A stretch of DNA of 64,000 nt from a virus: the IMG/VR virus record IMGVR_UViG_3300006750_000006, positions 1 through 64,000 of that record; one strand, written 5' to 3'. Position 1 is the stretch's first letter. Each line of letters opens with the position of its first letter. Of the stretch, positions 1 to 64,000 are shown piece by piece. The notes below the pieces were generated by a model, which searched no databases, was not told the origin of the DNA, and was given only the letters and a program-made list of their open reading frames with translations. Position numbers and translations under genes: made by a program.

Positions 1-2
1 AA

Positions 3-731
3 ATGATCATCTCACACAAATATAAATATATTTTTATAAAGCCAATGAAAGTTGCGGGCACTAGTGTACAAGTGGCTTTGGGACAAAATTGTGATGCAAA
101 TGATATATTCTCTCAAGGTGGCTCTTACGATCCACAGGGTTCTTATGGTAACGCATGTGCTAGAGAATTTTATAAAAATAGAAATAGCATCGTTCCTAGT
201 ATCATTATTGAAAATAATTTACGTGGCCACACTAAACCTGATGAAATCAAAAAAGCAATAGGAAACAAAATATGGAATGATTATTGCAAAGTTACTATAA
301 TCAGAAATCCTTGGGATATGTGTATTTCTCGTTTTTGGTATGCTCCTCCTCCGCAGCGCTGTCCTCGGCTTCGAACAGAAAGAGTTTTGTGGTTACAAGA
401 AAATTTTGAAAATCGTGAGGGAGTCAATAAGCGATTTAGAGAAGCTATTATGGAAAATCCAAAAATGAATAAAATCTATTATTTCAACAAAAACAAACCT
501 ATTGCCAATGTTTATTTGAAATTTGAAAATTTACAAAATGATTTTAATAATTTTTCTGATAAACTTGGAATTCCACAAGTTAGAAATTTTCCGCATAAGA
601 AATCACAATTTAGATTAGATAAGAGACATTATTCAACTTATTATGATGATGAAACAAGAGATTTGATTGCGAAAGAATATAAATATTATATTAAATATTT
701 TGGATATAAATTTGAAAACAAAAAACTATAA
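3..731 (+). CDS. Sulfotransferase-like protein
   Basis: Probably transfers a sulfuryl group from PAPS to a sugar or other acceptor. The N-terminal stretch KPMKVAGTSVQVAL (about residues 14-27) matches the 5'-phosphosulfate-binding loop of Golgi-type and bacterial sulfotransferases, which often reads PK.AGTS. A second stretch, VTIIRNPWDMCISRFWY (about 97-113), matches the 3'-phosphate-binding segment (RNP..R..S). At 242 residues it is a compact single-domain enzyme with no signal peptide, so it should act in the host cytoplasm. It is followed by a glycosyltransferase, a second sulfotransferase-like gene and an APS kinase that could supply its donor. The ATG lies two bases into the window, so an upstream extension cannot be excluded. 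Its last codons lie in a 44-bp tandem duplication. The acceptor is unknown. Confidence 0.8.
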   Translation: MIISHKYKYIFIKPMKVAGTSVQVALGQNCDANDIFSQGGSYDPQGSYGNACAREFYKNRNSIVPSIIIENNLRGHTKPDEIKKAIGNKIWNDYCKVTIIRNPWDMCISRFWYAPPPQRCPRLRTERVLWLQENFENREGVNKRFREAIMENPKMNKIYYFNKNKPIANVYLKFENLQNDFNNFSDKLGIPQVRNFPHKKSQFRLDKRHYSTYYDDETRDLIAKEYKYYIKYFGYKFENKKL

Positions 732-798
732 AAGGATATTAAGATGAGTATAAATTTGAAAACAAAAAACTATAAAAGGATATTAAGATGAGTATAAA
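705..798 (+). repeat. 44-bp perfect tandem duplication at a gene junction
   Basis: Bases 705-748 are repeated exactly at 749-792, and the first six bases (TATAAA) recur at 793-798. The unit holds the last codons and stop of the sulfotransferase gene, the ribosome-binding site and the first codons of the next gene. The TATAAA at each edge suggests slippage between short direct repeats. The duplication leaves both flanking reading frames intact but creates an extra start site at 744. Confidence 0.97.
744..791 (+). CDS. Duplication-derived 15-codon mini-ORF
   Basis: This frame starts at the ATG in the first copy of the 44-bp duplication and has the same AAGGA-type ribosome-binding site as the downstream glycosyltransferase. 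It reads through the second copy as MSINLKTKNYKRILR and stops in an ATGA overlap with the glycosyltransferase start at 788. It is probably an accidental product of the duplication, but it could couple or reduce translation of the next gene. No function is implied. Confidence 0.4.
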   Translation: MSINLKTKNYKRILR

Positions 799-1681
799 AG
801 AGGAAGTTGGTTTAGATTATTTTGATCATATATATGTAATAAACCTAGATCGATGTAGAGATAGAAAGCAACATATTATTGAAGAGTTTTCTAGAGTTGG
901 TATAAGTGATTACGAATTTTTTTCGGCATCTGATAAATCTTCATCAGAAGTTATTGAGATGTATAAATCTGGTCGTGTTAAACGATTTCCACCATGTTTT
1001 AGATGCGGCGAGAATAGTTGCGACCATGAAAACAATATTGTAATACCTGAACAAGTTGGGAATTGGTGTTCATTTATTAATCTTATGAAGGATATTATTA
1101 AAAATAATTATAAACATGTTTTGATATGTGAAGACGACGTAAAATTTGCAGAGCACTGCAAAACTACATTTGATAGATTTATTAATTTGAAAAATTTTAA
1201 AAAATACAATATTGATTTAAATAAGCCAATATTGATAAGATATGAACGTAGAAGTAGGAGAATTCATTGGCCACCAGTTTTTGGTTATCTTAAGAGAAAG
1301 ATAAATGAACGATTCAAACTTTGGCGTTCTCGCAATCCCGGGCCAGTCTTCATCCCTAGGCCCATATATTCAAATGCTTGTTTCTCTGTTAACAAACAAT
1401 ATGCAGAATCATTTTTAAAATATTTACCAGAAATAAAATACGCTAGCGATGGTTATATACAGGTTGATATTCTCAATAAAGACCCATCAATTCAACATTT
1501 CACTGTATTACCTGCGCCGGCATATCAGTTATCAGATCATGAGTTTCCTCAAATGCGCTCAGAGATTATCCCTAGGGGGTATAATGAAGCTGATATAATT
1601 AGGAAAGCTAATCACACTAAAGGAGTTAAATCTAAAGAAGAATATGATACTCTTTTTAATAAATGGATAAACAATGAGTAA
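788..1681 (+). CDS. Glycosyltransferase, family-25-like
   Basis: Probably transfers a sugar to a glycan, as family 25 (LPS/procollagen galactosyltransferase-like) enzymes do. The start of the fold, YVINLDRCRDRKQHI (about residues 16-30), matches the family's VINLDR..R signature. VLICEDDVKF (about 110-119) is the acidic motif expected to hold the metal-nucleotide sugar, preceded by an EQVGNWCSF segment resembling the usual GEIGC.LSH region. A cysteine-rich insert (PCFRCGENSCDH, about 77-88) could bind a metal and is not typical. The length of 297 residues is normal for the family. The ATG follows AAGGATATTAAG within the duplicated 44-bp unit. The frame overlaps the next sulfotransferase by eight bases, so the two are probably translated together. 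Confidence 0.85.
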   Translation: MSIKEEVGLDYFDHIYVINLDRCRDRKQHIIEEFSRVGISDYEFFSASDKSSSEVIEMYKSGRVKRFPPCFRCGENSCDHENNIVIPEQVGNWCSFINLMKDIIKNNYKHVLICEDDVKFAEHCKTTFDRFINLKNFKKYNIDLNKPILIRYERRSRRIHWPPVFGYLKRKINERFKLWRSRNPGPVFIPRPIYSNACFSVNKQYAESFLKYLPEIKYASDGYIQVDILNKDPSIQHFTVLPAPAYQLSDHEFPQMRSEIIPRGYNEADIIRKANHTKGVKSKEEYDTLFNKWINNE

Positions 1682-2210
1682 AGTTTTTTGTATAGGTATG
1701 TTTAAAACCGGCACAACTAGTGTTGGAGTAGCAATGAAGATACTGGGTTATCAAACAACTTATAGCTTCTGGGGCTTAAAAGGATTCGATTATTGGTTGG
1801 AAGATAAATCAACTTATAAAAAATATCATTCAGTTGTCAAACAAAGAGCAAACAAATATCAAGCTTTTGCAGATTCTCCATGGCTGTTTTTATATAAGGA
1901 ATTAGATATATGGTTTCCCAATAGCAAATTTATTTTAACGTTGAGAGAGACTCCTGAAGATGTCGCAAGAAGCGATATCAACATGTGGGAAAAATTAGGA
2001 AAACCTAACGCTCCTTTAGCTGAGAAGTTTGTTGAAAGATATAATAAACATAATCAGGAAGTTCGAGAATATTTTAAAGATAGGTCAGATTTGTTGGAAG
2101 TGTGTTTCGAAAAAGGCGAAGGTTGGAAAAAGATTTGTAATTTCTTAGAAAAGCCTGTTCCAGATTTCCCTTTTCCACATGCAAACAGGGGAACATACAA
2201 AAATGAATAA
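1674..2210 (+). CDS. Short sulfotransferase-family protein
   Basis: A second PAPS-type sulfotransferase candidate. FCIGMFKTGTTSVGVAM (about residues 5-21) matches the G..KTGTTS 5'-phosphosulfate loop, and SKFILTLRETPEDVARS (about 83-99) corresponds to the 3'-phosphate segment (ILTLR.P...S). At 178 residues it is shorter than most members, so some acceptor-side structure is reduced. It overlaps the glycosyltransferase stop and is followed after 73 bases by an APS kinase. It is more like the KTGTTS-type bacterial family than the first gene, so the two are not a recent duplication. The acceptor is unknown. Confidence 0.78.
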   Translation: MSKVFCIGMFKTGTTSVGVAMKILGYQTTYSFWGLKGFDYWLEDKSTYKKYHSVVKQRANKYQAFADSPWLFLYKELDIWFPNSKFILTLRETPEDVARSDINMWEKLGKPNAPLAEKFVERYNKHNQEVREYFKDRSDLLEVCFEKGEGWKKICNFLEKPVPDFPFPHANRGTYKNE

Positions 2211-2283
2211 TAAAAAATTATAAATTTAAAAAATAAATAAAAATCTAGTATTATAGATAAGGATAAATAACAAATTACTTTTA
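2211..2283 (+). other. AT-rich gap before the APS kinase gene
   Basis: This 73-base gap is almost entirely A and T. It contains GATAAATA about 15 bases before the next ATG, which resembles the T4 late-promoter octamer TATAAATA with one change. No hairpin with a T-run is visible. The promoter reading is weak because such octamers are common in AT-rich DNA. Confidence 0.3.
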
Positions 2284-2994
2284 ATGATTGATTCTACAAA
2301 AAGAACTTTTAGTAAGGCCATTAGCTGGAAAACTAGTGGATTTTTAATACTCTCGGCGCTAGCCTATATTATAACTGGATCCTTAAAAGACACCTCGATC
2401 ATTGCAGCTGTTTACCACGTTATTATGCTTATTTTTTATTATTTTCATGAAAAGATATGGAATAGGATTCTTTGGGGCAAAACTTCTGGTTTATTTATAC
2501 AAATGACTGGTTTATCAGGTTCTGGCAAAACAACGATTGCAAGAGATGTTGAAAAAAGATTAAAAAATCGTGGTTTAAAAGTAGAAATAATTGACGGAGA
2601 CGAATATCGAGAAGGCATATGTAGCGATTTAACTTTTTCAAAAGAAGATCGCAACACAAATATTCGTAGACTGGGATTTGTTGGAAAAGTATTGGCAAGA
2701 AACAATGTTGTTATAATTATGTCTACTATAAATCCTTATGATAATATACGCAAAGAACTAAAAGAAATCCATGGAGCAAGAACAATTTTTATCGATTGCT
2801 CGATCGAGGAATGCATTGAGCGAGACATAAAAGGTTTATATAAAAAAGCTCTTTTGGGAGAAATTAAAAACTTTACAGGTATTTCAGATCCTTTTGAGGT
2901 ACCAAAAGACGCTGATTTGGTAATTAAAACGGATAAATTAAATATCAAAAAATCAGCTGAATTATTAGAAAAATTTATATTAAAGCAAATATAG
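2284..2994 (+). CDS. cysC: Membrane-anchored APS kinase (DUF2061-APS kinase fusion)
   Basis: Phosphorylates adenylylsulfate (APS) with ATP to give PAPS, the donor used by sulfotransferases. Residues 1-64 form a DUF2061-like segment with two hydrophobic helices (around WKTSGFLILSALAYIITG and IIAAVYHVIMLIFYYFHEK), implying inner-membrane attachment. The kinase domain follows: P-loop GLSGSGKTT (about 76-84), DGDEYREGICSDLTFS (about 102-117), RNTNIRRLGF, and near the end GLYKKALLGEIKNFTGI and DPFEVP, all typical of CysC. The usual FISP..ADR segment is replaced by MSTINPYDNIRKEL, so catalysis needs testing. No ATP sulfurylase is visible, so APS would have to come from the host. The context suggests it feeds the two sulfotransferases upstream. 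Confidence 0.93.
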   Translation: MIDSTKRTFSKAISWKTSGFLILSALAYIITGSLKDTSIIAAVYHVIMLIFYYFHEKIWNRILWGKTSGLFIQMTGLSGSGKTTIARDVEKRLKNRGLKVEIIDGDEYREGICSDLTFSKEDRNTNIRRLGFVGKVLARNNVVIIMSTINPYDNIRKELKEIHGARTIFIDCSIEECIERDIKGLYKKALLGEIKNFTGISDPFEVPKDADLVIKTDKLNIKKSAELLEKFILKQI

Positions 2995-3013
2995 CAGACA
3001 AAGGAGTTAAAAA

Positions 3014-3208
3014 ATGCTTAAATTATCAGATGAAGCCCTCGGGGCCCTTATGATGGCCCTACAGAAATCTTTATTGGAACAATCAGATATTGTTCCTGTG
3101 TTGAAAGGATTTGAATTCAAAATTAATGAAAACAAAGAATTATTTGTTATGAACCCACCAATTGTTAATTATGGTAATGCCAATCTTGAGCCTTTTGAAG
3201 AAGAATAG
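3014..3208 (+). CDS. Small conserved-type phage protein, unknown function
   Basis: A 64-residue acidic protein whose first half (LSDEALGALMMALQKSLLEQ) predicts an amphipathic helix; the rest is mixed and ends in EPFEEE. It has a strong AAGGAG ribosome-binding site eight bases before the ATG. Its stop overlaps the GTG start of the next gene (TAGTG), so it opens a tightly coupled run of small genes ending in the late sigma factor. I do not recognise a family. Confidence 0.8.
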   Translation: MLKLSDEALGALMMALQKSLLEQSDIVPVLKGFEFKINENKELFVMNPPIVNYGNANLEPFEEE

Positions 3209-3468
3209 TGCCCAAATATCGCTATAAGTGTGAAAGTTGCGAATTTATTTTCTTTGCGCACCATTCAATTTCTAAACTTTTAAAAGATTGCGAATATTGT
3301 GATACAAACGATTCTTTGACTAAGTTGCCCACTAGTTTTAGATTGATAGAGGACGTTGAGCGTGAAATTTCAACTGGACAAATCGTTAAAAGGTCAATTG
3401 AAGAATTTCGTGAAGACTTGAAAGAAGAAAAAAGACGCTTAAAGGAGAGAAAAGAGGATGTTAAATGA
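3208..3468 (+). CDS. FmdB-type zinc-ribbon protein
   Basis: Starts at a GTG inside the previous stop (TAGTG). The N-terminus, PKYRYKCESCEFIFFAHHSI, followed by CEYC around residue 28, has the CxxC...CxxC layout of FmdB-like small zinc ribbons, which usually begin with a P.Y.Y.C..C pattern. The C-terminal half (from about residue 50) is highly charged and likely helical (EEFREDLKEEKRRLKERKED). Such proteins occur in many phages without a proven job; nucleic-acid or protein binding is plausible. It overlaps the next gene by four bases. Confidence 0.75.
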   Translation: MPKYRYKCESCEFIFFAHHSISKLLKDCEYCDTNDSLTKLPTSFRLIEDVEREISTGQIVKRSIEEFREDLKEEKRRLKERKEDVK

Positions 3469-3866
3469 ATAAATATATTTTAGGGTTAAGTATAGTACTT
3501 AATGGGATACTATTGATAGTACTATTTGGTTTAGTGCCTTTTTTACTGTATTTGAGCACACTTATTAATATCTTTTTTGTTTGGTTTATCATAAAAAATC
3601 TTAACGAGATGGATGACATAAGAGAAGATTTACTTTATAATTTGGAATCGATTGAGTCTTTTTCTGATCATTTAGACCAATTACATGAAATGGAGGCATT
3701 TTATGGAGATCAGACATTGCAAGATTTAATTGGCCACTCTAGAAGAGTAATTAACGATATAGTGGATTTACAAGAAAAATATTATGATGTTGAAACAGGA
3801 ATAGAAACATATGACAATGATAATGAAGAAACCGAAGAGGAAGAGACGACCGAGGCGCAAGAATGA
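3465..3866 (+). CDS. Small membrane protein with acidic tail
   Basis: A 133-residue protein with two hydrophobic stretches between about residues 4 and 44 that probably form a helical hairpin in the inner membrane. A helical, coiled-coil-prone region follows, then a strongly acidic tail (YDNDNEETEEEETTEAQE). It starts in an ATGA overlap with the zinc-ribbon gene, and its last 56 bases overlap the start of the sigma-factor gene in another frame. I do not recognise a family. Confidence 0.75.
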   Translation: MNKYILGLSIVLNGILLIVLFGLVPFLLYLSTLINIFFVWFIIKNLNEMDDIREDLLYNLESIESFSDHLDQLHEMEAFYGDQTLQDLIGHSRRVINDIVDLQEKYYDVETGIETYDNDNEETEEEETTEAQE

Positions 3867-4524
3867 ATATTTTACTAAAGTACACGAGAAAGCAGTAATA
3901 GACTACGCGTTATCGGATAGTAAAGCAGTACGAACCACTCTTTATGTTGAACTCCTGGCACCAGCTTTCAACGAGCTGGTTGATAAAATTGTTTATACCT
4001 ATAAATTTAATAATCTCCCCAATATAGATTATTTAAAAGACGACTGTAAAATTTGGCTAATGACAATTTTGGATAAATATGATCCAGAAAGAAAGTCAAA
4101 AGCCTTTTCATATTTTAGTGTTATAACTAAAAATTGGTTTATTCACCAAGTAAAGCAAAATTCTAAAAAATTAAAGAGAGATGTTCAGTATGAAAACTTG
4201 GGAGCAGACTCGACAAGAAAAGAATTAATAGTACACAATGAATACGAACAAAACAGAGAACAAGCAGAATTTTGGTTACACTTGTGGAAAGAAATGGAAA
4301 GTTGGCAAAAATTAAAACTCAAAGAAAGTGAAAAAAAAGTATTAGACGCAATAAAAATTCTTTTTGAAAGTGTGGACGAAATTGAAATTTTTAATAAAAA
4401 AGCTATTTATCTATACATGCGAGAAATAACTGGCATGAATACAAAACAAATTGTTAATAATTTGAATCGTATTAGAAAAAGATATAGGAATTTTAAAAGC
4501 GAATGGGTAAAAGGAAACGTTTAG
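3811..4524 (+). CDS. gp55: Late-transcription sigma factor, T4 gp55-like
   Basis: Probably the phage sigma factor that recruits host RNA polymerase to late promoters. The central segment YDPERKSKAFSYFSVITKNW (about residues 90-109), followed by FIHQVKQNSKK, matches the region-2-like K.F.YF...... pattern of T4 gp55 proteins, with a helical C-terminal half and a basic N-terminus (KKPKRKRRPRRK). The length of 237 residues is slightly above T4 gp55. The start is uncertain: ATGs occur at 3811, 3817 and 3823, all inside the upstream gene. The C-terminus ends KSEWVKGNV and lacks the hydrophobic-acidic clamp-binding tail expected of T4 gp55. It overlaps the next small gene by 22 bases. Confidence 0.75.
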   Translation: MTMIMKKPKRKRRPRRKNEYFTKVHEKAVIDYALSDSKAVRTTLYVELLAPAFNELVDKIVYTYKFNNLPNIDYLKDDCKIWLMTILDKYDPERKSKAFSYFSVITKNWFIHQVKQNSKKLKRDVQYENLGADSTRKELIVHNEYEQNREQAEFWLHLWKEMESWQKLKLKESEKKVLDAIKILFESVDEIEIFNKKAIYLYMREITGMNTKQIVNNLNRIRKRYRNFKSEWVKGNV

Positions 4525-4802
4525 AATCACAAGAATATGTTGAGGAGGCAATTGCCAATATCAGAGACGATAGGGCAATTGCTTCGACTTTACTTATTGA
4601 CTTGATGAAAGTTCTAAAGGAAGATACAGCAAAACATCAATATTCTGGGCCCGTAGCAGCAAAATATCTAGAAACCTTACAGAGATCAAATGAACAACTG
4701 GTAAAATTAGCCTCTTTATTGGCTAAAAAAGAAAATGTCGATAGCAGCTTATCTTCAGTTGATAAATCTGAAATATATGATTTAATTAACGAAGATAATT
4801 AA
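4503..4802 (+). CDS. Small helical protein after the sigma gene, unknown
   Basis: A 99-residue, almost wholly helical protein with a basic N-terminus (MGKRKRLESQEY) and an acidic-hydrophobic end (VDKSEIYDLINEDN). It starts within the last codons of the gp55-like gene, so translation is probably coupled. The position and tail raise the possibility of a gp33-like coactivator or clamp-interacting partner, but there is no visible sequence match. A small terminase subunit is another guess of the same weak kind. Confidence 0.7.
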   Translation: MGKRKRLESQEYVEEAIANIRDDRAIASTLLIDLMKVLKEDTAKHQYSGPVAAKYLETLQRSNEQLVKLASLLAKKENVDSSLSSVDKSEIYDLINEDN

Positions 4803-4813
4803 GGATTAAATAA

Positions 4814-7800
4814 GTGGGAACAAAACCATGGAAAGTACATGAGGGATTCAGTGGCCACGAGTTTAACCCTCTTAGCGATTTTGCTTACACTGAAGCTTAC
4901 AATAGTGACGTCCCAATAACTGATTTAGTTGCTAGGCTTTTTAAAGATAAATATGAATACGATCTATTGTCTAGTACCGGTACTGGTCCTCACTTAGCAG
5001 TAGTTCTTAAAGTTTTATCTGGCCCACAAGCAAAAACCCACTCACCAAATATTATTACAAAAAGCCTGCTTAAGGCACCTGAGGCTCTTTCCCTGTTAGA
5101 TAACTCGGCGCGCCTAAGATTAAAGCCTGGACCAGTAAGAGTGATAGCAAAAGTTCCCAATATTCACCAGATGCCATGGCCATCAGGTATAGAAGATGAA
5201 TTTGGTATTTCTTTGTTTCCAGAGTTTGTTGCTTCAAAACAAATAGAACATGATTCTGCCATGGCAAAGATCACAGAGGGCGCCCTGGTCTGGGTTGATC
5301 TTTCAGCCCCGACTTCTAAAACTGGTATACTTATTGGCTTACATGATACGAATTTTATAGCCAAAATAGAAGAAGCCAAATCAGCTTCAAAAGCATTTGA
5401 TGATACATGTACGCTTCCTAAAGTGTGCGCACCATCGGAAGTAGAAAATTTATATGCCGGCTCAACTTCACATAAATTTAAGTTGACGGGGCCCCCTATT
5501 CGAAAAGTAAAGGGAAAGATTAAAACTGGTATGTATGGTGACGGCTTTGAGCAAACAAAATCACATTTTGATGAGTGTTTGAAACATGCTGGTATCTCTT
5601 TTAAGCATAGTATTGCCGGCCCAACACCAGATTCAAAAAATGCTTTTGTTTGGGTTGGCCATTTAAATGGCAATGGCGCCAATGATCTTGTTGATCGTCC
5701 ACCTGGTCCTGGGCGCGAAACAATTATTTATGCTTCAAAAACACTGGACATAACGTCTCCGATCGAAATAAAATATTATTTTCATGATATTGCCGGCTTT
5801 GGTTTCCCCTGGATCAACGGTCCAGAAACAACAGTAGCAGAGGCTAAAAGTAGTGCGAAGATAGCTAATAATGATTTAAGAATGAAAGTAGCAGCAAATT
5901 TAAAAGACCTAATACGTGATGGTCGTAATTTTGTTCTTGTCATACCGGAAATGCTGTATTCAAGGGGGTTTGGAACAAAACTAGGAGATGTAAAAAGAAT
6001 AAAAAATTACACAAAATGTTCAACAGTTCCCCGGGGCGAAACTACAAAAATTGATTTGATTAGGACAAATATGGAGTCCGTCGCGAATAGAAAAGCAATT
6101 CCAGTGATTAAAGATTATCTAGACAGTATATCTGATAATAAAATATCAGGATTTATAGAAAAAGAAAGAGTTATCAAGACGTTTGTTGATAGTGGAGATT
6201 TAAATATATTTCACAACGAGATTATTGAAGTATTACAACAATATATATATAAAAATATAGCAGAAAATATTGAATATGTTTCGATTTTGGCAGAAGGGGC
6301 TGGCGCGCTCTCTCTTGCCGGATCGTTGCCTTTGGTTTATGATATTCCCCTCAACAGGATAGATTTTGTTCCGAATGGTTTTGATGAGGTGGACAGATAT
6401 TCATTTTTTGATTATAGTAATATATCTGAACCAGAAGCAGAAGTATTGCGCAATATACCGTCATACGTTCTTTATAAATTGTTTATAGAACCAAGTGCAA
6501 AAAAAGATTTAGAATTTAATTATATTGTCGATGATGCAGCATCTTTTATTCCATTAGATTTCGGTGGCGGCCCGGGCTCCAAACACTTTTTTGACCTCTT
6601 AGGGAGAGAAACAGAGTTTGTTAAAAATTTCAAGCAAGGGGGCTCTGGTGCCGAAAAGAAATTCGATTTTTGGGTCAATAATAATATAAATAATAATACC
6701 TCTATATCCTGTTACGTCGGCGGCAAAAAAAGACTTGATTATACTTTTAGTATGATAAATAAAATAAATGCGCCTCATAAATCTGATACTATTCCAAAAG
6801 TGGGAATGGATTATGTTCCCAATCATGCTCAAAATATTTCAGCTAAACAAAAATCTGCAGCAGCTAGCAATTATAATATAAAAATAGAACAATATAAAAA
6901 GAAGGCGGCCAAATTCGAAGAAATGTTGTTCGCTCTCGCTACCGGGGGATTAAATAGTTTATGCAAGATATCCAAATATAAAGTTTATTGTACAGATATT
7001 GGTTCAAATTCTTATATATTAAAATATGGTGAAGAATCTATGTTTCACAGGCTTTATAATAATTATTTGCATGCTAAAATAGAAATTCCAAAATTAGAAC
7101 AATTGAAAGAAGGACATGTAATTTTAGTTGAGGCCGGCAAGGATAAAGTTCTTATTGACACGCGTCTTAAAGAATATGAAGATTTATTAAAAACAATAAA
7201 AGCCAACCTTGAGCCAGCTAAAGCTGAATTAGCAAAATTACAAATTTTTAAACCTGGCTTTTTCAATTCAGCTCAAACTGTAGGTACTTTAGGAACTATT
7301 TCAAGCGCCTCCGATCTTGTGGGCCGCCAAAATGCAGTAGAAGATATAATTAAGAGATTAAAAGGCAAACAAAAATCAGCAAATCCCGATTGTTCTTTAC
7401 CTGAAAAGTGCAGATCCAAACCAACACCCTTGGGTGAATTCAGTAGCGCCGGCGTTGAACTTCTAGAGCCTAGTCTTTTCAACTGCGAGGGCTCTCGTGT
7501 TCAGGTAGTTAAAAAATTTGATATATTAAGTGAGTGGATTCCTTATTATCCCAAAAAAGATGATTTTACTTTTGAGGGCCAAACCAGCGTATATGGCAAA
7601 ACTTCTTCTAAAAAAGTAGATATGAAAACAAAGGTTCCAGATTTTAAAACTGCCACCTTCAAATATAAAGTACGACGTGGCAGGGGAGTTGTCAGAGAAG
7701 AAACAAGTCCACCAGTATGGTCATGCGTTGCACCTATTTTTAAAGAAGCGTACGCCGCGGCCTGTGAGGCATCAAATTATATACCTTTTAAAATTGCAAG

Positions 7801-8524
7801 TGGCATAAAAAATGGTTATGCTGAGTCTGGCACGTTTGTATCTTCATACGGATTATCAATCAATATCGATCCCTTCATCGCGCCGTACACTAGATCTATT
7901 ATGAGTCATAGTGTTTTTACTGGCGCCTGGACTCCCGGGATAGGTGATGATGAATTTTTAACTTTTATGGGAGTTTTTAAGCTCGGCGCCGAATTTAACG
8001 CTAAAAATATGTATGACCGCGTTCCAAATTATCTTCCTGGAGTAGATGTTCACGGCGAGGTAACGCATGGCAATTTACAGTCTCTTGGTTGGCGAAGAAA
8101 AATGGAGAATTTAAATGGTAACTCCGCCCAGGGAATCCCAACTGCAGAAACTCCAGCTGCAGCAGAATTAGAAAAATATTTAGTAAACCAGAAATTGGCT
8201 GGCCAGTGCAAAGGAAATTATATTGTGCCACCAGACGCCAATCCAACATTATGGGCAATTGTGTTTTGCGAAAAATCCGGTGCGAAATGGGGGAATAGTC
8301 AATTTCTGAAACGAAAACAAAATGGTGGTGTCTGGACAAACGCTGAGAAAAGATTTATAGCTGATAAATATGGCATTGACAATGTTGTTGGGAGGGTGAG
8401 AAATATTTCGTGGCCTGTCAATACTTTTGATAATCATAGTTATTTTCAATTTTGGTCCGGACCGCCCCTTGTTCCTTGGGATCATATTAAAAAAATAGCG
8501 GAAGCAAAAGGTATAAACCAGTAG
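4814..8524 (+). CDS. Large virion protein, probably baseplate hub region
   Basis: A 1236-residue protein starting at GTG with AAGGA eight bases upstream. I recognise no enzyme family with confidence. The N-terminal 200 residues are beta-rich and include LKPGPVRVIAKVPNIHQMPW and a turn-rich ALVWVDLSAP stretch that could be an OB-like hub domain. A middle block (about 375-395) contains RNFVLVIPEMLYSRGFGTKL, and around residues 685-850 a long helical segment lies beside a serine/glycine-rich region. Cysteines are scattered. It precedes a spike-like gene and a giant virion gene, followed by gp25 and gp6 homologues, so a baseplate or central-hub role is inferred from position only. An embedded peptidoglycan hydrolase cannot be excluded. 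Confidence 0.6.
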   Translation: MGTKPWKVHEGFSGHEFNPLSDFAYTEAYNSDVPITDLVARLFKDKYEYDLLSSTGTGPHLAVVLKVLSGPQAKTHSPNIITKSLLKAPEALSLLDNSARLRLKPGPVRVIAKVPNIHQMPWPSGIEDEFGISLFPEFVASKQIEHDSAMAKITEGALVWVDLSAPTSKTGILIGLHDTNFIAKIEEAKSASKAFDDTCTLPKVCAPSEVENLYAGSTSHKFKLTGPPIRKVKGKIKTGMYGDGFEQTKSHFDECLKHAGISFKHSIAGPTPDSKNAFVWVGHLNGNGANDLVDRPPGPGRETIIYASKTLDITSPIEIKYYFHDIAGFGFPWINGPETTVAEAKSSAKIANNDLRMKVAANLKDLIRDGRNFVLVIPEMLYSRGFGTKLGDVKRIKNYTKCSTVPRGETTKIDLIRTNMESVANRKAIPVIKDYLDSISDNKISGFIEKERVIKTFVDSGDLNIFHNEIIEVLQQYIYKNIAENIEYVSILAEGAGALSLAGSLPLVYDIPLNRIDFVPNGFDEVDRYSFFDYSNISEPEAEVLRNIPSYVLYKLFIEPSAKKDLEFNYIVDDAASFIPLDFGGGPGSKHFFDLLGRETEFVKNFKQGGSGAEKKFDFWVNNNINNNTSISCYVGGKKRLDYTFSMINKINAPHKSDTIPKVGMDYVPNHAQNISAKQKSAAASNYNIKIEQYKKKAAKFEEMLFALATGGLNSLCKISKYKVYCTDIGSNSYILKYGEESMFHRLYNNYLHAKIEIPKLEQLKEGHVILVEAGKDKVLIDTRLKEYEDLLKTIKANLEPAKAELAKLQIFKPGFFNSAQTVGTLGTISSASDLVGRQNAVEDIIKRLKGKQKSANPDCSLPEKCRSKPTPLGEFSSAGVELLEPSLFNCEGSRVQVVKKFDILSEWIPYYPKKDDFTFEGQTSVYGKTSSKKVDMKTKVPDFKTATFKYKVRRGRGVVREETSPPVWSCVAPIFKEAYAAACEASNYIPFKIASGIKNGYAESGTFVSSYGLSINIDPFIAPYTRSIMSHSVFTGAWTPGIGDDEFLTFMGVFKLGAEFNAKNMYDRVPNYLPGVDVHGEVTHGNLQSLGWRRKMENLNGNSAQGIPTAETPAAAELEKYLVNQKLAGQCKGNYIVPPDANPTLWAIVFCEKSGAKWGNSQFLKRKQNGGVWTNAEKRFIADKYGIDNVVGRVRNISWPVNTFDNHSYFQFWSGPPLVPWDHIKKIAEAKGINQ

Positions 8525-8533
8525 GATAGTACA

Positions 8534-9877
8534 TTGTCAAAAAATATTGTAACAACAAATAAAACAGTACCAACTAATAATGGGCTTACAACTTATTATA
8601 CAACGTACGTCATCGAAACTAAATCTGATGGTTCCACTACTGAAACAGTTGCAGAATCAACATCAGATTATAAAGAGGCACAGGAGAACTATCAACAAGC
8701 TTTGGGCGAAAATCCCGGTGCTACTGTAAATGGCGAAGCCCGGTCGACAGCAGATCCTTTTAACGATGGCACTATGCCGTCGCCAGTCGGCGCGAAATAT
8801 GACTATTATGATTTAGATACAAAATTAGAATCAGACTTGCTTTCAACGCCCACTACTAAATTTAGTGACGCTGGCGTAGTAAAAATGGATGATTTTAGCT
8901 TCAGCTCCGGAGAGACTTTTCTTACGCCTGGCGGAACTTCCACTATAACGAAAAAAGCGTATGATTTAAGCGGTGTATCTGATGCTTTTCGATCGGATAT
9001 TGAAGCTCTCGATCGAAAACAACGCGCAGAACTTTTTGTCCATGGGGCTTTTGGTACTTCGAATCCACAAGCTGAAATTAATAGGCTTGCAACTCCCAGC
9101 CAAAAAGAAACAAGGAGTGGCAATGCATTTATAATTTGCGGGCCCGATACCACTGGCCATCACGCGAGCGGCTATGGTGGGAAAGCACATACTCAGTGTG
9201 ATTCGATACTTCTGACGGCCGGGATGGGGGGTTCTGAGCCAAAACAGTCCAATGAAGATGGTGAGCTGGTATATACTAATCCTAATTTTTTTGTAGATGC
9301 GGCCATGATATACATATCACAAAAAACCGATACAGATACTAATTTTGCAATTGGAAAGGAGGAAAATTATGATAAATCCGAAGGCAAGTCGGGTATTATT
9401 GTAAAAGCAGATCATGTCCGCCTCGTCGGCCGGGAAAGTTTAAGATTGATAACCAACACAGACACAAAAAATTCGCAAGGTGGTGATATCCATAGTTGGA
9501 ATGGTATTTGGCTGATGGCGAATAATGATGAGGACGAGTTGCAACCTATGGTAAAAGGTGATAATCTTGTCGACGCTTTAGAAAAAATGAGCGATCATCT
9601 TAAACAATTAACTAAGTTTTTTCATAGTTACATTCGACATCAACAAGCATACAATCGTGCAATCGCCACACATCAGCATTTTTCACCGTTTTTTGCAATC
9701 AACACAACGCCCTCTGCAGATCTTCCACCGGAAGCAATCAAAAATGCCATTAAGACGATGTCTGGTACAGAATTATCGGTTTTAAAAAGCTTAAATAATT
9801 ATGCTGGCTTTAAAAAGAACTTCTTGATGGAACACGGGCCATCATATATAAACAGTACATCCAACAAGACTAATTAG
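8534..9877 (+). CDS. Baseplate central-spike-like protein
   Basis: Begins at TTG with AGGA upstream; the next in-frame ATG is about 75 codons in, so the TTG is preferred. The region around residues 285-310 (GIIVKADHVRLVGRESLRLIT) resembles the repetitive beta-strand pattern of gpV/VgrG/gp5-type spikes (AD.IRI.AREGI.L.T). It is followed by NSQGGDIHSWNGIWLMA and then a helical LVDALEKMSDHLKQLTKFF segment with a histidine-rich stretch (HSYIRHQQAY, ATHQHF). This last arrangement is common at the end of myophage spike or hub proteins. The first 100 residues are Ser/Thr-rich and probably extended. It sits between the putative hub gene and the giant virion gene. T4 gp5-type lysozyme residues are not visible. 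Confidence 0.65.
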   Translation: MSKNIVTTNKTVPTNNGLTTYYTTYVIETKSDGSTTETVAESTSDYKEAQENYQQALGENPGATVNGEARSTADPFNDGTMPSPVGAKYDYYDLDTKLESDLLSTPTTKFSDAGVVKMDDFSFSSGETFLTPGGTSTITKKAYDLSGVSDAFRSDIEALDRKQRAELFVHGAFGTSNPQAEINRLATPSQKETRSGNAFIICGPDTTGHHASGYGGKAHTQCDSILLTAGMGGSEPKQSNEDGELVYTNPNFFVDAAMIYISQKTDTDTNFAIGKEENYDKSEGKSGIIVKADHVRLVGRESLRLITNTDTKNSQGGDIHSWNGIWLMANNDEDELQPMVKGDNLVDALEKMSDHLKQLTKFFHSYIRHQQAYNRAIATHQHFSPFFAINTTPSADLPPEAIKNAIKTMSGTELSVLKSLNNYAGFKKNFLMEHGPSYINSTSNKTN

Positions 9878-9898
9878 TTATATTAAGGTATATAAATT

Positions 9899-12800
9899 AT
9901 GGCTAGCCATATTATTAAAAATTTAAATAAGCCGAACAAATCAAAAAAGCGTTCTAGTCCGTTTTTGCCAGTTAGGTATTCACCCAGCGAAAATAATCCC
10001 AAATTGGAACTTGGATGGGACGATGAAAATTTCTTATTGATAAACAATGAGGGCAAATTAGTTAACCCTGAAAAGGAAGATTGCGACGGCATTGAATTGC
10101 CTCCAGAGGTCGAAGTAGAAGTTATAGAAATTGTGAATAGTCTTACTGGAATCTGGTATGGCTTCGTGTTTACTTCAAATGACGTTCCGACAGAAAAAAT
10201 TAATTCGTGGACAGCAGATGAAACAAAAGTATTATACGCTCGTCCTCATTATTTTGAAAAAACAGATAGCGCGCCAGATATTTTAATATCAAATAATTTA
10301 ACTAAGAAAGAGGCTTCCGACGCAGAATCTGGTTTGCTTGAGGGCGCCAAATTAATAGCTCCGGATTCTAATTTAAATTGGAAGAAACTTGAGAAATATG
10401 ATGTTAGATTAGCATATTATAATTTTAATAAGCATAACAGAAAAAATATTCCGGAAGATCTTTTAATAATTGATGCAAGTACTATTGAACAAAATCCAAC
10501 TTTTAGATACTCTGAAGGTTTGTACTATTTTATTGCCGAAGATGGGAAAAGAAAAACAGCAGAAGAGTTGGGGGTTGAGGGAGATGCGGAAGAATCTCAA
10601 GAGACTGCGAAATCAGAAGAAGCGGCAGTATCTGCAGGATCAATAAAAACAGAAGCTTTCGAAACATTATTGCGATATTTGAATAAGGATATCAGTTCTT
10701 CTAATCATAATGTCTTAATAAGAACATTGTTAAAAAATAGATATTTTGTAAACGTTTCGGAACACGTTACAACAAATTCCTCTAACCCTAAAAATCAAAA
10801 AATATTATTTGCGATCTCTGCAAATTATATTGATGGACTTCCTTCTTCTGATCTAAAATACGGATCAGAATTTGATCCGAATCACGAAGACGATGCCCCA
10901 TTCGCTAAGGGACGAGACTATGCTTTCTTTATAAAATTAAAGGACTTAAGAGGTCAAGTTGATGATTTGGTGGAATCATTTGAGCAGATAAAATCTAAAG
11001 TAGAAGAATTTAGACAATCTGGTGGAAAAATAAAAAATCCAAACAATATTGATTTTGATGTAGAACAGCAAATAGAGGCTTTAAAGGAATTTCCGGACAT
11101 AATAGACGAATTCTTAGAACGCCAAGCAGACGCGCTAGTCACGAATAGTGATGTCATATCCCGCGCTGCAGCCCAGGGCACAAATACCGATGACGACCAT
11201 ATAATTCAAATAGGCCTTAAAGATAATAATGTTATTGGTGGAAATGTTCGTGAAACTATTTCTTATATATTATTTTCGCCAGATAACAAATATTTGTCTA
11301 ATATAGATAATATTAGTTTATATGAGCTTGACCCCTGGCTTACAAAAGAAGAAGCTTCCGGCGCCAAAGAATCAAAAAGAAGCGGCATCGATCTTAGAAA
11401 TGGCCTAAATTGGTTAAGAAGTAAATTTATAGGTACACAGGGCACAAGGACTCTTCATTACCTTATGGCCCAAAAGAGCATTATTGGTTTTAATGAGTTA
11501 GCCAGCAGTGATGTTAAGCTAAATGAATGGATGAAATTTTTACAAAATTTTTCGGCACCTCCATTTTTAATACAACTAACAAGAGATAAGAGACGAGAGG
11601 AAGAGGCAGGAGATTATGATTGCGTTGAACTTATCGAGGGATTCCTAGAAAGGGAAAAAAGCGGCGAACCTTTAACTGCTAAGGAAAATAATGAACAACA
11701 AAAGATTCTTAAAAACCCCAAGTGTGCAGAGGCTTGGAGAAAGGCAAAACAAAAAGACACCTCTTCAGCAGACTCTTCTTTATCTAAAAAGGGTCTTTTG
11801 GGTACTTCGAAAGTTGTAAAAGGTGTTTCAAAAAGCGCTGGTGAACAAAATCTTAAGCTTCTTTACACTGGTTTATTGCACAATTTAGATCCACAAGCTT
11901 TATTATCATTATTGATGGCTTGTATACAAAGTCGACTTGGCATACCCTTGACAGCAGAGGCTTTATGCGAGGCTGCCATAACAAAATTAATTGAAGATGC
12001 GGGAATACAAGAATTTACAAATACAATCATTGAAGCTTTTCCCGAACTAGAAGTTGAACTTGGCGAAGCTATTGTAGAGTTAAAGCTAACCAATACAACG
12101 GTAAATGAAGATGGGGAAAGAGCGGATATCAATTTTGATGGTGCTCCTATTGCTGCAGCTCTTTTTTCAAGAGACGACGATCTCGATGCGGCAAACAGTG
12201 TTCGTGAGATGGAGCAAAGTGGCGTTTCGATTGATTTAACACCTGGGACTTTTACCGACGCAGCTACCGGAGGGTCAAAACCATATGCAGAAATTGATAT
12301 CAATGCGGCCACAAGAAATTTCCTAGAACTAGGTTTCACAGAGGAAGAAACAAATGCACTTTTAGTGAAGGACGGTTATCTAGAACCAAGCCAGGTGCAA
12401 TATCAATCTAATTCCGATAACAGAATATTTTCTGAAACAGAAGATAGCTACGATAATAGTCCATACGGAAAAGTACAAAATGCTGGTAAATTTGTACAAT
12501 ATTTAAAAAGTCGCATCGGCCTGCATGCTTTATGTGAGGGCATCGTAGGCCCCTTATTAGAAATGCCAGGTGGATTTTTATCAGATCCCGGGGGTTTTAT
12601 AAAGCAATTAAGACCTCCGTCACTCAGTATTCCAAAAATAGCTTTGCCTGATAGTCTTGCGACAGAAGATATGATAGGCGATTTTGGCGATCAGCTACTT
12701 AGTGCCCTACTTGGCATGATTGCTTCTATGCTAGGCCAGATATTGGGTCTTTTGTTAGAAGAATTGATTAGCGCGTGCTTCGAGGAAGATACAGATCTTG

Positions 12801-15800
12801 GCCGCACCGGGAATTCAAACAATCTGACAAGCGTTCCAATACCTTTCGACGAACTACAAAATGCCTTAGGTTCTATTGGCACTGTGGGAGATTTGCCACT
12901 TTCTGATGTGGGTGACTGGGCTAAAGATATTTTAAGTAATAATAATCTCTCCCCAAGCCAAATTTGTGCTCTACTGAAAGGCAATGCCTCTAATTCAACA
13001 TTAAAAGATTGTCTAGAAGCAACCAAATTAAACAATCCAGAAATGTATGAAAATGGCATTGAAAGTAGCGCAGAAATACGCACTTTATTTAGAACAATAG
13101 GCGAACATATTAACTTAGATATATGTGATGCAATTGGAACAACCCTACCTTCAGTTGCAGATGCTTGCGGTGTTTCATATAATTACGATGCTCGGTGTGC
13201 AGAACTTCAAATGGCCGGCCTAACAAAAGAAGAGTGTGATAAACAAATTAAAAAAGAACTGGAGGATTTAAAAAATAAAATACTTGCACTTTCTGGCTGG
13301 CTTTTTCCAAATTCGAATCCGCTAGACGGTATTTTATCAGATAAGTGCGGCCCCCAAGGGCTGTTTATTTTACCGCCGGCCATCAAAGATAGTATGGCAT
13401 GGTTGACAGATGAAATATTAACTTATATAAAATATAGTTTACTTGAGGATTTACAATCACTTAAATTCTTTTCGCTACCTCCACGCGCTGTAATGGCAGC
13501 TGCGGATCCAGGTGAGATGGAGGCCGCAGCCCAAGCTATAACTGATCAAGTTCAAGAAGAGCCATATCACGCTTTGGCCTTGGCTTATATTGGCGGAGGG
13601 GACCAAGACGGCAGTGGTGGTTATAAAACAGCTGAGAATGATTATCACATGTGTTACAGTGCTACTCGTCATTACCTCCCTCGGGAGGCAGATCTAAAAG
13701 AGGAATTTGAAAGTTTTTCAGTTGGCAACGCCAACGGTCCAAAAGGCAAACCCGACTTGCGCGATCATAGGATGTTTGAACCGTTGGTATTTAATGATTT
13801 CGATCCTGGTAGCGGTTTTCAATTTAAAGAGCTGATGAACAACTTTTTTCCTAATGACGTTAAGGTGGAAATTAGAAAGATAGCTGTTGATCTTGGCCTC
13901 AGCGATTTTGAAAAGGATACAACAGATCTTACTGTTCTTGGCAATGACACCGAAACATTATATAACACATGGCAGGAATGGAAAAGAGCTACGGAATTAT
14001 TAGAACAACAGATGCAAGCCTTTATTGATAACGATCAAACTCTTTTAGACCAAATTGCCGAAGAGTTAGATACTGTAGGCGAAGTCGTCCTCGTCGCCGC
14101 CCAGGCTATACTGGCTTATTTTTACCCTGCTCCTTTGCTTGGCTTAATAGCTGATTTTTGGGCCGTAATAGAGGGAGGTTGGAATGATTTTCGAGCGGAG
14201 GTCGACCCCGCCTTCAAGCGCCGCCAGCAAGCTCGTGAAAAGAATGAACGTATTAGGATTGCAGAAGAGGAAATGGTACCAAGAATTTCGGAAATGCAAG
14301 CCTTGACAACTGTTACAAGAATAGATTATGAAAATTCGGATGCACAACTTGATATTGCAGAGGCAGATTATGAAACTTTAGTGAATCAGATTGGTGCTGA
14401 AATTAAAGTGCGCGTCAATAAGATGCCGATGCCGATGAATATAGAGAAGTTATTTTTTACAGCAAATCTGTTTTTACTTTGGACCGGATCCAACCGAGGC
14501 TTCCTTTTGGATGAAGAACATCAAGTCGCTTCCGAACGTTACGGTGGCTATGCACCCTTTGGCATAGATTATAGCGTGCTCTGGCCGGATCCATCTCCGG
14601 GAGATGCAGGAGCTGAATCAAATATGAACTTGGCGGCCACCAGGCCGTTCTCGCACATCCCCGACGCCCACGGTGATATGGTGATATATTACCCCTTGGA
14701 TAGAAAATTACGAGATATACACGAGCTAAGGCCCACGTGGAGACACATGCTAAGGATGTTTACTGGGGTAAAAGAACCAACAACTGTCTTCAATTGTACC
14801 GGCGAAGATGCTGTTTGTTCCTGGAACGTAAAGCCAGGCTCTTTATCAACTAATTTAAGCCCGGGCATAAATTATTTGGCAAATTTAGCTGATGCCGATT
14901 CACAAGTAATTCCGAACGATATTATTGAAGCTTTTATGAACTTAACTTTTGGCGAAGCTACAGGCTTGACAAGAAGAAGATTGAGGGCTATGTACCCTAA
15001 ATTTGCTAGTTCAGATGCCATAGAAGGTGTGATTTGTCAAAAAAGTACTTATAAGTTTAAAGAACTAACAAATGTTTATCTTGATGTAACAATATTAGAT
15101 GAAGAACTGGCAGTATCAATCATTGCAGAAGATCTCGATTCGTGGGTTGCTCCTGGCTACGAGGACTGGTCGTTGGCACTGCTCGTCTTCATGCAAGCCC
15201 TAGGCTGGTCAGATAAAAAAATCGCACGCAACAACGTCCTCCCCACCGTTAAACTCGGCACCTGGCCACTAGCCTTGATGGATATACTTGTCGACGCCGG
15301 CGCCATAAGATATGAAACTAGAACCACATCGGTTGAATTTGATGATGATTTGGGTAATTTTTTAGGCTATGCCCCGGTATTTGCAGTGTTCAAAAAATAT
15401 GTTAGGGATCCTGACAACCCATGGGAGCAAGATGCAAAAGGCTTGGCTCATGCAACCAGCCTAGAGGGCAGAAAAGTAAATATAGAACTATATGATAGTT
15501 TAGTAGATAGTTCTATATTCCCGGAACTTTTTGATAGAAAGATTTCTTCTAATATAGCTGGGTCGATAGAAACAACCGCCATCATGATGGCCCCCGGCGG
15601 AACTTATTCAAACTTTAATCCAAATTATTTAAAATATGATCTTCCTTTTACTGAAATCATATCTTCTGATCAGAATGCTCGGAGACAAGTAGAAGAAGTA
15701 CTTAATTTGTTTAAAAATTCAAGTAGTCAAGCAATCGCGACAGCTCTCGATGGTATACAATCTGTTAGTTTAAACAACATTTTATTATATCAAAATATGT

Positions 15801-18800
15801 TGGCGCCCCTAGAGAACACAAACGAAATTCAAAAGAACGGCCTAAAGGATGTTTCGAAGCTGATTAAAGGTAAAATTTCCCCTGATCACCCTCCGACATA
15901 TAACGGGGCTATAGAGTCAGATTCTTGGGTCTCAGATGGAATTTATAATTTTAATTTTCAAACTGGCTATGCTCCCGATATTCAAAATTTGTTGTCTGAT
16001 ATAGGATTAAATTCTTCAAACGATATTTCAGATTTGTTATCAGCTAATAAAATTGTTAACACGGTGGAGCATAATTCAAAGGCTGTGATATTTGGTCGAC
16101 TTTTGACACATAAATTAAAAAAACTTTTAGAAAAATATCCCAATGAGGAGGATACAACATCTTCTGACGTGACAAAAGAAGAAGTTTTGAGACATGTTTC
16201 AAGAAATCTTTCTGACACAGGGTACGCGTCTCTGCAATTCGCATATTCAAACCAAATGTTTGTTAAACTGAAAAATTCGAGATTGCATTATAGAAAGTTT
16301 TTAAGAAAATTATGGAAAAAAATACTTAAAAGTCCACTGGTCAGCCAAGATCTTAATTCAAAATGCCAGCAGACATTTAACTATATTACAAGTCCGGATA
16401 AAAAAACAGAAACAGATTTCTTTGACTTGGAAAAAGTTAAACCAAAGATAATGGACTTTTATGAAAATTCAGTCTGTCGCGACGTATATGATAAAGCGCC
16501 AGAGGGCCATAATGCAGTTAAAGATTCTTTAATCGGGGGTTGCATACTTCTATTGATAAAAGTATATACATTGGAAATGTGCCTGGCCAGCGTTATTAGT
16601 TGGGATAGTTTTGATATTGGCGATATTTTTAAAGATCGTGCCATGGTAAAGGTTGTTGTGGCAAACATTAAGCAAGATATAACAAATTTTGAAAAATTTA
16701 CGGAATATTCTAATGATATTGTTAAAAAATTGGAAAATTTAGAAGATTATGAATCTTATATGTTAGCAAGTCAGGCTAGCTCGATTGAATATCTTATAAA
16801 AAAAGAAAGTGAAGATATCTCTGCGACTATTAAATCATTGTTTCTCAATAGCAGCCCACTTAGTACGGATTTGGATTTAGATATAACACTATCTTCTGAC
16901 GAAAAAGAACACTGGGATTCAGATGAGAAAATATTATATAAATTCATGAAAGAAGCGGGCCATGAATACGTTGTTGACGCCAAGTTTACAAATAATATTT
17001 ATACTATGAATTATGGTTGGGATATGAATTTGGTACCCGGTCGCTTTACTTCTCCCCAGAAGATGGAAAATGATATATATACCGGTCTTTGGGTGGCTAA
17101 CAGCGGAATTGATTTGTTTGGTATGAGTAAATCAGATGTACAACAAAAATTACATCTTCATTCCCTGCCTATGACTTTTCATGAAAATGGGGAATTACAT
17201 GCTGTTACATGGCCAAATAAGTGGGAAATATATGATCCATATAACCCCAACGTTCCAACAAAAGAATATATAGATTATGCAAGTGATTATTATAATTCGG
17301 CGGAAAGAATAAACGAAGTTTCAAAACACAACCAAAATTGTTATGAGATGTTGTTTACAAACGAAATTAATTCTAAATTAGGCAATATCACATTTCAGCC
17401 TTACGTAAAAATTGTTGATACACAAACAAGCGATTTAGAGGGATTGGTGGCCAAAGATTATATTTTTGCAGAAACTCCATCCGGCGAGCCATGTGAAGAC
17501 ACCCCGCAAGCAACATCCCATACTATGTTAAAAGACTTACCTTTACCATTCTTGGGTTACTATAGGAATGAGAACAATGTATTTGGATGTAAAATTTATG
17601 ATTATGTGCCTTTGGATGTTTGGTCATATTTTTATACTCATGTGTTCTTGAAAAAAATCATGGATGTTCCAGAATATAAGATGATATATGAACAATATGG
17701 TATCAAACCATTTTTCAAGGAAATAAAATTTGGAATTCGCATGGTTTATTCCAGAAAGGACTATTCTATTGATATTGGTGATAAAATAAAAGAATTGGTC
17801 GGAAGCAACAATCTCAAGAAAGCTAAAGCAATTTATAATTTTAGAAGAGAAGTATCCACTACTCAGACTAAAACATATAAAACTCACCCATCTACAACTG
17901 CATCGCCGGGCCCGGATGTTGTACAAGCTGTTGTAACTGACGGAGAAGTGGTATATTTGAATCCGGATGTAAATCTTTCATCTGTCTGGGGCGCTGCAGC
18001 CGGCGGCCCCGAAGCAAAATTATGGTATGTTAAACAATTAGAAGAATTATCTAAGTCTCACGAGGGTCAAAACTGGCCTTCGATAGTAAAAGAAACAACT
18101 GATGCTATTAATTTAGCACCAGAATTGCAAATACCTATTGTTGAAGTTGAAAGACATCTTGATTTTCATCATAATCCTCATGGTTTTTCAATAGGTGGTT
18201 TCTCTGGCGTAAGTCAAAATCGTCCTGGTAATTTTTTCTCATATGACGAGTTGGGATATTTAGCCTCAGATCCCATGTATATTGGCTCTAATACTAGCGT
18301 TTCAGACCTACAATCAGATGCATATGCAGATACAATAAAAGGAGTAATCAATAATCCAGCCCAATTCTTTTATAAGAGAATTGCCAAAGATTTGCTTGCT
18401 GAATTAAAACAAACACCAGAATTTAGATTGATGTTTGAACATTTATTTCCAATGCATAGATATATGTCTTTGGCTTTCCTATATTCTGGTGATGGCTTAT
18501 CTAAGTTTATTCCTGAACCGACAGACGTTTTAGACGAAACAAAAGAAGCTATTCTTACCACAATTCAATCATTATTCGAATCTGATAATTTTGTATATGA
18601 TTCTACTGTTGGGGAAAGTATGCTTGAGGCCTCACTGATGCGAGGTTCTCTCGGGACAAGAGGCAACTCACCTGACACAACAAAGATGTTGTTGAAGATA
18701 ATTTTTATGACACCTTTGTTGATATTGAAAGGGCTGGTAGAGCTTATAGATCCTGCTATTTCAATATCAAAGAAAATTATCGATCTTGCTGCAACCATTG

Positions 18801-19498
18801 CAGCTACGATTATTAGTGGAATAGAACAGGGTATTCGAGCTGCCATAACTGTTGCGGAACAAGATAAAATATCTGCTGAATTTGCGGTCAGCCAAGCAGA
18901 AGTTAACGCACAAATTGCATCAGACCCTGCCAAGATTCAGTGGAAATTAATTAGTCCAACTGATAGAGCAGCTGCTTATGGGAATACTACTTTAAATCTT
19001 GATGGTCCTATCAAGGGCTGGGAGTTTCCAAATGATGCTAGCGTTGAAGTCGACCCAGAGACCGGTGAACAAATTGCGCAACAGCAAGGTGATGTAGAGA
19101 TTTCACAAGACTTCTTAAATGCGCTAGCTGATGTACAAGATAAATATAGTGAGTGGCAAGATGCAGGCCTTGAGGTGAGATCAGTTGATATTCTTCTTAA
19201 TGGTGATCCCAATGATCCGAAGTCGATAGGCCTCAAGGGCGATCTAAATGAAACCTTAAAACAAGCTAAAGAGATTACTGATGCAGCTTTTAGCTCTCCC
19301 TACGCTCTCCCATCGTTGTGGGCTTCTTTGGTTCCCTCAACAATACCATTTTTTGGTGGCTTATCCCCGATGGGAGGTCCACCCAGTACTATTCCTGGCA
19401 TGATTTATCTTGCTTTATTGTTTTTAGATATGTACGAAGAAAAACAACATGATGATGGTCAACTTAGTGAGGAAGAAGATTGTGATGAACAATTATAA
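9899..19498 (+). CDS. Giant virion protein of 3199 residues
   Basis: The largest gene in the window, with an AAGG ribosome-binding site. Predicted content is mixed: a beta-rich N-terminus, a coiled-coil-prone block (about 340-420), and several hydrophobic helices at about 926-962 (LLSALLGMIASMLGQILGLL), 1396-1426 (VLVAAQAILAYFYPAPLLGL) and 2930-2977 (IIFMTPLLILKGLVELIDPA). The acidic C-terminus ends EEEDCDEQL, and cysteines recur throughout. Hydrophobic helices in a huge virion protein would fit a tape measure, but long regular coiled coil is lacking, so a baseplate or ejected internal protein is equally possible. It is flanked by a spike-like gene and gp25. Short GC-rich patches occur around 14083-14240 and 15145-15310. 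No enzymatic motif was recognised. Confidence 0.7.
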   Translation: MASHIIKNLNKPNKSKKRSSPFLPVRYSPSENNPKLELGWDDENFLLINNEGKLVNPEKEDCDGIELPPEVEVEVIEIVNSLTGIWYGFVFTSNDVPTEKINSWTADETKVLYARPHYFEKTDSAPDILISNNLTKKEASDAESGLLEGAKLIAPDSNLNWKKLEKYDVRLAYYNFNKHNRKNIPEDLLIIDASTIEQNPTFRYSEGLYYFIAEDGKRKTAEELGVEGDAEESQETAKSEEAAVSAGSIKTEAFETLLRYLNKDISSSNHNVLIRTLLKNRYFVNVSEHVTTNSSNPKNQKILFAISANYIDGLPSSDLKYGSEFDPNHEDDAPFAKGRDYAFFIKLKDLRGQVDDLVESFEQIKSKVEEFRQSGGKIKNPNNIDFDVEQQIEALKEFPDIIDEFLERQADALVTNSDVISRAAAQGTNTDDDHIIQIGLKDNNVIGGNVRETISYILFSPDNKYLSNIDNISLYELDPWLTKEEASGAKESKRSGIDLRNGLNWLRSKFIGTQGTRTLHYLMAQKSIIGFNELASSDVKLNEWMKFLQNFSAPPFLIQLTRDKRREEEAGDYDCVELIEGFLEREKSGEPLTAKENNEQQKILKNPKCAEAWRKAKQKDTSSADSSLSKKGLLGTSKVVKGVSKSAGEQNLKLLYTGLLHNLDPQALLSLLMACIQSRLGIPLTAEALCEAAITKLIEDAGIQEFTNTIIEAFPELEVELGEAIVELKLTNTTVNEDGERADINFDGAPIAAALFSRDDDLDAANSVREMEQSGVSIDLTPGTFTDAATGGSKPYAEIDINAATRNFLELGFTEEETNALLVKDGYLEPSQVQYQSNSDNRIFSETEDSYDNSPYGKVQNAGKFVQYLKSRIGLHALCEGIVGPLLEMPGGFLSDPGGFIKQLRPPSLSIPKIALPDSLATEDMIGDFGDQLLSALLGMIASMLGQILGLLLEELISACFEEDTDLGRTGNSNNLTSVPIPFDELQNALGSIGTVGDLPLSDVGDWAKDILSNNNLSPSQICALLKGNASNSTLKDCLEATKLNNPEMYENGIESSAEIRTLFRTIGEHINLDICDAIGTTLPSVADACGVSYNYDARCAELQMAGLTKEECDKQIKKELEDLKNKILALSGWLFPNSNPLDGILSDKCGPQGLFILPPAIKDSMAWLTDEILTYIKYSLLEDLQSLKFFSLPPRAVMAAADPGEMEAAAQAITDQVQEEPYHALALAYIGGGDQDGSGGYKTAENDYHMCYSATRHYLPREADLKEEFESFSVGNANGPKGKPDLRDHRMFEPLVFNDFDPGSGFQFKELMNNFFPNDVKVEIRKIAVDLGLSDFEKDTTDLTVLGNDTETLYNTWQEWKRATELLEQQMQAFIDNDQTLLDQIAEELDTVGEVVLVAAQAILAYFYPAPLLGLIADFWAVIEGGWNDFRAEVDPAFKRRQQAREKNERIRIAEEEMVPRISEMQALTTVTRIDYENSDAQLDIAEADYETLVNQIGAEIKVRVNKMPMPMNIEKLFFTANLFLLWTGSNRGFLLDEEHQVASERYGGYAPFGIDYSVLWPDPSPGDAGAESNMNLAATRPFSHIPDAHGDMVIYYPLDRKLRDIHELRPTWRHMLRMFTGVKEPTTVFNCTGEDAVCSWNVKPGSLSTNLSPGINYLANLADADSQVIPNDIIEAFMNLTFGEATGLTRRRLRAMYPKFASSDAIEGVICQKSTYKFKELTNVYLDVTILDEELAVSIIAEDLDSWVAPGYEDWSLALLVFMQALGWSDKKIARNNVLPTVKLGTWPLALMDILVDAGAIRYETRTTSVEFDDDLGNFLGYAPVFAVFKKYVRDPDNPWEQDAKGLAHATSLEGRKVNIELYDSLVDSSIFPELFDRKISSNIAGSIETTAIMMAPGGTYSNFNPNYLKYDLPFTEIISSDQNARRQVEEVLNLFKNSSSQAIATALDGIQSVSLNNILLYQNMLAPLENTNEIQKNGLKDVSKLIKGKISPDHPPTYNGAIESDSWVSDGIYNFNFQTGYAPDIQNLLSDIGLNSSNDISDLLSANKIVNTVEHNSKAVIFGRLLTHKLKKLLEKYPNEEDTTSSDVTKEEVLRHVSRNLSDTGYASLQFAYSNQMFVKLKNSRLHYRKFLRKLWKKILKSPLVSQDLNSKCQQTFNYITSPDKKTETDFFDLEKVKPKIMDFYENSVCRDVYDKAPEGHNAVKDSLIGGCILLLIKVYTLEMCLASVISWDSFDIGDIFKDRAMVKVVVANIKQDITNFEKFTEYSNDIVKKLENLEDYESYMLASQASSIEYLIKKESEDISATIKSLFLNSSPLSTDLDLDITLSSDEKEHWDSDEKILYKFMKEAGHEYVVDAKFTNNIYTMNYGWDMNLVPGRFTSPQKMENDIYTGLWVANSGIDLFGMSKSDVQQKLHLHSLPMTFHENGELHAVTWPNKWEIYDPYNPNVPTKEYIDYASDYYNSAERINEVSKHNQNCYEMLFTNEINSKLGNITFQPYVKIVDTQTSDLEGLVAKDYIFAETPSGEPCEDTPQATSHTMLKDLPLPFLGYYRNENNVFGCKIYDYVPLDVWSYFYTHVFLKKIMDVPEYKMIYEQYGIKPFFKEIKFGIRMVYSRKDYSIDIGDKIKELVGSNNLKKAKAIYNFRREVSTTQTKTYKTHPSTTASPGPDVVQAVVTDGEVVYLNPDVNLSSVWGAAAGGPEAKLWYVKQLEELSKSHEGQNWPSIVKETTDAINLAPELQIPIVEVERHLDFHHNPHGFSIGGFSGVSQNRPGNFFSYDELGYLASDPMYIGSNTSVSDLQSDAYADTIKGVINNPAQFFYKRIAKDLLAELKQTPEFRLMFEHLFPMHRYMSLAFLYSGDGLSKFIPEPTDVLDETKEAILTTIQSLFESDNFVYDSTVGESMLEASLMRGSLGTRGNSPDTTKMLLKIIFMTPLLILKGLVELIDPAISISKKIIDLAATIAATIISGIEQGIRAAITVAEQDKISAEFAVSQAEVNAQIASDPAKIQWKLISPTDRAAAYGNTTLNLDGPIKGWEFPNDASVEVDPETGEQIAQQQGDVEISQDFLNALADVQDKYSEWQDAGLEVRSVDILLNGDPNDPKSIGLKGDLNETLKQAKEITDAAFSSPYALPSLWASLVPSTIPFFGGLSPMGGPPSTIPGMIYLALLFLDMYEEKQHDDGQLSEEEDCDEQL

Positions 19499-19514
19499 GT
19501 TTCATTTTGCGTTA

Positions 19515-19522
19515 CTATTTAT
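19515..19522 (+). promoter_or_regulatory. CTANTTAT motif before gp25 (candidate late promoter)
   Basis: CTATTTAT lies 26 bases before the gp25 ATG in a 50-base gap. It is one of six CTANTTAT sites found in gaps before genes of the late block, and might be this phage's gp55-dependent promoter element. The role is inferred from recurrence only. Confidence 0.35.
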
Positions 19523-19548
19523 GTTAATAGATTGTAGGAATTTTTAAT

Positions 19549-19932
19549 ATGAATGGAATCGGACCCCAATTGCCGCTTGCTCGTGATAGTAAAAGTGGTG
19601 CTTATTCTTTAGTAACTTTATACAAGAATGAAGTAAAACAAAATTTAAAAAATTTGATGTTAACTTCTCCTGGCGAACGCGTTATGTTGCCTGATTTTGG
19701 GGTTGGTTTGAGACATTTTCTTTTCGAGCCAGAAAAAGGATTGGCGTCGGAAATAAAAAGTAGAATATTTTCTCAAGTTGGAAAATATATGCCATTTGTA
19801 AAAATTAAGAATGTAAAATTTAAACCGGCTAGAGAGAATCGTAGTAATCCTAATATGTTATCAATTATAATTGAATATAATATTCCGAGTTTGAATTCGA
19901 ATTCAACTTTGATATTGAACGGCCCAGCATAG
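19549..19932 (+). CDS. gp25: Baseplate wedge protein gp25
   Basis: A 127-residue member of the GPW/gp25 family, which forms part of the baseplate wedge and nucleates sheath assembly in contractile tails. The family pattern is clear: Y..V.LY.NEVKQNLKNLMLT, SPGERVMLPDFGVGLRHFLF (about residues 43-62), EIKSRIFSQVGKYMPFVKI, and a final beta strand MLSIIIEYNIP. Length and order match T4 gp25 and its relatives. The gp6 homologue follows at once, as expected for interacting wedge proteins. Confidence 0.95.
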   Translation: MNGIGPQLPLARDSKSGAYSLVTLYKNEVKQNLKNLMLTSPGERVMLPDFGVGLRHFLFEPEKGLASEIKSRIFSQVGKYMPFVKIKNVKFKPARENRSNPNMLSIIIEYNIPSLNSNSTLILNGPA

Positions 19933-19953
19933 AATTAATAGGAAATATAAATA

Positions 19954-21750
19954 ATGGCTAAAGATAGCAAAAAACTTATTAGATACACAAATCGCGATTT
20001 TAAAACGATTAAAGAGGGCTTGGTAGAATATACAAAAAGATATTATCCAAGTGTTTTTAAAGATTTTTCTGAAGCCAGCTTTGGTTCAATGATGCTTGAT
20101 ACTGTGGCGTATGTTGGGGATGTTCTTTCGTTTTATTTAGATTACCAGGTAAATGAGTCTTTCTTGGATACAGCAGTAGAATATAATAATGTAGTACGTC
20201 TAGGGGAACAGGCTGGCTATAGAGAAATGCTTAGATCAAATTCTTTTGGTCTGGTTACGCTTTATGTTCTGGTTCCAACGGACCCGAATGGTACTGGCCC
20301 AGACATAAATTATTTACCTATTTTAGTAAAGGACACTAAATTTACTTCTAAATCTGGCCAGGTTTTCACTTTGCTTGATAACGTCGATTTCGCCAATTCT
20401 GATAATGAGGTAGTTGTTGCCACAAGCGATACAACCACTGGCGTCCCAACTGCTTTTGCTGTTAAATCTTATGGAAGAATTGTGTCTGGTGAAATGAAAC
20501 AAGAAACTATTAATGTTGGAGATTTTAAAAGATTTTTAACTGTATCATTGGCGGATCCAAACATAACAGAAATAGTTTCAGTAACCGATACCGAGGGTCA
20601 TGAATATTTTGAAGTCGACTATCTTTCACAGGACACAATTTTTAGAACAGTAATTAACAAGGATCCAGATACGAGAGATAATGTACCTAGTATCATTGTT
20701 GCTGCCTCTGTTCCGCGCCGATTCACCGTTTCGAGCCGCGCCGGCCAAACTTCTTTGAAATTTGGATATGGCTCCGAATCTTCTTTAAAAACAGATAATA
20801 TAACTCACCCCTCTAATGTAGTGTTAAAAATGCATGGTAGAGATTACGAGACCGAATCTTCATTTGACCCGTCCAAATTATTAGAAACTGATAAATTTGG
20901 AGTCGCGCCAGCAAATACTGCTTTGAGAATTACTTTCAGAACTAATTCTTCTTCAAACGCCAATGTAGCTACAAAATCAGTTACTAATGTGGCTAGCCCG
21001 ATATTTATTTTTAGTGAAAATGCTACTAATCAAAATAAAATTAATTTTGTCAGGGGTGGGTTGGAAGTAACAAATGAAGATCCTATTACTGGAGATGTTT
21101 CGCTTCCCTCTCTTGGGGAACTTAAACAGAGAGTTAATGACGTCTTTGCTACACAGAATAGAGCAGTGACAACCGAGGACTATGAAGCCATTGTTTACAG
21201 GATACCACCAAAATTTGGGAAAGTTAAAAGGGCAAAAATTATTCGTGATGTTGATTCCTTTAAAAGAAACTTGAATTTATATTTGCTCACAGAAGATTCA
21301 GATCAAAATTTGATAGTTTGTAGCCAAATATTAAAAAACAATATTAAAACTTGGCTAAACCACTTCAAGATGATCAATGATACTATTGATATACTTGATG
21401 CAAAAGTTATTAATATAGGTATAAAATTTGTTGCTGTTACCAATTATGATCAAGATAAGTTTGAAGCTCTTAATGAATCTATAAAAGCAATTCAAAAAGA
21501 ATTTGTGCAAAAGCTCGACCTCGGCCAACCAATCTATATTACAAAAATATATGATATATTAAATGAGCTTGATGAGGTTGTTGATGTCACGAATGTCCAA
21601 ATAGAACACAAAGTCGGAGGCTTGTATTCTGATTTTTCATATGATATAAATGAAAACATTTCAGCCGACGGCCGTATATTATATGCACCTGAAAATGTAG
21701 TTTATGAATTAAAATATCCGAATCTCGATATTAAGGGAACTATTAAGTAA
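19954..21750 (+). CDS. gp6: Baseplate wedge protein gp6 (baseplate J-like)
   Basis: A 598-residue homologue of the T4 gp6 / baseplate J family, which forms the inner wedge ring with gp25. The N-terminus RYTNRDFKTIKEGLVEYTKR and the following FSEASFGSMMLDTVAYVGD (about residues 39-57) and LSFYLDYQVNESFLDTA are hallmark segments. Later AVTTEDYEAIVYRIPPKFGK (about 405-424) and the C-terminal VDVTNVQIEHK are also typical. AGGAAA precedes the ATG. Its stop overlaps the next start (TAATG), so the two are translationally coupled. No oddities. Confidence 0.93.
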   Translation: MAKDSKKLIRYTNRDFKTIKEGLVEYTKRYYPSVFKDFSEASFGSMMLDTVAYVGDVLSFYLDYQVNESFLDTAVEYNNVVRLGEQAGYREMLRSNSFGLVTLYVLVPTDPNGTGPDINYLPILVKDTKFTSKSGQVFTLLDNVDFANSDNEVVVATSDTTTGVPTAFAVKSYGRIVSGEMKQETINVGDFKRFLTVSLADPNITEIVSVTDTEGHEYFEVDYLSQDTIFRTVINKDPDTRDNVPSIIVAASVPRRFTVSSRAGQTSLKFGYGSESSLKTDNITHPSNVVLKMHGRDYETESSFDPSKLLETDKFGVAPANTALRITFRTNSSSNANVATKSVTNVASPIFIFSENATNQNKINFVRGGLEVTNEDPITGDVSLPSLGELKQRVNDVFATQNRAVTTEDYEAIVYRIPPKFGKVKRAKIIRDVDSFKRNLNLYLLTEDSDQNLIVCSQILKNNIKTWLNHFKMINDTIDILDAKVINIGIKFVAVTNYDQDKFEALNESIKAIQKEFVQKLDLGQPIYITKIYDILNELDEVVDVTNVQIEHKVGGLYSDFSYDINENISADGRILYAPENVVYELKYPNLDIKGTIK

Positions 21751-23252
21751 TGGCGATTAAAAGATATAAAGCATCAAAAGATAACACCATAACCAATGCT
21801 TATAAATTAAATTTAAGTACACGCGGAACCGGTTCGAATATGGGAGCTTCTGATATTTTAGAAGTATTTTCGATATATGGCCAGCAGACAACTTCTTCAG
21901 CTGAACTCTCCCGTATACTACTTCAGTTCCCAGTTGATACAGTTTCAGCTGATCGTTTAGCAGGCATAATCCCAGCAGTAGGAAGCGCTAGTTTTTATTT
22001 AAGAATGTTTAACGCGCGACACTCTGAGCAGCTCCCAAAAGACTTTACTGTGAATGTGCTGGCAGTTTCACAATCCTGGCAAGAAGGATTTGGTCTTGAT
22101 ATGGAAAGCTACACTGATGAAACTGAAGATGCCATAGAGGGCTCGAACTGGGTAAATAGAGATTCAAATCCGGTTGCCACATGGGATCAAATTGGCGGAG
22201 ATTACCACTCTTCTTCTTATCTTGCTGGTTCTACAATGCCAAACTACACTTTTACTTTTAACAACGGCGATGAAAATCTTCTTCTTGATGTAACAACTGC
22301 AGTAGAGGAATGGCTAGATGGAACACAAGTTAATAATGGTTTTGGTATATTTTTAACTTCTAGTCAGGAGGCTCACACAACAGCCTCAGATAGTTCTGTG
22401 CTATTAAATGCCGAAGGGCAACAAACAAGTTTTTATACAAAACGATTCTTTTCCAGATCAAGTGAATTTTTCTTTAAAGTGCCCGTATTAGAAGTACGTT
22501 GGGATTCTCGGGTGATGGACGATAGAGGAATATTCTATGCTAGTAGTTCTGTTGCCCCCGCAGTAGATAATTTAAATAATTTATATTTGTACAACTATAT
22601 TCGTGGGTCTCTCAAGGATATACCCCACAGCGAAGATTTAATGGTTAGTTTGTATGCGTCATACAATGATGGCCCAACTGGAAGTTCTTTGATCACCCCG
22701 GTTACAGCATCGAAGGTTGATACTGGCATCTATAAGGCCCAATTATCAGTCAATACTACTTCTTCTCTTATACATGACGTATGGTCTGGTAGCGCTGGGG
22801 GAGAATATAAAACTGGCTCAATATCCGTTAAGAGCTTTAATGATGTGTGTGTGCTTACTGCGAATGACTATCTGCAGCACACAACTAAGATCACTAATTT
22901 AAAACATTCATATGGTAAAGAAGAAAAGGCTAAACTTAGAGTATTCACCAGGCCTAGAAATTTTAGTCCAACAATTTATACTGTTGCTTCAACGGATATC
23001 CAGGGCTCTATAATTCCCAGTGCTTCATATGAAGTTATTAGAATGGCTGATGGTGAAACAATTTTTAATCATTCAACGGCCAGCGCTGATTATCATACTT
23101 ATTTGTCTTATGACGAATCTGGAGGTTATTTTGATTTTGACATGTCTTTATTAGAGCCTGGCTATATGTATGCTTTTAAATTTGCTTATTTCTCCTCAGA
23201 CGACTGGCGAGAACAGAAAGAATTATTTAAATTTAGAGTAGAGAGTAATTAA
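21750..23252 (+). CDS. Virion protein with DNRLRE-like beta domain
   Basis: A 500-residue protein starting in a TAATG overlap with gp6. Residues about 40-250 follow the DNRLRE-type pattern seen in phage and bacterial surface proteins: SRILLQFPVD, VLAVSQSWQEGFGLDMESYT, then DVTTAVEEWLDGTQVNNGFG and GIFLTSSQE. The second half is beta-rich (SIIPSASYEVIRMADGETIF). It is probably an accessory baseplate or tail-surface protein, inferred from its place between gp6 and two huge structural genes. The specific T4 counterpart is unclear. Confidence 0.7.
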   Translation: MAIKRYKASKDNTITNAYKLNLSTRGTGSNMGASDILEVFSIYGQQTTSSAELSRILLQFPVDTVSADRLAGIIPAVGSASFYLRMFNARHSEQLPKDFTVNVLAVSQSWQEGFGLDMESYTDETEDAIEGSNWVNRDSNPVATWDQIGGDYHSSSYLAGSTMPNYTFTFNNGDENLLLDVTTAVEEWLDGTQVNNGFGIFLTSSQEAHTTASDSSVLLNAEGQQTSFYTKRFFSRSSEFFFKVPVLEVRWDSRVMDDRGIFYASSSVAPAVDNLNNLYLYNYIRGSLKDIPHSEDLMVSLYASYNDGPTGSSLITPVTASKVDTGIYKAQLSVNTTSSLIHDVWSGSAGGEYKTGSISVKSFNDVCVLTANDYLQHTTKITNLKHSYGKEEKAKLRVFTRPRNFSPTIYTVASTDIQGSIIPSASYEVIRMADGETIFNHSTASADYHTYLSYDESGGYFDFDMSLLEPGYMYAFKFAYFSSDDWREQKELFKFRVESN

Positions 23253-23275
23253 ATTACAAAGTTGGGATTGAAAAT

Positions 23276-26200
23276 ATGAGCATTAAGGATTTATTTGATA
23301 AGGGCCATTCGCTAAAGTTTCTTAAAAATAAATCCCAAGATGATTTAGCTAAAGATTTAGAATCTGCAAAATATATTGATGAATATTCAACTAGAAGAGA
23401 TAGATTTTTTCCAGATGTTGATTTTGCAACTGCTTCTAACTTTGCTCGTTTTGGGTTGGCTGAACTTTACTATGAAAATTCTATTAAAAGAATTTATCAA
23501 ACCTACCCATATGATGGTTCATTAACAGAAAAGATTGAATGGGAAAATGAAAGTACCTATTTAGATCTTTTTATGTTTGAGAATGAATATCCTCGAACTA
23601 ATGGCCATATAATTATTAATGGTGCGACAAGTACTTATACTGCAACTGAAGAAAGTAATATATATAGCAGTAGCCTCCCGCAGTATGTTCTTTTCCACGG
23701 CGGCCCTCATGCCGATGCATCGGGAGATTACAAAAATGATTTTTCTGCCGGCCCTTCAGGCCCAGGTGTAACAAAAGCCAACATATATGATGTGGGAACA
23801 CAACAAACCAATAATCTTGAACTTGATCCTTCGAAGGGGGTAACTGTTGAGTTCTGGATGAAAAAAGATGGCTGGGCCTCGACTACTCTTCGAAAACAGG
23901 AATATCCTTTTAGTCTTGTTTCTGCTAACGGCGAGCATTTTTATTTAAGATATCATGGTCTAACAGCAACAGATAGAAGTAGATTCTATTTTCGAATTGA
24001 ATCTGGTTCTGTGAGCGATACTGCTTTACTTGAAACGGGCCTATCGGATATTGCGGATGGTAATTGGCATCATTATACATTTACATTCAAGACGTACGGC
24101 TCTGTGAATAAAGTGAATTTTTATGTTGATGGGATTCATAAAGAAACTACGACACTTACCGTTGGATTGGTAACCGGTACTTTTGGTGGAACCCTTTCGG
24201 CTTCACTTGGCGCCTTGGCCGGCCCTGTTGGATCTAGTGCGGCACAGGGCTGGGGCAATGTAGTATCCTGCTCTTTCGATGAATTTAGATACTGGAAAAC
24301 AGAAAGAGATGCACAACAAATTGGAAGATATTATAGAACTCAAATTGGTGGTGGAACAAACACTGATAACGATAAATATGATAATGTAACAAACAAAGTA
24401 GATCTTGGCGTCTATTTTAAATTTAATGAGGGTATAGTAGGAAATACTTCTACTGACTCTGCAGTATTGGATTATTCTGGAAGAATTTCTAATGGTAATT
24501 TCGTAAATTATAGTTCTGAATGCAGATCCACTGGATCAGCAATGGTTTTATCAACTGCTGCTGATTATGAATTTGAAGATCCAATTGTTTATTCAGATCA
24601 TCCAGATGTAGTATCACTATTAAGTAACAAGATGGATGTTGGGTCAATGCACGATCATCTGAATGTTGCTTCCATATATAAATCAGTACCCGGGTGGATC
24701 CTAGAAGAAGATGAATCTGAATCTAGCCATTTAAAGTTTTTAACACAAATTATTGCTAGCTACTTTGATAATTTATATTTGCAAATGGAGAGCCTCCCGA
24801 GATTAAAAGATATAAATTATCCTTATGACAACAACTATGAAAAGCCCCTGCCTTTTGCTGATTATTTACTTGGTACACGCGGCCTTGAAACTCCAGAATT
24901 GTTCGCCGATGCTTCCATATTGGCAAAATATCTTCAAAGAGGAGAAAAAAAGCTTTATGAACAGAAACTTTATGAAGTAAAAAATACAATATACCAAAAT
25001 ATATATAATAATTTATCATATATACAAAAATCAAAAGGTACCATAAAGTCTTTAAGAAATTTTCTTAGATGTTATGGAATAGATGAAGAATTAATTAAAA
25101 TAAATATTTATGCGGCTAATGACACATATGAATTAAAAGAAAATACTTCGCATGCTTCTGTAAAGAAGAAATATCTTGATTTCGATGATTTAGAAACAAG
25201 ATTCGCCAGTACTGGATTGTATGATAACTCATATACTGCGACTGCTTATCAGTATTATGACTCGATAGACTCTAATTCAATATCTTATATTCCTGGGGTT
25301 TCTGCTTCTTTTATGTCTGGCGCCTCAATGACTTTGGAAGCAGAAGTAATCTTCCCTAAAAGATTTTTATCTGGTGATGACAACTACCAGTTGTTTCCCT
25401 CTTTAACTTCTTCTATCGCGGGCCTCCACGCCGCAGTAGCTGACAACGAAGATTTAACATACGCCACAGATAATACAATTAATTTTAATTTTGTTGTAAA
25501 CAAAGGAAACAATGACAGGAGAAATGCTAGTTTTGCTCTAGTGAGTGACGGTTTGTTGCCAATATTATCTACGTTGGAAACAGAAACTTTCATGGGTATA
25601 TATGACAATGAAAAATGGAATTTAGCATTTAGATTAAGACCAACAAAGCATCCTATTGCTAACTTAGTTGATGGCAGCCTAGAAGAAGCTAGCACTGCTT
25701 ATACTTATGAGTTTTATGGTGTCAATTACCTATCAAATATATTACAGAATGAATTCTCTTTGAGTGGTACGATGAGCCTATCCGATGCAGAAAAATTCTT
25801 CACACAACCAAAAAGAATTTATGCTGGTGCAACGAGAGAAAATTTTACAGGAAGTGTTTCTAGACATTCAGACGTAAAAGTTTCATCTGTAAAATTCTGG
25901 TTTGATTATCTGCCCAATGAAACAATTCGTGCTCATGGGAAAGATGCTAGTATATATGGCCCACTACACCCCTATAAAAATAGTAATTTTGCGTCCAGTC
26001 ATACAGAATTATTCGATGATTTTATTCCGCAAATAGAAACTTTGGCTCTAAATTGGACACTTGACAGCGTAACCGGCTCAAACCCTTCGGGACAATTTTT
26101 AATTGAAGATTTTGCTTCAGGCTCAACCTCTGACCGCAATATATCTAGACATGGCTGGGTTAGTGATGTCGCCAAATATAATTACACCGGCCGAGGAGAC

Positions 26201-29200
26201 TTTTTTATTGGCGACTCTGATTACGCTGATCAAGCAGTCGACGTTGAATTTGTGCACACGGCCAAACAAAAGCTTCCAGAAATTATTAATAGCGATGATT
26301 TTGTTAAAATATTAACACAACAAGATGAAGTAGTATTTACTCGGGATACAACCTATATTCAGCATCTTGTTTCTATTGAAAAGAGTATGTATCAGATTAT
26401 TTCAGAAGAAATGCTGAGATTTTTTGCTACAATTGTTGATTTCAACAACCTTATAGGCGATCCTGTTAATCGTTATCGACCAAATTACAAGCGCATGGAA
26501 AAATTGCGAGAATTGTTTTTTGAAAAAGTAGAAAATGAGCCAGATTTAGATAAATTTATTGAATATTACAAGTGGGTAGATGATGCCGTCACAATGATGA
26601 TCGCACAATTAATGCCGGCATCATCTAATTCTGTAGAGCTTCTTAGAAACATGGTTGAGAGCCATGTTTTGGAAAGAAACAAATATTGGACGAAATTTCC
26701 AACTCTAGATTCAGAAGTCAAAGATCCAATTTCTTCTTTGGTCGGTATTAATAAACTTTTATATAATTGGAAAATTGGACATGCCCCCCTGCCCTCCTCG
26801 CCGCTTTCACAGACAAAAAATCATCTTTGGTGGAAGGATAGAGCAGAAAGAGATATTGCAGAAATATCTTCAAGTGCACCAGGCGTAAATGATAATAAAA
26901 ATTTATTATTGGAAAGGGTTACCACTGAAATAGTCACTTCTGGTCCTACATTAAAAACAATTGGCAACGCTAAATACGAAGTTTCTTCGTATATTCCGCG
27001 ACGCCTTGCAAAACCTGTTCATTTGGATAAAGAACTTTCACTCAAGCTTAAAGGCGGCTCAAATCCAAAATATAATAATCGTCATGATTACTACAAAGGC
27101 GTTATTAAGTGGGGAAGCGATGATGACTTCATTTATTTAGATCTTGATAACGAAATATTAGAACAAGTTATTGAAGATGAAATAACACCAAATGAATTAA
27201 ATAAAAAGCAATTTAGAGTAAAAGCGCTAACAATGCCGGCAAATGAAACTATGAATTCAAATGCACTTGGCGCAGGTTTAAATGATTTAAAATATTCTGA
27301 TGCAAAAAGCACTTTATTATTACCATTTAATATATATTCATCGTCTGTCGATACAGGGTATCAAACTTTATATTCTAATCAATTTAAACTTGATTTTACT
27401 AACATACACGATGATAAATACGGTTATAATGCAGAAATACCAATGCAGGGTCCATTTGCTGAAAAGTATGTTGGGGGCATGCAACATCGCCATATCGAAT
27501 TAAACAGAGGCACTGATGGCCAATTAACAAGAGCAGAAGGGTGGCATTTACAGGAATTTTTAGATCAAACATCGACTGATATTCTTTTTACGGAAGATTT
27601 TGGAAATGCAACATCGGTCGGTACCACTGATGTTAAAATACTTGATTTGCCACTAGGCTCTACTCTTGGTGATCCGAGCCCATATGAATATTGGAAAAAT
27701 GGCGTGGGAGCAGACAACTCATGGACATTTTTATCTGGCCCCACCCCGTCAGTGGGTACTGGTCCTGATGCCGGGTTGGACGCTGGTTATGCTTATTGTG
27801 AAGTTTTACCATCTAAAGTAGGACAGACTTTTGCGTTGGTTACTCCCTTGGTTGACTTGCTGGACGTCCAACCCGATGCCCGGGTAGTATTTGCTTTTTA
27901 TTATCATATGTATGGCTTGCATATAGGTAATTTAAAGGTTCAAATATCAGGTGATCCGACATTTCAAACAAATGTTGAAGATGTTCCGATGCTCTGGGAC
28001 CTTTTAGGTTCACCCTTTATATCGACCTACATTGCAGGCCAACAACAAACCAGCCCTTCAGATTCGTTTAGATATGCCTTTACTGCCTCTAATTTTATAG
28101 TTGAATATCTTAATAAATATTTAGGAACTCGTTTTTATATTAGATTCTTATATACTGCCGGCATTACTCATTTGGGCGACTGCGCTATTGATAGAGTTTC
28201 AATTCAAGTTAACGAGACTGGAAACCAGCGTAATTCGTTTAAGCTTCTTAATCCAACCTACGATAACCACCATAGACCAAGCGCAATATATACCCGCCAA
28301 GAATTTGCAAAACGTCCTGTAAACATTCGCAATATTCACATGACAGGCTCTTCGCCGACAACAGCAGGTAATTATTTAGATAGATATGAATATGTTAGCA
28401 CCACTAGTCCAGAAGCAAATGATCCTTGGTTTATTAAACATGCAGATGAAATTACGTCGACAACAGCAGAAATTTTAGGTATTGGCACTGGCAGTATTGA
28501 GGAAATATTAACTATAACTCCTGGTACAATTAGAACTGAATTAAAACGCCTTGACTATAATTGTCTTAATAAAGATTATCTAACTGGTTCTATAAAAAAT
28601 AGAACGAGATTCAAAAATAGATTCAGCTCCCTAGGTGGTTTTGAAATTATGTCACGAGGGTTCTTGGATCCTGCTCATGAAACTTATTCTGTCTACAATG
28701 CGATGCCATGGCGAAATAACTGGGGCAGAAAAGTATATAATACGCAACTTCAAGCACATATGGGCCAATTTGGTGTTAGCGTCCACGGTCCAAGTACTGA
28801 TTTTGCGAGGGTACATGGTTCAGAAACAGTAGGCTCTATCAACGCACTTGATTATACAATTACTGGCGATGCATCAAAACACAAAGTGCACAGAAATAAT
28901 ATTGAGAGGCCATATCTCGTTGTTTCTAGCTCTGTTCCCATGGTTGGAGATACTGCTGTCTCACTCAACGGCATAGCGCAATGTTATGTTATCGATGATG
29001 ACCCTTCTCTTTCTTTTGGAAATGGGGTTGTTGATTCTCCATTTTCTCTAAGCGCATGGATTAAAGCAGATCTCACTTCCGAATTTGCGATTTTCAGCAA
29101 AGGATCCGACCCCACATGGGAATACACGTTCTATGTTTCCGCCGGCACCGACAGTCTTTATTTTATTGTCACCTCTGGCGGCACCTCGACCGAGTGGGTG

Positions 29201-29803
29201 GGTCAGTCGACGATTGCCAGTCTAAATAGTCATATTTGGTATCATGTTTGCGCAACATATGACGGCTCCTCTACCACTTCCGGTATTAAACTTTATATCA
29301 ACGGAGACCTCGCCCCTGCGGATCCTACGACAAACGGCGCCTATATAGCTATGAGCAATACCTCTGAAGATCTTGATATAGGTAAAAGGGACACAGACTA
29401 TTCTTCTGGCTCTATAGATGAGCCTAGTATCTGGGGAGTTGAGCTGTCAGCCGCAGAAGTATTAGAACTATATCAGGGTGCCGACTGTTATGATACCGTC
29501 GTCGCTGGCCCTGGAAATCTTGCAAATCATTCTCAATATAATAATTTAATATCTTGGTGGCGTATGGGCGATCTCGATGATACTCTTGTTGGCCCCGATC
29601 TTATGGAAACATTCGACAGAAAAGGAAGTAATGATGCAACCCCTCCCGCTGGCCAGCGCCCGAAGACCACTCCCGGCCCAACCCCCGGCAGCTGCGATAT
29701 AATCACAGCAGAATTTAAATCAACATACGACAATGCTTTCATTTCTCATATGATCCCGAGAACAGATAAACAATATGCATGGATAACAGGATCAATAATT
29801 TAG
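23276..29803 (+). CDS. 2175-residue baseplate/adhesin protein with LamG and MAM domains
   Basis: A large virion protein, probably in the baseplate or fibre network. Residues about 180-395 form a LamG/concanavalin-like domain (GVTVEFWMKKDGW, NWHHYTFTFKTYG, NFYVDGIHKETTT, SFDEFRYWKTERD). Residues about 1435-1645 resemble a MAM domain (ALVTPLVDLLDV, VVFAFYYHMYGLHIGNLKVQ, DCAIDRVSIQV). A second LamG-like domain lies at about 1885-2115 (FSLSAWIKADL, WYHVCATYDGSS, LYINGDLAP, ISWWRMGDLDD). Between these, residues 480-720 and 1080-1250 are helical and may anchor the protein to the wedge. The second LamG region has richer GC and more C-ending codons than its surroundings. LamG and MAM folds bind glycans or proteins, so host-surface contact is likely. 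A T4 gp7 equivalence is possible but unproven. Confidence 0.75.
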   Translation: MSIKDLFDKGHSLKFLKNKSQDDLAKDLESAKYIDEYSTRRDRFFPDVDFATASNFARFGLAELYYENSIKRIYQTYPYDGSLTEKIEWENESTYLDLFMFENEYPRTNGHIIINGATSTYTATEESNIYSSSLPQYVLFHGGPHADASGDYKNDFSAGPSGPGVTKANIYDVGTQQTNNLELDPSKGVTVEFWMKKDGWASTTLRKQEYPFSLVSANGEHFYLRYHGLTATDRSRFYFRIESGSVSDTALLETGLSDIADGNWHHYTFTFKTYGSVNKVNFYVDGIHKETTTLTVGLVTGTFGGTLSASLGALAGPVGSSAAQGWGNVVSCSFDEFRYWKTERDAQQIGRYYRTQIGGGTNTDNDKYDNVTNKVDLGVYFKFNEGIVGNTSTDSAVLDYSGRISNGNFVNYSSECRSTGSAMVLSTAADYEFEDPIVYSDHPDVVSLLSNKMDVGSMHDHLNVASIYKSVPGWILEEDESESSHLKFLTQIIASYFDNLYLQMESLPRLKDINYPYDNNYEKPLPFADYLLGTRGLETPELFADASILAKYLQRGEKKLYEQKLYEVKNTIYQNIYNNLSYIQKSKGTIKSLRNFLRCYGIDEELIKINIYAANDTYELKENTSHASVKKKYLDFDDLETRFASTGLYDNSYTATAYQYYDSIDSNSISYIPGVSASFMSGASMTLEAEVIFPKRFLSGDDNYQLFPSLTSSIAGLHAAVADNEDLTYATDNTINFNFVVNKGNNDRRNASFALVSDGLLPILSTLETETFMGIYDNEKWNLAFRLRPTKHPIANLVDGSLEEASTAYTYEFYGVNYLSNILQNEFSLSGTMSLSDAEKFFTQPKRIYAGATRENFTGSVSRHSDVKVSSVKFWFDYLPNETIRAHGKDASIYGPLHPYKNSNFASSHTELFDDFIPQIETLALNWTLDSVTGSNPSGQFLIEDFASGSTSDRNISRHGWVSDVAKYNYTGRGDFFIGDSDYADQAVDVEFVHTAKQKLPEIINSDDFVKILTQQDEVVFTRDTTYIQHLVSIEKSMYQIISEEMLRFFATIVDFNNLIGDPVNRYRPNYKRMEKLRELFFEKVENEPDLDKFIEYYKWVDDAVTMMIAQLMPASSNSVELLRNMVESHVLERNKYWTKFPTLDSEVKDPISSLVGINKLLYNWKIGHAPLPSSPLSQTKNHLWWKDRAERDIAEISSSAPGVNDNKNLLLERVTTEIVTSGPTLKTIGNAKYEVSSYIPRRLAKPVHLDKELSLKLKGGSNPKYNNRHDYYKGVIKWGSDDDFIYLDLDNEILEQVIEDEITPNELNKKQFRVKALTMPANETMNSNALGAGLNDLKYSDAKSTLLLPFNIYSSSVDTGYQTLYSNQFKLDFTNIHDDKYGYNAEIPMQGPFAEKYVGGMQHRHIELNRGTDGQLTRAEGWHLQEFLDQTSTDILFTEDFGNATSVGTTDVKILDLPLGSTLGDPSPYEYWKNGVGADNSWTFLSGPTPSVGTGPDAGLDAGYAYCEVLPSKVGQTFALVTPLVDLLDVQPDARVVFAFYYHMYGLHIGNLKVQISGDPTFQTNVEDVPMLWDLLGSPFISTYIAGQQQTSPSDSFRYAFTASNFIVEYLNKYLGTRFYIRFLYTAGITHLGDCAIDRVSIQVNETGNQRNSFKLLNPTYDNHHRPSAIYTRQEFAKRPVNIRNIHMTGSSPTTAGNYLDRYEYVSTTSPEANDPWFIKHADEITSTTAEILGIGTGSIEEILTITPGTIRTELKRLDYNCLNKDYLTGSIKNRTRFKNRFSSLGGFEIMSRGFLDPAHETYSVYNAMPWRNNWGRKVYNTQLQAHMGQFGVSVHGPSTDFARVHGSETVGSINALDYTITGDASKHKVHRNNIERPYLVVSSSVPMVGDTAVSLNGIAQCYVIDDDPSLSFGNGVVDSPFSLSAWIKADLTSEFAIFSKGSDPTWEYTFYVSAGTDSLYFIVTSGGTSTEWVGQSTIASLNSHIWYHVCATYDGSSTTSGIKLYINGDLAPADPTTNGAYIAMSNTSEDLDIGKRDTDYSSGSIDEPSIWGVELSAAEVLELYQGADCYDTVVAGPGNLANHSQYNNLISWWRMGDLDDTLVGPDLMETFDRKGSNDATPPAGQRPKTTPGPTPGSCDIITAEFKSTYDNAFISHMIPRTDKQYAWITGSII

Positions 29804-29811
29804 GGTATAAT

Positions 29812-29819
29812 CTAATTAT
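29812..29819 (+). promoter_or_regulatory. CTANTTAT motif (candidate late promoter)
   Basis: CTAATTAT lies 21 bases before the ATG at 29841. The 16 bases TCTAATTATATGTTAG (29811-29826) recur exactly at 63658-63673 upstream of another virion gene. A TATAAT hexamer at 29806-29811 directly precedes the motif, so an ordinary -10 element is an alternative. Confidence 0.4.
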
Positions 29820-29840
29820 ATGTTAGGACCAAGGTAAAAA

Positions 29841-32800
29841 ATGGCAACAGATGAAACATTAAATTTTGTGAGTGCGAGCGAGTCTTTAATTGCACACGTC
29901 GCCGGTATGCAATTCCACTCGGCCACCCCTCACTATGCTGCAGCACACCCTGAGTACGATTATTCTCCTGCTGCAAATTTTACAAATTTAAACTTGGGTA
30001 TACAGGAACCAATAACTTCTTCAGAAAATTTTCTTGGCTATAGCGATTTAATTTTCACCCCCGGGCTCACACCCTTCGCGGGGGACACTAATTATGCAAA
30101 TGTGGGCTCCGTCGTCGCGGACGCCAACACCTTCGTTGGATCTTGGGCTTCTGGACTCCCAGGTTTGGCATCTATTCTAAATACAATTAATCTAAAGCGC
30201 AACGGTCCTTACCAGCATCCCACGTGGAAACAGATTAGAGGCGGTGAACATCCCGTTGCAAGATACCAAAGATTGCGCAATACGGTGTCAGTTGATCGGC
30301 GCAATCCCAAGCACATCGTTAAATCGGTCAATATGGACAATTATGGTCCAGAAGGTAGCCCAGCTTTTCATACCACAGTCTTTTCCGGTAGTGTGTCCAT
30401 ACAAGATCTAAAACAATTTTATGAGCCAGTAGTTGTATCAAAATACAAGCCTTTTTTGTATGACGTACCAATTAATGTGGGCAATTTGGGCACAGTTGAA
30501 CAAGCCAGAGCAAGACAAAGTTTGTTTAATCAGATGACTTATTTTTCTAATGATGACTTAAATGATCTTTTAAAATTTTCAAATGCGGCGCCCAATCCTC
30601 CAGCAGGATATACAGTTAATAATCAAAAAGTATATTCTTTATTTCACGCTGCAAAAGATTTGGGGTCAGGCCGGTTTATTTTTCATGAAACAATTTATCC
30701 TCGCGGTATTAATACTTATCGCAAATATAAATTGGAAAAGCCAAATTATGAAGAAGTCGCTGGTTACGGCTCAAATGGATATGATAGAAATCATGGCTTG
30801 ATTAGAAGTTTTTGGAGGGATACCCAATATTCAACCACTTCTTCATCAAGGCTCAGAACAATAGAACAAGCTTTAAGTACTCAAGATGTTACGCAAAGCA
30901 TGAGTTACGCTCCTTCTTGGGAAAATCCCATGGATTGGCAGTGGTATAAATCCGGGATTATACATCGATTTGATGCGAATGGCGACCTCGCTATTGATGC
31001 AGAAGATATTGGAATTTGGACATCTGGCTCCTCTTTTGGCGAAAATATGACTGGTGCTTTTGGCGAAGGGGCCCAATTGTGGTATTGGCCTAATGGTATC
31101 GTAATGAATCAATTTACTACTGCAAAGTGTTTTGCTATTGACACCACGTCTTCTTGTGGTCCGGTCACCCCGACGGCCTTTGGTGGTACAACATGGTCGT
31201 TTGGCCACATGAAAGGATATGTGCAACAAGATCCATACCAACCATACCAAATTAACCTTAATAGCGCGTGGCCTTTAGACGCACATGTTTACGATATGAC
31301 ACCTTCTTCTAGTGTTTGCCACCCGGGCCCCGCCTGCGCACCATCGTGCATAGATTGTTGTGGTGTAGGTTGTATTTCAAAACCGATTTGGACTTGGGAA
31401 TATTATACAATTGGGGCCAACGCCGATCATATTGGTCTTACACCACATGCATCAGATTTAATTATCTACCCTCCCGACCGCGGAGACTCTTTCACCTATT
31501 GGACTTCCATGCATGGTGGTTATACTCCGGAGGAACAATTGTGGCTTAGTTGGAACCCCGAGAACCCGAACCCGCGTCATTTTATTACGCGCTCAGCCGG
31601 CGAACTAGCATATAGCACAAAACCAACAATTTTCTTTTATAGGCAGACTCCTTTGGAAGTTACACAACTTGTATCAGTCTCGGCCTCGATCTGGGATCCC
31701 GACTGGGATGATTGGACTGATACTACGGGGTCGATGTATGGGCCCATTGGCTACGCGGCAGCAACAGCTTCAATACAATATTTGCGTCATACATATCCAT
31801 ATCAATCACCTTGGTGGGTGACCAACTTAGTTGCTAATCGCAATCCAATGTTCGACACATATGCTGATTTTATTGGGAATGATTTAAAATATATTGCTCG
31901 CGATTATTCAATTTTACCTGAATTTAGAATATCAGAACATTTTGATTATTATGACCGTTATTTTAGAGCTTATAAGAGCAATGGCCATATTAAAGTATTT
32001 ACAACAGCAGAAGCTTTTGATGAATCACTTGGCCGCAAGGTCACGCGTGTTAAAAGGAACTTTGGAACACAAAACAATCCATTTTCTCCAGAAATCGCAC
32101 ACAAATTAGACTTTTTAACGCTACATGGTGTGGAAACAACTTCTAGTTCTGATTTAGTTAACTTGGAGGCTGAAGACCTTACGACAACTCGCTATACATA
32201 TGATGATTTGGGCAATCTTCTTGAGGATCCCGATAATATAAACAATGCAAAGCATTATAGAAATGTTGGCTCGAATGTAGTTTTCAACCAAAAATTTGTT
32301 CATACGGATGATATTAAAAACTTTACGTATTTAATACAAAATAAGGGATTCAATCAAGATGTAGTACCTGGTGAAATTTCATTTGAATGTGACAGCATTA
32401 AAAAGTTGTTACCATATGAAGGTTTTTATCCAATGACGAGGACAACTCAAATTGGATCTTATTTCAAGAAGGCTTTTGAAGATTATATAGCAGAAGGATA
32501 TTCTTCTACAAATAGCGAAGTTTCGGCAGCACCGTCGCATGGTTTAGGTCTGCCTGCATGGGATTTATTAGACGCGGATTTCTCGGGGTCTGTTCTAGGC
32601 ATCGGAAACCCGATTGATGCATCCCCAACTACTGGGATGTTTTTAGTTTGGGATTGCCAAAACGTCTTCGAACCTTTCTGCAACACATCTGATAATTGTA
32701 TTAAGTATGATACAACGGCAAACCGCTGGGCGGCTTGTTTGAGTGGCAATTTATCAACTGAACAAGATCGCTGGATTCAAACTGCAGAAAAATATAAAGG

Positions 32801-35800
32801 TACCTTAGAGATTACTTATAAATATCTCACTGGTGGCCCTATCACCGACCTGTATGATCCCACTGGCCTTAATCTAGAAGTCGCCGAGGGCGGCGCCGGC
32901 GAAAATTTATCTCTTCAATATAGCGAAGACGGCACCACGTGGTCCTTCCTGGCCAGCCACTCCCCTTCCCTCATCCCGACAGCGTCTTGGAACGATGCGA
33001 CCTCATCTCTAACTACAGATATACCTGTGTATATTAGGTGGCATGCATATGCCACCTCGCACACCATCCTCGGCGGTGCCCATTCAGATCACTGGGCTTT
33101 GGACGATATTCTAATTCGGGGGGAACCTAGTGCATTTAATAGTCTTGGAGCCCCCAGTGGACAATCACTAGATTCAAAAAATCAAGCGATGATGCAATCT
33201 TTATTGGAACCTTTCTTCGCGCCAGGTTTATTATATAATTCAATTAAATCGGGCATTGCTGTTGATTATCCTGTATATTTAAAAAATGCACCTGTGTATT
33301 ATACTAGTTGTATGAGTGCCTCTCATGCAATTTGTATAGATCATCCTGATGGCATGCCAGATGATTTAACTCTCTCAACTGGTTCTTTTGGCCATGGCGG
33401 CTATCACATGATGGGCATTGCAAATGCTATGCCGGCCTATCTTAAGAGTGCACCTGATTATAGGATGCCTTTCGAAGCGCTTTATGATATGAATAAGCTA
33501 GCAAAACTTCACATATCAGATGCTAACAAAAATCCATTTGCAAATTATTTAGTTTCGGACTTTTTATGGGGGTCTGGAAGTTTATATGGGGCCGGCAATA
33601 TAAGTGAGGACTCCTCCGTCCACGTCACCGCGCTTGATTCCGCCTCTCTCGATTACCAGCCAAATGTTCGCCTCAAGCAAAACCCTGCTTATCTTGATAC
33701 AACGGAATTAAACTTGTATGAAAGTGCTATTAACAATTTCCTTGCTGAAACTATGGAATTTTATTTAGAGCCTTATGACAAAACAATAAATACAAAATTC
33801 CCAATTATTGTATCGCGACCAAGACACCAGTTACAGGCTACAACTCCTGGATTTACATATTACATGGATTTGAAGTTGGAAATGGGCGTAGACCAGGTAA
33901 TGTGCGAGGGCCCTCGCCGAAGTAACTTTATTTATAGTCCTAATATACCATATGCCGAGGGCCCTCTTTCTTCCAGCTTACGTGGTTATTTATACGGACC
34001 CCCAATCGAGGTTGTTTCTCCTACAGAAGATTCTACCTTATCAGCTATCGGCAATAAAACTGGCGTTGGCCATCACTATGAATTAAATTTTCATTCAGCA
34101 CTAGCTGCCAACTTAAGTGATCCTGCTTATCAACCGTGGACTCCACCATATTTCTATGGTAACAGCCATATTACTCTTGCCTTTAAACCAAATTCAGCCA
34201 CTACACCGATAAGTGACGCGTTCCAGGCAATTGAAACTAGCTCATATTATTTTGAACAATATAATATAGAAGATGGTCTTACACCAAAAATACCCACAAC
34301 AGCTTCAACAGCTCAAGGTTCTTTCACAAGAATGAAGATTGATGCCAGTATTGATATTTTTAATGAATTGCTGGAGGTCGAAGACCCGACTTACCACTCA
34401 GATAAAATTAAGAAAATATGGTATGCAATGCCAAAGTGGGTCTGCCCGGTGCTTGATTTCTCGTCTTCACATTCGGGATATTATGAAACTGTCGGATATA
34501 CAAACAATAATGAACGTAAACTTAAATTAACAACAATAAATAATCCATATCACGATGAGACAACGGGTAAGTCGATGTGGGGTGGCTATGGAACAGACCC
34601 CTATGATCCTTCTATTCTTACTGTCAACTTAGCTTCTGGGGCCCCCCTAAAATCCGATAAGGGAATTTATTTTTCATTGGCTCCGACCTTCCCGGGCATA
34701 GGCGAGGATACACTAGAAACAGCCGGCTTCGTAAGCGGCCTAGAAAGCGATGAAGGTTACTTTGTAACAAAAGAATCAACAATGGTGAAGCCGACGACTG
34801 GTTCGCTAGCCGAAAGATTAGGCCTAGGCGGCGAAGGCTCAGCCCAAAAGAGCGATATTAGATTTGAAATAGGCAAAATGGCTAGCAAAAAGACAATACG
34901 AGAAGCCATAGCTATAGTTCCTTATTTCGATGAACCAATAGATTTAGCTTTTATAACAGAGGCGTATAATCAACCGGTTGATGAAGCAACTAATTTTTCA
35001 AGCAATTTAAGTGTTCTTGGCGGTATTTTTAAAACAAGACAGATAATACCAGGCAAACACTTCTTGGGAATACATAATTTAACTTTCGAAAAAATTCTCA
35101 ATGTTATATTAACAGAAAAATTCTATAAAGGTAACTCGCTTAAATACAAGCAACTAACTGAACATTGGCTCACACAAGAAAATAATAATCAATCTACGCT
35201 TTCTAACGCTCTAAGTTGCGACGTTGGTAATATGATTTCTACACTAATTGGACACACGCACGTACCAGGCTCTCGTGGATACCAGCTACCTCCGGAATTT
35301 GACTTTATTCATAATAAAGATATTGGGCCATTCCAGATGATGATTGTGCCTTTCGAACATCAGCTAAATAAACAAGATTTAATTAATATTTACCAGGGTA
35401 TAATGCCAGATATTAGTTTGAGAGCAGAAAAAGCATTTAGTAGTGTGGTCACACATCCAGGTACCGAACATGCCATAGACGATCCTAATTTGATACCTAG
35501 CTTTATAAGACCCGGGTCTTCTACAGTAAGCCGCATAATGTTAACGGACTTTAATCTAGCAAACTTCCTTTCACCACTACCATTGGTAAGAAGAAAAATG
35601 ATTGAGCAAGTATTAACAGCCGGCGGGCAAGGAAGTGTAACTTCAAAGCCAACAGGTGTCACTACTGCAAAAGAGTTTTATGAAAAAATGAAATTTATGG
35701 TTTTTAAAATTAAACAAAGGGCAGTCTCTAATTATAAGAGATACAAAGAGAAAAATCTTTCTATGGTAATAGAGAGCAAGATACTTCCAGAATTAACACA

Positions 35801-35939
35801 GGGTGATGACGTGTCAATAAGCAATTTAAATGATTCTTCAAATGTTTTTGCTGATGAAATTTATGGTCCGAACTGGCCATATGATAATTTCTCTTTGATA
35901 GAGGCAGCGAAGATGGATATAAAAATTAAGGTTGATTAG
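29841..35939 (+). CDS. 2032-residue virion protein with EF-hand-like loop, Cys cluster and MAM/reelin-like domain
   Basis: A large structural protein following the LamG/MAM gene. Residues 378-389 (DANGDLAIDAED) match an EF-hand/dockerin calcium loop with acidic or Asn residues at positions 1, 3, 5, 9 and 12. Residues 493-511 carry six cysteines (CHPGPACAPSCIDCCGVGC), suggesting a disulfide knot or metal site. Residues about 905-1095 form a MAM/reelin-like beta domain ending VYIRWHAYATSH and SDHWALDDILIRG. The rest is beta-rich and Tyr/Asp/Pro-rich, with a helical C-terminus. GC-rich patches coincide with the embedded segments, notably 32881-33000 (about 60% GC by hand count). A baseplate or fibre-base role is inferred from position. 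No T4 counterpart is assigned. Confidence 0.72.
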   Translation: MATDETLNFVSASESLIAHVAGMQFHSATPHYAAAHPEYDYSPAANFTNLNLGIQEPITSSENFLGYSDLIFTPGLTPFAGDTNYANVGSVVADANTFVGSWASGLPGLASILNTINLKRNGPYQHPTWKQIRGGEHPVARYQRLRNTVSVDRRNPKHIVKSVNMDNYGPEGSPAFHTTVFSGSVSIQDLKQFYEPVVVSKYKPFLYDVPINVGNLGTVEQARARQSLFNQMTYFSNDDLNDLLKFSNAAPNPPAGYTVNNQKVYSLFHAAKDLGSGRFIFHETIYPRGINTYRKYKLEKPNYEEVAGYGSNGYDRNHGLIRSFWRDTQYSTTSSSRLRTIEQALSTQDVTQSMSYAPSWENPMDWQWYKSGIIHRFDANGDLAIDAEDIGIWTSGSSFGENMTGAFGEGAQLWYWPNGIVMNQFTTAKCFAIDTTSSCGPVTPTAFGGTTWSFGHMKGYVQQDPYQPYQINLNSAWPLDAHVYDMTPSSSVCHPGPACAPSCIDCCGVGCISKPIWTWEYYTIGANADHIGLTPHASDLIIYPPDRGDSFTYWTSMHGGYTPEEQLWLSWNPENPNPRHFITRSAGELAYSTKPTIFFYRQTPLEVTQLVSVSASIWDPDWDDWTDTTGSMYGPIGYAAATASIQYLRHTYPYQSPWWVTNLVANRNPMFDTYADFIGNDLKYIARDYSILPEFRISEHFDYYDRYFRAYKSNGHIKVFTTAEAFDESLGRKVTRVKRNFGTQNNPFSPEIAHKLDFLTLHGVETTSSSDLVNLEAEDLTTTRYTYDDLGNLLEDPDNINNAKHYRNVGSNVVFNQKFVHTDDIKNFTYLIQNKGFNQDVVPGEISFECDSIKKLLPYEGFYPMTRTTQIGSYFKKAFEDYIAEGYSSTNSEVSAAPSHGLGLPAWDLLDADFSGSVLGIGNPIDASPTTGMFLVWDCQNVFEPFCNTSDNCIKYDTTANRWAACLSGNLSTEQDRWIQTAEKYKGTLEITYKYLTGGPITDLYDPTGLNLEVAEGGAGENLSLQYSEDGTTWSFLASHSPSLIPTASWNDATSSLTTDIPVYIRWHAYATSHTILGGAHSDHWALDDILIRGEPSAFNSLGAPSGQSLDSKNQAMMQSLLEPFFAPGLLYNSIKSGIAVDYPVYLKNAPVYYTSCMSASHAICIDHPDGMPDDLTLSTGSFGHGGYHMMGIANAMPAYLKSAPDYRMPFEALYDMNKLAKLHISDANKNPFANYLVSDFLWGSGSLYGAGNISEDSSVHVTALDSASLDYQPNVRLKQNPAYLDTTELNLYESAINNFLAETMEFYLEPYDKTINTKFPIIVSRPRHQLQATTPGFTYYMDLKLEMGVDQVMCEGPRRSNFIYSPNIPYAEGPLSSSLRGYLYGPPIEVVSPTEDSTLSAIGNKTGVGHHYELNFHSALAANLSDPAYQPWTPPYFYGNSHITLAFKPNSATTPISDAFQAIETSSYYFEQYNIEDGLTPKIPTTASTAQGSFTRMKIDASIDIFNELLEVEDPTYHSDKIKKIWYAMPKWVCPVLDFSSSHSGYYETVGYTNNNERKLKLTTINNPYHDETTGKSMWGGYGTDPYDPSILTVNLASGAPLKSDKGIYFSLAPTFPGIGEDTLETAGFVSGLESDEGYFVTKESTMVKPTTGSLAERLGLGGEGSAQKSDIRFEIGKMASKKTIREAIAIVPYFDEPIDLAFITEAYNQPVDEATNFSSNLSVLGGIFKTRQIIPGKHFLGIHNLTFEKILNVILTEKFYKGNSLKYKQLTEHWLTQENNNQSTLSNALSCDVGNMISTLIGHTHVPGSRGYQLPPEFDFIHNKDIGPFQMMIVPFEHQLNKQDLINIYQGIMPDISLRAEKAFSSVVTHPGTEHAIDDPNLIPSFIRPGSSTVSRIMLTDFNLANFLSPLPLVRRKMIEQVLTAGGQGSVTSKPTGVTTAKEFYEKMKFMVFKIKQRAVSNYKRYKEKNLSMVIESKILPELTQGDDVSISNLNDSSNVFADEIYGPNWPYDNFSLIEAAKMDIKIKVD
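33036..33057 (+). repeat. Intragenic 9-bp perfect hairpin
   Basis: AGGTGGCAT (33036-33044) and ATGCCACCT (33049-33057) are exact inverted repeats around a GCAT loop. The hairpin is inside the MAM/reelin-like coding segment of the 2032-residue protein, with no T-run after it, so it is not a terminator. It may be chance in a GC-rich patch. Confidence 0.6.
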
Positions 35940-35941
35940 TA

Positions 35942-36919
35942 GTGGAATTTTTTGATAAAAAACAAGATGTTATAGACTTACAAATGACTCAATTTGGTCG
36001 TTATCTTTTGTCACTTGGCAAGTTTAAGCCTGTTTTTTATTCTTTTCATGATGATAACATACTTTATAATGTAGAGAGCGCTGGTATCTCTGAATTACAA
36101 AGTGATTCGCAACCACGCATAAAAGAAACACCAACACTACAACCTCAGATTTCATTTTCTTCGCTAGACAAGCAGTTTGATGGTGCTTACAAAAAAATTC
36201 TTATGGGCAAAGAGAAGCCGGGATCACAGGCCCTGCAGCCAACCGCAATAAGAAATTATATGTTTTCTTCCCCGATAGGTACAAGTGATATAAATTCTGA
36301 TTATGCGCCGGCTTGGGGTTTGATGTTCCTCCAGGGCCAATTAAGTGGCTCAACGGGCTATACAGAACTAGTTGGGAAGTCGGGGGGCAAGAATACTTTA
36401 AAGATTTCTCAACTTGAAACCGAAGTGACCATTGAAACAACCGATATTGAAGAATTAACAGAAAATATAGAAGAGGAGTTTTTGTCAGATTTTGCTGTTC
36501 TAACTAGCGAAGAAGATATGACAATATTGTTGAAGGTCGCTGAAGAAAATGCACCGTTTCAAAAGAAAAATTTTGATATTGAAGTTTATGAAATTATCGA
36601 AGAAGTAGAAGATGGACTTGCCATAGAAACTTTAAGACCATTATACTTTTCCAAAAAGCAACAAGACCTCACAGAATTTGATTTTATTAATGAAACAATA
36701 CCTGATTTTGATGTGACACATGTACAACATTACTTTGACTTATTGACTGATGATGAGATTGATGATGAAATGTTGTGTAAGTACGACCCAGTTCAGGTGA
36801 AGATGGGTGTTTTTGCCGATAACAGAACAAAGCTTTGTCAAGACGTTCTTAATGAAGAAGGAAAGAAAGTATTTGATATTTATGAAGATGAATCAGATAA
36901 TCCAGGTGAGGTCTGTTAA
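35942..36919 (+). CDS. Virion protein with short shared N-terminal module
   Basis: A 325-residue acidic protein starting at GTG, with AAGG about ten bases upstream and only two bases after the previous stop. Its N-terminus (MEFFDKKQDVIDLQMTQFGR) resembles that of the gene at 43550: a D.I.D..LT..GR..L pattern followed by a short FK segment and acidic DD..Y. The middle and C-terminal parts are acidic and mixed, ending DIYEDESDNPGEVC. It is probably structural by location between large virion genes; function unknown. Confidence 0.65.
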   Translation: MEFFDKKQDVIDLQMTQFGRYLLSLGKFKPVFYSFHDDNILYNVESAGISELQSDSQPRIKETPTLQPQISFSSLDKQFDGAYKKILMGKEKPGSQALQPTAIRNYMFSSPIGTSDINSDYAPAWGLMFLQGQLSGSTGYTELVGKSGGKNTLKISQLETEVTIETTDIEELTENIEEEFLSDFAVLTSEEDMTILLKVAEENAPFQKKNFDIEVYEIIEEVEDGLAIETLRPLYFSKKQQDLTEFDFINETIPDFDVTHVQHYFDLLTDDEIDDEMLCKYDPVQVKMGVFADNRTKLCQDVLNEEGKKVFDIYEDESDNPGEVC

Positions 36920-36921
36920 CT

Positions 36922-39900
36922 ATGGCAAATGAATGCAATATCATGGATATGTTTGTTGGTGATTTATTGCCTCAAATCTATTGTAAGAAAGTAACATTAG
37001 AAAACCATCCAGACGACCCAGAAAAGAAATCTAAAGTAACTCTTTTACTAGAAATGTATGAAGAAAGAGATAAGTTAAATAATGCTGGTTGGTTGACTAA
37101 TATAAATATTCCTGGTGGTACTAATATTTTAGATTCGCTTTATATTAATTATCACATGATTACCGACAGCACTAATCTTGAAAAATTAAAACCCAACACA
37201 GATCCAGAATTTAATAGTACGGGCAATCTTTATGTCTTAAAACAAAACAAACCTGATTGGAAATATATTCAAGGTTTACACTCGAAGCTGTGTAAGTTTT
37301 GTACTGCGAAAATTCAAGTCGCAGCTTCTTCTTTATTAGGTGATTTCAAAAAAGGCGATGTTCTGAGTGGCCTTGGTGGAAAAATGAGAGAAGAGTATAA
37401 AAACGGAAAATGGTATTATATTATTCCGTTCAAGCTTCTCCTCCCGTGGGAATTTGACTTCACCCCTCAAAATATGGGAATTATACTTTACAGCTACTTG
37501 GATATGGCGACTTTATTTCCAGAAAAAGTTAATGATCCCTATGTACAGAGTTTGAGCCTCGAAGGCCCAGTTAACACAGAGATTATATTTGATGGCGGCA
37601 ACCTAGCAACGACAAGACAAGCTTTTATAGCACCCGGAGGCCTTCTTTGGGAAGGCGCGGTTCACTATCACGGAGACAGCAACCCGGCCCCTGATGGATA
37701 TAAAGGCTGGATGGCTGGCGATCGCCACAGGGGAGGCACGGATCAACTTAAATTACAGCTTCTAGAAGTTCCAAATACCAAGATAACAGACTTCAGAGAT
37801 TCTTCTATAATTATGCCGAATAGCCAGGAAGATAATGTTCTTGGAATGGGTAAAGACTCCATAATAGGAGTTGGGCCAAATTATGAAAAAGCAGAAGCAA
37901 TCATTGGCGGTATTTTAAGTCCCTTCCAGAAAGAAAAGAAGAAGGATTTTATTATTGATAACGATGATGAATATTCTAAATTATATCTCTCAAGAGACAG
38001 AAAAAATAATGCTCATGGCATGTTTTTTATTAATTTTAAAAATTTATTACAGAACAACTCTTCCCTTTATCCTATTTTGGGCAAGAAATATCAACAATAT
38101 GGTGTCTCGACTGAAGCCGAGACATTACAAGAAATTTTACAAGAATCTAAAATACTTGAGTTAAGAGTATATCGTGATAGAGTTAGGCCTGTCAACTTGA
38201 GACAACCATATAAGAAGTTTTCAGATGGTGAAATGTTTGAGGAGCCATCTCGGTTGATTGGCACAATCTTTGATATAAATAATTACAAAACACCTAGAGA
38301 GAACTACGAAGCCGGGAAAACATATATTAAAGAAATCAGTTTGTCTTCTAAAGTTGAGTCTTACATGAACAGATATTTTGTTTTTTCTGATTACGAAGTT
38401 GGCTCTTACGATGCCGGCTTATATCAATACCGTGTTGAACTAGATTTTGTTGATGGAACAAAAGTTTTTATCAACAAACTTATGGATGAGTTAAGACAGA
38501 TTAAACTTGAGATGGAACAATATTATGAATTCGCGATATCAGGAAGAAAAACTAACCTAGATTTTTCGTATAAAATGAGTTATTCTTCTGAAAGCGGTAC
38601 AAAAGTACACTTCAAGCCTTATTACGATGATACTTATAAATCTTTTAATGATGAGTTTCTTGTCGATGCTACATATAATTTTGCTACAAAATTAAACATA
38701 GTACCCATATGGCAACGCGCCGCCGAATGGATAATAAAAACGTATTTATACTTTATAGAGCAAGAAGCCCACGGCCTATCTATATTATCTTGGGGACTTA
38801 ATTTAGCTAATATGATAAGTCCGACAAGCGGCACACCAGAGGGAATTAATTTTTGTATAAGGTTAATAGATTCGATAGTCACAAAAATTGATAGTATAAT
38901 TGGTTCAACAAAAACGAGCAGTAACAATAATTTAAATGATAAAAGTTCTGTTGACGACCAATCATATTTACCCGTCCACGCTTATGAATCCAAAGTCAAC
39001 ACGAATAACAGTGTGATATACGAAAAACATTCTTTTGATAATGCTGGGGAAGTATTCGACGCAACAATACATGAGGGTATATACGCAGATTTTCTTTCGG
39101 TTGGCACAGAAATTCCACTAGTTTTTAAAGGCTTAAGAGGCGTAACTCCGGAGTATTATAAGAATAGGGTGCTTCTCGAATCGGCTAAATTCTTCTCTAC
39201 TGGTAAATCAATGGAGAGCCTTTACGAAACTTATACTCCGCCTTTCGCCACAAACACCCAAGATAGTATAATAAAAAATGCATTTGGGTACCTAACTCCT
39301 TCGGAGGTTAAAATATCTGATTCGGCTAAAATAAATAAAACATTTAATTTTGTACAGAAATCTTTTAGCAACGCTGCTTATACTGCTTTGGAGCCCGGCA
39401 ACTTAACAAAATTTTCTTTGCTTTCGAAAACTTTTTTAAATCACAATAATTATAATAGCTTGATGGTCAGTTTAATAAACTATGGCTTAGACAAAGAAAG
39501 CGATAGAAATGTTGATGTAGTGGCCCCGCCATTTGCTTTATCTGGTGACGCATCAGATTCGGAAAAAACCTACTTTCAACTGGATAGTGCCTATAGAAAG
39601 CTCTTTGAGGAATTAAATGTAACGTTACATGATGTTAATAAACATGATAGTTTTTTTAATCCTCGCCGTCCAAAATCAGAAGATCCTAAAATTCCAGTGC
39701 ACCCTCTAAAGAGGGAATTCTTCTCGGAAGCACTCGGCTTATCTACTTTTTATTTTAGAGACTGTCTTTCAAACGAAAATCAAAAAATTATAAGTTTCCC
39801 GCCGGGAACTACACAGCCATATCCTTATAGTGAGAAATTACCAAATAGTTTTAAATCTCGGCAGATGTTTAATATTGGCTTGACCGATAGAATTTCTTCT

Positions 39901-40437
39901 GAAATGAAGGAAATATTTAATAAACCAGAAGAAGATCATTATGACGCTTTTAGATTTTTTAATTTTAATATGACAGCTATTGTTGAAGTGTTTTCTGGCA
40001 CGGCCTCTCATCCATCGGATGATTTATGGGAAACTTTAAATGCCGATCATGTGTTATCTTTGGGCGATTTTGATGTATTGTTTTGCAGGCTAAAATATTA
40101 TGATATTAAACTGCTTGGCAAGCTAGACATGCCAATAATAGATGAATATTTTCTGATATTCAAGGGAGCTGTTTCCATTCCCCAGCCATCGTTACCAGTG
40201 CAGATGATTTCGATAAAAGATGTTGTAGAAAAAAGTAATAAAGTTGGTACTTCGTTCATGAATCAACAGGCTAATGCAAAATTAAATGAGGTAGCAGCAA
40301 CTTTGGCGAAGGGGGTTCTCCCCACTTCAAATTTGTCAGTTACTCCCACTTCCACAGCAGCGCAAAATACTTCTGGCGATATTAATAAAGCCCCCGCAAA
40401 AACAGGCCAAGCCGGCCCACAAAATATTGATTATTGA
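36922..40437 (+). CDS. 1171-residue virion protein, unknown
   Basis: Follows the previous gene by two bases and lies in the large virion block. I recognise no family. The N-terminus includes IMDMFVGDLLPQIYCKKVTL and a cysteine pair (SKLCKFC, about residues 120-126). The middle is mixed alpha/beta with a helical stretch near 600-650, and the C-terminal 60 residues are Ala/Thr/Ser/Pro-rich low complexity (TLAKGVLPTSNLSVTPTST), probably flexible. The next gene is 31 bases downstream with a CTATTTAT motif between. A baseplate or tail-associated role is inferred only from context. Confidence 0.6.
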   Translation: MANECNIMDMFVGDLLPQIYCKKVTLENHPDDPEKKSKVTLLLEMYEERDKLNNAGWLTNINIPGGTNILDSLYINYHMITDSTNLEKLKPNTDPEFNSTGNLYVLKQNKPDWKYIQGLHSKLCKFCTAKIQVAASSLLGDFKKGDVLSGLGGKMREEYKNGKWYYIIPFKLLLPWEFDFTPQNMGIILYSYLDMATLFPEKVNDPYVQSLSLEGPVNTEIIFDGGNLATTRQAFIAPGGLLWEGAVHYHGDSNPAPDGYKGWMAGDRHRGGTDQLKLQLLEVPNTKITDFRDSSIIMPNSQEDNVLGMGKDSIIGVGPNYEKAEAIIGGILSPFQKEKKKDFIIDNDDEYSKLYLSRDRKNNAHGMFFINFKNLLQNNSSLYPILGKKYQQYGVSTEAETLQEILQESKILELRVYRDRVRPVNLRQPYKKFSDGEMFEEPSRLIGTIFDINNYKTPRENYEAGKTYIKEISLSSKVESYMNRYFVFSDYEVGSYDAGLYQYRVELDFVDGTKVFINKLMDELRQIKLEMEQYYEFAISGRKTNLDFSYKMSYSSESGTKVHFKPYYDDTYKSFNDEFLVDATYNFATKLNIVPIWQRAAEWIIKTYLYFIEQEAHGLSILSWGLNLANMISPTSGTPEGINFCIRLIDSIVTKIDSIIGSTKTSSNNNLNDKSSVDDQSYLPVHAYESKVNTNNSVIYEKHSFDNAGEVFDATIHEGIYADFLSVGTEIPLVFKGLRGVTPEYYKNRVLLESAKFFSTGKSMESLYETYTPPFATNTQDSIIKNAFGYLTPSEVKISDSAKINKTFNFVQKSFSNAAYTALEPGNLTKFSLLSKTFLNHNNYNSLMVSLINYGLDKESDRNVDVVAPPFALSGDASDSEKTYFQLDSAYRKLFEELNVTLHDVNKHDSFFNPRRPKSEDPKIPVHPLKREFFSEALGLSTFYFRDCLSNENQKIISFPPGTTQPYPYSEKLPNSFKSRQMFNIGLTDRISSEMKEIFNKPEEDHYDAFRFFNFNMTAIVEVFSGTASHPSDDLWETLNADHVLSLGDFDVLFCRLKYYDIKLLGKLDMPIIDEYFLIFKGAVSIPQPSLPVQMISIKDVVEKSNKVGTSFMNQQANAKLNEVAATLAKGVLPTSNLSVTPTSTAAQNTSGDINKAPAKTGQAGPQNIDY

Positions 40438-40445
40438 TGACGCAT

Positions 40446-40453
40446 CTATTTAT
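40446..40453 (+). promoter_or_regulatory. CTANTTAT motif (candidate late promoter)
   Basis: CTATTTAT lies 14 bases before the ATG at 40468, in a 30-base gap. On the opposite strand the site reads TATAAATA (40445-40452 region), the T4 late octamer, but no minus-strand gene starts nearby. It is one of six such sites in the window. Confidence 0.3.
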
Positions 40454-40467
40454 AGAGAGTACATATT

Positions 40468-43400
40468 ATGGCTGATTTCGAGCTAGTAGGAAAAAAGAAA
40501 AAAATAATAGATGCCACTTCTTGGGGCTCACCACCGCGTTTATCTAATCACGGAGGCCCACAAGGAGGCACAGGTGCCTCCCCTATAGGTATGTCTTCAG
40601 ACTTTGTGGAGATGTTTCAACACGGTCTTCGGAGACATCCTTTCCATGAGATTATAGACGGTAGGATGGTTTTTCTGGAAAAAGGAGGAGAACCGCTCCG
40701 CGATACTCTAAGAATATGTTTGGGCAAAAATTGGGATTTTATAAAAAAAGATGCATCTTCTGATAAAAAAGAGCTAGGAAATAATTGGGCGCCCCTTGCT
40801 GTTTGGTACAACAATGGTTTAGAGCTAGAATATTGTGACCCCAACCCCACAGAACTTTATATAGATCCTGCTGCTTTTACTCTTCATGGCGCCGACGTCG
40901 ATGCGTGGATAGCTGAAAACCCACATTTGATTGATGAAAGTGGCAAACTTACTGTGGAAGGAAAAAAGCCGGCATTTTCCCTTACAAGCGAACACCAGGC
41001 AGTACCACCACTAGCCTATACTAATGGAATGGTGACAGAACAGAAAATTGTTATAAAATGTGATTTATCTAATGAAGTTATAGATGAATTTGAAAATAAT
41101 CCAGATTTTGCCCCAACCCAAGAAAAATGGATGTTCTTGATGAAGGCCGGCCTAAAGGGCGTAGACGGAGAAAAATTGCATCCTATCGTGACCAGCCCTC
41201 GTAAAGTGTTTTCTGATTTATATCATGAGACTAGTTTACCTTTTACTAAAAAAGAACTGGCCTCAAAACAACCTGCTGGCAAGGCTTTTTTTGCAGATGT
41301 AAGAACATACTATAATGAGAGGGTTGGTTCAAGCTCTAGATCCGGTGGCAGGAATATGAGTTTTGAAAATAGAATAAAAGCTCCCAGTATGCACAATTCG
41401 ATTCCTACTATATATGGCTTTTTAGATATATTATATAATGAACTTGATGTTGGGGAGTTGTATCAAAAATTTGCTGACTATGGAAGCAACCTTACACCGG
41501 CATTGGTTGACCAGCCTTTTGGTATGCTCACTACTTTTTGGGGAAAGATAAGTAAAGAAACGATAAAAAAATTCACAAATATAAATTATGACAGAGACGA
41601 TGTCACTGCGTTTTATGAAGATTACTTTGATGAGTGGGCAGAAACTTCTTCAAACCCATCCCTTTTAGGTGCTTTCTTCGAAGCTCTTGCTTTAAATATT
41701 CTAGAAAGGGCCTTCACAAATATTGCTTTTAGCCCAAATGTAGCTAGCTTCGTTAACAAAATTGAGAAATACAAGAATTATTTCCCCTTTTATAGCGAAA
41801 TTGAATTTTCAGCGAAAATATTAACTGAGATAGGTGATTTAATAAAAAAGACTTATATGACAAAATATCTCTCAACCGTAATAGCTGAAAATTCTACTTA
41901 TAAATCTGATGCGTGGACTCTAGAGAGAGGCGATTTATTTCCAGAATCAGCAGCAAACGGTTGGATGCGCAATCGGCCTTTTATACAATATTACGAGGAA
42001 AAAGTTTATGAGGACACCAATGCAGACTCCCAGCTATCTGTAGAAGAAATGGCTTCACCAATTGCCGGCAAGGGCTTCGCTTACCCCATCGCCACGAATC
42101 AGACGGATGTTTTGAGGATTTTTAGAGTTTTAAAAGAATTTGTCGATGACAATCCAGATTATATATATCCAGAAGAAGATGGTTTAGATGTTGACGATAT
42201 ACAAAATTATGTATCTTATCTTCACAACGAGTTGTCTACTGCGCAGGGTGATATAAGCACATGCAACGCTTTTTTCAAAACTATATTTGGCAATGTTTTA
42301 TTAAATAAAATAATTGAAACTTATAAAACACACAGAAGAAATTATAGCGAGATTTTGCAGGGCGTTCCAGCGTATACAGAGGACATTTTTTATAGAATAG
42401 AAAAATTGGTGAAAAAGAAAGGAGAAACATCTTTTCAACATTTACAGAATATTATTATTCCTAATACTTCTGACTTAGATATTGTTAAATATGTCGACAC
42501 ACAGGTAAAATATGCCGACGAAGCTGTTTATAAATATAGGGTTTATGCGGAGAGAATAATATTTGGTAGTTTATATAATTATTTGTGGATTGATCCGGAA
42601 ACAAATGAAGTACAGACGCCTGATTGGAATTATTTCCCTGGCGACGAGGAGAACTTAGATGTTATTCCAACGCCGACTGATGGTTCAAATTTAACAGGAA
42701 CTAGCGTCTCTGGGGCCTCTCCAAAAGATAAAAAAGCAGGCATATTTACGGCTACTTTGAAAGTTCGTGTCATGCCAAATATCGCTATGATGGAAGATTT
42801 AATTTTTTCGACACCAGAAGTGAGGATCTTAGACAGACCTCCAATCGCACCGGATGTTAACATACTTCCCTATAGGGCGGTCAATAATAAAATTAAAATT
42901 TTGTTCAATGGGATGGTTGATCGATATCGTGATTTTCCAATTTATATTAATAAAGAAGTAGATGAAGCGAGATTTAATTTTATTAAAGAAGCACAGTTTT
43001 CATCAGATGGTAAAGTAGAATTTGGTTCTGATGATCCAATCAAAAAATTTGAAATATTTAGAACAAAAGTTAAACCAAAAAAATATACTGATTTTGAATT
43101 TTATAAAACAGTTAATAGTAAATTCTATGAAGAGAAGATTTTACCCAATACAAAATATTATTATACATTTAGATCTGTTGACAATCACGATCATATATCA
43201 AACCCATCAGCAATTTTTGAGGTTGAGTTGGTCGATGAGCATGGTGCGGTAAGGCCTATGATAAGGGTGATTGAACTTGATAAACCGGCAATAAAAGAAC
43301 ATGTAAAAGAATGCCAAAAATATATTTATATTAAACCTACGCCGCAACAAGTGTATACTTCTGGTAAGCAAGGCGTAGATTATATGTTTACAAATAATCA

Positions 43401-43491
43401 AGGAAACGCCAAAAGAAGATTTAAAGTTAGGTTAACGTCGAAAAGTACAGGTAAGAAGCTTGATGTAAATGTGGCTTTTAAAAAGAAATAA
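40468..43491 (+). CDS. 1007-residue virion protein with EF-hand loop and FN3-like C-terminus
   Basis: A large structural protein. Residues 516-527 (DTNADSQLSVEE) give a near-ideal EF-hand calcium loop (D1, N3, D5, S9, E12). About residues 790-920 look fibronectin-type-III-like, starting DRPPIAPDVNILPY and including KKFEIFRTKVKPKKYTDF and PNTKYYYTFRSVDNHDHI with SNPSAIFEVELVD. The N-terminus is Gly/Pro-rich and the C-terminus basic (STGKKLDVNVAFKKK). Placement suggests a tail or baseplate surface protein. Calcium binding and FN3 assignment are from sequence pattern only. Confidence 0.68.
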   Translation: MADFELVGKKKKIIDATSWGSPPRLSNHGGPQGGTGASPIGMSSDFVEMFQHGLRRHPFHEIIDGRMVFLEKGGEPLRDTLRICLGKNWDFIKKDASSDKKELGNNWAPLAVWYNNGLELEYCDPNPTELYIDPAAFTLHGADVDAWIAENPHLIDESGKLTVEGKKPAFSLTSEHQAVPPLAYTNGMVTEQKIVIKCDLSNEVIDEFENNPDFAPTQEKWMFLMKAGLKGVDGEKLHPIVTSPRKVFSDLYHETSLPFTKKELASKQPAGKAFFADVRTYYNERVGSSSRSGGRNMSFENRIKAPSMHNSIPTIYGFLDILYNELDVGELYQKFADYGSNLTPALVDQPFGMLTTFWGKISKETIKKFTNINYDRDDVTAFYEDYFDEWAETSSNPSLLGAFFEALALNILERAFTNIAFSPNVASFVNKIEKYKNYFPFYSEIEFSAKILTEIGDLIKKTYMTKYLSTVIAENSTYKSDAWTLERGDLFPESAANGWMRNRPFIQYYEEKVYEDTNADSQLSVEEMASPIAGKGFAYPIATNQTDVLRIFRVLKEFVDDNPDYIYPEEDGLDVDDIQNYVSYLHNELSTAQGDISTCNAFFKTIFGNVLLNKIIETYKTHRRNYSEILQGVPAYTEDIFYRIEKLVKKKGETSFQHLQNIIIPNTSDLDIVKYVDTQVKYADEAVYKYRVYAERIIFGSLYNYLWIDPETNEVQTPDWNYFPGDEENLDVIPTPTDGSNLTGTSVSGASPKDKKAGIFTATLKVRVMPNIAMMEDLIFSTPEVRILDRPPIAPDVNILPYRAVNNKIKILFNGMVDRYRDFPIYINKEVDEARFNFIKEAQFSSDGKVEFGSDDPIKKFEIFRTKVKPKKYTDFEFYKTVNSKFYEEKILPNTKYYYTFRSVDNHDHISNPSAIFEVELVDEHGAVRPMIRVIELDKPAIKEHVKECQKYIYIKPTPQQVYTSGKQGVDYMFTNNQGNAKRRFKVRLTSKSTGKKLDVNVAFKKK

Positions 43492-43522
43492 AATACGGTT
43501 AAAACATAATTGAAATTATTAA

Positions 43523-43530
43523 CTACTTAT
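43523..43530 (+). promoter_or_regulatory. CTANTTAT motif (candidate late promoter)
   Basis: CTACTTAT lies 19 bases before the ATG at 43550, in a 58-base AT-rich gap, and is followed by an ACGAGGAG ribosome-binding site. It is one of six CTANTTAT sites in late-gene gaps. Confidence 0.38.
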
Positions 43531-43549
43531 TATAACGAGGAGCAAAAAT

Positions 43550-44617
43550 ATGGCCTTTTTGGATAATTCTGGAGATATCATCTTAGACGCAGTGTTAACT
43601 GATACTGGAAGATTGAGACTAGCACAAGGTGACGGAAGTTTTAAAATTAGTAAATTCGCATTGGGCGATGATGAAATAAACTATGGTTTATATAATAAGA
43701 CGCATGCTAGTGGGAGCGCTTATTATGATTTAGAAATTTTGCAAACACCAGTTTTAGAAGCATTTACGAATAATACTTCTAATTTGAATACAAAATTAAT
43801 GTCAATGTCAAGAACAAATATCTTGTATATGCCGACATTGAAACTTAATAAAATCTCTTCTACCCTAACGGATGATAATTTGCAAGTACGCGCCTCCTCC
43901 ATGTTCCAGGGCGCGGCTGGCCAAGTTGCCACATGGGCAGATACCAAGTTTGTTGTCGCAGTCGACCAGGATACATGGAGTGCGCTTGTGAAAAATGAAG
44001 AGGGGATCACAGCATCCACCAACAAACCCAACGGCGCGGATGTAATCCAGGGCTTTGGCGGCGCAACCACGTCTCCCACTGGCGCAGAAATTCGAATTGA
44101 TCAAGGCATGGATACAGAGGCTATTAGTCCGACAGTAGGCATGGATACTGATTTAGTTGAGACTGCTTATATTGTTGAAATGGATTATCGTTTGGGCAGG
44201 ATAAAACCGCCGAGATCACAGTCACCGGCCCCTGTTAACTTTATAGACGATGATAATGTTGCTTCTTATTATATAACTGATACTGCTTATGTAATAAATA
44301 ATCCTAGTGTTGATATAAAAGGTGTTGATGACGAACACCCCAGGGGCCCTCAAGTCTTCGCTGGCCCCCGGGGCACTATTTTTCAATTTAGAATACACGC
44401 CTCGGCCGAGCTGCAAAATTCCACATATTTGTTCACGCAACTGGGCTCTTCTGAAGATACAGATGGCGCCGGAAACATATTTGGCTTTCTTGTTGCCGAC
44501 GATCGCGACGTAGTTGAGGGCAAAACAACTTATTACCTCGACACTACCGTTAGGGTTATTGGGGCGAATACTGGAATCAGAATGGACATTCCAGTAAGAT
44601 ATGTTAAAATAGCATAG
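43550..44617 (+). CDS. Virion structural protein with LGDDEI-type N-terminus
   Basis: A 355-residue protein with a strong GAGGAG ribosome-binding site. The N-terminus, LDNSGDIILDAVLTDTGRLR followed by FKISKFALGDDEINYGLYN, is of a type I associate with structural proteins of marine T4-like phages. The rest is beta-rich, with repeated Gly/Thr turns, ending in VRVIGANTGIRMDIPVRYVK. The same N-terminal pattern, shorter, occurs in the gene at 35942. Two paralogous structural genes follow. The exact position in the particle is unknown. Confidence 0.7.
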   Translation: MAFLDNSGDIILDAVLTDTGRLRLAQGDGSFKISKFALGDDEINYGLYNKTHASGSAYYDLEILQTPVLEAFTNNTSNLNTKLMSMSRTNILYMPTLKLNKISSTLTDDNLQVRASSMFQGAAGQVATWADTKFVVAVDQDTWSALVKNEEGITASTNKPNGADVIQGFGGATTSPTGAEIRIDQGMDTEAISPTVGMDTDLVETAYIVEMDYRLGRIKPPRSQSPAPVNFIDDDNVASYYITDTAYVINNPSVDIKGVDDEHPRGPQVFAGPRGTIFQFRIHASAELQNSTYLFTQLGSSEDTDGAGNIFGFLVADDRDVVEGKTTYYLDTTVRVIGANTGIRMDIPVRYVKIA

Positions 44618-44631
44618 ATAGGATATAAATT

Positions 44632-45648
44632 ATGGCAAGCACATTTAAAACATTATTAAACGATGATGTAGTAAACACAAGAACTCTTTTACACGAAGCA
44701 ATTCCAATTACGGGAGCAATTGCCTCTGGCACATATGCAGACAACAATATTAAGACATTTTCTCATGGCATGTTTGAGTCTGTTTATGATTATCCTTATT
44801 TGAGTTCTTCTGCAAATCATATTTTTGATTTAACTTTTGGACATAGCTCAAATGCGGCATCATCCTCACATACACAGAATTCTAAAAAACTAAATATATA
44901 TAACCAGATGGCCCAAGTTTTAATGGGATATACCACAGATGGTCAAATTAGAAATTTTGATTCAGATGGGACTCTTGATGATCTTGCTGGTACAATGAAT
45001 CATTGTTTCTTTATGAACTTTTCTAGACTGCTTACGAAGGATGAAGTTAAGAAAAATTCTTTTAGACTGGGACTATATGTCGACAACCCACTCGCCGATC
45101 CACAAGATGGCACCTTATTAACTCTTGGAGATTTTGACGCAGCAGATGAATACAGAACCTCCCCATCCGGAGACTATGGATTAATATTTACTTCATCAGC
45201 TGATGTATCAGATAATACTAATAGCGTTGGTCTAATTTTCTATCAAGCTGGTGTCGTTGTGTTGACTTCTTCTGTTTTCTCAACAGCTGAGTTTGTTAGC
45301 GGCGATTTGCTTCCAGCCGCACAAACTGGCTCTACAATAGAACAAATGGCCGATGGTTTCAGACATCGCCTCTATGACATGGATTTTAATAATACTATTG
45401 AATTGAATTCAACAATTTATTTCTGCCGTATTAATCATAACGAATTTAATTATAGCGCCAACCCAACTTATGTTTCTAGTAGCAAATTAGTTGTTAAAAA
45501 CAATGTCAATGATTTGCCAGTATCTTATTTAACAACAGTTGGTTTGTACTCAGCAGACAATGAATTGCTAGCAGTTGCTAAATTATCTGAACCTATTAGA
45601 AAAGACCCAAATACGGAGCTTACTTTGAGAGTACGTTTAGATTACTAA
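44632..45648 (+). CDS. Virion structural protein, paralogue A
   Basis: A 338-residue protein preceded by a GGATATAAATT ribosome-binding region. Its C-terminal pattern, SYLTTVGLYSADNELLAVAK then LSEPIRKDPNTELTLRVRLD, is matched in order by the next gene, so the two are paralogues. SFRLGLY and an FTSS..D.....VG.IFY..GVVVLTSS stretch also have counterparts there. Such proteins appear in tail regions of marine T4-like phages. A tail-surface or fibre-connector role is inferred. Confidence 0.7.
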   Translation: MASTFKTLLNDDVVNTRTLLHEAIPITGAIASGTYADNNIKTFSHGMFESVYDYPYLSSSANHIFDLTFGHSSNAASSSHTQNSKKLNIYNQMAQVLMGYTTDGQIRNFDSDGTLDDLAGTMNHCFFMNFSRLLTKDEVKKNSFRLGLYVDNPLADPQDGTLLTLGDFDAADEYRTSPSGDYGLIFTSSADVSDNTNSVGLIFYQAGVVVLTSSVFSTAEFVSGDLLPAAQTGSTIEQMADGFRHRLYDMDFNNTIELNSTIYFCRINHNEFNYSANPTYVSSSKLVVKNNVNDLPVSYLTTVGLYSADNELLAVAKLSEPIRKDPNTELTLRVRLDY

Positions 45649-45658
45649 GGAGTAACCT

Positions 45659-46816
45659 ATGTCGTCTCACAAGCCCCAATACGGCAACTTTTTCAAATTT
45701 GAAAAAGATGATATATTCCACAACAGGCTCAAGACATATCCTGAGGTAGAGTTCTTTATTTATAGTGGATCTGTATACTATAATAATGAGAACCAGAATG
45801 CTATGAATCCAAACACACCAAATGGGTGTGTAAATTTATATGAATTAAATGTTAATAAATCAGGTGATCAACTAATACACCCCTTTATAACAAAGGAGGG
45901 GTCTTTTACTAATTTTAAAACTATCTCAACGAGTGAATTTAATCATGATTTTGTTTTCGGTGATGTAATATCTGGTTCTTATCCCTTAACAGCTTCTATT
46001 TCTGTTGACAGATATGATGCGGTACTGTCCACTGCGAAAAAGAGAGTGTTGTACGCTCTTCGAAATAGTTTAGATTTTAATTCTAAATTGAGCATGCATT
46101 ATGCTTATTCTTCTGATTTAGGCGACAAAGAAACGCAACCATTAAACTTGATTAGCGTTCCTTCTATTTTTTATGGCTCTAGCATAAAGAAGGGCAGTGT
46201 GGTGTTGAAATATTATGTTAGCGGTTCCCTCATAGCAGAGGCCTCGGACACTAAAAGAAATGGAGAATTAATTCAGACATCCGGGTCTTTGACAGGAAGC
46301 ACGGTTGGTGTTGTATTATACAACGAAGGTTTTATGTTGCTAACCTCTAGCGTACCTATAGCGTTACATACAGAAAAATATTTAGAAGATCCAGTACTTC
46401 CTGCAGTTTCCGCTTCGTGGCAATATTTTGGTGTTACGGGATCAGGAGTGGGCGCCCCGTCTTCTAGTTATTCTATTAATTTTAAAGGTATAAACTATAT
46501 TAATACTTTGACTATGTTTGCGCATGCGAAAGAAAATCAATTAAATTTTTCGAATAATATAACTTTTCTCACTACTGCATCTTTTACCGCCGCTACTTCA
46601 TCCACGACCTATATCGAGCCAGATAAAGCAGATATAAAAAATATCATGTCCAGCAGTTACGCTACCTATTCGGCTAGCTATCAACCTGTGACTTATATTT
46701 CTAAAGTCGCGCTATATGATGAAGATAAAAACTTAATTGCGATTGCTGCATTGGCCAATCCTGTTAAAAAATTAGAAGATCGAAGTTATACATTTAAATT
46801 AAAGTTAGATATATAG
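45659..46816 (+). CDS. Virion structural protein, paralogue B
   Basis: A 385-residue paralogue of the preceding gene, with an AAGGAG ribosome-binding site. It shares the end pattern TYISKVALYDEDKNLIAIAA then LANPVKKLEDRSYTFKLKLD, and a VGVVLYNEGFMLLTSS segment corresponding to VGLIFYQAGVVVLTSS. The N-terminus (KPQYGNFFKFEKDDIFHNRL) differs. It is the last virion gene before the replication/recombination island. Ser/Thr content is high, as in fibre and tail-surface proteins. Confidence 0.7.
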   Translation: MSSHKPQYGNFFKFEKDDIFHNRLKTYPEVEFFIYSGSVYYNNENQNAMNPNTPNGCVNLYELNVNKSGDQLIHPFITKEGSFTNFKTISTSEFNHDFVFGDVISGSYPLTASISVDRYDAVLSTAKKRVLYALRNSLDFNSKLSMHYAYSSDLGDKETQPLNLISVPSIFYGSSIKKGSVVLKYYVSGSLIAEASDTKRNGELIQTSGSLTGSTVGVVLYNEGFMLLTSSVPIALHTEKYLEDPVLPAVSASWQYFGVTGSGVGAPSSSYSINFKGINYINTLTMFAHAKENQLNFSNNITFLTTASFTAATSSTTYIEPDKADIKNIMSSSYATYSASYQPVTYISKVALYDEDKNLIAIAALANPVKKLEDRSYTFKLKLDI

Positions 46817-46822
46817 TATAAT
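46817..46822 (+). promoter_or_regulatory. TATAAT -10-like element at the island boundary
   Basis: A TATAAT hexamer lies six bases before the ATG at 46829. A weak TTAAAT at 46794-46799 sits at the right distance (17 bases) to be a -35. If used, transcription would start about at the start codon. The region is AT-rich, so chance is a real alternative. Confidence 0.3.
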
Positions 46823-46828
46823 TTATAT

Positions 46829-47377
46829 ATGATTTTTGGTTTAGACATAAGCACCAGCATAACTGGCATTACTATTTTGGATGATGAGGGCGAAATCATC
46901 TTAAACGAAGCTTGGGATACAAGAAGATTTAAGAATTTTTTTGAAAAAGCTGATTTTATAAAAGAAAAAATAATTACTTTGCCCAAAAGACTTGGCCCCA
47001 ACATTATAAAGGCAAAATGGGTTGACGCAATTTTTATAGAACAATCTTTGCAGTCATTTAGATCTGGATTTTCGTCGGCCAAGACACTTTCAGCTTTATC
47101 ACGTTTTAATGGCCTCGTCTCATGGCTACTTTATAACCATCTATATACAGAGCCACAATATATTGCTGCGACATCAGCAAGAAAAATATGCGGGATTAAA
47201 GTACCAAGGGGCGAAAAGGCAAAACAAGTTGTTATAAAACATATTGTTGACAACGTACCAGATGTTCTTATAGAATATACTAAGTACAACAACCCGAAAC
47301 CTGAATGCTACGATAAGGCTGATAGTTGGGTTGTTGCTAGAGCCGGCTGGTTGCAATGTCAAAAAACACCAAAATAA
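46829..47377 (+). CDS. RuvC-like Holliday junction resolvase
   Basis: A 182-residue RNase-H-fold nuclease resembling RuvC, expected to cut four-way junctions during recombination or before packaging. GLDISTSITGI (residues 4-14) carries the first catalytic Asp, AIFIEQSLQSF (about 68-78) the Glu, and YDKADSWVVARAG (about 160-172) the final Asp pattern. T4 uses the unrelated endonuclease VII for this job, so this is an alternative resolvase. No Shine-Dalgarno sequence is visible before the ATG. It overlaps the primase gene by 22 bases and begins the replication/recombination island. Confidence 0.85.
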   Translation: MIFGLDISTSITGITILDDEGEIILNEAWDTRRFKNFFEKADFIKEKIITLPKRLGPNIIKAKWVDAIFIEQSLQSFRSGFSSAKTLSALSRFNGLVSWLLYNHLYTEPQYIAATSARKICGIKVPRGEKAKQVVIKHIVDNVPDVLIEYTKYNNPKPECYDKADSWVVARAGWLQCQKTPK

Positions 47378-48300
47378 ATATTTTAAAGAATACACTAGGC
47401 GAATATTATAGAAGCAATTCAGAGTATCTTTTTTATTGTCCTCGTTGTGAACATCACAAGCGCAAATTATCAATCAATATTGAAAAAAATATGTTTAAGT
47501 GCTGGGTTTGTGATTGGTCTGGCAGGAATATTTATCGTATTATTCGACGATATGGTTCTTTCCAGGATCGCAACGAGTGGAAGAGGTTTTTTGATCAAAT
47601 AGAGATTGAGAATTTTGCTGAAAAGCTCTTTGGGAAAGAAGAGGTGGAAAAGGATCCCACCCTGCAGCTACCAGAAGGGTTTGTTTCACTCGTCAATAAA
47701 AATTTGCCACCGACGTCGCAGTACCCTTTAAATTATTTACAGAGTAGAAATGTAACAAAAACAGATATTATTAAATGGAAGATGGGATATTGTTTCGACG
47801 GTCAATATGGAGGCAGAATAATTTTACCTTCTTTCGACCTAGACGGAAAAATTAATTATTTTATTGCCAGGTCTTATTCCCCAAATACTTGGAAAAAATA
47901 TATGAACCCACCGGTATCGAAAAATATTATTTTTAATCATTTATATTTGGATTTTGATGAAGACATAATATTAGTTGAAGGCGTTTTTGACGCTATTGTA
48001 GCGGGTGACAACACGATACCTCTCTTGGGCTCGACTCTAAGAGAAAAACACAAGCTTTTTCAAGAAATTGTTCGCAATGATACTCCAATTTATATTGCTT
48101 TGGACACCGATGCCACGAAAAAAGAACTTGAAATTATTAAGTTACTTTTGAAATATGATATTGAAATTTATAAAATTGATATTTCGCCCTATAAAGATGT
48201 TGGGGAGATGCCCAAATCTGTTTTTCTAGAGAAAAAACAAGAAGCAGCATTTATCAATTCCACGGACTATTTATTGAGAACAATCGGAGAAATTAAATAA
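47356..48300 (+). CDS. DnaG-type DNA primase (zinc ribbon plus Toprim)
   Basis: Makes RNA primers for lagging-strand synthesis. The zinc ribbon is near the N-terminus: CPRCEHHKRK (from residue 28) and FKCWVCDWSG (C49 and C52). The Toprim fold follows, with DIILVEGVFDAIVAG (about residues 203-217, catalytic Glu) and YIALDTDATKK (about 245-255, DxD). At 314 residues it is close in size to T4 gp61 and has no helicase domain. It overlaps the RuvC-like gene, which argues for co-translation. No replicative helicase is in the window. Confidence 0.88.
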   Translation: MSKNTKINILKNTLGEYYRSNSEYLFYCPRCEHHKRKLSINIEKNMFKCWVCDWSGRNIYRIIRRYGSFQDRNEWKRFFDQIEIENFAEKLFGKEEVEKDPTLQLPEGFVSLVNKNLPPTSQYPLNYLQSRNVTKTDIIKWKMGYCFDGQYGGRIILPSFDLDGKINYFIARSYSPNTWKKYMNPPVSKNIIFNHLYLDFDEDIILVEGVFDAIVAGDNTIPLLGSTLREKHKLFQEIVRNDTPIYIALDTDATKKELEIIKLLLKYDIEIYKIDISPYKDVGEMPKSVFLEKKQEAAFINSTDYLLRTIGEIK

Positions 48301-48301
48301 T

Positions 48302-48841
48302 ATGCTTCAAAAGTTGAATGAAGAAATCACCGCAGCCGCTATCGCTACAGCAATTATAACTGCCATTACCGAATTCGATATTTTACCAGAATTAGATGTC
48401 GATGTGACATCATGGCCGGATGGATCTGAGGGCGCACTAGAAGTAAAGTCCACCGAGGGTCTCAGAGTACGAAATCAGAACGTAGAAGCGCTATTAAAAC
48501 AAACTAATGAATTACTACAAAATATGCAAGATATTTTAACAGTCCAAGTATCAAAGTTGGAAGATATGGATGTAAGTATTGATGGGAATACTGCCATGGT
48601 CGCCCAAACTGCCGGCGGCTCTATTTCGGGTGCAGATATCGAGGCAGCCCAGACAACTTATGGTCGCGCCGCTCCTCTGTCCATCACCACTACCAAAAAA
48701 GATACTCCTGAGAAAGCTCCAGAGAAAGAAGATCTTAAAGAAAATAAAAGATCAGAAATCGATTATTGCGATTTAGAAAAAGTTGTGATAGAAGAGCTTA
48801 AAACGGTGTTATTAGAATTCTACAATGATGTAAAGAGATAA
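48302..48841 (+). CDS. Hypothetical helical protein, unknown
   Basis: A 179-residue protein starting one base after the primase stop. The N-terminus is Ala/Ile-rich (NEEITAAAIATAIITAITEF), the middle is heptad-like (LLKQTNELLQNMQDILTVQV), then comes a flexible Ala/Gly/Thr stretch, a charged linker (PEKAPEKEDLKENKR) and a short C-terminal helix. The layout suggests an oligomeric structural or scaffold-type protein rather than an enzyme. It lies between the primase and the recombination nuclease. No family recognised. Confidence 0.7.
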   Translation: MLQKLNEEITAAAIATAIITAITEFDILPELDVDVTSWPDGSEGALEVKSTEGLRVRNQNVEALLKQTNELLQNMQDILTVQVSKLEDMDVSIDGNTAMVAQTAGGSISGADIEAAQTTYGRAAPLSITTTKKDTPEKAPEKEDLKENKRSEIDYCDLEKVVIEELKTVLLEFYNDVKR

Positions 48842-48868
48842 AAAGTTTATTTCTTGATTTGTTTTTGT

Positions 48869-48877
48869 TGCTATAAT
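48869..48877 (+). promoter_or_regulatory. Extended -10 promoter for the recombination nuclease
   Basis: TGCTATAAT is a perfect extended -10 element (TGn-TATAAT). No convincing -35 is at the usual distance, as is common for extended -10 promoters. The start point would be near 48884, giving a leader of about 30 bases to the ATG at 48916. A host-type promoter here would allow expression before late transcription. Confidence 0.6.
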
Positions 48878-48880
48878 ATC

Positions 48881-48905
48881 TATATGTTGTGTTCTACAGC
48901 ATATA
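48881..48905 (+). promoter_or_regulatory. Inverted repeat at the nuclease-gene transcription start
   Basis: TATATGTTGT (48881-48890) and ACAGCATATA (48896-48905) pair over ten positions with one G-U wobble around the loop GTTCT. It lies four bases after the -10 element and directly before the AGAGG ribosome-binding site (48906-48910). It could be an operator at the start point or, in RNA, a structure limiting ribosome access. There is no T-run, so it is not a terminator. Confidence 0.6.
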
Positions 48906-48915
48906 AGAGGTATTG

Positions 48916-51900
48916 ATGAAGTTTGCACACATAGCAGACACCCACATTAGAAATTTAAAATATCATAAGGAATATCGTGTTGTGTTTGACAGACTCTACA
49001 AGAGCCTGCGTCAGCAATCAGTTGATTATATTATTCATTGTGGGGATATTGCACACACCAAAACACAATTAAGTCCTGAGTTTGTGGATATGTGTTCTGG
49101 TTTTTTAAAAAATCTAGCAGATATTGCCCCAACATATATTATCTTGGGTAACCATGACGGAAATTTAAGAAACTCTAGTCGTCAAGATGCGCTCACACCA
49201 ATAATACAAGCATTAAATCACAAAAATCTTTTTTTGTTGAAGGACTCCGGAGAAACTCAGCTAAACGACGAGTTCACCCTCAATGTTTTATCGGTTTTCG
49301 ACAGAAAAAATTGGCAACCTCCTGTTAACTCGGACAAAATTAATATTGCTTTGTATCATGGCTCAATTAGTGGTGTAAAAACCGATACTGGCTGGAAAAT
49401 GGAGAACGGAGAAAATGATATTAATATTTTTGGTAATTTTGACTATGGTTTTCTTGGGGACATACACAAAACCAATCAAACCATTGACAAAAAGGGAAAG
49501 ATTCGTTATCCGGGCTCCATGATACAACAGAACCACGGGGAAACAAACGACAAGGGTTTTCTAATATGGGATATTGAAGACAAAGACTCTTTTACATGCG
49601 ACCACCATGTTTTAAAAAACCCCAAACCTTTTTTGACGATCAAATTAACCCCCAAGGGCAGATTTCCAAACAAACTTAAGGTGCAAAAGGGCGCTAGAAT
49701 ACGCCTGGTATCTGAAAACAACCTACCTATAGGTGTTGTACGTAAAGCCGTTGACGCTGCGAAGTCGAGGTTTAAACCAGGATCCGTAACTTACTTGAAC
49801 CGCGCCGCCGGGGAGAGAAAAAACATTGAAGAATTCACCGATCTTCTGAAACAAGAAGATTTAAGAGATATAGCAGTACAAGAAGAATTAATTTCTGAAT
49901 ATTTGGTTGACTATCAACCAGAAGAAGATATACTTAAAAAAATATATGAAGTTAACAAAAAATATAATGCGGTTGCTGAGCGTGAAGAGGAAGTCCAGCG
50001 CAATATTAATTGGAAATTGAAAAAATTAGAATGGAGCAATTTATTTAATTATGGTGAAGATAATTCAATTGATTTTGGAAATCTAAATGGAATTGTTGGT
50101 GTGCTTGGAAAGAACTTTTCTGGGAAATCAAGTATTATCGATAGTTTGTTATACACAGTTTATAATGCTACTTCTAAAAACAATCGAAAAACAATTAATT
50201 TAATTAATCAAGATAAAGAAACATGTCGAGGATATGTTGAAATTGATGTTGGGTCGAAAACTTATAAAATTGAAAGAACAAGTACTAAATATAAAAAGAA
50301 ATTAAAGGGCAAAGAAACTCTAGAAGCTAGAACAGATATTGAGTTTACTGTAACTGATAATATCGCCAGAACTACTCACTCCCTTAACGGCATCACGCGA
50401 GTAGAAACTGATAAAAATATTAGAAAAATATTTGGCACAATAGAAGACTTTCTTATGACCTCCATGGCCAGTCAGTTAGATTCTCTAGCATTTATTAATG
50501 AGGGTTCAACTCGAAGAAAGGAGATTCTTGCAAAATTTTTGGATTTGGAATTATTTGATCGAAAATTTAAAATGATAAGAGAAGATTCGGCAGATCTCAA
50601 GGGCGCCCTCCGCCGCTTGTCCGACAGGGACTACGATCAAGAACTAAAGGAAACTAGAGAAGATCTTGCACGCTCGGAAACAGAATTATCTTTAAAAAAT
50701 AGAAAGTTTAGTGAACTGGAAGAGAATATTGGTCAAAAATCAGGAGACCTGGAAACAACAAGTGATCAAATTAATTCCATTCCAGCAGAAATAATTGATA
50801 TTAGAAATATTAAAAAGCAGATTAAAAAAAGCCAAGAAGAACTAGATTCCCTTCTAGAAGATAACAAGGGTAAGCAAGGAGAGCTTGAATGTGAGAAGAA
50901 ATTTCTTAAGAAGATCGAAAATTTTGTTGATAACTTCGACGTTACGTCTTTTACTGATAAAAAACAGATTGTCGAGGAACATAAACGAAAAATTTTACAA
51001 ATTGAAAAAGATCTTTCGCAACACGAAAAAGAAAAACAAGTAAATGATAGAAAAATAGAATATTTGAAAAAAATACCATGTAGCCACGCCGCGCGGGCCC
51101 GCTGCTTGTTTGTTAAAGATGCTAGAACCGCTATCGATGACACTGCAAGAGTTAAAATATCTGCAAACCAGATGAGTTTAAATAGAAAAACATTAACTAA
51201 GAAAATAGAGGATTTAAATCCCAATAAGATTGATGAATACTTAGAAAAATATCAACTGATCTCAGTGAAACGTTCAGAACAAAAGAACAAAATAACCCAA
51301 TTGGAGCTTGATTACGAAAGAAACAAAACAAAGATTCTCCGTCTCCAGGCCAATTTAAAAACCTTAAGCGCGAAAGAGCAAGAATACGAAGAAAACAAAG
51401 AGACAATTGAAAATTTAGAAAATTTATTAGTGAAGAAAGATGATCTTTTTGAAAACCTAAGAAAACTAGAAAATGCACACAAAAAAGACAAATTGAAGTT
51501 GATGGAACTATATAAGTCTAATGGAATATTGGAGCAGAAATTTAATGAAATCGACAAGCAGAGGCAGGATTTTTATGATCTCGAAAATGAATTCACAATG
51601 GCTGATTTATTTATGCGATGCATGCATCCTAACGGCATATCTTATGATATTATTAAAAGGCGATTACCAGTTATTAATGACGAGATTTCTAAAATTTTAA
51701 CAAATATAGTTGATTTTGAAGTTTTCTTCGAGAATGATGAAAAAAAATTAGATATATCGATTAAGCACCCAAAACATGATCCGCGCCCAATCGAAATGGG
51801 TTCGGGGGCAGAAAAAACTATTGCAGCTATGGCAATTCGCTTGGCTCTGTTAAATGTTACAACCCTACCAAAGGGTGATATATTTATTCTGGATGAGCCA

Positions 51901-52071
51901 GGTACAGCACTAGACGCTGAAAACATGGAAGGGTTTGTTCGAATTCTTGAAATGATAAAAATCCAGTTCAAGACAGTATTGTTAATCTCTCATTTGGATA
52001 ATTTAAAAGATGTCGTTGACCAGCAGCTGCTTATTGAAAAAATAGATGGTTTTGCGTATGTAAATGAATAA
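48916..52071 (+). CDS. gp47-gp46: Fused Mre11-Rad50-type nuclease/ATPase (gp47-gp46 fusion)
   Basis: One polypeptide combines both subunits of the SbcD-SbcC / T4 gp47-gp46 complex, which resects DNA ends for recombination-dependent replication. Residues 1-340 are a metallophosphoesterase: FAHIADTHIRNLKYHKEY, VDYIIHCGDIAHTKTQ, YIILGNHDGNLRNSS and NIALYHGSISGVKTD. The Rad50-like part starts near residue 365 (LKKLEWSNLFNYGEDNSIDF), with Walker A LGKNFSGKSSIID (about 397-409), long coiled coils, a hook-like IPCSHAARARCLFVKDA (about 720-736), signature MGSGAEKTIAAMA (about 960) and Walker B IFILDEPGTALDA (about 988). The hook cysteines are eight positions apart rather than CxxC. ATG 48916 with AGAGG upstream is preferred to the TTG at 48913. 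T4 encodes the two parts as separate neighbouring genes. Confidence 0.95.
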   Translation: MKFAHIADTHIRNLKYHKEYRVVFDRLYKSLRQQSVDYIIHCGDIAHTKTQLSPEFVDMCSGFLKNLADIAPTYIILGNHDGNLRNSSRQDALTPIIQALNHKNLFLLKDSGETQLNDEFTLNVLSVFDRKNWQPPVNSDKINIALYHGSISGVKTDTGWKMENGENDINIFGNFDYGFLGDIHKTNQTIDKKGKIRYPGSMIQQNHGETNDKGFLIWDIEDKDSFTCDHHVLKNPKPFLTIKLTPKGRFPNKLKVQKGARIRLVSENNLPIGVVRKAVDAAKSRFKPGSVTYLNRAAGERKNIEEFTDLLKQEDLRDIAVQEELISEYLVDYQPEEDILKKIYEVNKKYNAVAEREEEVQRNINWKLKKLEWSNLFNYGEDNSIDFGNLNGIVGVLGKNFSGKSSIIDSLLYTVYNATSKNNRKTINLINQDKETCRGYVEIDVGSKTYKIERTSTKYKKKLKGKETLEARTDIEFTVTDNIARTTHSLNGITRVETDKNIRKIFGTIEDFLMTSMASQLDSLAFINEGSTRRKEILAKFLDLELFDRKFKMIREDSADLKGALRRLSDRDYDQELKETREDLARSETELSLKNRKFSELEENIGQKSGDLETTSDQINSIPAEIIDIRNIKKQIKKSQEELDSLLEDNKGKQGELECEKKFLKKIENFVDNFDVTSFTDKKQIVEEHKRKILQIEKDLSQHEKEKQVNDRKIEYLKKIPCSHAARARCLFVKDARTAIDDTARVKISANQMSLNRKTLTKKIEDLNPNKIDEYLEKYQLISVKRSEQKNKITQLELDYERNKTKILRLQANLKTLSAKEQEYEENKETIENLENLLVKKDDLFENLRKLENAHKKDKLKLMELYKSNGILEQKFNEIDKQRQDFYDLENEFTMADLFMRCMHPNGISYDIIKRRLPVINDEISKILTNIVDFEVFFENDEKKLDISIKHPKHDPRPIEMGSGAEKTIAAMAIRLALLNVTTLPKGDIFILDEPGTALDAENMEGFVRILEMIKIQFKTVLLISHLDNLKDVVDQQLLIEKIDGFAYVNE

Positions 52072-52075
52072 AAAA

Positions 52076-52083
52076 CTATTTAT
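52076..52083 (+). promoter_or_regulatory. CTANTTAT motif (candidate late promoter)
   Basis: CTATTTAT lies 16 bases before the ATG at 52100, in the 28-base gap after the nuclease gene, and is followed by a GGAGG ribosome-binding site. It would restart late transcription for the lysis/packaging genes after the replication island. Confidence 0.38.
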
Positions 52084-52099
52084 TTAACAGGAGGTCAGA

Positions 52100-52297
52100 A
52101 TGATGACAGCAGTAAGAGCATGGTTAGATAAACATTTAGAAAGATTTATATCCCGTAAATTTTTAGCATGGGGTACAGCAACTTATTTGGTTGCAAGTAA
52201 TTCACTAACAAGTGAAGATTGGGTTGCAGTTACTTTGGCTTATATTGGTTCTGAAGCACTTGTTGATATTGCAGCTCGCTGGAAACACGGAAGTTGA
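52100..52297 (+). CDS. Small membrane protein, holin candidate
   Basis: A 65-residue protein with a GGAGG ribosome-binding site; ATGs at 52100 and 52103 are both possible. One or two hydrophobic helices span KFLAWGTATYLVASNSL and WVAVTLAYIGSEALVDIAA, with a positively charged N-terminal helix (RAWLDKHLERFISRK) and a short charged tail. Size and layout fit a small phage holin or pinholin. It precedes a spanin-like gene, supporting a lysis role. No close family is recognised. Confidence 0.5.
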   Translation: MMTAVRAWLDKHLERFISRKFLAWGTATYLVASNSLTSEDWVAVTLAYIGSEALVDIAARWKHGS

Positions 52298-52298
52298 A

Positions 52299-52703
52299 AT
52301 GTTTACTAAAGTTTTCTGGAAAAAAGCGTGGACATGGCTTAAACATTATTGGTATTGGCCTGTTATAATAGTATTATTAATATTTTCAACAGTCGCCGGC
52401 GCCAGCTCAAGAGAAAAGTTATTTGGTCTTCTCTCCAAACAAAAAGAAAACTATGAAAAAGAATTACAAATCGTTAAAGAAACAGTTGAAGAAACCGATA
52501 AGAAGAAAACTGAGATCTTCACGAAACACATAGAAGAACTAGAAAGAATAGAACAAGAGCACGATATTAAAATAGAAGAGCTAGAAGAAGACAAACAAAA
52601 TGAACTTGCTAAGATTATTGAAGAAAATAAAGACACTCCGGATAAGTTAGCAGAAGAAATAGCTAGAATTCTTAGCGCAGAATATCATAAGAGTAACAGG
52701 TGA
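52299..52703 (+). CDS. Membrane-anchored coiled-coil protein, spanin-like
   Basis: The frame is open from 52212, but the ATG at 52299 is preferred: it follows the upstream stop by one base and avoids an 86-base overlap. The resulting 134-residue protein has a cytoplasmic WKKAWTWLKHYWYW segment, a single transmembrane helix (PVIIVLLIFSTVAGA), then about 80 residues of charged, probably coiled-coil sequence (EKELQIVKETVEETDKKKTE, HIEELERIEQEHDIKIEELE). The N-terminal anchor with an external coiled coil is the layout of an inner-membrane spanin (Rz-like). No outer-membrane lipoprotein partner is seen. Structural alternatives remain. Confidence 0.55.
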   Translation: MFTKVFWKKAWTWLKHYWYWPVIIVLLIFSTVAGASSREKLFGLLSKQKENYEKELQIVKETVEETDKKKTEIFTKHIEELERIEQEHDIKIEELEEDKQNELAKIIEENKDTPDKLAEEIARILSAEYHKSNR

Positions 52704-52706
52704 TTT

Positions 52707-53165
52707 ATGTTAAAAAAAATATTGGTATGTTTTCTCACTATTCTAATAATAATTCTTCCAATTGAAGCAGCTGCAAATGAATTAGAGGGCAAAGTTACCT
52801 CTCTTACCTTAAACGAAAAGGCTCCCTATGCTGGTGTTTTGTTAGACCCTATTGCTGCATCAAAAATGATTGTAGATCAAAGATATTTAAAATCAGAAAT
52901 TGAACTTCAGCTAAGAAAAGAATTTCAGCAAGATCTAGCCAGCAAGAGACTGGCCTTCGATTTACTTAAGGTAGAATACGATTCTTTAAAAATAATACAC
53001 AAAGAAACTCTTTCCTTGAGAGAACAGCAGATTAATGATTTGAACGAACTCCTAAAGGAGGAGATGGGTGACGATCATACTGAATGGTGGGTCATCGGCG
53101 GCGTAGCTTTGGGAATTATACTTTCGGTAGCTGTATTTTATGCAAGTGTTGAAGTTGCTAAATAA
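52707..53165 (+). CDS. Exported coiled-coil protein with C-terminal membrane anchor
   Basis: A 152-residue protein with an N-terminal signal peptide (MLKKILVCFLTILIIILPIE, then a likely cleavage after AAA), a roughly 100-residue periplasmic helical region (around EIELQLRKEFQQDLASKRLA), and a C-terminal transmembrane helix (WWVIGGVALGIILSVAVFYA). This is the topology of a unimolecular spanin except that no lipobox is present; the only early cysteine (C8) is too close to the start. It follows the holin- and Rz-like genes. It may take part in lysis or be an envelope-stress protein. Confidence 0.55.
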   Translation: MLKKILVCFLTILIIILPIEAAANELEGKVTSLTLNEKAPYAGVLLDPIAASKMIVDQRYLKSEIELQLRKEFQQDLASKRLAFDLLKVEYDSLKIIHKETLSLREQQINDLNELLKEEMGDDHTEWWVIGGVALGIILSVAVFYASVEVAK

Positions 53166-53560
53166 TGAAAAAGAAAGATATTGATTATGTAGCAAGATTA
53201 GAAAGAGCCATAAAAGAAAAATATGGTGAAGACACAATTCAAAATCCGGCAAAATATTGGGATGAAAACAAAGAAAAAGAATATTTGGAGCAACTCAAGG
53301 AGTTTGCTGCAAAACAAAAAATTAAAGAAACAATTTCTGGTTTCGATAATGTTGACGGTATTTTAATATCTCGTAAACTAATTAATAAAGAAGTACTTTT
53401 AAATTGCCCGACGTGCAAAAATAAAATTAAAACGATTAATGATGATATATTTATCATTAAATATGAATGCTGCAATAAATGTTATATAAAATATGTAGAA
53501 GGGCGAGAAAATCGTTGGCTACAAGGATGGAGACCAAAAGATGTCAGAAAAAACACTTAA
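53165..53560 (+). CDS. Zinc-ribbon protein upstream of terminase
   Basis: A 131-residue protein starting in a TAATG overlap. The N-terminal half is charged and helical. The C-terminal half has CPTCKNKIKTINDD (about residues 80-93) and YECCNKCYIKYVEGRENRW, which form a CxxC...CC..C zinc-binding pattern. It overlaps the following gene by 20 bases. Position in the packaging operon suggests a DNA-handling or assembly role; I do not recognise the family. Confidence 0.65.
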   Translation: MKKKDIDYVARLERAIKEKYGEDTIQNPAKYWDENKEKEYLEQLKEFAAKQKIKETISGFDNVDGILISRKLINKEVLLNCPTCKNKIKTINDDIFIIKYECCNKCYIKYVEGRENRWLQGWRPKDVRKNT

Positions 53561-54083
53561 AGTAATAGAGGGAATTGCCCAGGCAGCTGCTGATAGCTAC
53601 GACGGCGCCCTGGATGAAAAAGGCGAAGTAATTAAGATTGGTCTTAAAAGAGAAGAAGGCAATCCTTTAATAGATTCTAGGATGATGGATGGTTTCAAGG
53701 TACGCTGCAGCGGAACCAATATGATTTGTACTTACCAATCTCAGATTAAATTACGAGATGTATATGCTACCAAGTTCGAAGATGAATTAGAGCGCACAAT
53801 GGTTAGTATTGTGAAGCACCTTAAAAAGAGGTATAAACAAATTACAGGTTCTGCTCTTGGACTTAAATCAGTTGGAGAAGTCGACGCTTTAGTACAAAAG
53901 TTGAATAATAATCTCGTTTTTGTTGTTGCAACAAAGGTATATAAGATTTCTGGTATGGATGCAGAAGATAAAGCACAGCCTAGCGAAGATAATTTGGAGA
54001 AGGATTTTAAAAGCTTTCTTGAATTGGGTGGTTGGGGAAAGAAGTCTGCGAAGCCAAAGAATGTGACTCGTCGAACAGAATAA
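53541..54083 (+). CDS. Conserved-type protein directly upstream of terminase
   Basis: A 180-residue protein whose stop is one base before the terminase start. It has an alpha/beta N-terminal part (IGLKREEGNPLIDSRMMDGF, then VRCSGTNMICTYQSQIKLRD), a basic helix (ELERTMVSIVKHLKKRYKQI) and a basic C-terminal tail (KKSAKPKNVTRRTE). The place before gp17 is where T4 carries its small terminase gp16, but I see no sequence match to gp16. A packaging or neck role is only inferred. Confidence 0.65.
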   Translation: MSEKTLKVIEGIAQAAADSYDGALDEKGEVIKIGLKREEGNPLIDSRMMDGFKVRCSGTNMICTYQSQIKLRDVYATKFEDELERTMVSIVKHLKKRYKQITGSALGLKSVGEVDALVQKLNNNLVFVVATKVYKISGMDAEDKAQPSEDNLEKDFKSFLELGGWGKKSAKPKNVTRRTE

Positions 54084-54084
54084 C

Positions 54085-55668
54085 ATGTCTTACCATCTTT
54101 CGAAAGAACAGATTGTAAAAGAAGTTGTTAAATCTGGCAAAGACCCAGTATATTTTATTAATAATTATGCTAAGATTTCTCACCCGCTAAGGGGTCTGAT
54201 TCCCTTTAAGACTTATGATTATCAAACAGAGATAATCAAAAATTTTAATGATTTTCGCTTTAATGCTGTGCTAAAAGCAAGGCAGCTTGGCATCTCAACG
54301 ATAACAGCAGCGTATGTTGCGTGGTTGATGATGTTTCATCGTGATAAAAATGTTTTAGTTATCGCAACTAAATTTCAAACAGCTGCAAATTTAGTTAAAA
54401 AGGTGAAAGCCATACACAAGCACCTTCCAGATTGGATGCGCATATCTGATATTGTAATCGATAATCGAACTTCTTTTGAACTGTATAATGGATCTCAAAT
54501 AAAAGCTTCGTCGACTAGTGCCGATGCCGGCCGATCTGAAGCTTTATCTTTTTTAGTTATTGACGAAGCCGCACATGTTGAGGGGCTGGAAGAATTGTGG
54601 ACTGGCTTGTACCCGACATTGAGTACGGGCGGCCGCTGCATAGCATTATCAACTCCGAACGGTGTTGGTAACTGGTTTCACAAGACTTGCATCGAGGCCG
54701 AATCTGGAGTTAATGATTTTAACTTGGTAACACTTCCGTGGGATGTACACCCCGAAAGAGATAAAGAATGGTTTGATAAAGAAACTAAAAACATGTCACG
54801 TCGACAAATTGCTCAAGAACTCGAATGTAATTTCAACATGTCTGGTGAAACTGTTTTCCACCCAGAGGATATGGAGTGGATTGGAAGTGTGCTGTGCGAG
54901 CCAAAATACAAGACTGGTTTTGACAGGAATTTTTGGATTTGGGAAGAATATACTCCACAAAATTCTTACATGTTAGCAGCTGATGTGGCCCGCGGCGATG
55001 GCGAAGATTATTCTACATTTCATATTTTTAAATTAGAAACTGATGAAATCATTGCCGAATATAAGGGCAAGCCGACTCCTGATATTTATGCCAACATGCT
55101 TAACGAAATTGGAAAAGAATATGGAAATTGTATGATTGTTATCGAGAACAATACAGTCGGCTGGGCAGCTTTAGATAAATTGCAAGAATATGGATATCCA
55201 AATATTTATTTTTCTAAAAAGTCGACTCACGAGTATGTTGACCCACTTATGGCCGGCCATTCCGGAATCGTACCTGGTTTTACTACATCACAAAAAACCA
55301 GGCCTCTAGTTATAGCCAAAATGGAAGAGTTTGTTAGAAATAAACTAATTAAAGTTAAGTCTAGGAGATTATTTAACGAAATGAAAACTTTTGTTTGGCA
55401 CAATGGAAGACCGCAAGCAATGAAAAAACATAATGATGATTTAATTATGGCATGCGCAATTGGGTGCTGGGTCAAAGATACAGCATATTCTATTAACCAA
55501 AGAGACTTAGATTACCAAAAAGCTTTTTTATCTTCTGTAGGAACATCGAATAGATCATTGAACACATCAATACCAGGTATGTTATCATATGAAAAGATTA
55601 AAAGAGAAAATAATCTTGAAGAAAGAAAACAAGAATATGCTGATTTTACTTGGTTGTTAAAAGGATAA
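54085..55668 (+). CDS. gp17: Terminase large subunit gp17
   Basis: The DNA-packaging motor: an N-terminal ATPase and a C-terminal RNase-H-fold nuclease. Seen in order: adenine-binding PFKTYDYQTEIIKNF, Walker-A-like VLKARQLGISTITAAY (about residues 60-75), Walker B FLVIDEAAHVEGLEE (about 156-170), coupling motif ALSTPNGVGNWFHK (about 189-202), nuclease LAADVARGDGEDYSTFHIF (about 297-315, catalytic Asp), IVIENNTVGWAAL, and HNDDLIMACAIGCW (about 449-462, last acidic pair). The length of 527 is close to other gp17 proteins. It sits right before the portal gene, its docking partner. Confidence 0.97.
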   Translation: MSYHLSKEQIVKEVVKSGKDPVYFINNYAKISHPLRGLIPFKTYDYQTEIIKNFNDFRFNAVLKARQLGISTITAAYVAWLMMFHRDKNVLVIATKFQTAANLVKKVKAIHKHLPDWMRISDIVIDNRTSFELYNGSQIKASSTSADAGRSEALSFLVIDEAAHVEGLEELWTGLYPTLSTGGRCIALSTPNGVGNWFHKTCIEAESGVNDFNLVTLPWDVHPERDKEWFDKETKNMSRRQIAQELECNFNMSGETVFHPEDMEWIGSVLCEPKYKTGFDRNFWIWEEYTPQNSYMLAADVARGDGEDYSTFHIFKLETDEIIAEYKGKPTPDIYANMLNEIGKEYGNCMIVIENNTVGWAALDKLQEYGYPNIYFSKKSTHEYVDPLMAGHSGIVPGFTTSQKTRPLVIAKMEEFVRNKLIKVKSRRLFNEMKTFVWHNGRPQAMKKHNDDLIMACAIGCWVKDTAYSINQRDLDYQKAFLSSVGTSNRSLNTSIPGMLSYEKIKRENNLEERKQEYADFTWLLKG

Positions 55669-55671
55669 TAT

Positions 55672-57660
55672 ATGCCCCCTAGAAATCAAAACAAAAAGAA
55701 CCCTAGAAATCCTAAAAATCCGCTTTTTAGACAATTAACTAAATTATTATCCGGACCTCTTGTTAGATACAGAAGGCAGGATACAAAGCAACTAAAAAGA
55801 CGTCAATTAGATAAATATAAATCACGTTTTCGCTCAGCTAGCGGCCAAGAATTTAAAATGTCAGCCTACCAGGATGTTTATGGCGCCCTGCAGGTTGAGT
55901 ATTATTCGAATCAGAATAGATTAGATAGATACGTCGATTTTGATCAGATGGAATATACTCCAGAAATAGCTTCTGCACTAGATATTTATGCTGACGAGAT
56001 GACCACTTCCTCGTTATATACTCCTTTACTAAATATTATCTGTAGTAACTCTGAAATCAAGTCAGTTTTGGAAACTCTCTATTATAATATACTAAACCTT
56101 GAGTTTAATTTATATGGTTGGAGTCGTTCTATGTGTAAGTATGGAGACTTTTTTCTTTACTTAGATATTGAAGAGGATGAGGGAATTAAGAATGCCATCG
56201 GCCTTCCCCCAAATGAAATTGAACGTCTAGAAGGAGAAGATAAAGAGAATCCAAATTATATACAATATCAATGGAATACTGCCGGTTTGACATTAGAAAA
56301 TTGGCAAATGGCGCATTTTAGAATTTTGGGAAATGACAAGTTCGCACCGTACGGTACATCAGCACTAGATGCTGCTCGAAGAATATGGAGACAGTTGACT
56401 TTATTAGAAGATGCTATGATGGCATATAGGATTGTTCGTTCTCCCGATCGTAGGGTTTTCTATATTGATGTTGGCAACGTACCCCCCGAGGATGTTGAAC
56501 AATATATGCAGAAAGTTATGACGCAGATGAAGCGAAATCAAATTGTTGATGTTAATAGTGGTCGCGTCGATTTACGTTATAATCCTCTGAGCATTGAAGA
56601 AGACTATTATATCCCGATCAGAGGTCAGGCCTCGAATACCAAAATAGAGAGCCTCGGAGGCGGGAAATATACCGGAGACATTGAAGATGTTAAATATCTA
56701 AGAGATAAACTTTTTAGTGCATTAAAAATACCTGCTTCTTATTTGTCTAGAGGAGAGGGGGCCGATGAAGATAAAGCAACTTTGGCGCAAAAAGATGTTA
56801 GATTCGCTAGAACAGTTCAGCGACTGCAGCGTTCAATCATTTCAGAGCTTGAAAAAGTAGGCGTTATACATTTGTTTACGATGGGATATCGTGGAAATGA
56901 CTTATTATCTTTTAAGCTGGCTTTAAACAATCCTTCAAAGATCGCCGAGCTACAAGAGCTTGAACACTGGAAGGCTAGATTTGAGGCAGCTGATGCAGCC
57001 AGCGAAGGATATTTTAGTCGTCGTTGGGTCGCACAGAATATTTTGAATGTTAGTGAACAAGAATTTGGGAGAATGCAAATTGAAGCTTTTTATGATAGAA
57101 AACATGATTTCGCTTTGGAACAGGTTGGTGAGGCTGCAGCTGCAGCCGGCGGAGGCCCCAGTGGCCTAGGCGGTTTAGATGACCTAGGAGCCGGCGGAGA
57201 AGAAATGGGTATGCCTGGTGAGCTGGAAGGCGCCCCTGAGGAAGGTGCACCCGAAGAAGGCGGGGAGGAAGAAGCAGGGCCACTCTTAGCAGCTACAGAG
57301 GCGCCATCCCCAGCCGAAGCTCCGGGAAACCGTGATGATTGGCCCTATACTGGCCGGGATAAATTTGAACGTCGTAAAACTACGACTCCCAGATCACATG
57401 GCTGGTATGAACCTAAAGTAAGCGATAAGCGAAAATCTTCTGGACCACGCCGGCGCTCAATGCTTGGAATGGTGGGAGCAGAATTAGGTAGCAATACTTC
57501 TAGAAATACTCTGAAAGGTTATTCAGATTTGAAGTTACTTTATAACCTTTCAGAAGATCTGGAAGCTAATTATGATGAGGAAGAGGCCAAACTATTTAAA
57601 GAAAGTCACGATATCAAAGTTTTGATTGATTCTTTGGAGAAAACAACTGATGAAACTTAG
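55672..57660 (+). CDS. gp20: Portal protein gp20
   Basis: Forms the dodecameric vertex ring through which DNA enters. A 662-residue protein three bases after the terminase stop. Typical gp20 segments: RYVDFDQMEYTPEIASALDI (about residues 84-103), ILGNDKFAPYGTSALDAARR, IWRQLTLLEDAMMAYRIVRS, PDRRVFYIDVGNVPPEDVEQ, and LFSALKIPASYLSRGEGADE (about 345-364). About residues 484-546 are Gly/Ala/Glu/Pro-rich low-complexity sequence, encoded with high GC, followed by a basic stretch and a helical acidic C-terminus. That linker is a likely flexible extension not essential to the portal fold. Confidence 0.93.
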   Translation: MPPRNQNKKNPRNPKNPLFRQLTKLLSGPLVRYRRQDTKQLKRRQLDKYKSRFRSASGQEFKMSAYQDVYGALQVEYYSNQNRLDRYVDFDQMEYTPEIASALDIYADEMTTSSLYTPLLNIICSNSEIKSVLETLYYNILNLEFNLYGWSRSMCKYGDFFLYLDIEEDEGIKNAIGLPPNEIERLEGEDKENPNYIQYQWNTAGLTLENWQMAHFRILGNDKFAPYGTSALDAARRIWRQLTLLEDAMMAYRIVRSPDRRVFYIDVGNVPPEDVEQYMQKVMTQMKRNQIVDVNSGRVDLRYNPLSIEEDYYIPIRGQASNTKIESLGGGKYTGDIEDVKYLRDKLFSALKIPASYLSRGEGADEDKATLAQKDVRFARTVQRLQRSIISELEKVGVIHLFTMGYRGNDLLSFKLALNNPSKIAELQELEHWKARFEAADAASEGYFSRRWVAQNILNVSEQEFGRMQIEAFYDRKHDFALEQVGEAAAAAGGGPSGLGGLDDLGAGGEEMGMPGELEGAPEEGAPEEGGEEEAGPLLAATEAPSPAEAPGNRDDWPYTGRDKFERRKTTTPRSHGWYEPKVSDKRKSSGPRRRSMLGMVGAELGSNTSRNTLKGYSDLKLLYNLSEDLEANYDEEEAKLFKESHDIKVLIDSLEKTTDET

Positions 57661-58459
57661 TCATAATAAAAAACGCAATACTGCTTTGATTTACGAAATA
57701 TTAATTAAAGAATTAACTAAATCTATCTTACACAAAGAGAACGCTAAAAAAGGTACGGTTATCAGCATACTTAAAGAATATTTTGGAAAAGAAAAGATTT
57801 TGAGGAAAGAAAAAGAGATATATGACTCCTTTTCAGAAATTGAAGATTTGCCACAAAAAACTATAGAAAAATTAATAATTGAAGCAAAAAAACAATTTAG
57901 TTCAATTAGCAAAAAAGAAGTTTTTAATCAACAAACTAACCTGATTAACAAGATGAATAAGACTTTAACAAAAAATATTTGGAAAACTTTTGTTCCCTCT
58001 TTTAAAAGACTGGCCACCATTAACCAGATATTACAAGAAAATTTGAACCCCAAAAAACAAATATTGCTTGAAAAAAAGTTTTTAGACTCTTTTACAACAA
58101 AAACAGAAGAAGATAATGGAAAGTTTCCTAAAATAAATAATTTAGCTATGAAAAATTTTGTTGAAAAATTTAATGAGCAGTATTCAGCAAACTTAAATGA
58201 ATCGCAGAAAGAATTTTTAAATAAATATATTACATCATATATGGATAATGGTTTAGAGTTTAAAGCGCTTTTGTACGAAGAGATTACACGCCTCTCTACT
58301 ACGTTAAAAGAGAATATATCTTCTCAAAATCATGCAACAAAAGAAAAAATGCAAAAGCTTCTGGAACGTATTTCAAATTACAACCAAAGAAAACTAGATA
58401 AAAGCTTAGTACTTGAAATATTCCAAATACAATCATTGGTTAGCGAGATAAATAAATAA
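57650..58459 (+). CDS. Helical protein after portal, possible prohead core
   Basis: The frame opens at 57626, but ATG 57650 fits better, as it overlaps only the last eleven bases of the portal and has GGAGA upstream. The 269-residue product is lysine-rich and nearly all helical (KLSHNKKRNTALIYEILIKE ... QSLVSEINK). In T4 the genes after portal encode small prohead-core proteins and the protease, so a scaffold or core role is possible. No sequence match to gp67, gp68 or gp22 is visible. Confidence 0.65.
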   Translation: MKLSHNKKRNTALIYEILIKELTKSILHKENAKKGTVISILKEYFGKEKILRKEKEIYDSFSEIEDLPQKTIEKLIIEAKKQFSSISKKEVFNQQTNLINKMNKTLTKNIWKTFVPSFKRLATINQILQENLNPKKQILLEKKFLDSFTTKTEEDNGKFPKINNLAMKNFVEKFNEQYSANLNESQKEFLNKYITSYMDNGLEFKALLYEEITRLSTTLKENISSQNHATKEKMQKLLERISNYNQRKLDKSLVLEIFQIQSLVSEINK

Positions 58460-58983
58460 TGCCCATAATCATTAAAATCGTAGAAGAACCTTCAATTGAA
58501 ACAATCCATCTTAAAGCCAAGAAGACTATTGATGGAAATATAATTATTGTTGATCATCCCGAGATTGATATTATGATTTTGCCAGCTCAAAAGAAAGTAG
58601 TTGCTTTGCCAAAAGAAGAGTTAGATGACGAAATACATGAAACTCAGGTTAGATTATTTAAATTTTTAAATTCAAATGGTGTTATAACTTACGATTCTGT
58701 CCAAGCTGGAAACTTATTTATGTCGATGGAAGCTTCATATCCTGACGCCAAAGAAGGTGATTCAATACAATATATATTATTTGCAGTATCAAAATTCTTT
58801 GATGGAGATTTACCTTTCTACGTAGATCAAAAGGAATTTGAAGCAGAAGTAGAGCGTAATTTACTTGAGCCAGAAATCGACGAATACACAGAGTTCGATC
58901 CTGAAAGGTATCACAGCGATAGAAAGGGTACTTTACGACCAGGCGGCCCAGCTTACGGAATAAATTCAATTTATCGTATATAG
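58459..58983 (+). CDS. Hypothetical protein in head-assembly operon
   Basis: A 174-residue acidic protein in a TAATG overlap with the previous gene. It has a short beta-rich N-terminal domain (IIIVDHPEIDIMILPAQKKV), a helical middle resembling a small regulatory fold (ETQVRLFKFLNSNGVITYDS then EGDSIQYILFAVSKFFDGDL), and an acidic tail ending in RPGGPAYGINSIYRI. The Gly/Pro-rich end may bind another head protein. No family recognised. Confidence 0.65.
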   Translation: MPIIIKIVEEPSIETIHLKAKKTIDGNIIIVDHPEIDIMILPAQKKVVALPKEELDDEIHETQVRLFKFLNSNGVITYDSVQAGNLFMSMEASYPDAKEGDSIQYILFAVSKFFDGDLPFYVDQKEFEAEVERNLLEPEIDEYTEFDPERYHSDRKGTLRPGGPAYGINSIYRI

Positions 58984-58989
58984 GTAATT

Positions 58990-59304
58990 ATGGAATTAAT
59001 ATATTTTATCTTGTGTGCTTACGGCCTAACGTACATCCTTGCTTACGGTTCAATTTTTAACTCAATGAGGCCAGCGCATGGCAAACTGGGAGAATTGTTC
59101 CATTGCCCACTTTGTCTTGGTTTTTGGGTTGGTGTTTTTTTGTGGGGGATCAATTGTTTCACAGAACTATTTACGTTTGAGTACAATTTAATAAATGGAT
59201 TACTTTTGGGATGGTTATCAGCCGGGACAAGTTATTTCTTGAGCATGTTATTAAACGATTTCGGCTTAAAATTTAGAAATACAAATGGAGGTGAAGAGAA
59301 ATGA
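58990..59304 (+). CDS. DUF1360-like small membrane protein
   Basis: A 104-residue protein with about three hydrophobic helices: MELIYFILCAYGLTYILAYG, CPLCLGFWVGVFLWGINCF and LINGLLLGWLSAGTSYFLSM. The CPLCLGFWVG motif (about residues 39-48) matches the C..C.GFW.G signature of DUF1360-type membrane proteins. Its role in a head-gene operon is unknown. Its last codons (AAT GGA GGT GAA) contain the GGAGGT ribosome-binding site of the next mini-ORF, with an ATGA overlap. Confidence 0.65.
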   Translation: MELIYFILCAYGLTYILAYGSIFNSMRPAHGKLGELFHCPLCLGFWVGVFLWGINCFTELFTFEYNLINGLLLGWLSAGTSYFLSMLLNDFGLKFRNTNGGEEK

Positions 59305-59360
59305 AACGGCGTAACATTCCAGAAGTTCGTCGCTGCTGCAATGGTAGCGATATCGCGTGA
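59301..59360 (+). CDS. 19-residue mini-ORF, possible leader peptide
   Basis: A short frame (MKRRNIPEVRRCCNGSDIA) with a perfect GGAGGT ribosome-binding site eight bases upstream and an ATGA overlap with the membrane-protein gene. All four Arg codons are CGN (CGG, CGT, CGT, CGC) and two Cys codons follow. The stop falls inside the 5' arm of a terminator-like hairpin (59357-59373). This is the layout of a leader peptide whose translation could influence terminator formation. Whether it is translated is unproven. Confidence 0.5.
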   Translation: MKRRNIPEVRRCCNGSDIA

Positions 59361-59387
59361 GGGTGAGCCTCACAAATTATTTTTTTT
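59357..59387 (+). terminator. Hairpin with T8 tract before head-protease genes
   Basis: GTGAGG (59357-59362) pairs with CCTCAC (59368-59373) around a five-base loop, and eight T residues follow at 59380-59387 after AAATTA. The layout resembles an intrinsic terminator, though the stem is short and the T-run is offset by six bases. It lies directly before the ribosome-binding site of the next gene, so it would act as an attenuator, not an operon end. Confidence 0.5.
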
Positions 59388-59403
59388 AAAAGGAGATTTA
59401 AAA

Positions 59404-59559
59404 ATGGCTAAAGGCGATAAAAAAGTAGTAAAAGAAGGAAAAGCTTCTTCGATGGTTTGGGGAATTAAAAATCCTGGCAAGGTTGCAAATCAGGCTCCTC
59501 CTGGTGCTGGCAAAGGCAAGATTGGTCCAAACTTATCAACCAAAACAGTGAGAAAATAA
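59404..59559 (+). CDS. Small basic protein before prohead protease
   Basis: The frame is open from 59341, but ATG 59404 has an AAGGAG ribosome-binding site eight bases upstream, whereas 59341 has none and lies in the hairpin region. The 51-residue product is Lys/Gly/Pro-rich (MAKGDKKVVKEGKASSMVWG ... IGPNLSTKTVRK), probably unstructured and nucleic-acid or core binding. It lies where T4 has small prohead-core proteins, but gp67 is acidic, so equivalence is doubtful. Confidence 0.65.
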   Translation: MAKGDKKVVKEGKASSMVWGIKNPGKVANQAPPGAGKGKIGPNLSTKTVRK

Positions 59560-59565
59560 TAGAAA

Positions 59566-60183
59566 ATGGCACAACGGCTTTTAAAAGAATATTTTGAGCT
59601 GTGCCCAGAAGGTCGATGTCCGGTAAATGTTTTAACCGAAGCCGAAAAAAGAAAGGCTATGGACGGCGCTATCTATCTTGTGGGCATATGCCAGAAGGCT
59701 GGTACCAAAAATGGTAATGGACGAGTATATAGTAAAAATATTCTTACTCGTGAAATTAAAAATTACCAAAAAGCGGTGCACGAGAGAAGATCTTTGGGGG
59801 AACTTGATCATCCTGATGACAGTGTGATTAATCTCAAAAATGCTTCTCATTTGGCTATAAAGATGTGGTGGGAGGGAGAAAGTGTAATGGGAAAATTTGA
59901 AGTTCTCGACACCCCCTCTGGCCGAATTCTCAAAGATCTTGTAAAAGCAAATGTCAAGCTTGGTATTTCGTCTCGTGGTTTGGGTTCAGTTAAAGAAAAA
60001 GATGGAAAAACAATTGTTGAAGATGATTTTCAACTTATTTGTTTCGATATGGTCTCTGAGCCCTCAACTCCGGGCGCATATGTACACCCGTCCACAAATA
60101 TCAATCCAGAAATTAATTTATATTTAAATGAGTCAAAAAAGGATCGAATTGATCACTTGCTAGATTCAATATTGAGAGATTAA
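59566..60183 (+). CDS. gp21: Prohead core protease gp21
   Basis: Serine protease (T4 gp21 type, peptidase family S80) that cleaves core and capsid proteins during head maturation. The 205-residue protein shows YLVGICQKAGTKNGNGRVYS, RSLGELDHPDDSVINLKNAS with the catalytic His (about residue 83), and LGISSRGLGSVKEKDGKTIV (about 132-151) with the Ser. FQLICFDMVSEPSTPGAYV is also typical. The length fits T4 gp21. The next gene follows by one base. Its capsid substrate gene is not in the window. Confidence 0.93.
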   Translation: MAQRLLKEYFELCPEGRCPVNVLTEAEKRKAMDGAIYLVGICQKAGTKNGNGRVYSKNILTREIKNYQKAVHERRSLGELDHPDDSVINLKNASHLAIKMWWEGESVMGKFEVLDTPSGRILKDLVKANVKLGISSRGLGSVKEKDGKTIVEDDFQLICFDMVSEPSTPGAYVHPSTNINPEINLYLNESKKDRIDHLLDSILRD

Positions 60184-60184
60184 A

Positions 60185-60559
60185 ATGAATAGAGAAGATT
60201 TTAAAAAAATTCTTAAGCCCCTGATAAGGCAAACAGTTCGAGAAGTAATTCTAGAAGAAGGAATGTTGTCAGGCATCATTTCTGAAGTTGTTCGCGGAAT
60301 GAACACTGGTGTTGTAATGGAAACAAAAAAAGATTCAGAGCAAGGAAAGCTAGAAGAAGAATATGAGCGTAAACGTCAAGAACGTATTAAACGTTTAAAT
60401 GAATCTGTCAAAGTGAAGGCTGACGTTTTTGGCAACGTTCCAGAAATAAGGGAGTCATCACCAGGATCCCCGCTAGCTGGCGTTGCAGCTAACGACGCCG
60501 GCGTTGATATAGCCGGTATACTGAATATTGTTGACGACAAGTGGAAACACATGATATGA
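60185..60559 (+). CDS. Small head-operon protein, possible scaffold fragment
   Basis: A 124-residue protein directly after gp21. The N-terminal 40 residues are amphipathic helix (NREDFKKILKPLIRQTVREV, then GMLSGIISEVVRGMN), followed by a charged coiled-coil-like part (EEEYERKRQERIKRLNES) and a flexible Gly/Ala/Pro/Asp end. T4 has the scaffold gp22 here, but this is less than half that size and not visibly related. It overlaps the bS21 start (ATGA), so it is co-translated with it. Confidence 0.65.
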   Translation: MNREDFKKILKPLIRQTVREVILEEGMLSGIISEVVRGMNTGVVMETKKDSEQGKLEEEYERKRQERIKRLNESVKVKADVFGNVPEIRESSPGSPLAGVAANDAGVDIAGILNIVDDKWKHMI

Positions 60560-60795
60560 GCAAGGGTAAGAGACCAGTTAACGTGAAAGTTGATATAAGA
60601 GAAGTTGGCGGAGATATAAATCGCTTAATAAGAAAATTTATCAAAAAGGTCAAAAAAGAAAGAATAATTGAAGACTATTTAGATAAGAGATTTTATATTA
60701 AACCTTCGAAAAAACGTCGACAAGAAAAAATTAAAAAATTTCAAAATGCCAGAAAGGCAGAACAAGAAAGAAATAGAAAACTAAATATAAGGTAG
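60556..60795 (+). CDS. rpsU: Ribosomal protein bS21 homologue
   Basis: A 79-residue very basic protein resembling small-subunit protein bS21, which sits near the anti-Shine-Dalgarno end of 16S rRNA and affects initiation. VNVKVDIREVGGDINRLIRK followed by the helical KKERIIEDYLDKRFYIKP (about residues 34-51) and SKKRRQEKIKKF match the bS21 pattern (R..FY.KPS..RR.....). The frame also opens at GTG 60541, but ATG 60556, in an ATGA overlap with the previous gene, is the natural start. Phages are known to carry bS21 genes; here it lies within the head-assembly operon, where it could bias ribosomes toward late phage messages. Confidence 0.8.
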   Translation: MSKGKRPVNVKVDIREVGGDINRLIRKFIKKVKKERIIEDYLDKRFYIKPSKKRRQEKIKKFQNARKAEQERNRKLNIR

Positions 60796-60803
60796 GAATA
60801 AAA

Positions 60804-61262
60804 ATGGCATTTAAACCCAGAGAAGCAAGTGACAACGTAACGTTTGCGGGAGCAACACGCGTCGGTTTAAGAAATGTGGGCTCATATCAAGTATCCGGTC
60901 ATCCTTTTATTACCGGCTCGACAGTCGCAGCTGGTCAGGAAATTCAGATTTCTTTTCCTACCGTAACAAAAAAGATTAATGTTGTAGCATCGGGCTCTTC
61001 TGCCGTCGATACCGACGGCCCTATAAGAGTGCACTTTGTATCAACCGGCTCTGTTGGAAAGCCGTGGGAGAACGTTGTAAGTGGTTTGCATTTTATAGAA
61101 TTAAATAGTCATGAAGATTCCATGGAATTTGATGTTAAGTGCAAGGAAATATTTATTTCCGCACCCGCTGCCAACGTGGGCGGGTTTATGTTATATGCAT
61201 CATTAACAAATATTCCCACACAATCAATGTATGAACTAACTGGTTCTGGCGTAACAGAGTAG
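60804..61262 (+). CDS. Small virion protein, possible head decoration
   Basis: A 152-residue, beta-rich protein (VTFAGATRVGLRNVGSYQVS, IQISFPTVTKKINVVASGSS, IRVHFVSTGSVGKPW, EFDVKCKEIFISAPA). Its even pattern of short strands and Gly/Ser turns fits a compact beta sandwich such as a capsid decoration or fibre-tip protein. TAGGAATAAAA precedes the ATG. It follows the bS21 gene and precedes fibre-like genes. No family recognised. Confidence 0.6.
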   Translation: MAFKPREASDNVTFAGATRVGLRNVGSYQVSGHPFITGSTVAAGQEIQISFPTVTKKINVVASGSSAVDTDGPIRVHFVSTGSVGKPWENVVSGLHFIELNSHEDSMEFDVKCKEIFISAPAANVGGFMLYASLTNIPTQSMYELTGSGVTE

Positions 61263-61272
61263 GGGATTAACA

Positions 61273-64000: not shown

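Follow-up and report, generated by a model that had tools for sequence, protein, structure and literature searches.

The first 3 kb of a 64,000-nucleotide stretch of viral DNA (IMG/VR record IMGVR_UViG_3300006750_000006, positions 1 to 64,000; hereafter the window) carry genes for two sulfotransferases, a glycosyltransferase and an APS kinase. This raises the question of what a phage would use PAPS for. Metagenome studies count viral cysC as a sign of phages steering sulfur assimilation, at least in the sections consulted of PMC10914622, PMC9529941 and PMC8190135. A first-pass annotation of the window had instead proposed a compact, self-contained module that glycosylates and then sulfates a glycan.

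Four genes at the end of a glycan island

The four open reading frames lie at the positions first assigned to them, all on the plus strand (ORF list, Pfam), to which all coordinates below refer. When checked against Pfam profiles, all of them exceeded their cut-offs. The weakest call is ST-A (3..731, 242 aa), a Sulfotransfer_2-like sulfotransferase whose match to PF03567 is marginal (23.2 bits, cut-off 22, for the protein; six-frame searches gave 19.4 bits for the window record and 23.1 bits for an overlapping contig, the former below and the latter above the cut-off). ST-A also matches PHROG 3347 ('Galactose-3-O-sulfotransferase', 6.7e-9), and in an alignment it retains the Arg-Asn-Pro...Ser block of its relatives, which we take to be the PAPS-site block. 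Its structural model appears to resemble sulfotransferases weakly: sulfotransferases or, within the same fold, retinol dehydratases account for 46 of the best 50 Foldseek hits, with a best E of 3.7e-3, none reaching 0.001, and TM scores to the query of 0.26-0.50. The GT25 family glycosyltransferase (788..1681, 297 aa) matches PF01755 (56.3 bits, cut-off 24, E 5.1e-15), and its acidic EDD motif is kept in all three aligned sequences. Its gene end is overlapped by 8 bp by the start of ST-B (1674..2210, 178 aa), a Sulfotransfer_4 sulfotransferase (PF17784, 113 bits, cut-off 22.8, E 2.3e-32) that also matches sulfotransferases in the PDB (4e-8). Neither ST-A nor ST-B matched any named phage. A perfect 44-bp tandem duplication (705..792) takes in the last part of ST-A and the region where the GT25 gene starts; it is also present in the overlapping contig, where the sequence is identical.

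The fourth gene (2284..2994) encodes a DUF2061-APS kinase fusion protein of 236 aa. Residues 11-60 (2314..2463) form the DUF2061 part (PF09834, 42.7 bits, cut-off 23.1, 8e-11), with two hydrophobic stretches at residues of about 19-34 and 37-54 in the hydropathy profile, and residues 69-215 (2488..2928) the APS kinase domain (PF01583, 173.1 bits, cut-off 21.1, 5.3e-51). P-loop, DGDxxR, DRxxN, NPY, KGLY and FTG, a motif set partly read off aligned relatives, are all present, so that the kinase motifs are intact; motif counts for distant kinases, into which other ORFs had been mixed, were left out. Five named-phage records matched the kinase, none over 80% of the query. The proposed tie between membrane segment and kinase recurs beyond the window: DUF2061 occurs in 20 of 35 phage kinase loci and is fused or adjacent to the kinase in further relatives. 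In a kinase tree built without L263 and L092 (long branches), viral kinases including that of the window form one set of 30 sequences (SH-aLRT 96), and a second viral set stands apart. Independent recruitment of two viral lineages was considered, but a single clade of all viral sequences was not rejected (p-AU 0.79); therefore, we do not claim separate recruitment.

Base 1 of the window is also the first base of its virus record (67,445 bp). The window thus begins at a contig edge, and the island to which the genes belong is truncated in it. The overlapping contig, identical to the window record over 8,991 bp, extends this island further upstream and places the four genes at the 3' end of a glycan island of roughly 12 kb in a distant T4-like phage. 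Further island genes encode GT4 and GT2 proteins, an epimerase, a cytidylyltransferase-like protein and a methyltransferase. The island lies directly upstream of a phage 3' flank (3014..4802) that is common to many relatives, including many of the 35 phage kinase loci, and encodes a 64-aa protein, a Zn-ribbon-like protein, a 133-aa membrane protein, a gp55-like late sigma factor and a 99-aa protein. The motif TATAAATA, presumably a late promoter motif, occurs 16 times in the window (9.2 expected; at least as many in 4 of 100 shuffles), and many of these matches are intragenic. In marine T4-like phages, islands for LPS or surface glycans consist of accessory glycosyltransferase and nucleotide-sugar genes; unlike these, the window island closes with a sulfation block that includes an APS kinase of its own. 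The idea of a compact, self-contained module was thus given up: the genes are the end of a larger island, and the exact set was found in the phage's own population only.

Association of the kinase with sulfotransferases

We compared 35 kinase-bearing phage records, among them both the window record and the overlapping contig (the short fragment L035 was left out), with kinase-free records fetched through the sigma factor of the clade. The sigma-factor loci lacking a kinase within the locus numbered 77; for 50 of those with a long upstream flank, the whole record was searched (L169, L176, L181, L182, L183 and L186 also have a long flank and were left out); removal of G053, which has a kinase elsewhere in the record, left 49. 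Sulfotransferases (PF03567, PF13469 or PF00685, E <= 0.001) were present in 25/35 kinase-bearing and also in 9/49 kinase-free records (Fisher p 1.3e-6), the two sets not being phylogenetically independent. After merging kinases at 95% identity the counts were 18/26 and 9/49 (p 2.8e-5). PF13469 alone was matched in 15/35 kinase records and in none of the 50 sigma-factor-fetched ones. The association is local: with the window's own record excluded, no more than 10 kb separate the kinase from the nearest sulfotransferase in 23 of 24 positive records (6.9 expected at random), the median distance being 2.2 kb. Ten of the 35 kinase-bearing records have no sulfotransferase match, and in three of these (L017, L026, L027) the contig ends close upstream of the kinase. 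The suggested logic of a PAPS donor beside its transferases therefore recurs, with the partners usually about 2 kb apart.

The exact set is rare. Searches of viral contigs yielded one locus for GT25, four for ST-B and seven for ST-A; a wider GT25 search gave three loci, including those on the overlapping contig and on the contig of another virus, L302. Within the stretches fetched, all four genes occur elsewhere only in the overlapping contig, and a compact four-gene system was rejected. Sulfotransfer_4 was found in three of the 35 kinase records, two being the window's own and the overlapping one, and a GT25-like ORF (own profile) in two of the 35 loci, the overlapping contig included. The closest approach, G002 (L003, L311), has a DUF2061-kinase, two Sulfotransfer_2 matches, one Sulfotransfer_4 match and, by eye, further sulfotransferase-like ORFs, but no GT25 by our own profile. 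In L222, a nucleotidyltransferase, two sulfotransferases and GT25 stand in a row, and the kinase lies about 53 kb off in the same record. In L302, ST-A, GT25 and ST-B form one 647-aa fusion in the order of the window: ST-A is 28% identical to its residues 1-184, GT25 30% identical to its middle and ST-B 31% identical to its end. No kinase was found within the 21.9 kb read around the fusion. This polypeptide argues for a unit that would glycosylate and sulfate. The four-gene set as such was recovered in relatives from the window phage's population only; the first-pass annotation had named a lack of co-occurrence as evidence against the system, and this lack is real for the exact set and absent for the pairing of donor and transferase.

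A scan of bacterial genomes, guided by two short peptide patterns and thus no census, revealed further relatives of the kinase. A sulfotransferase-like ORF was assigned to 41/65 bacterial kinase loci by a local profile whose final round enlarged it abruptly from 7 members to 41. When nine of these ORFs were compared with Pfam, three exceeded a cut-off and six matched below it; a tenth protein in this check, the ORF of L048, is a phosphopantetheinyl transferase and outside the 41. In L106, a sulfotransferase-like gene stands beside the kinase (4.6e-25).

Such associations have known counterparts. Rhizobial NodPQ and NodH combine a dedicated PAPS supply with a carbohydrate sulfotransferase, as in the window set; unlike the latter, they are bacterial, act on a lipo-chitin oligosaccharide and include an ATP sulfurylase. 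In the parts of PMC11641403 consulted, cysC, sulfotransferases and glycosyltransferases in one cluster are a hallmark of sulfated polysaccharide synthesis, and the window genes show the same combination. The sulfated-capsule cluster of Vibrio sp. KMM 8419 described there likewise holds a PAPS-making cysC, sulfotransferases and glycosyltransferases within a polysaccharide cluster. By comparison with this description, the window set differs in being phage-borne, with no cysND found, the kinase fused to DUF2061 and the sulfotransferases flanking GT25.

A NadM-like adenylyltransferase linked to the kinase

A NadM-like nucleotidyltransferase is encoded in 24/35 phage kinase loci and in 0/80 sigma-factor loci, and a HAD hydrolase in 12/35 phage kinase loci. 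The adenylyltransferase was also found in 5/65 bacterial kinase loci, in all five fused to the kinase. A reverse search starting from it found a strong kinase in 40/45 near loci, the contigs being partly the same. It is absent from the known sequence of the window phage, whose genome is incomplete. Separately, the adenylyltransferase has a match in a named phage.

Three of four stand-alone adenylyltransferases scored 15.1-16.2 bits against PF01747 (ATP sulfurylase, cut-off 24.3), the fourth being unlisted, and one stand-alone protein stayed below the cut-off of TIGR01527 (NadM; 40.9 bits, cut-off 181.2). The fold is common to NMN and phosphopantetheine adenylyltransferases (Foldseek and VIA-align, best 50 hits each); ATP sulfurylases are not among these best 50 hits, which excludes nothing. 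CysD is missing from 4/5 genomes with a kinase-adenylyltransferase fusion and from 1/28 without (p 6e-4), a comparison made without L106 and confounded by phylum (by title, the four lacking it are Acidobacteriota, the others Bacteroidota); all five fusion-bearing genomes are, by title, metagenome-assembled. In the phylum of one of them, G085, at least 182 of 297 genomes surveyed have an APS kinase match. G085 itself has a single one among the matches listed, which would fit the fused gene as the sole APS kinase of this genome.

PAPS synthase is an ATP sulfurylase fused to an APS kinase, as given in the part of PMC11697783 consulted. Some bacterial relatives similarly join the kinase to an adenylyltransferase-fold domain, but compared with that account their domain is small, NadM-like and, where tested, below the ATP-sulfurylase cut-off, and the window phage's known sequence has none. 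One could tentatively read the kinase as a piece of a recurrent viral and bacterial cassette of DUF2061 membrane protein, APS kinase, HAD hydrolase and a roughly 130-aa NadM-like adenylyltransferase acting as a new minimal ATP sulfurylase, which we consider possible and rather doubtful. We did not find such a sulfate-activation cassette described in the portions of the literature examined. On this reading the window phage keeps only the DUF2061-kinase part and would therefore rely on host APS.

Proposed function and its alternatives

Taken together, the genes probably form the sulfation end of a glycan island carried by the phage, with the kinase making PAPS to sulfate a phage-built glycan; from the sequence data we give this about three chances in four. 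The DUF2061-APS kinase, probably located at the inner membrane, would convert host-made APS to PAPS. GT25 would add a sugar to a glycan built with the help of other island genes; the targets of ST-A and ST-B would be this sugar or adjacent ones, with two positions probably sulfated. Either a glycan of the host envelope or one on the virion may be the acceptor; the membrane tether and the GT25 family tip the balance slightly towards the former. PF01507 (CysD/CysH type) exceeded its cut-off in none of the 35 records, the window's included, with two sub-threshold matches in records that may be fragments. Host-derived APS, proposed earlier since no ATP sulfurylase was seen, is therefore plausible.

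The lack of PF01507 matches above the cut-off also speaks against the phage CysC boosting host sulfate reduction to sulfide and cysteine, with the sulfotransferases as unrelated neighbours. This is how viral cysC, there too a phage-encoded APS kinase of environmental viruses, is interpreted and assigned to assimilatory sulfur metabolism in the consulted sections of PMC10914622, PMC9529941 and PMC8190135; the word sulfotransferase has no occurrence in the main text of any of the three. Given the strong, local tie of the kinase to sulfotransferases and its glycan-gene neighbours, we regard this explanation as improbable.

Nor do we expect the kinase to act on another nucleotide. In Campylobacter, a CysC homologue acts in O-methyl phosphoramidate synthesis as a cytidine diphosphoramidate kinase, and a comparable substrate change would fit the nucleotidyltransferases and HAD hydrolases that often adjoin the relatives, as well as the replacement of ISPY in the best-matching solved kinase by INPY in the window kinase. 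However, the protein passes the APS kinase equivalog TIGR00455 (183.7 bits, cut-off 138.7), although it stays below the narrower subfamily PRK00889 (204.3 bits, cut-off 244). Its nearest solved structure is 5cb6/5cb8 ('Probable adenylyl-sulfate kinase', E 3e-45), and the solved structures listed all belong to sulfate activation, comprising adenylyl-sulfate kinases, PAPS synthases and other enzymes of this kind. The sulfotransferase association likewise argues against another substrate.

A similarly small chance is left for sulfate being placed on a target other than a surface or virion glycan, e.g., a lipid, a small metabolite, a protein tyrosine or a DNA base. Sulfotransferase families are broad, and viral transferases, sulfotransferases among them, are suspected in the part of PMC10829341 consulted to modify nucleotides or proteins. 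But the adjacent genes encode GT25, GT4 and GT2 proteins, an epimerase and other sugar enzymes, and both sulfotransferases are fused directly to GT25 in L302. Finally, functionless leftovers or decaying host genes are very improbable, for although the exact set occurs in one population only, the ORFs and kinase motifs are intact, the two virus records are identical over the genes, and 35 phage loci hold related kinases, many of these loci sharing the downstream flank.

Our results suggest that viral cysC of the phages examined may serve sugar decoration instead of host sulfur assimilation. With the L302 fusion, the complete reaction could be examined on a single polypeptide, and the NadM-like adenylyltransferase linked to the kinase could represent a type of ATP sulfurylase that has gone unrecognised. 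If sugar decoration is indeed their role, these viral cysC genes would shift from sulfur cycling to phage-host surface chemistry, with receptor masking, superinfection exclusion or virion coating as the roles that would follow.

The four genes and their genomic setting

The first-pass annotation had placed four genes of a possible sulfation set at the 5' end of the window, and ORF calls together with Pfam searches bore out their presence. All four lie on the + strand and encode a sulfotransferase-like protein with a marginal match to Sulfotransfer_2 (ST-A, 3-731), a glycosyltransferase (GT25, 788-1681), a Sulfotransfer_4 protein (ST-B, 1674-2210), and a single protein in which DUF2061 is joined to an APS kinase (2284-2994). 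The last 8 bp of the GT25 gene are also the first 8 bp of the ST-B gene. The P-loop and the other kinase motifs are intact in the window kinase, which also passes the APS-kinase equivalog and has as its nearest solved structure 5cb6/5cb8, a 'Probable adenylyl-sulfate kinase' (E 3e-45). ST-A retains the RNP...S block of its relatives, and its AlphaFold model (mean pLDDT 72.8) bears a weak likeness to sulfotransferases. A perfect 44-bp tandem duplication is found at the ST-A/GT25 junction (705-792).

The window spans bases 1-64,000 of a virus record 67,445 bp long, which puts ST-A at a contig edge. An overlapping contig (IMGVR_UViG_3300025072_002582), which is identical over 8,991 bp and carries the same duplication, extends further upstream. 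This upstream stretch encodes a CTP_transf_like protein, an epimerase, a methyltransferase and unassigned proteins, and contains a sub-threshold NTP_transf_3 match. Beyond these lie genes for a GT2 protein, for a second protein that combines GT1-group and GT2 domains, and for a GT4-type GT1-group protein. The four genes form the 3'-terminal part of an approximately 12-kb glycan island. The 3' flank of the kinase, including a gp55-like sigma factor, is common to many relatives. The presence of terminase, portal, baseplate, primase and SbcC-like genes marks the window phage as distantly T4-like, and, among named phages, Microcystis phage Mel-JY01 and the Flavobacterium immuto phages have the closest portals, which align across 60% of the query at 41-43% identity.

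A separate glycan island in another viral record, G002, includes a DUF2061-kinase of its own and is bordered upstream by similar genes for PhoH-like proteins and glycosyltransferases (named by eye) and downstream by the same small genes. Several sulfotransferase-like ORFs surround this kinase (L311 5482-7512, L003 2-8380), three assigned by Pfam and two more by eye. A further phage glycan island encodes a 620-aa protein consisting of NeuB, SAF and a xylose-isomerase-like barrel (L015 1553-3415).

Association of kinase and sulfotransferases in phages

Searching for relatives of the window kinase yielded 35 virus loci. The whole records of 34 of these (L035 excluded) and the window's own record made up a set of 35 kinase-bearing records, which was searched with sulfotransferase profiles. 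Matches were obtained for PF03567 in 11, for PF13469 and PF00685 in 15 each, and for PF17784 in three records; PF03567, PF13469 and PF00685 combined gave 25 positive records out of 35. The control was drawn from the best 80 of 585 loci retrieved by the sigma factor of this clade, irrespective of the kinase, which was present in three of the 80. Whole-record searches of 50 of the remaining loci matched PF13469 in none, PF03567 in seven and PF00685 in four. One of these 50 records turned out to be kinase-bearing and was removed, leaving 49 kinase-free records, nine of which contained a sulfotransferase. Fisher's test of 25/35 vs 9/49 gives p 1.3e-6, and p 2.8e-5 when kinases are merged at 95% identity (18/26 vs 9/49). 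The nearest sulfotransferase lies within 10 kb of the kinase in 23 of 24 positive records (window's own excluded; median distance 2.2 kb), compared to 6.9 records expected from random placement. PF01507, which covers CysH and CysD, gave no match over the cut-off in whole-record searches of the 35 kinase-bearing records.

The exact four-gene set, whose co-occurrence in relatives had been proposed as a check, was recovered only from the overlapping contig. The three transferases were found as one unit in IMGVR_UViG_3300023210_000015, where a single 647-aa frame (6001-7944) comprises Sulfotransfer_2, GT25 and Sulfotransfer_4 in the same order as in the window, with 28, 30 and 31% identity to ST-A, GT25 and ST-B, respectively. 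No kinase is encoded within the 21.9 kb read around this fusion, and a search for its relatives returned only its own contig. In locus L222, consecutive genes encode a HAD hydrolase, a nucleotidyltransferase, two Sulfotransfer_2 proteins and a GT25, with a kinase about 53 kb away in the same record. Relatives of ST-B (47-51% identity) also occur on virus contigs (L038-L040) with no kinase in the fetched stretch.

A recurrent nucleotidyltransferase and the bacterial relatives

A 133-aa NadM-like nucleotidyltransferase is encoded in 24 of the 35 kinase loci vs none of the 80 sigma factor loci; it is absent from the known sequence of the window phage. DUF2061 occurs in three of the 80 sigma factor loci, precisely the three bearing the kinase. 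In a reverse search with the nucleotidyltransferase (80 of 307 relatives retained, many contigs being shared with the kinase search), a strong kinase was detected in 40/45 near loci, and 34/35 distant loci encode a weak APS-kinase-like protein. DUF2061 was present in 26/45 near and 21/35 distant loci, and a HAD hydrolase in 17/45 and 6/35, fused to the kinase in eight. DUF2061, an APS-kinase family protein, the HAD hydrolase and the nucleotidyltransferase recur together in the viral loci L220-L263 and L264-L298, and the APS-kinase-like protein is shorter in the distant set.

A genome scan guided by two peptide patterns identified 65 bacterial loci, almost all from Bacteroidota and four, by title, from Acidobacteriota. 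A local profile, which grew abruptly in its last round, assigned sulfotransferase-like ORFs to 41 of them. When ten neighbouring ORFs were checked against Pfam, nine matched a sulfotransferase family at E <= 0.01 (three over the cut-off); the tenth, outside the 41, is a non-sulfotransferase. In L106, a sulfotransferase-like ORF immediately adjoins the kinase (4.6e-25). Therefore, this kinase branch is often located beside sulfotransferase-like genes in bacteria, too. Further domain architectures include a Sphingobacterium protein combining APS kinase and a PhyH-type dioxygenase domain (L065 7986-9488; the domain scan covers this protein only, L091 and L105 encoding proteins of similar length) and a bacterial protein with DUF2061 C-terminal to the kinase, the reverse of the phage order (L056 8001-8744).

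In all five bacterial loci containing the nucleotidyltransferase (L043, L044, L045, L060, L072), it is fused to the APS kinase. CysD is missing from four of these five genomes vs one of 28 others, a comparison in which phylum is a confounder and incomplete assembly may be another. The modeled nucleotidyltransferase shares its fold with NMN and phosphopantetheine adenylyltransferases, and the proteins scanned stayed under the curated cut-offs for both NMN adenylyltransferase and ATP sulfurylase. That it stands in for ATP sulfurylase is a reasonable, though unproven, suggestion.

A possible role in glycan sulfation

In the parts of the publications available to us, viral cysC is interpreted as assimilatory (PMC10914622, PMC9529941, PMC8190135), viral sulfotransferases are counted among auxiliary genes (PMC8290583, PMC13079714, PMC10829341), and PAPS genes together with sulfotransferases are described as a hallmark of bacterial sulfated polysaccharide clusters (PMC11641403). 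Among the matches listed from the open-licence literature, no title or opening of an abstract describes a phage module of this kind, and of the four papers that mention DUF2061 none has a title on phages. As the most likely route, we propose that the kinase, probably membrane-linked, would convert host APS to PAPS, that GT25 would add a sugar, and that ST-A and ST-B would then sulfate it. Both a host envelope glycan and a virion glycan are candidate acceptors, the former being slightly favored.
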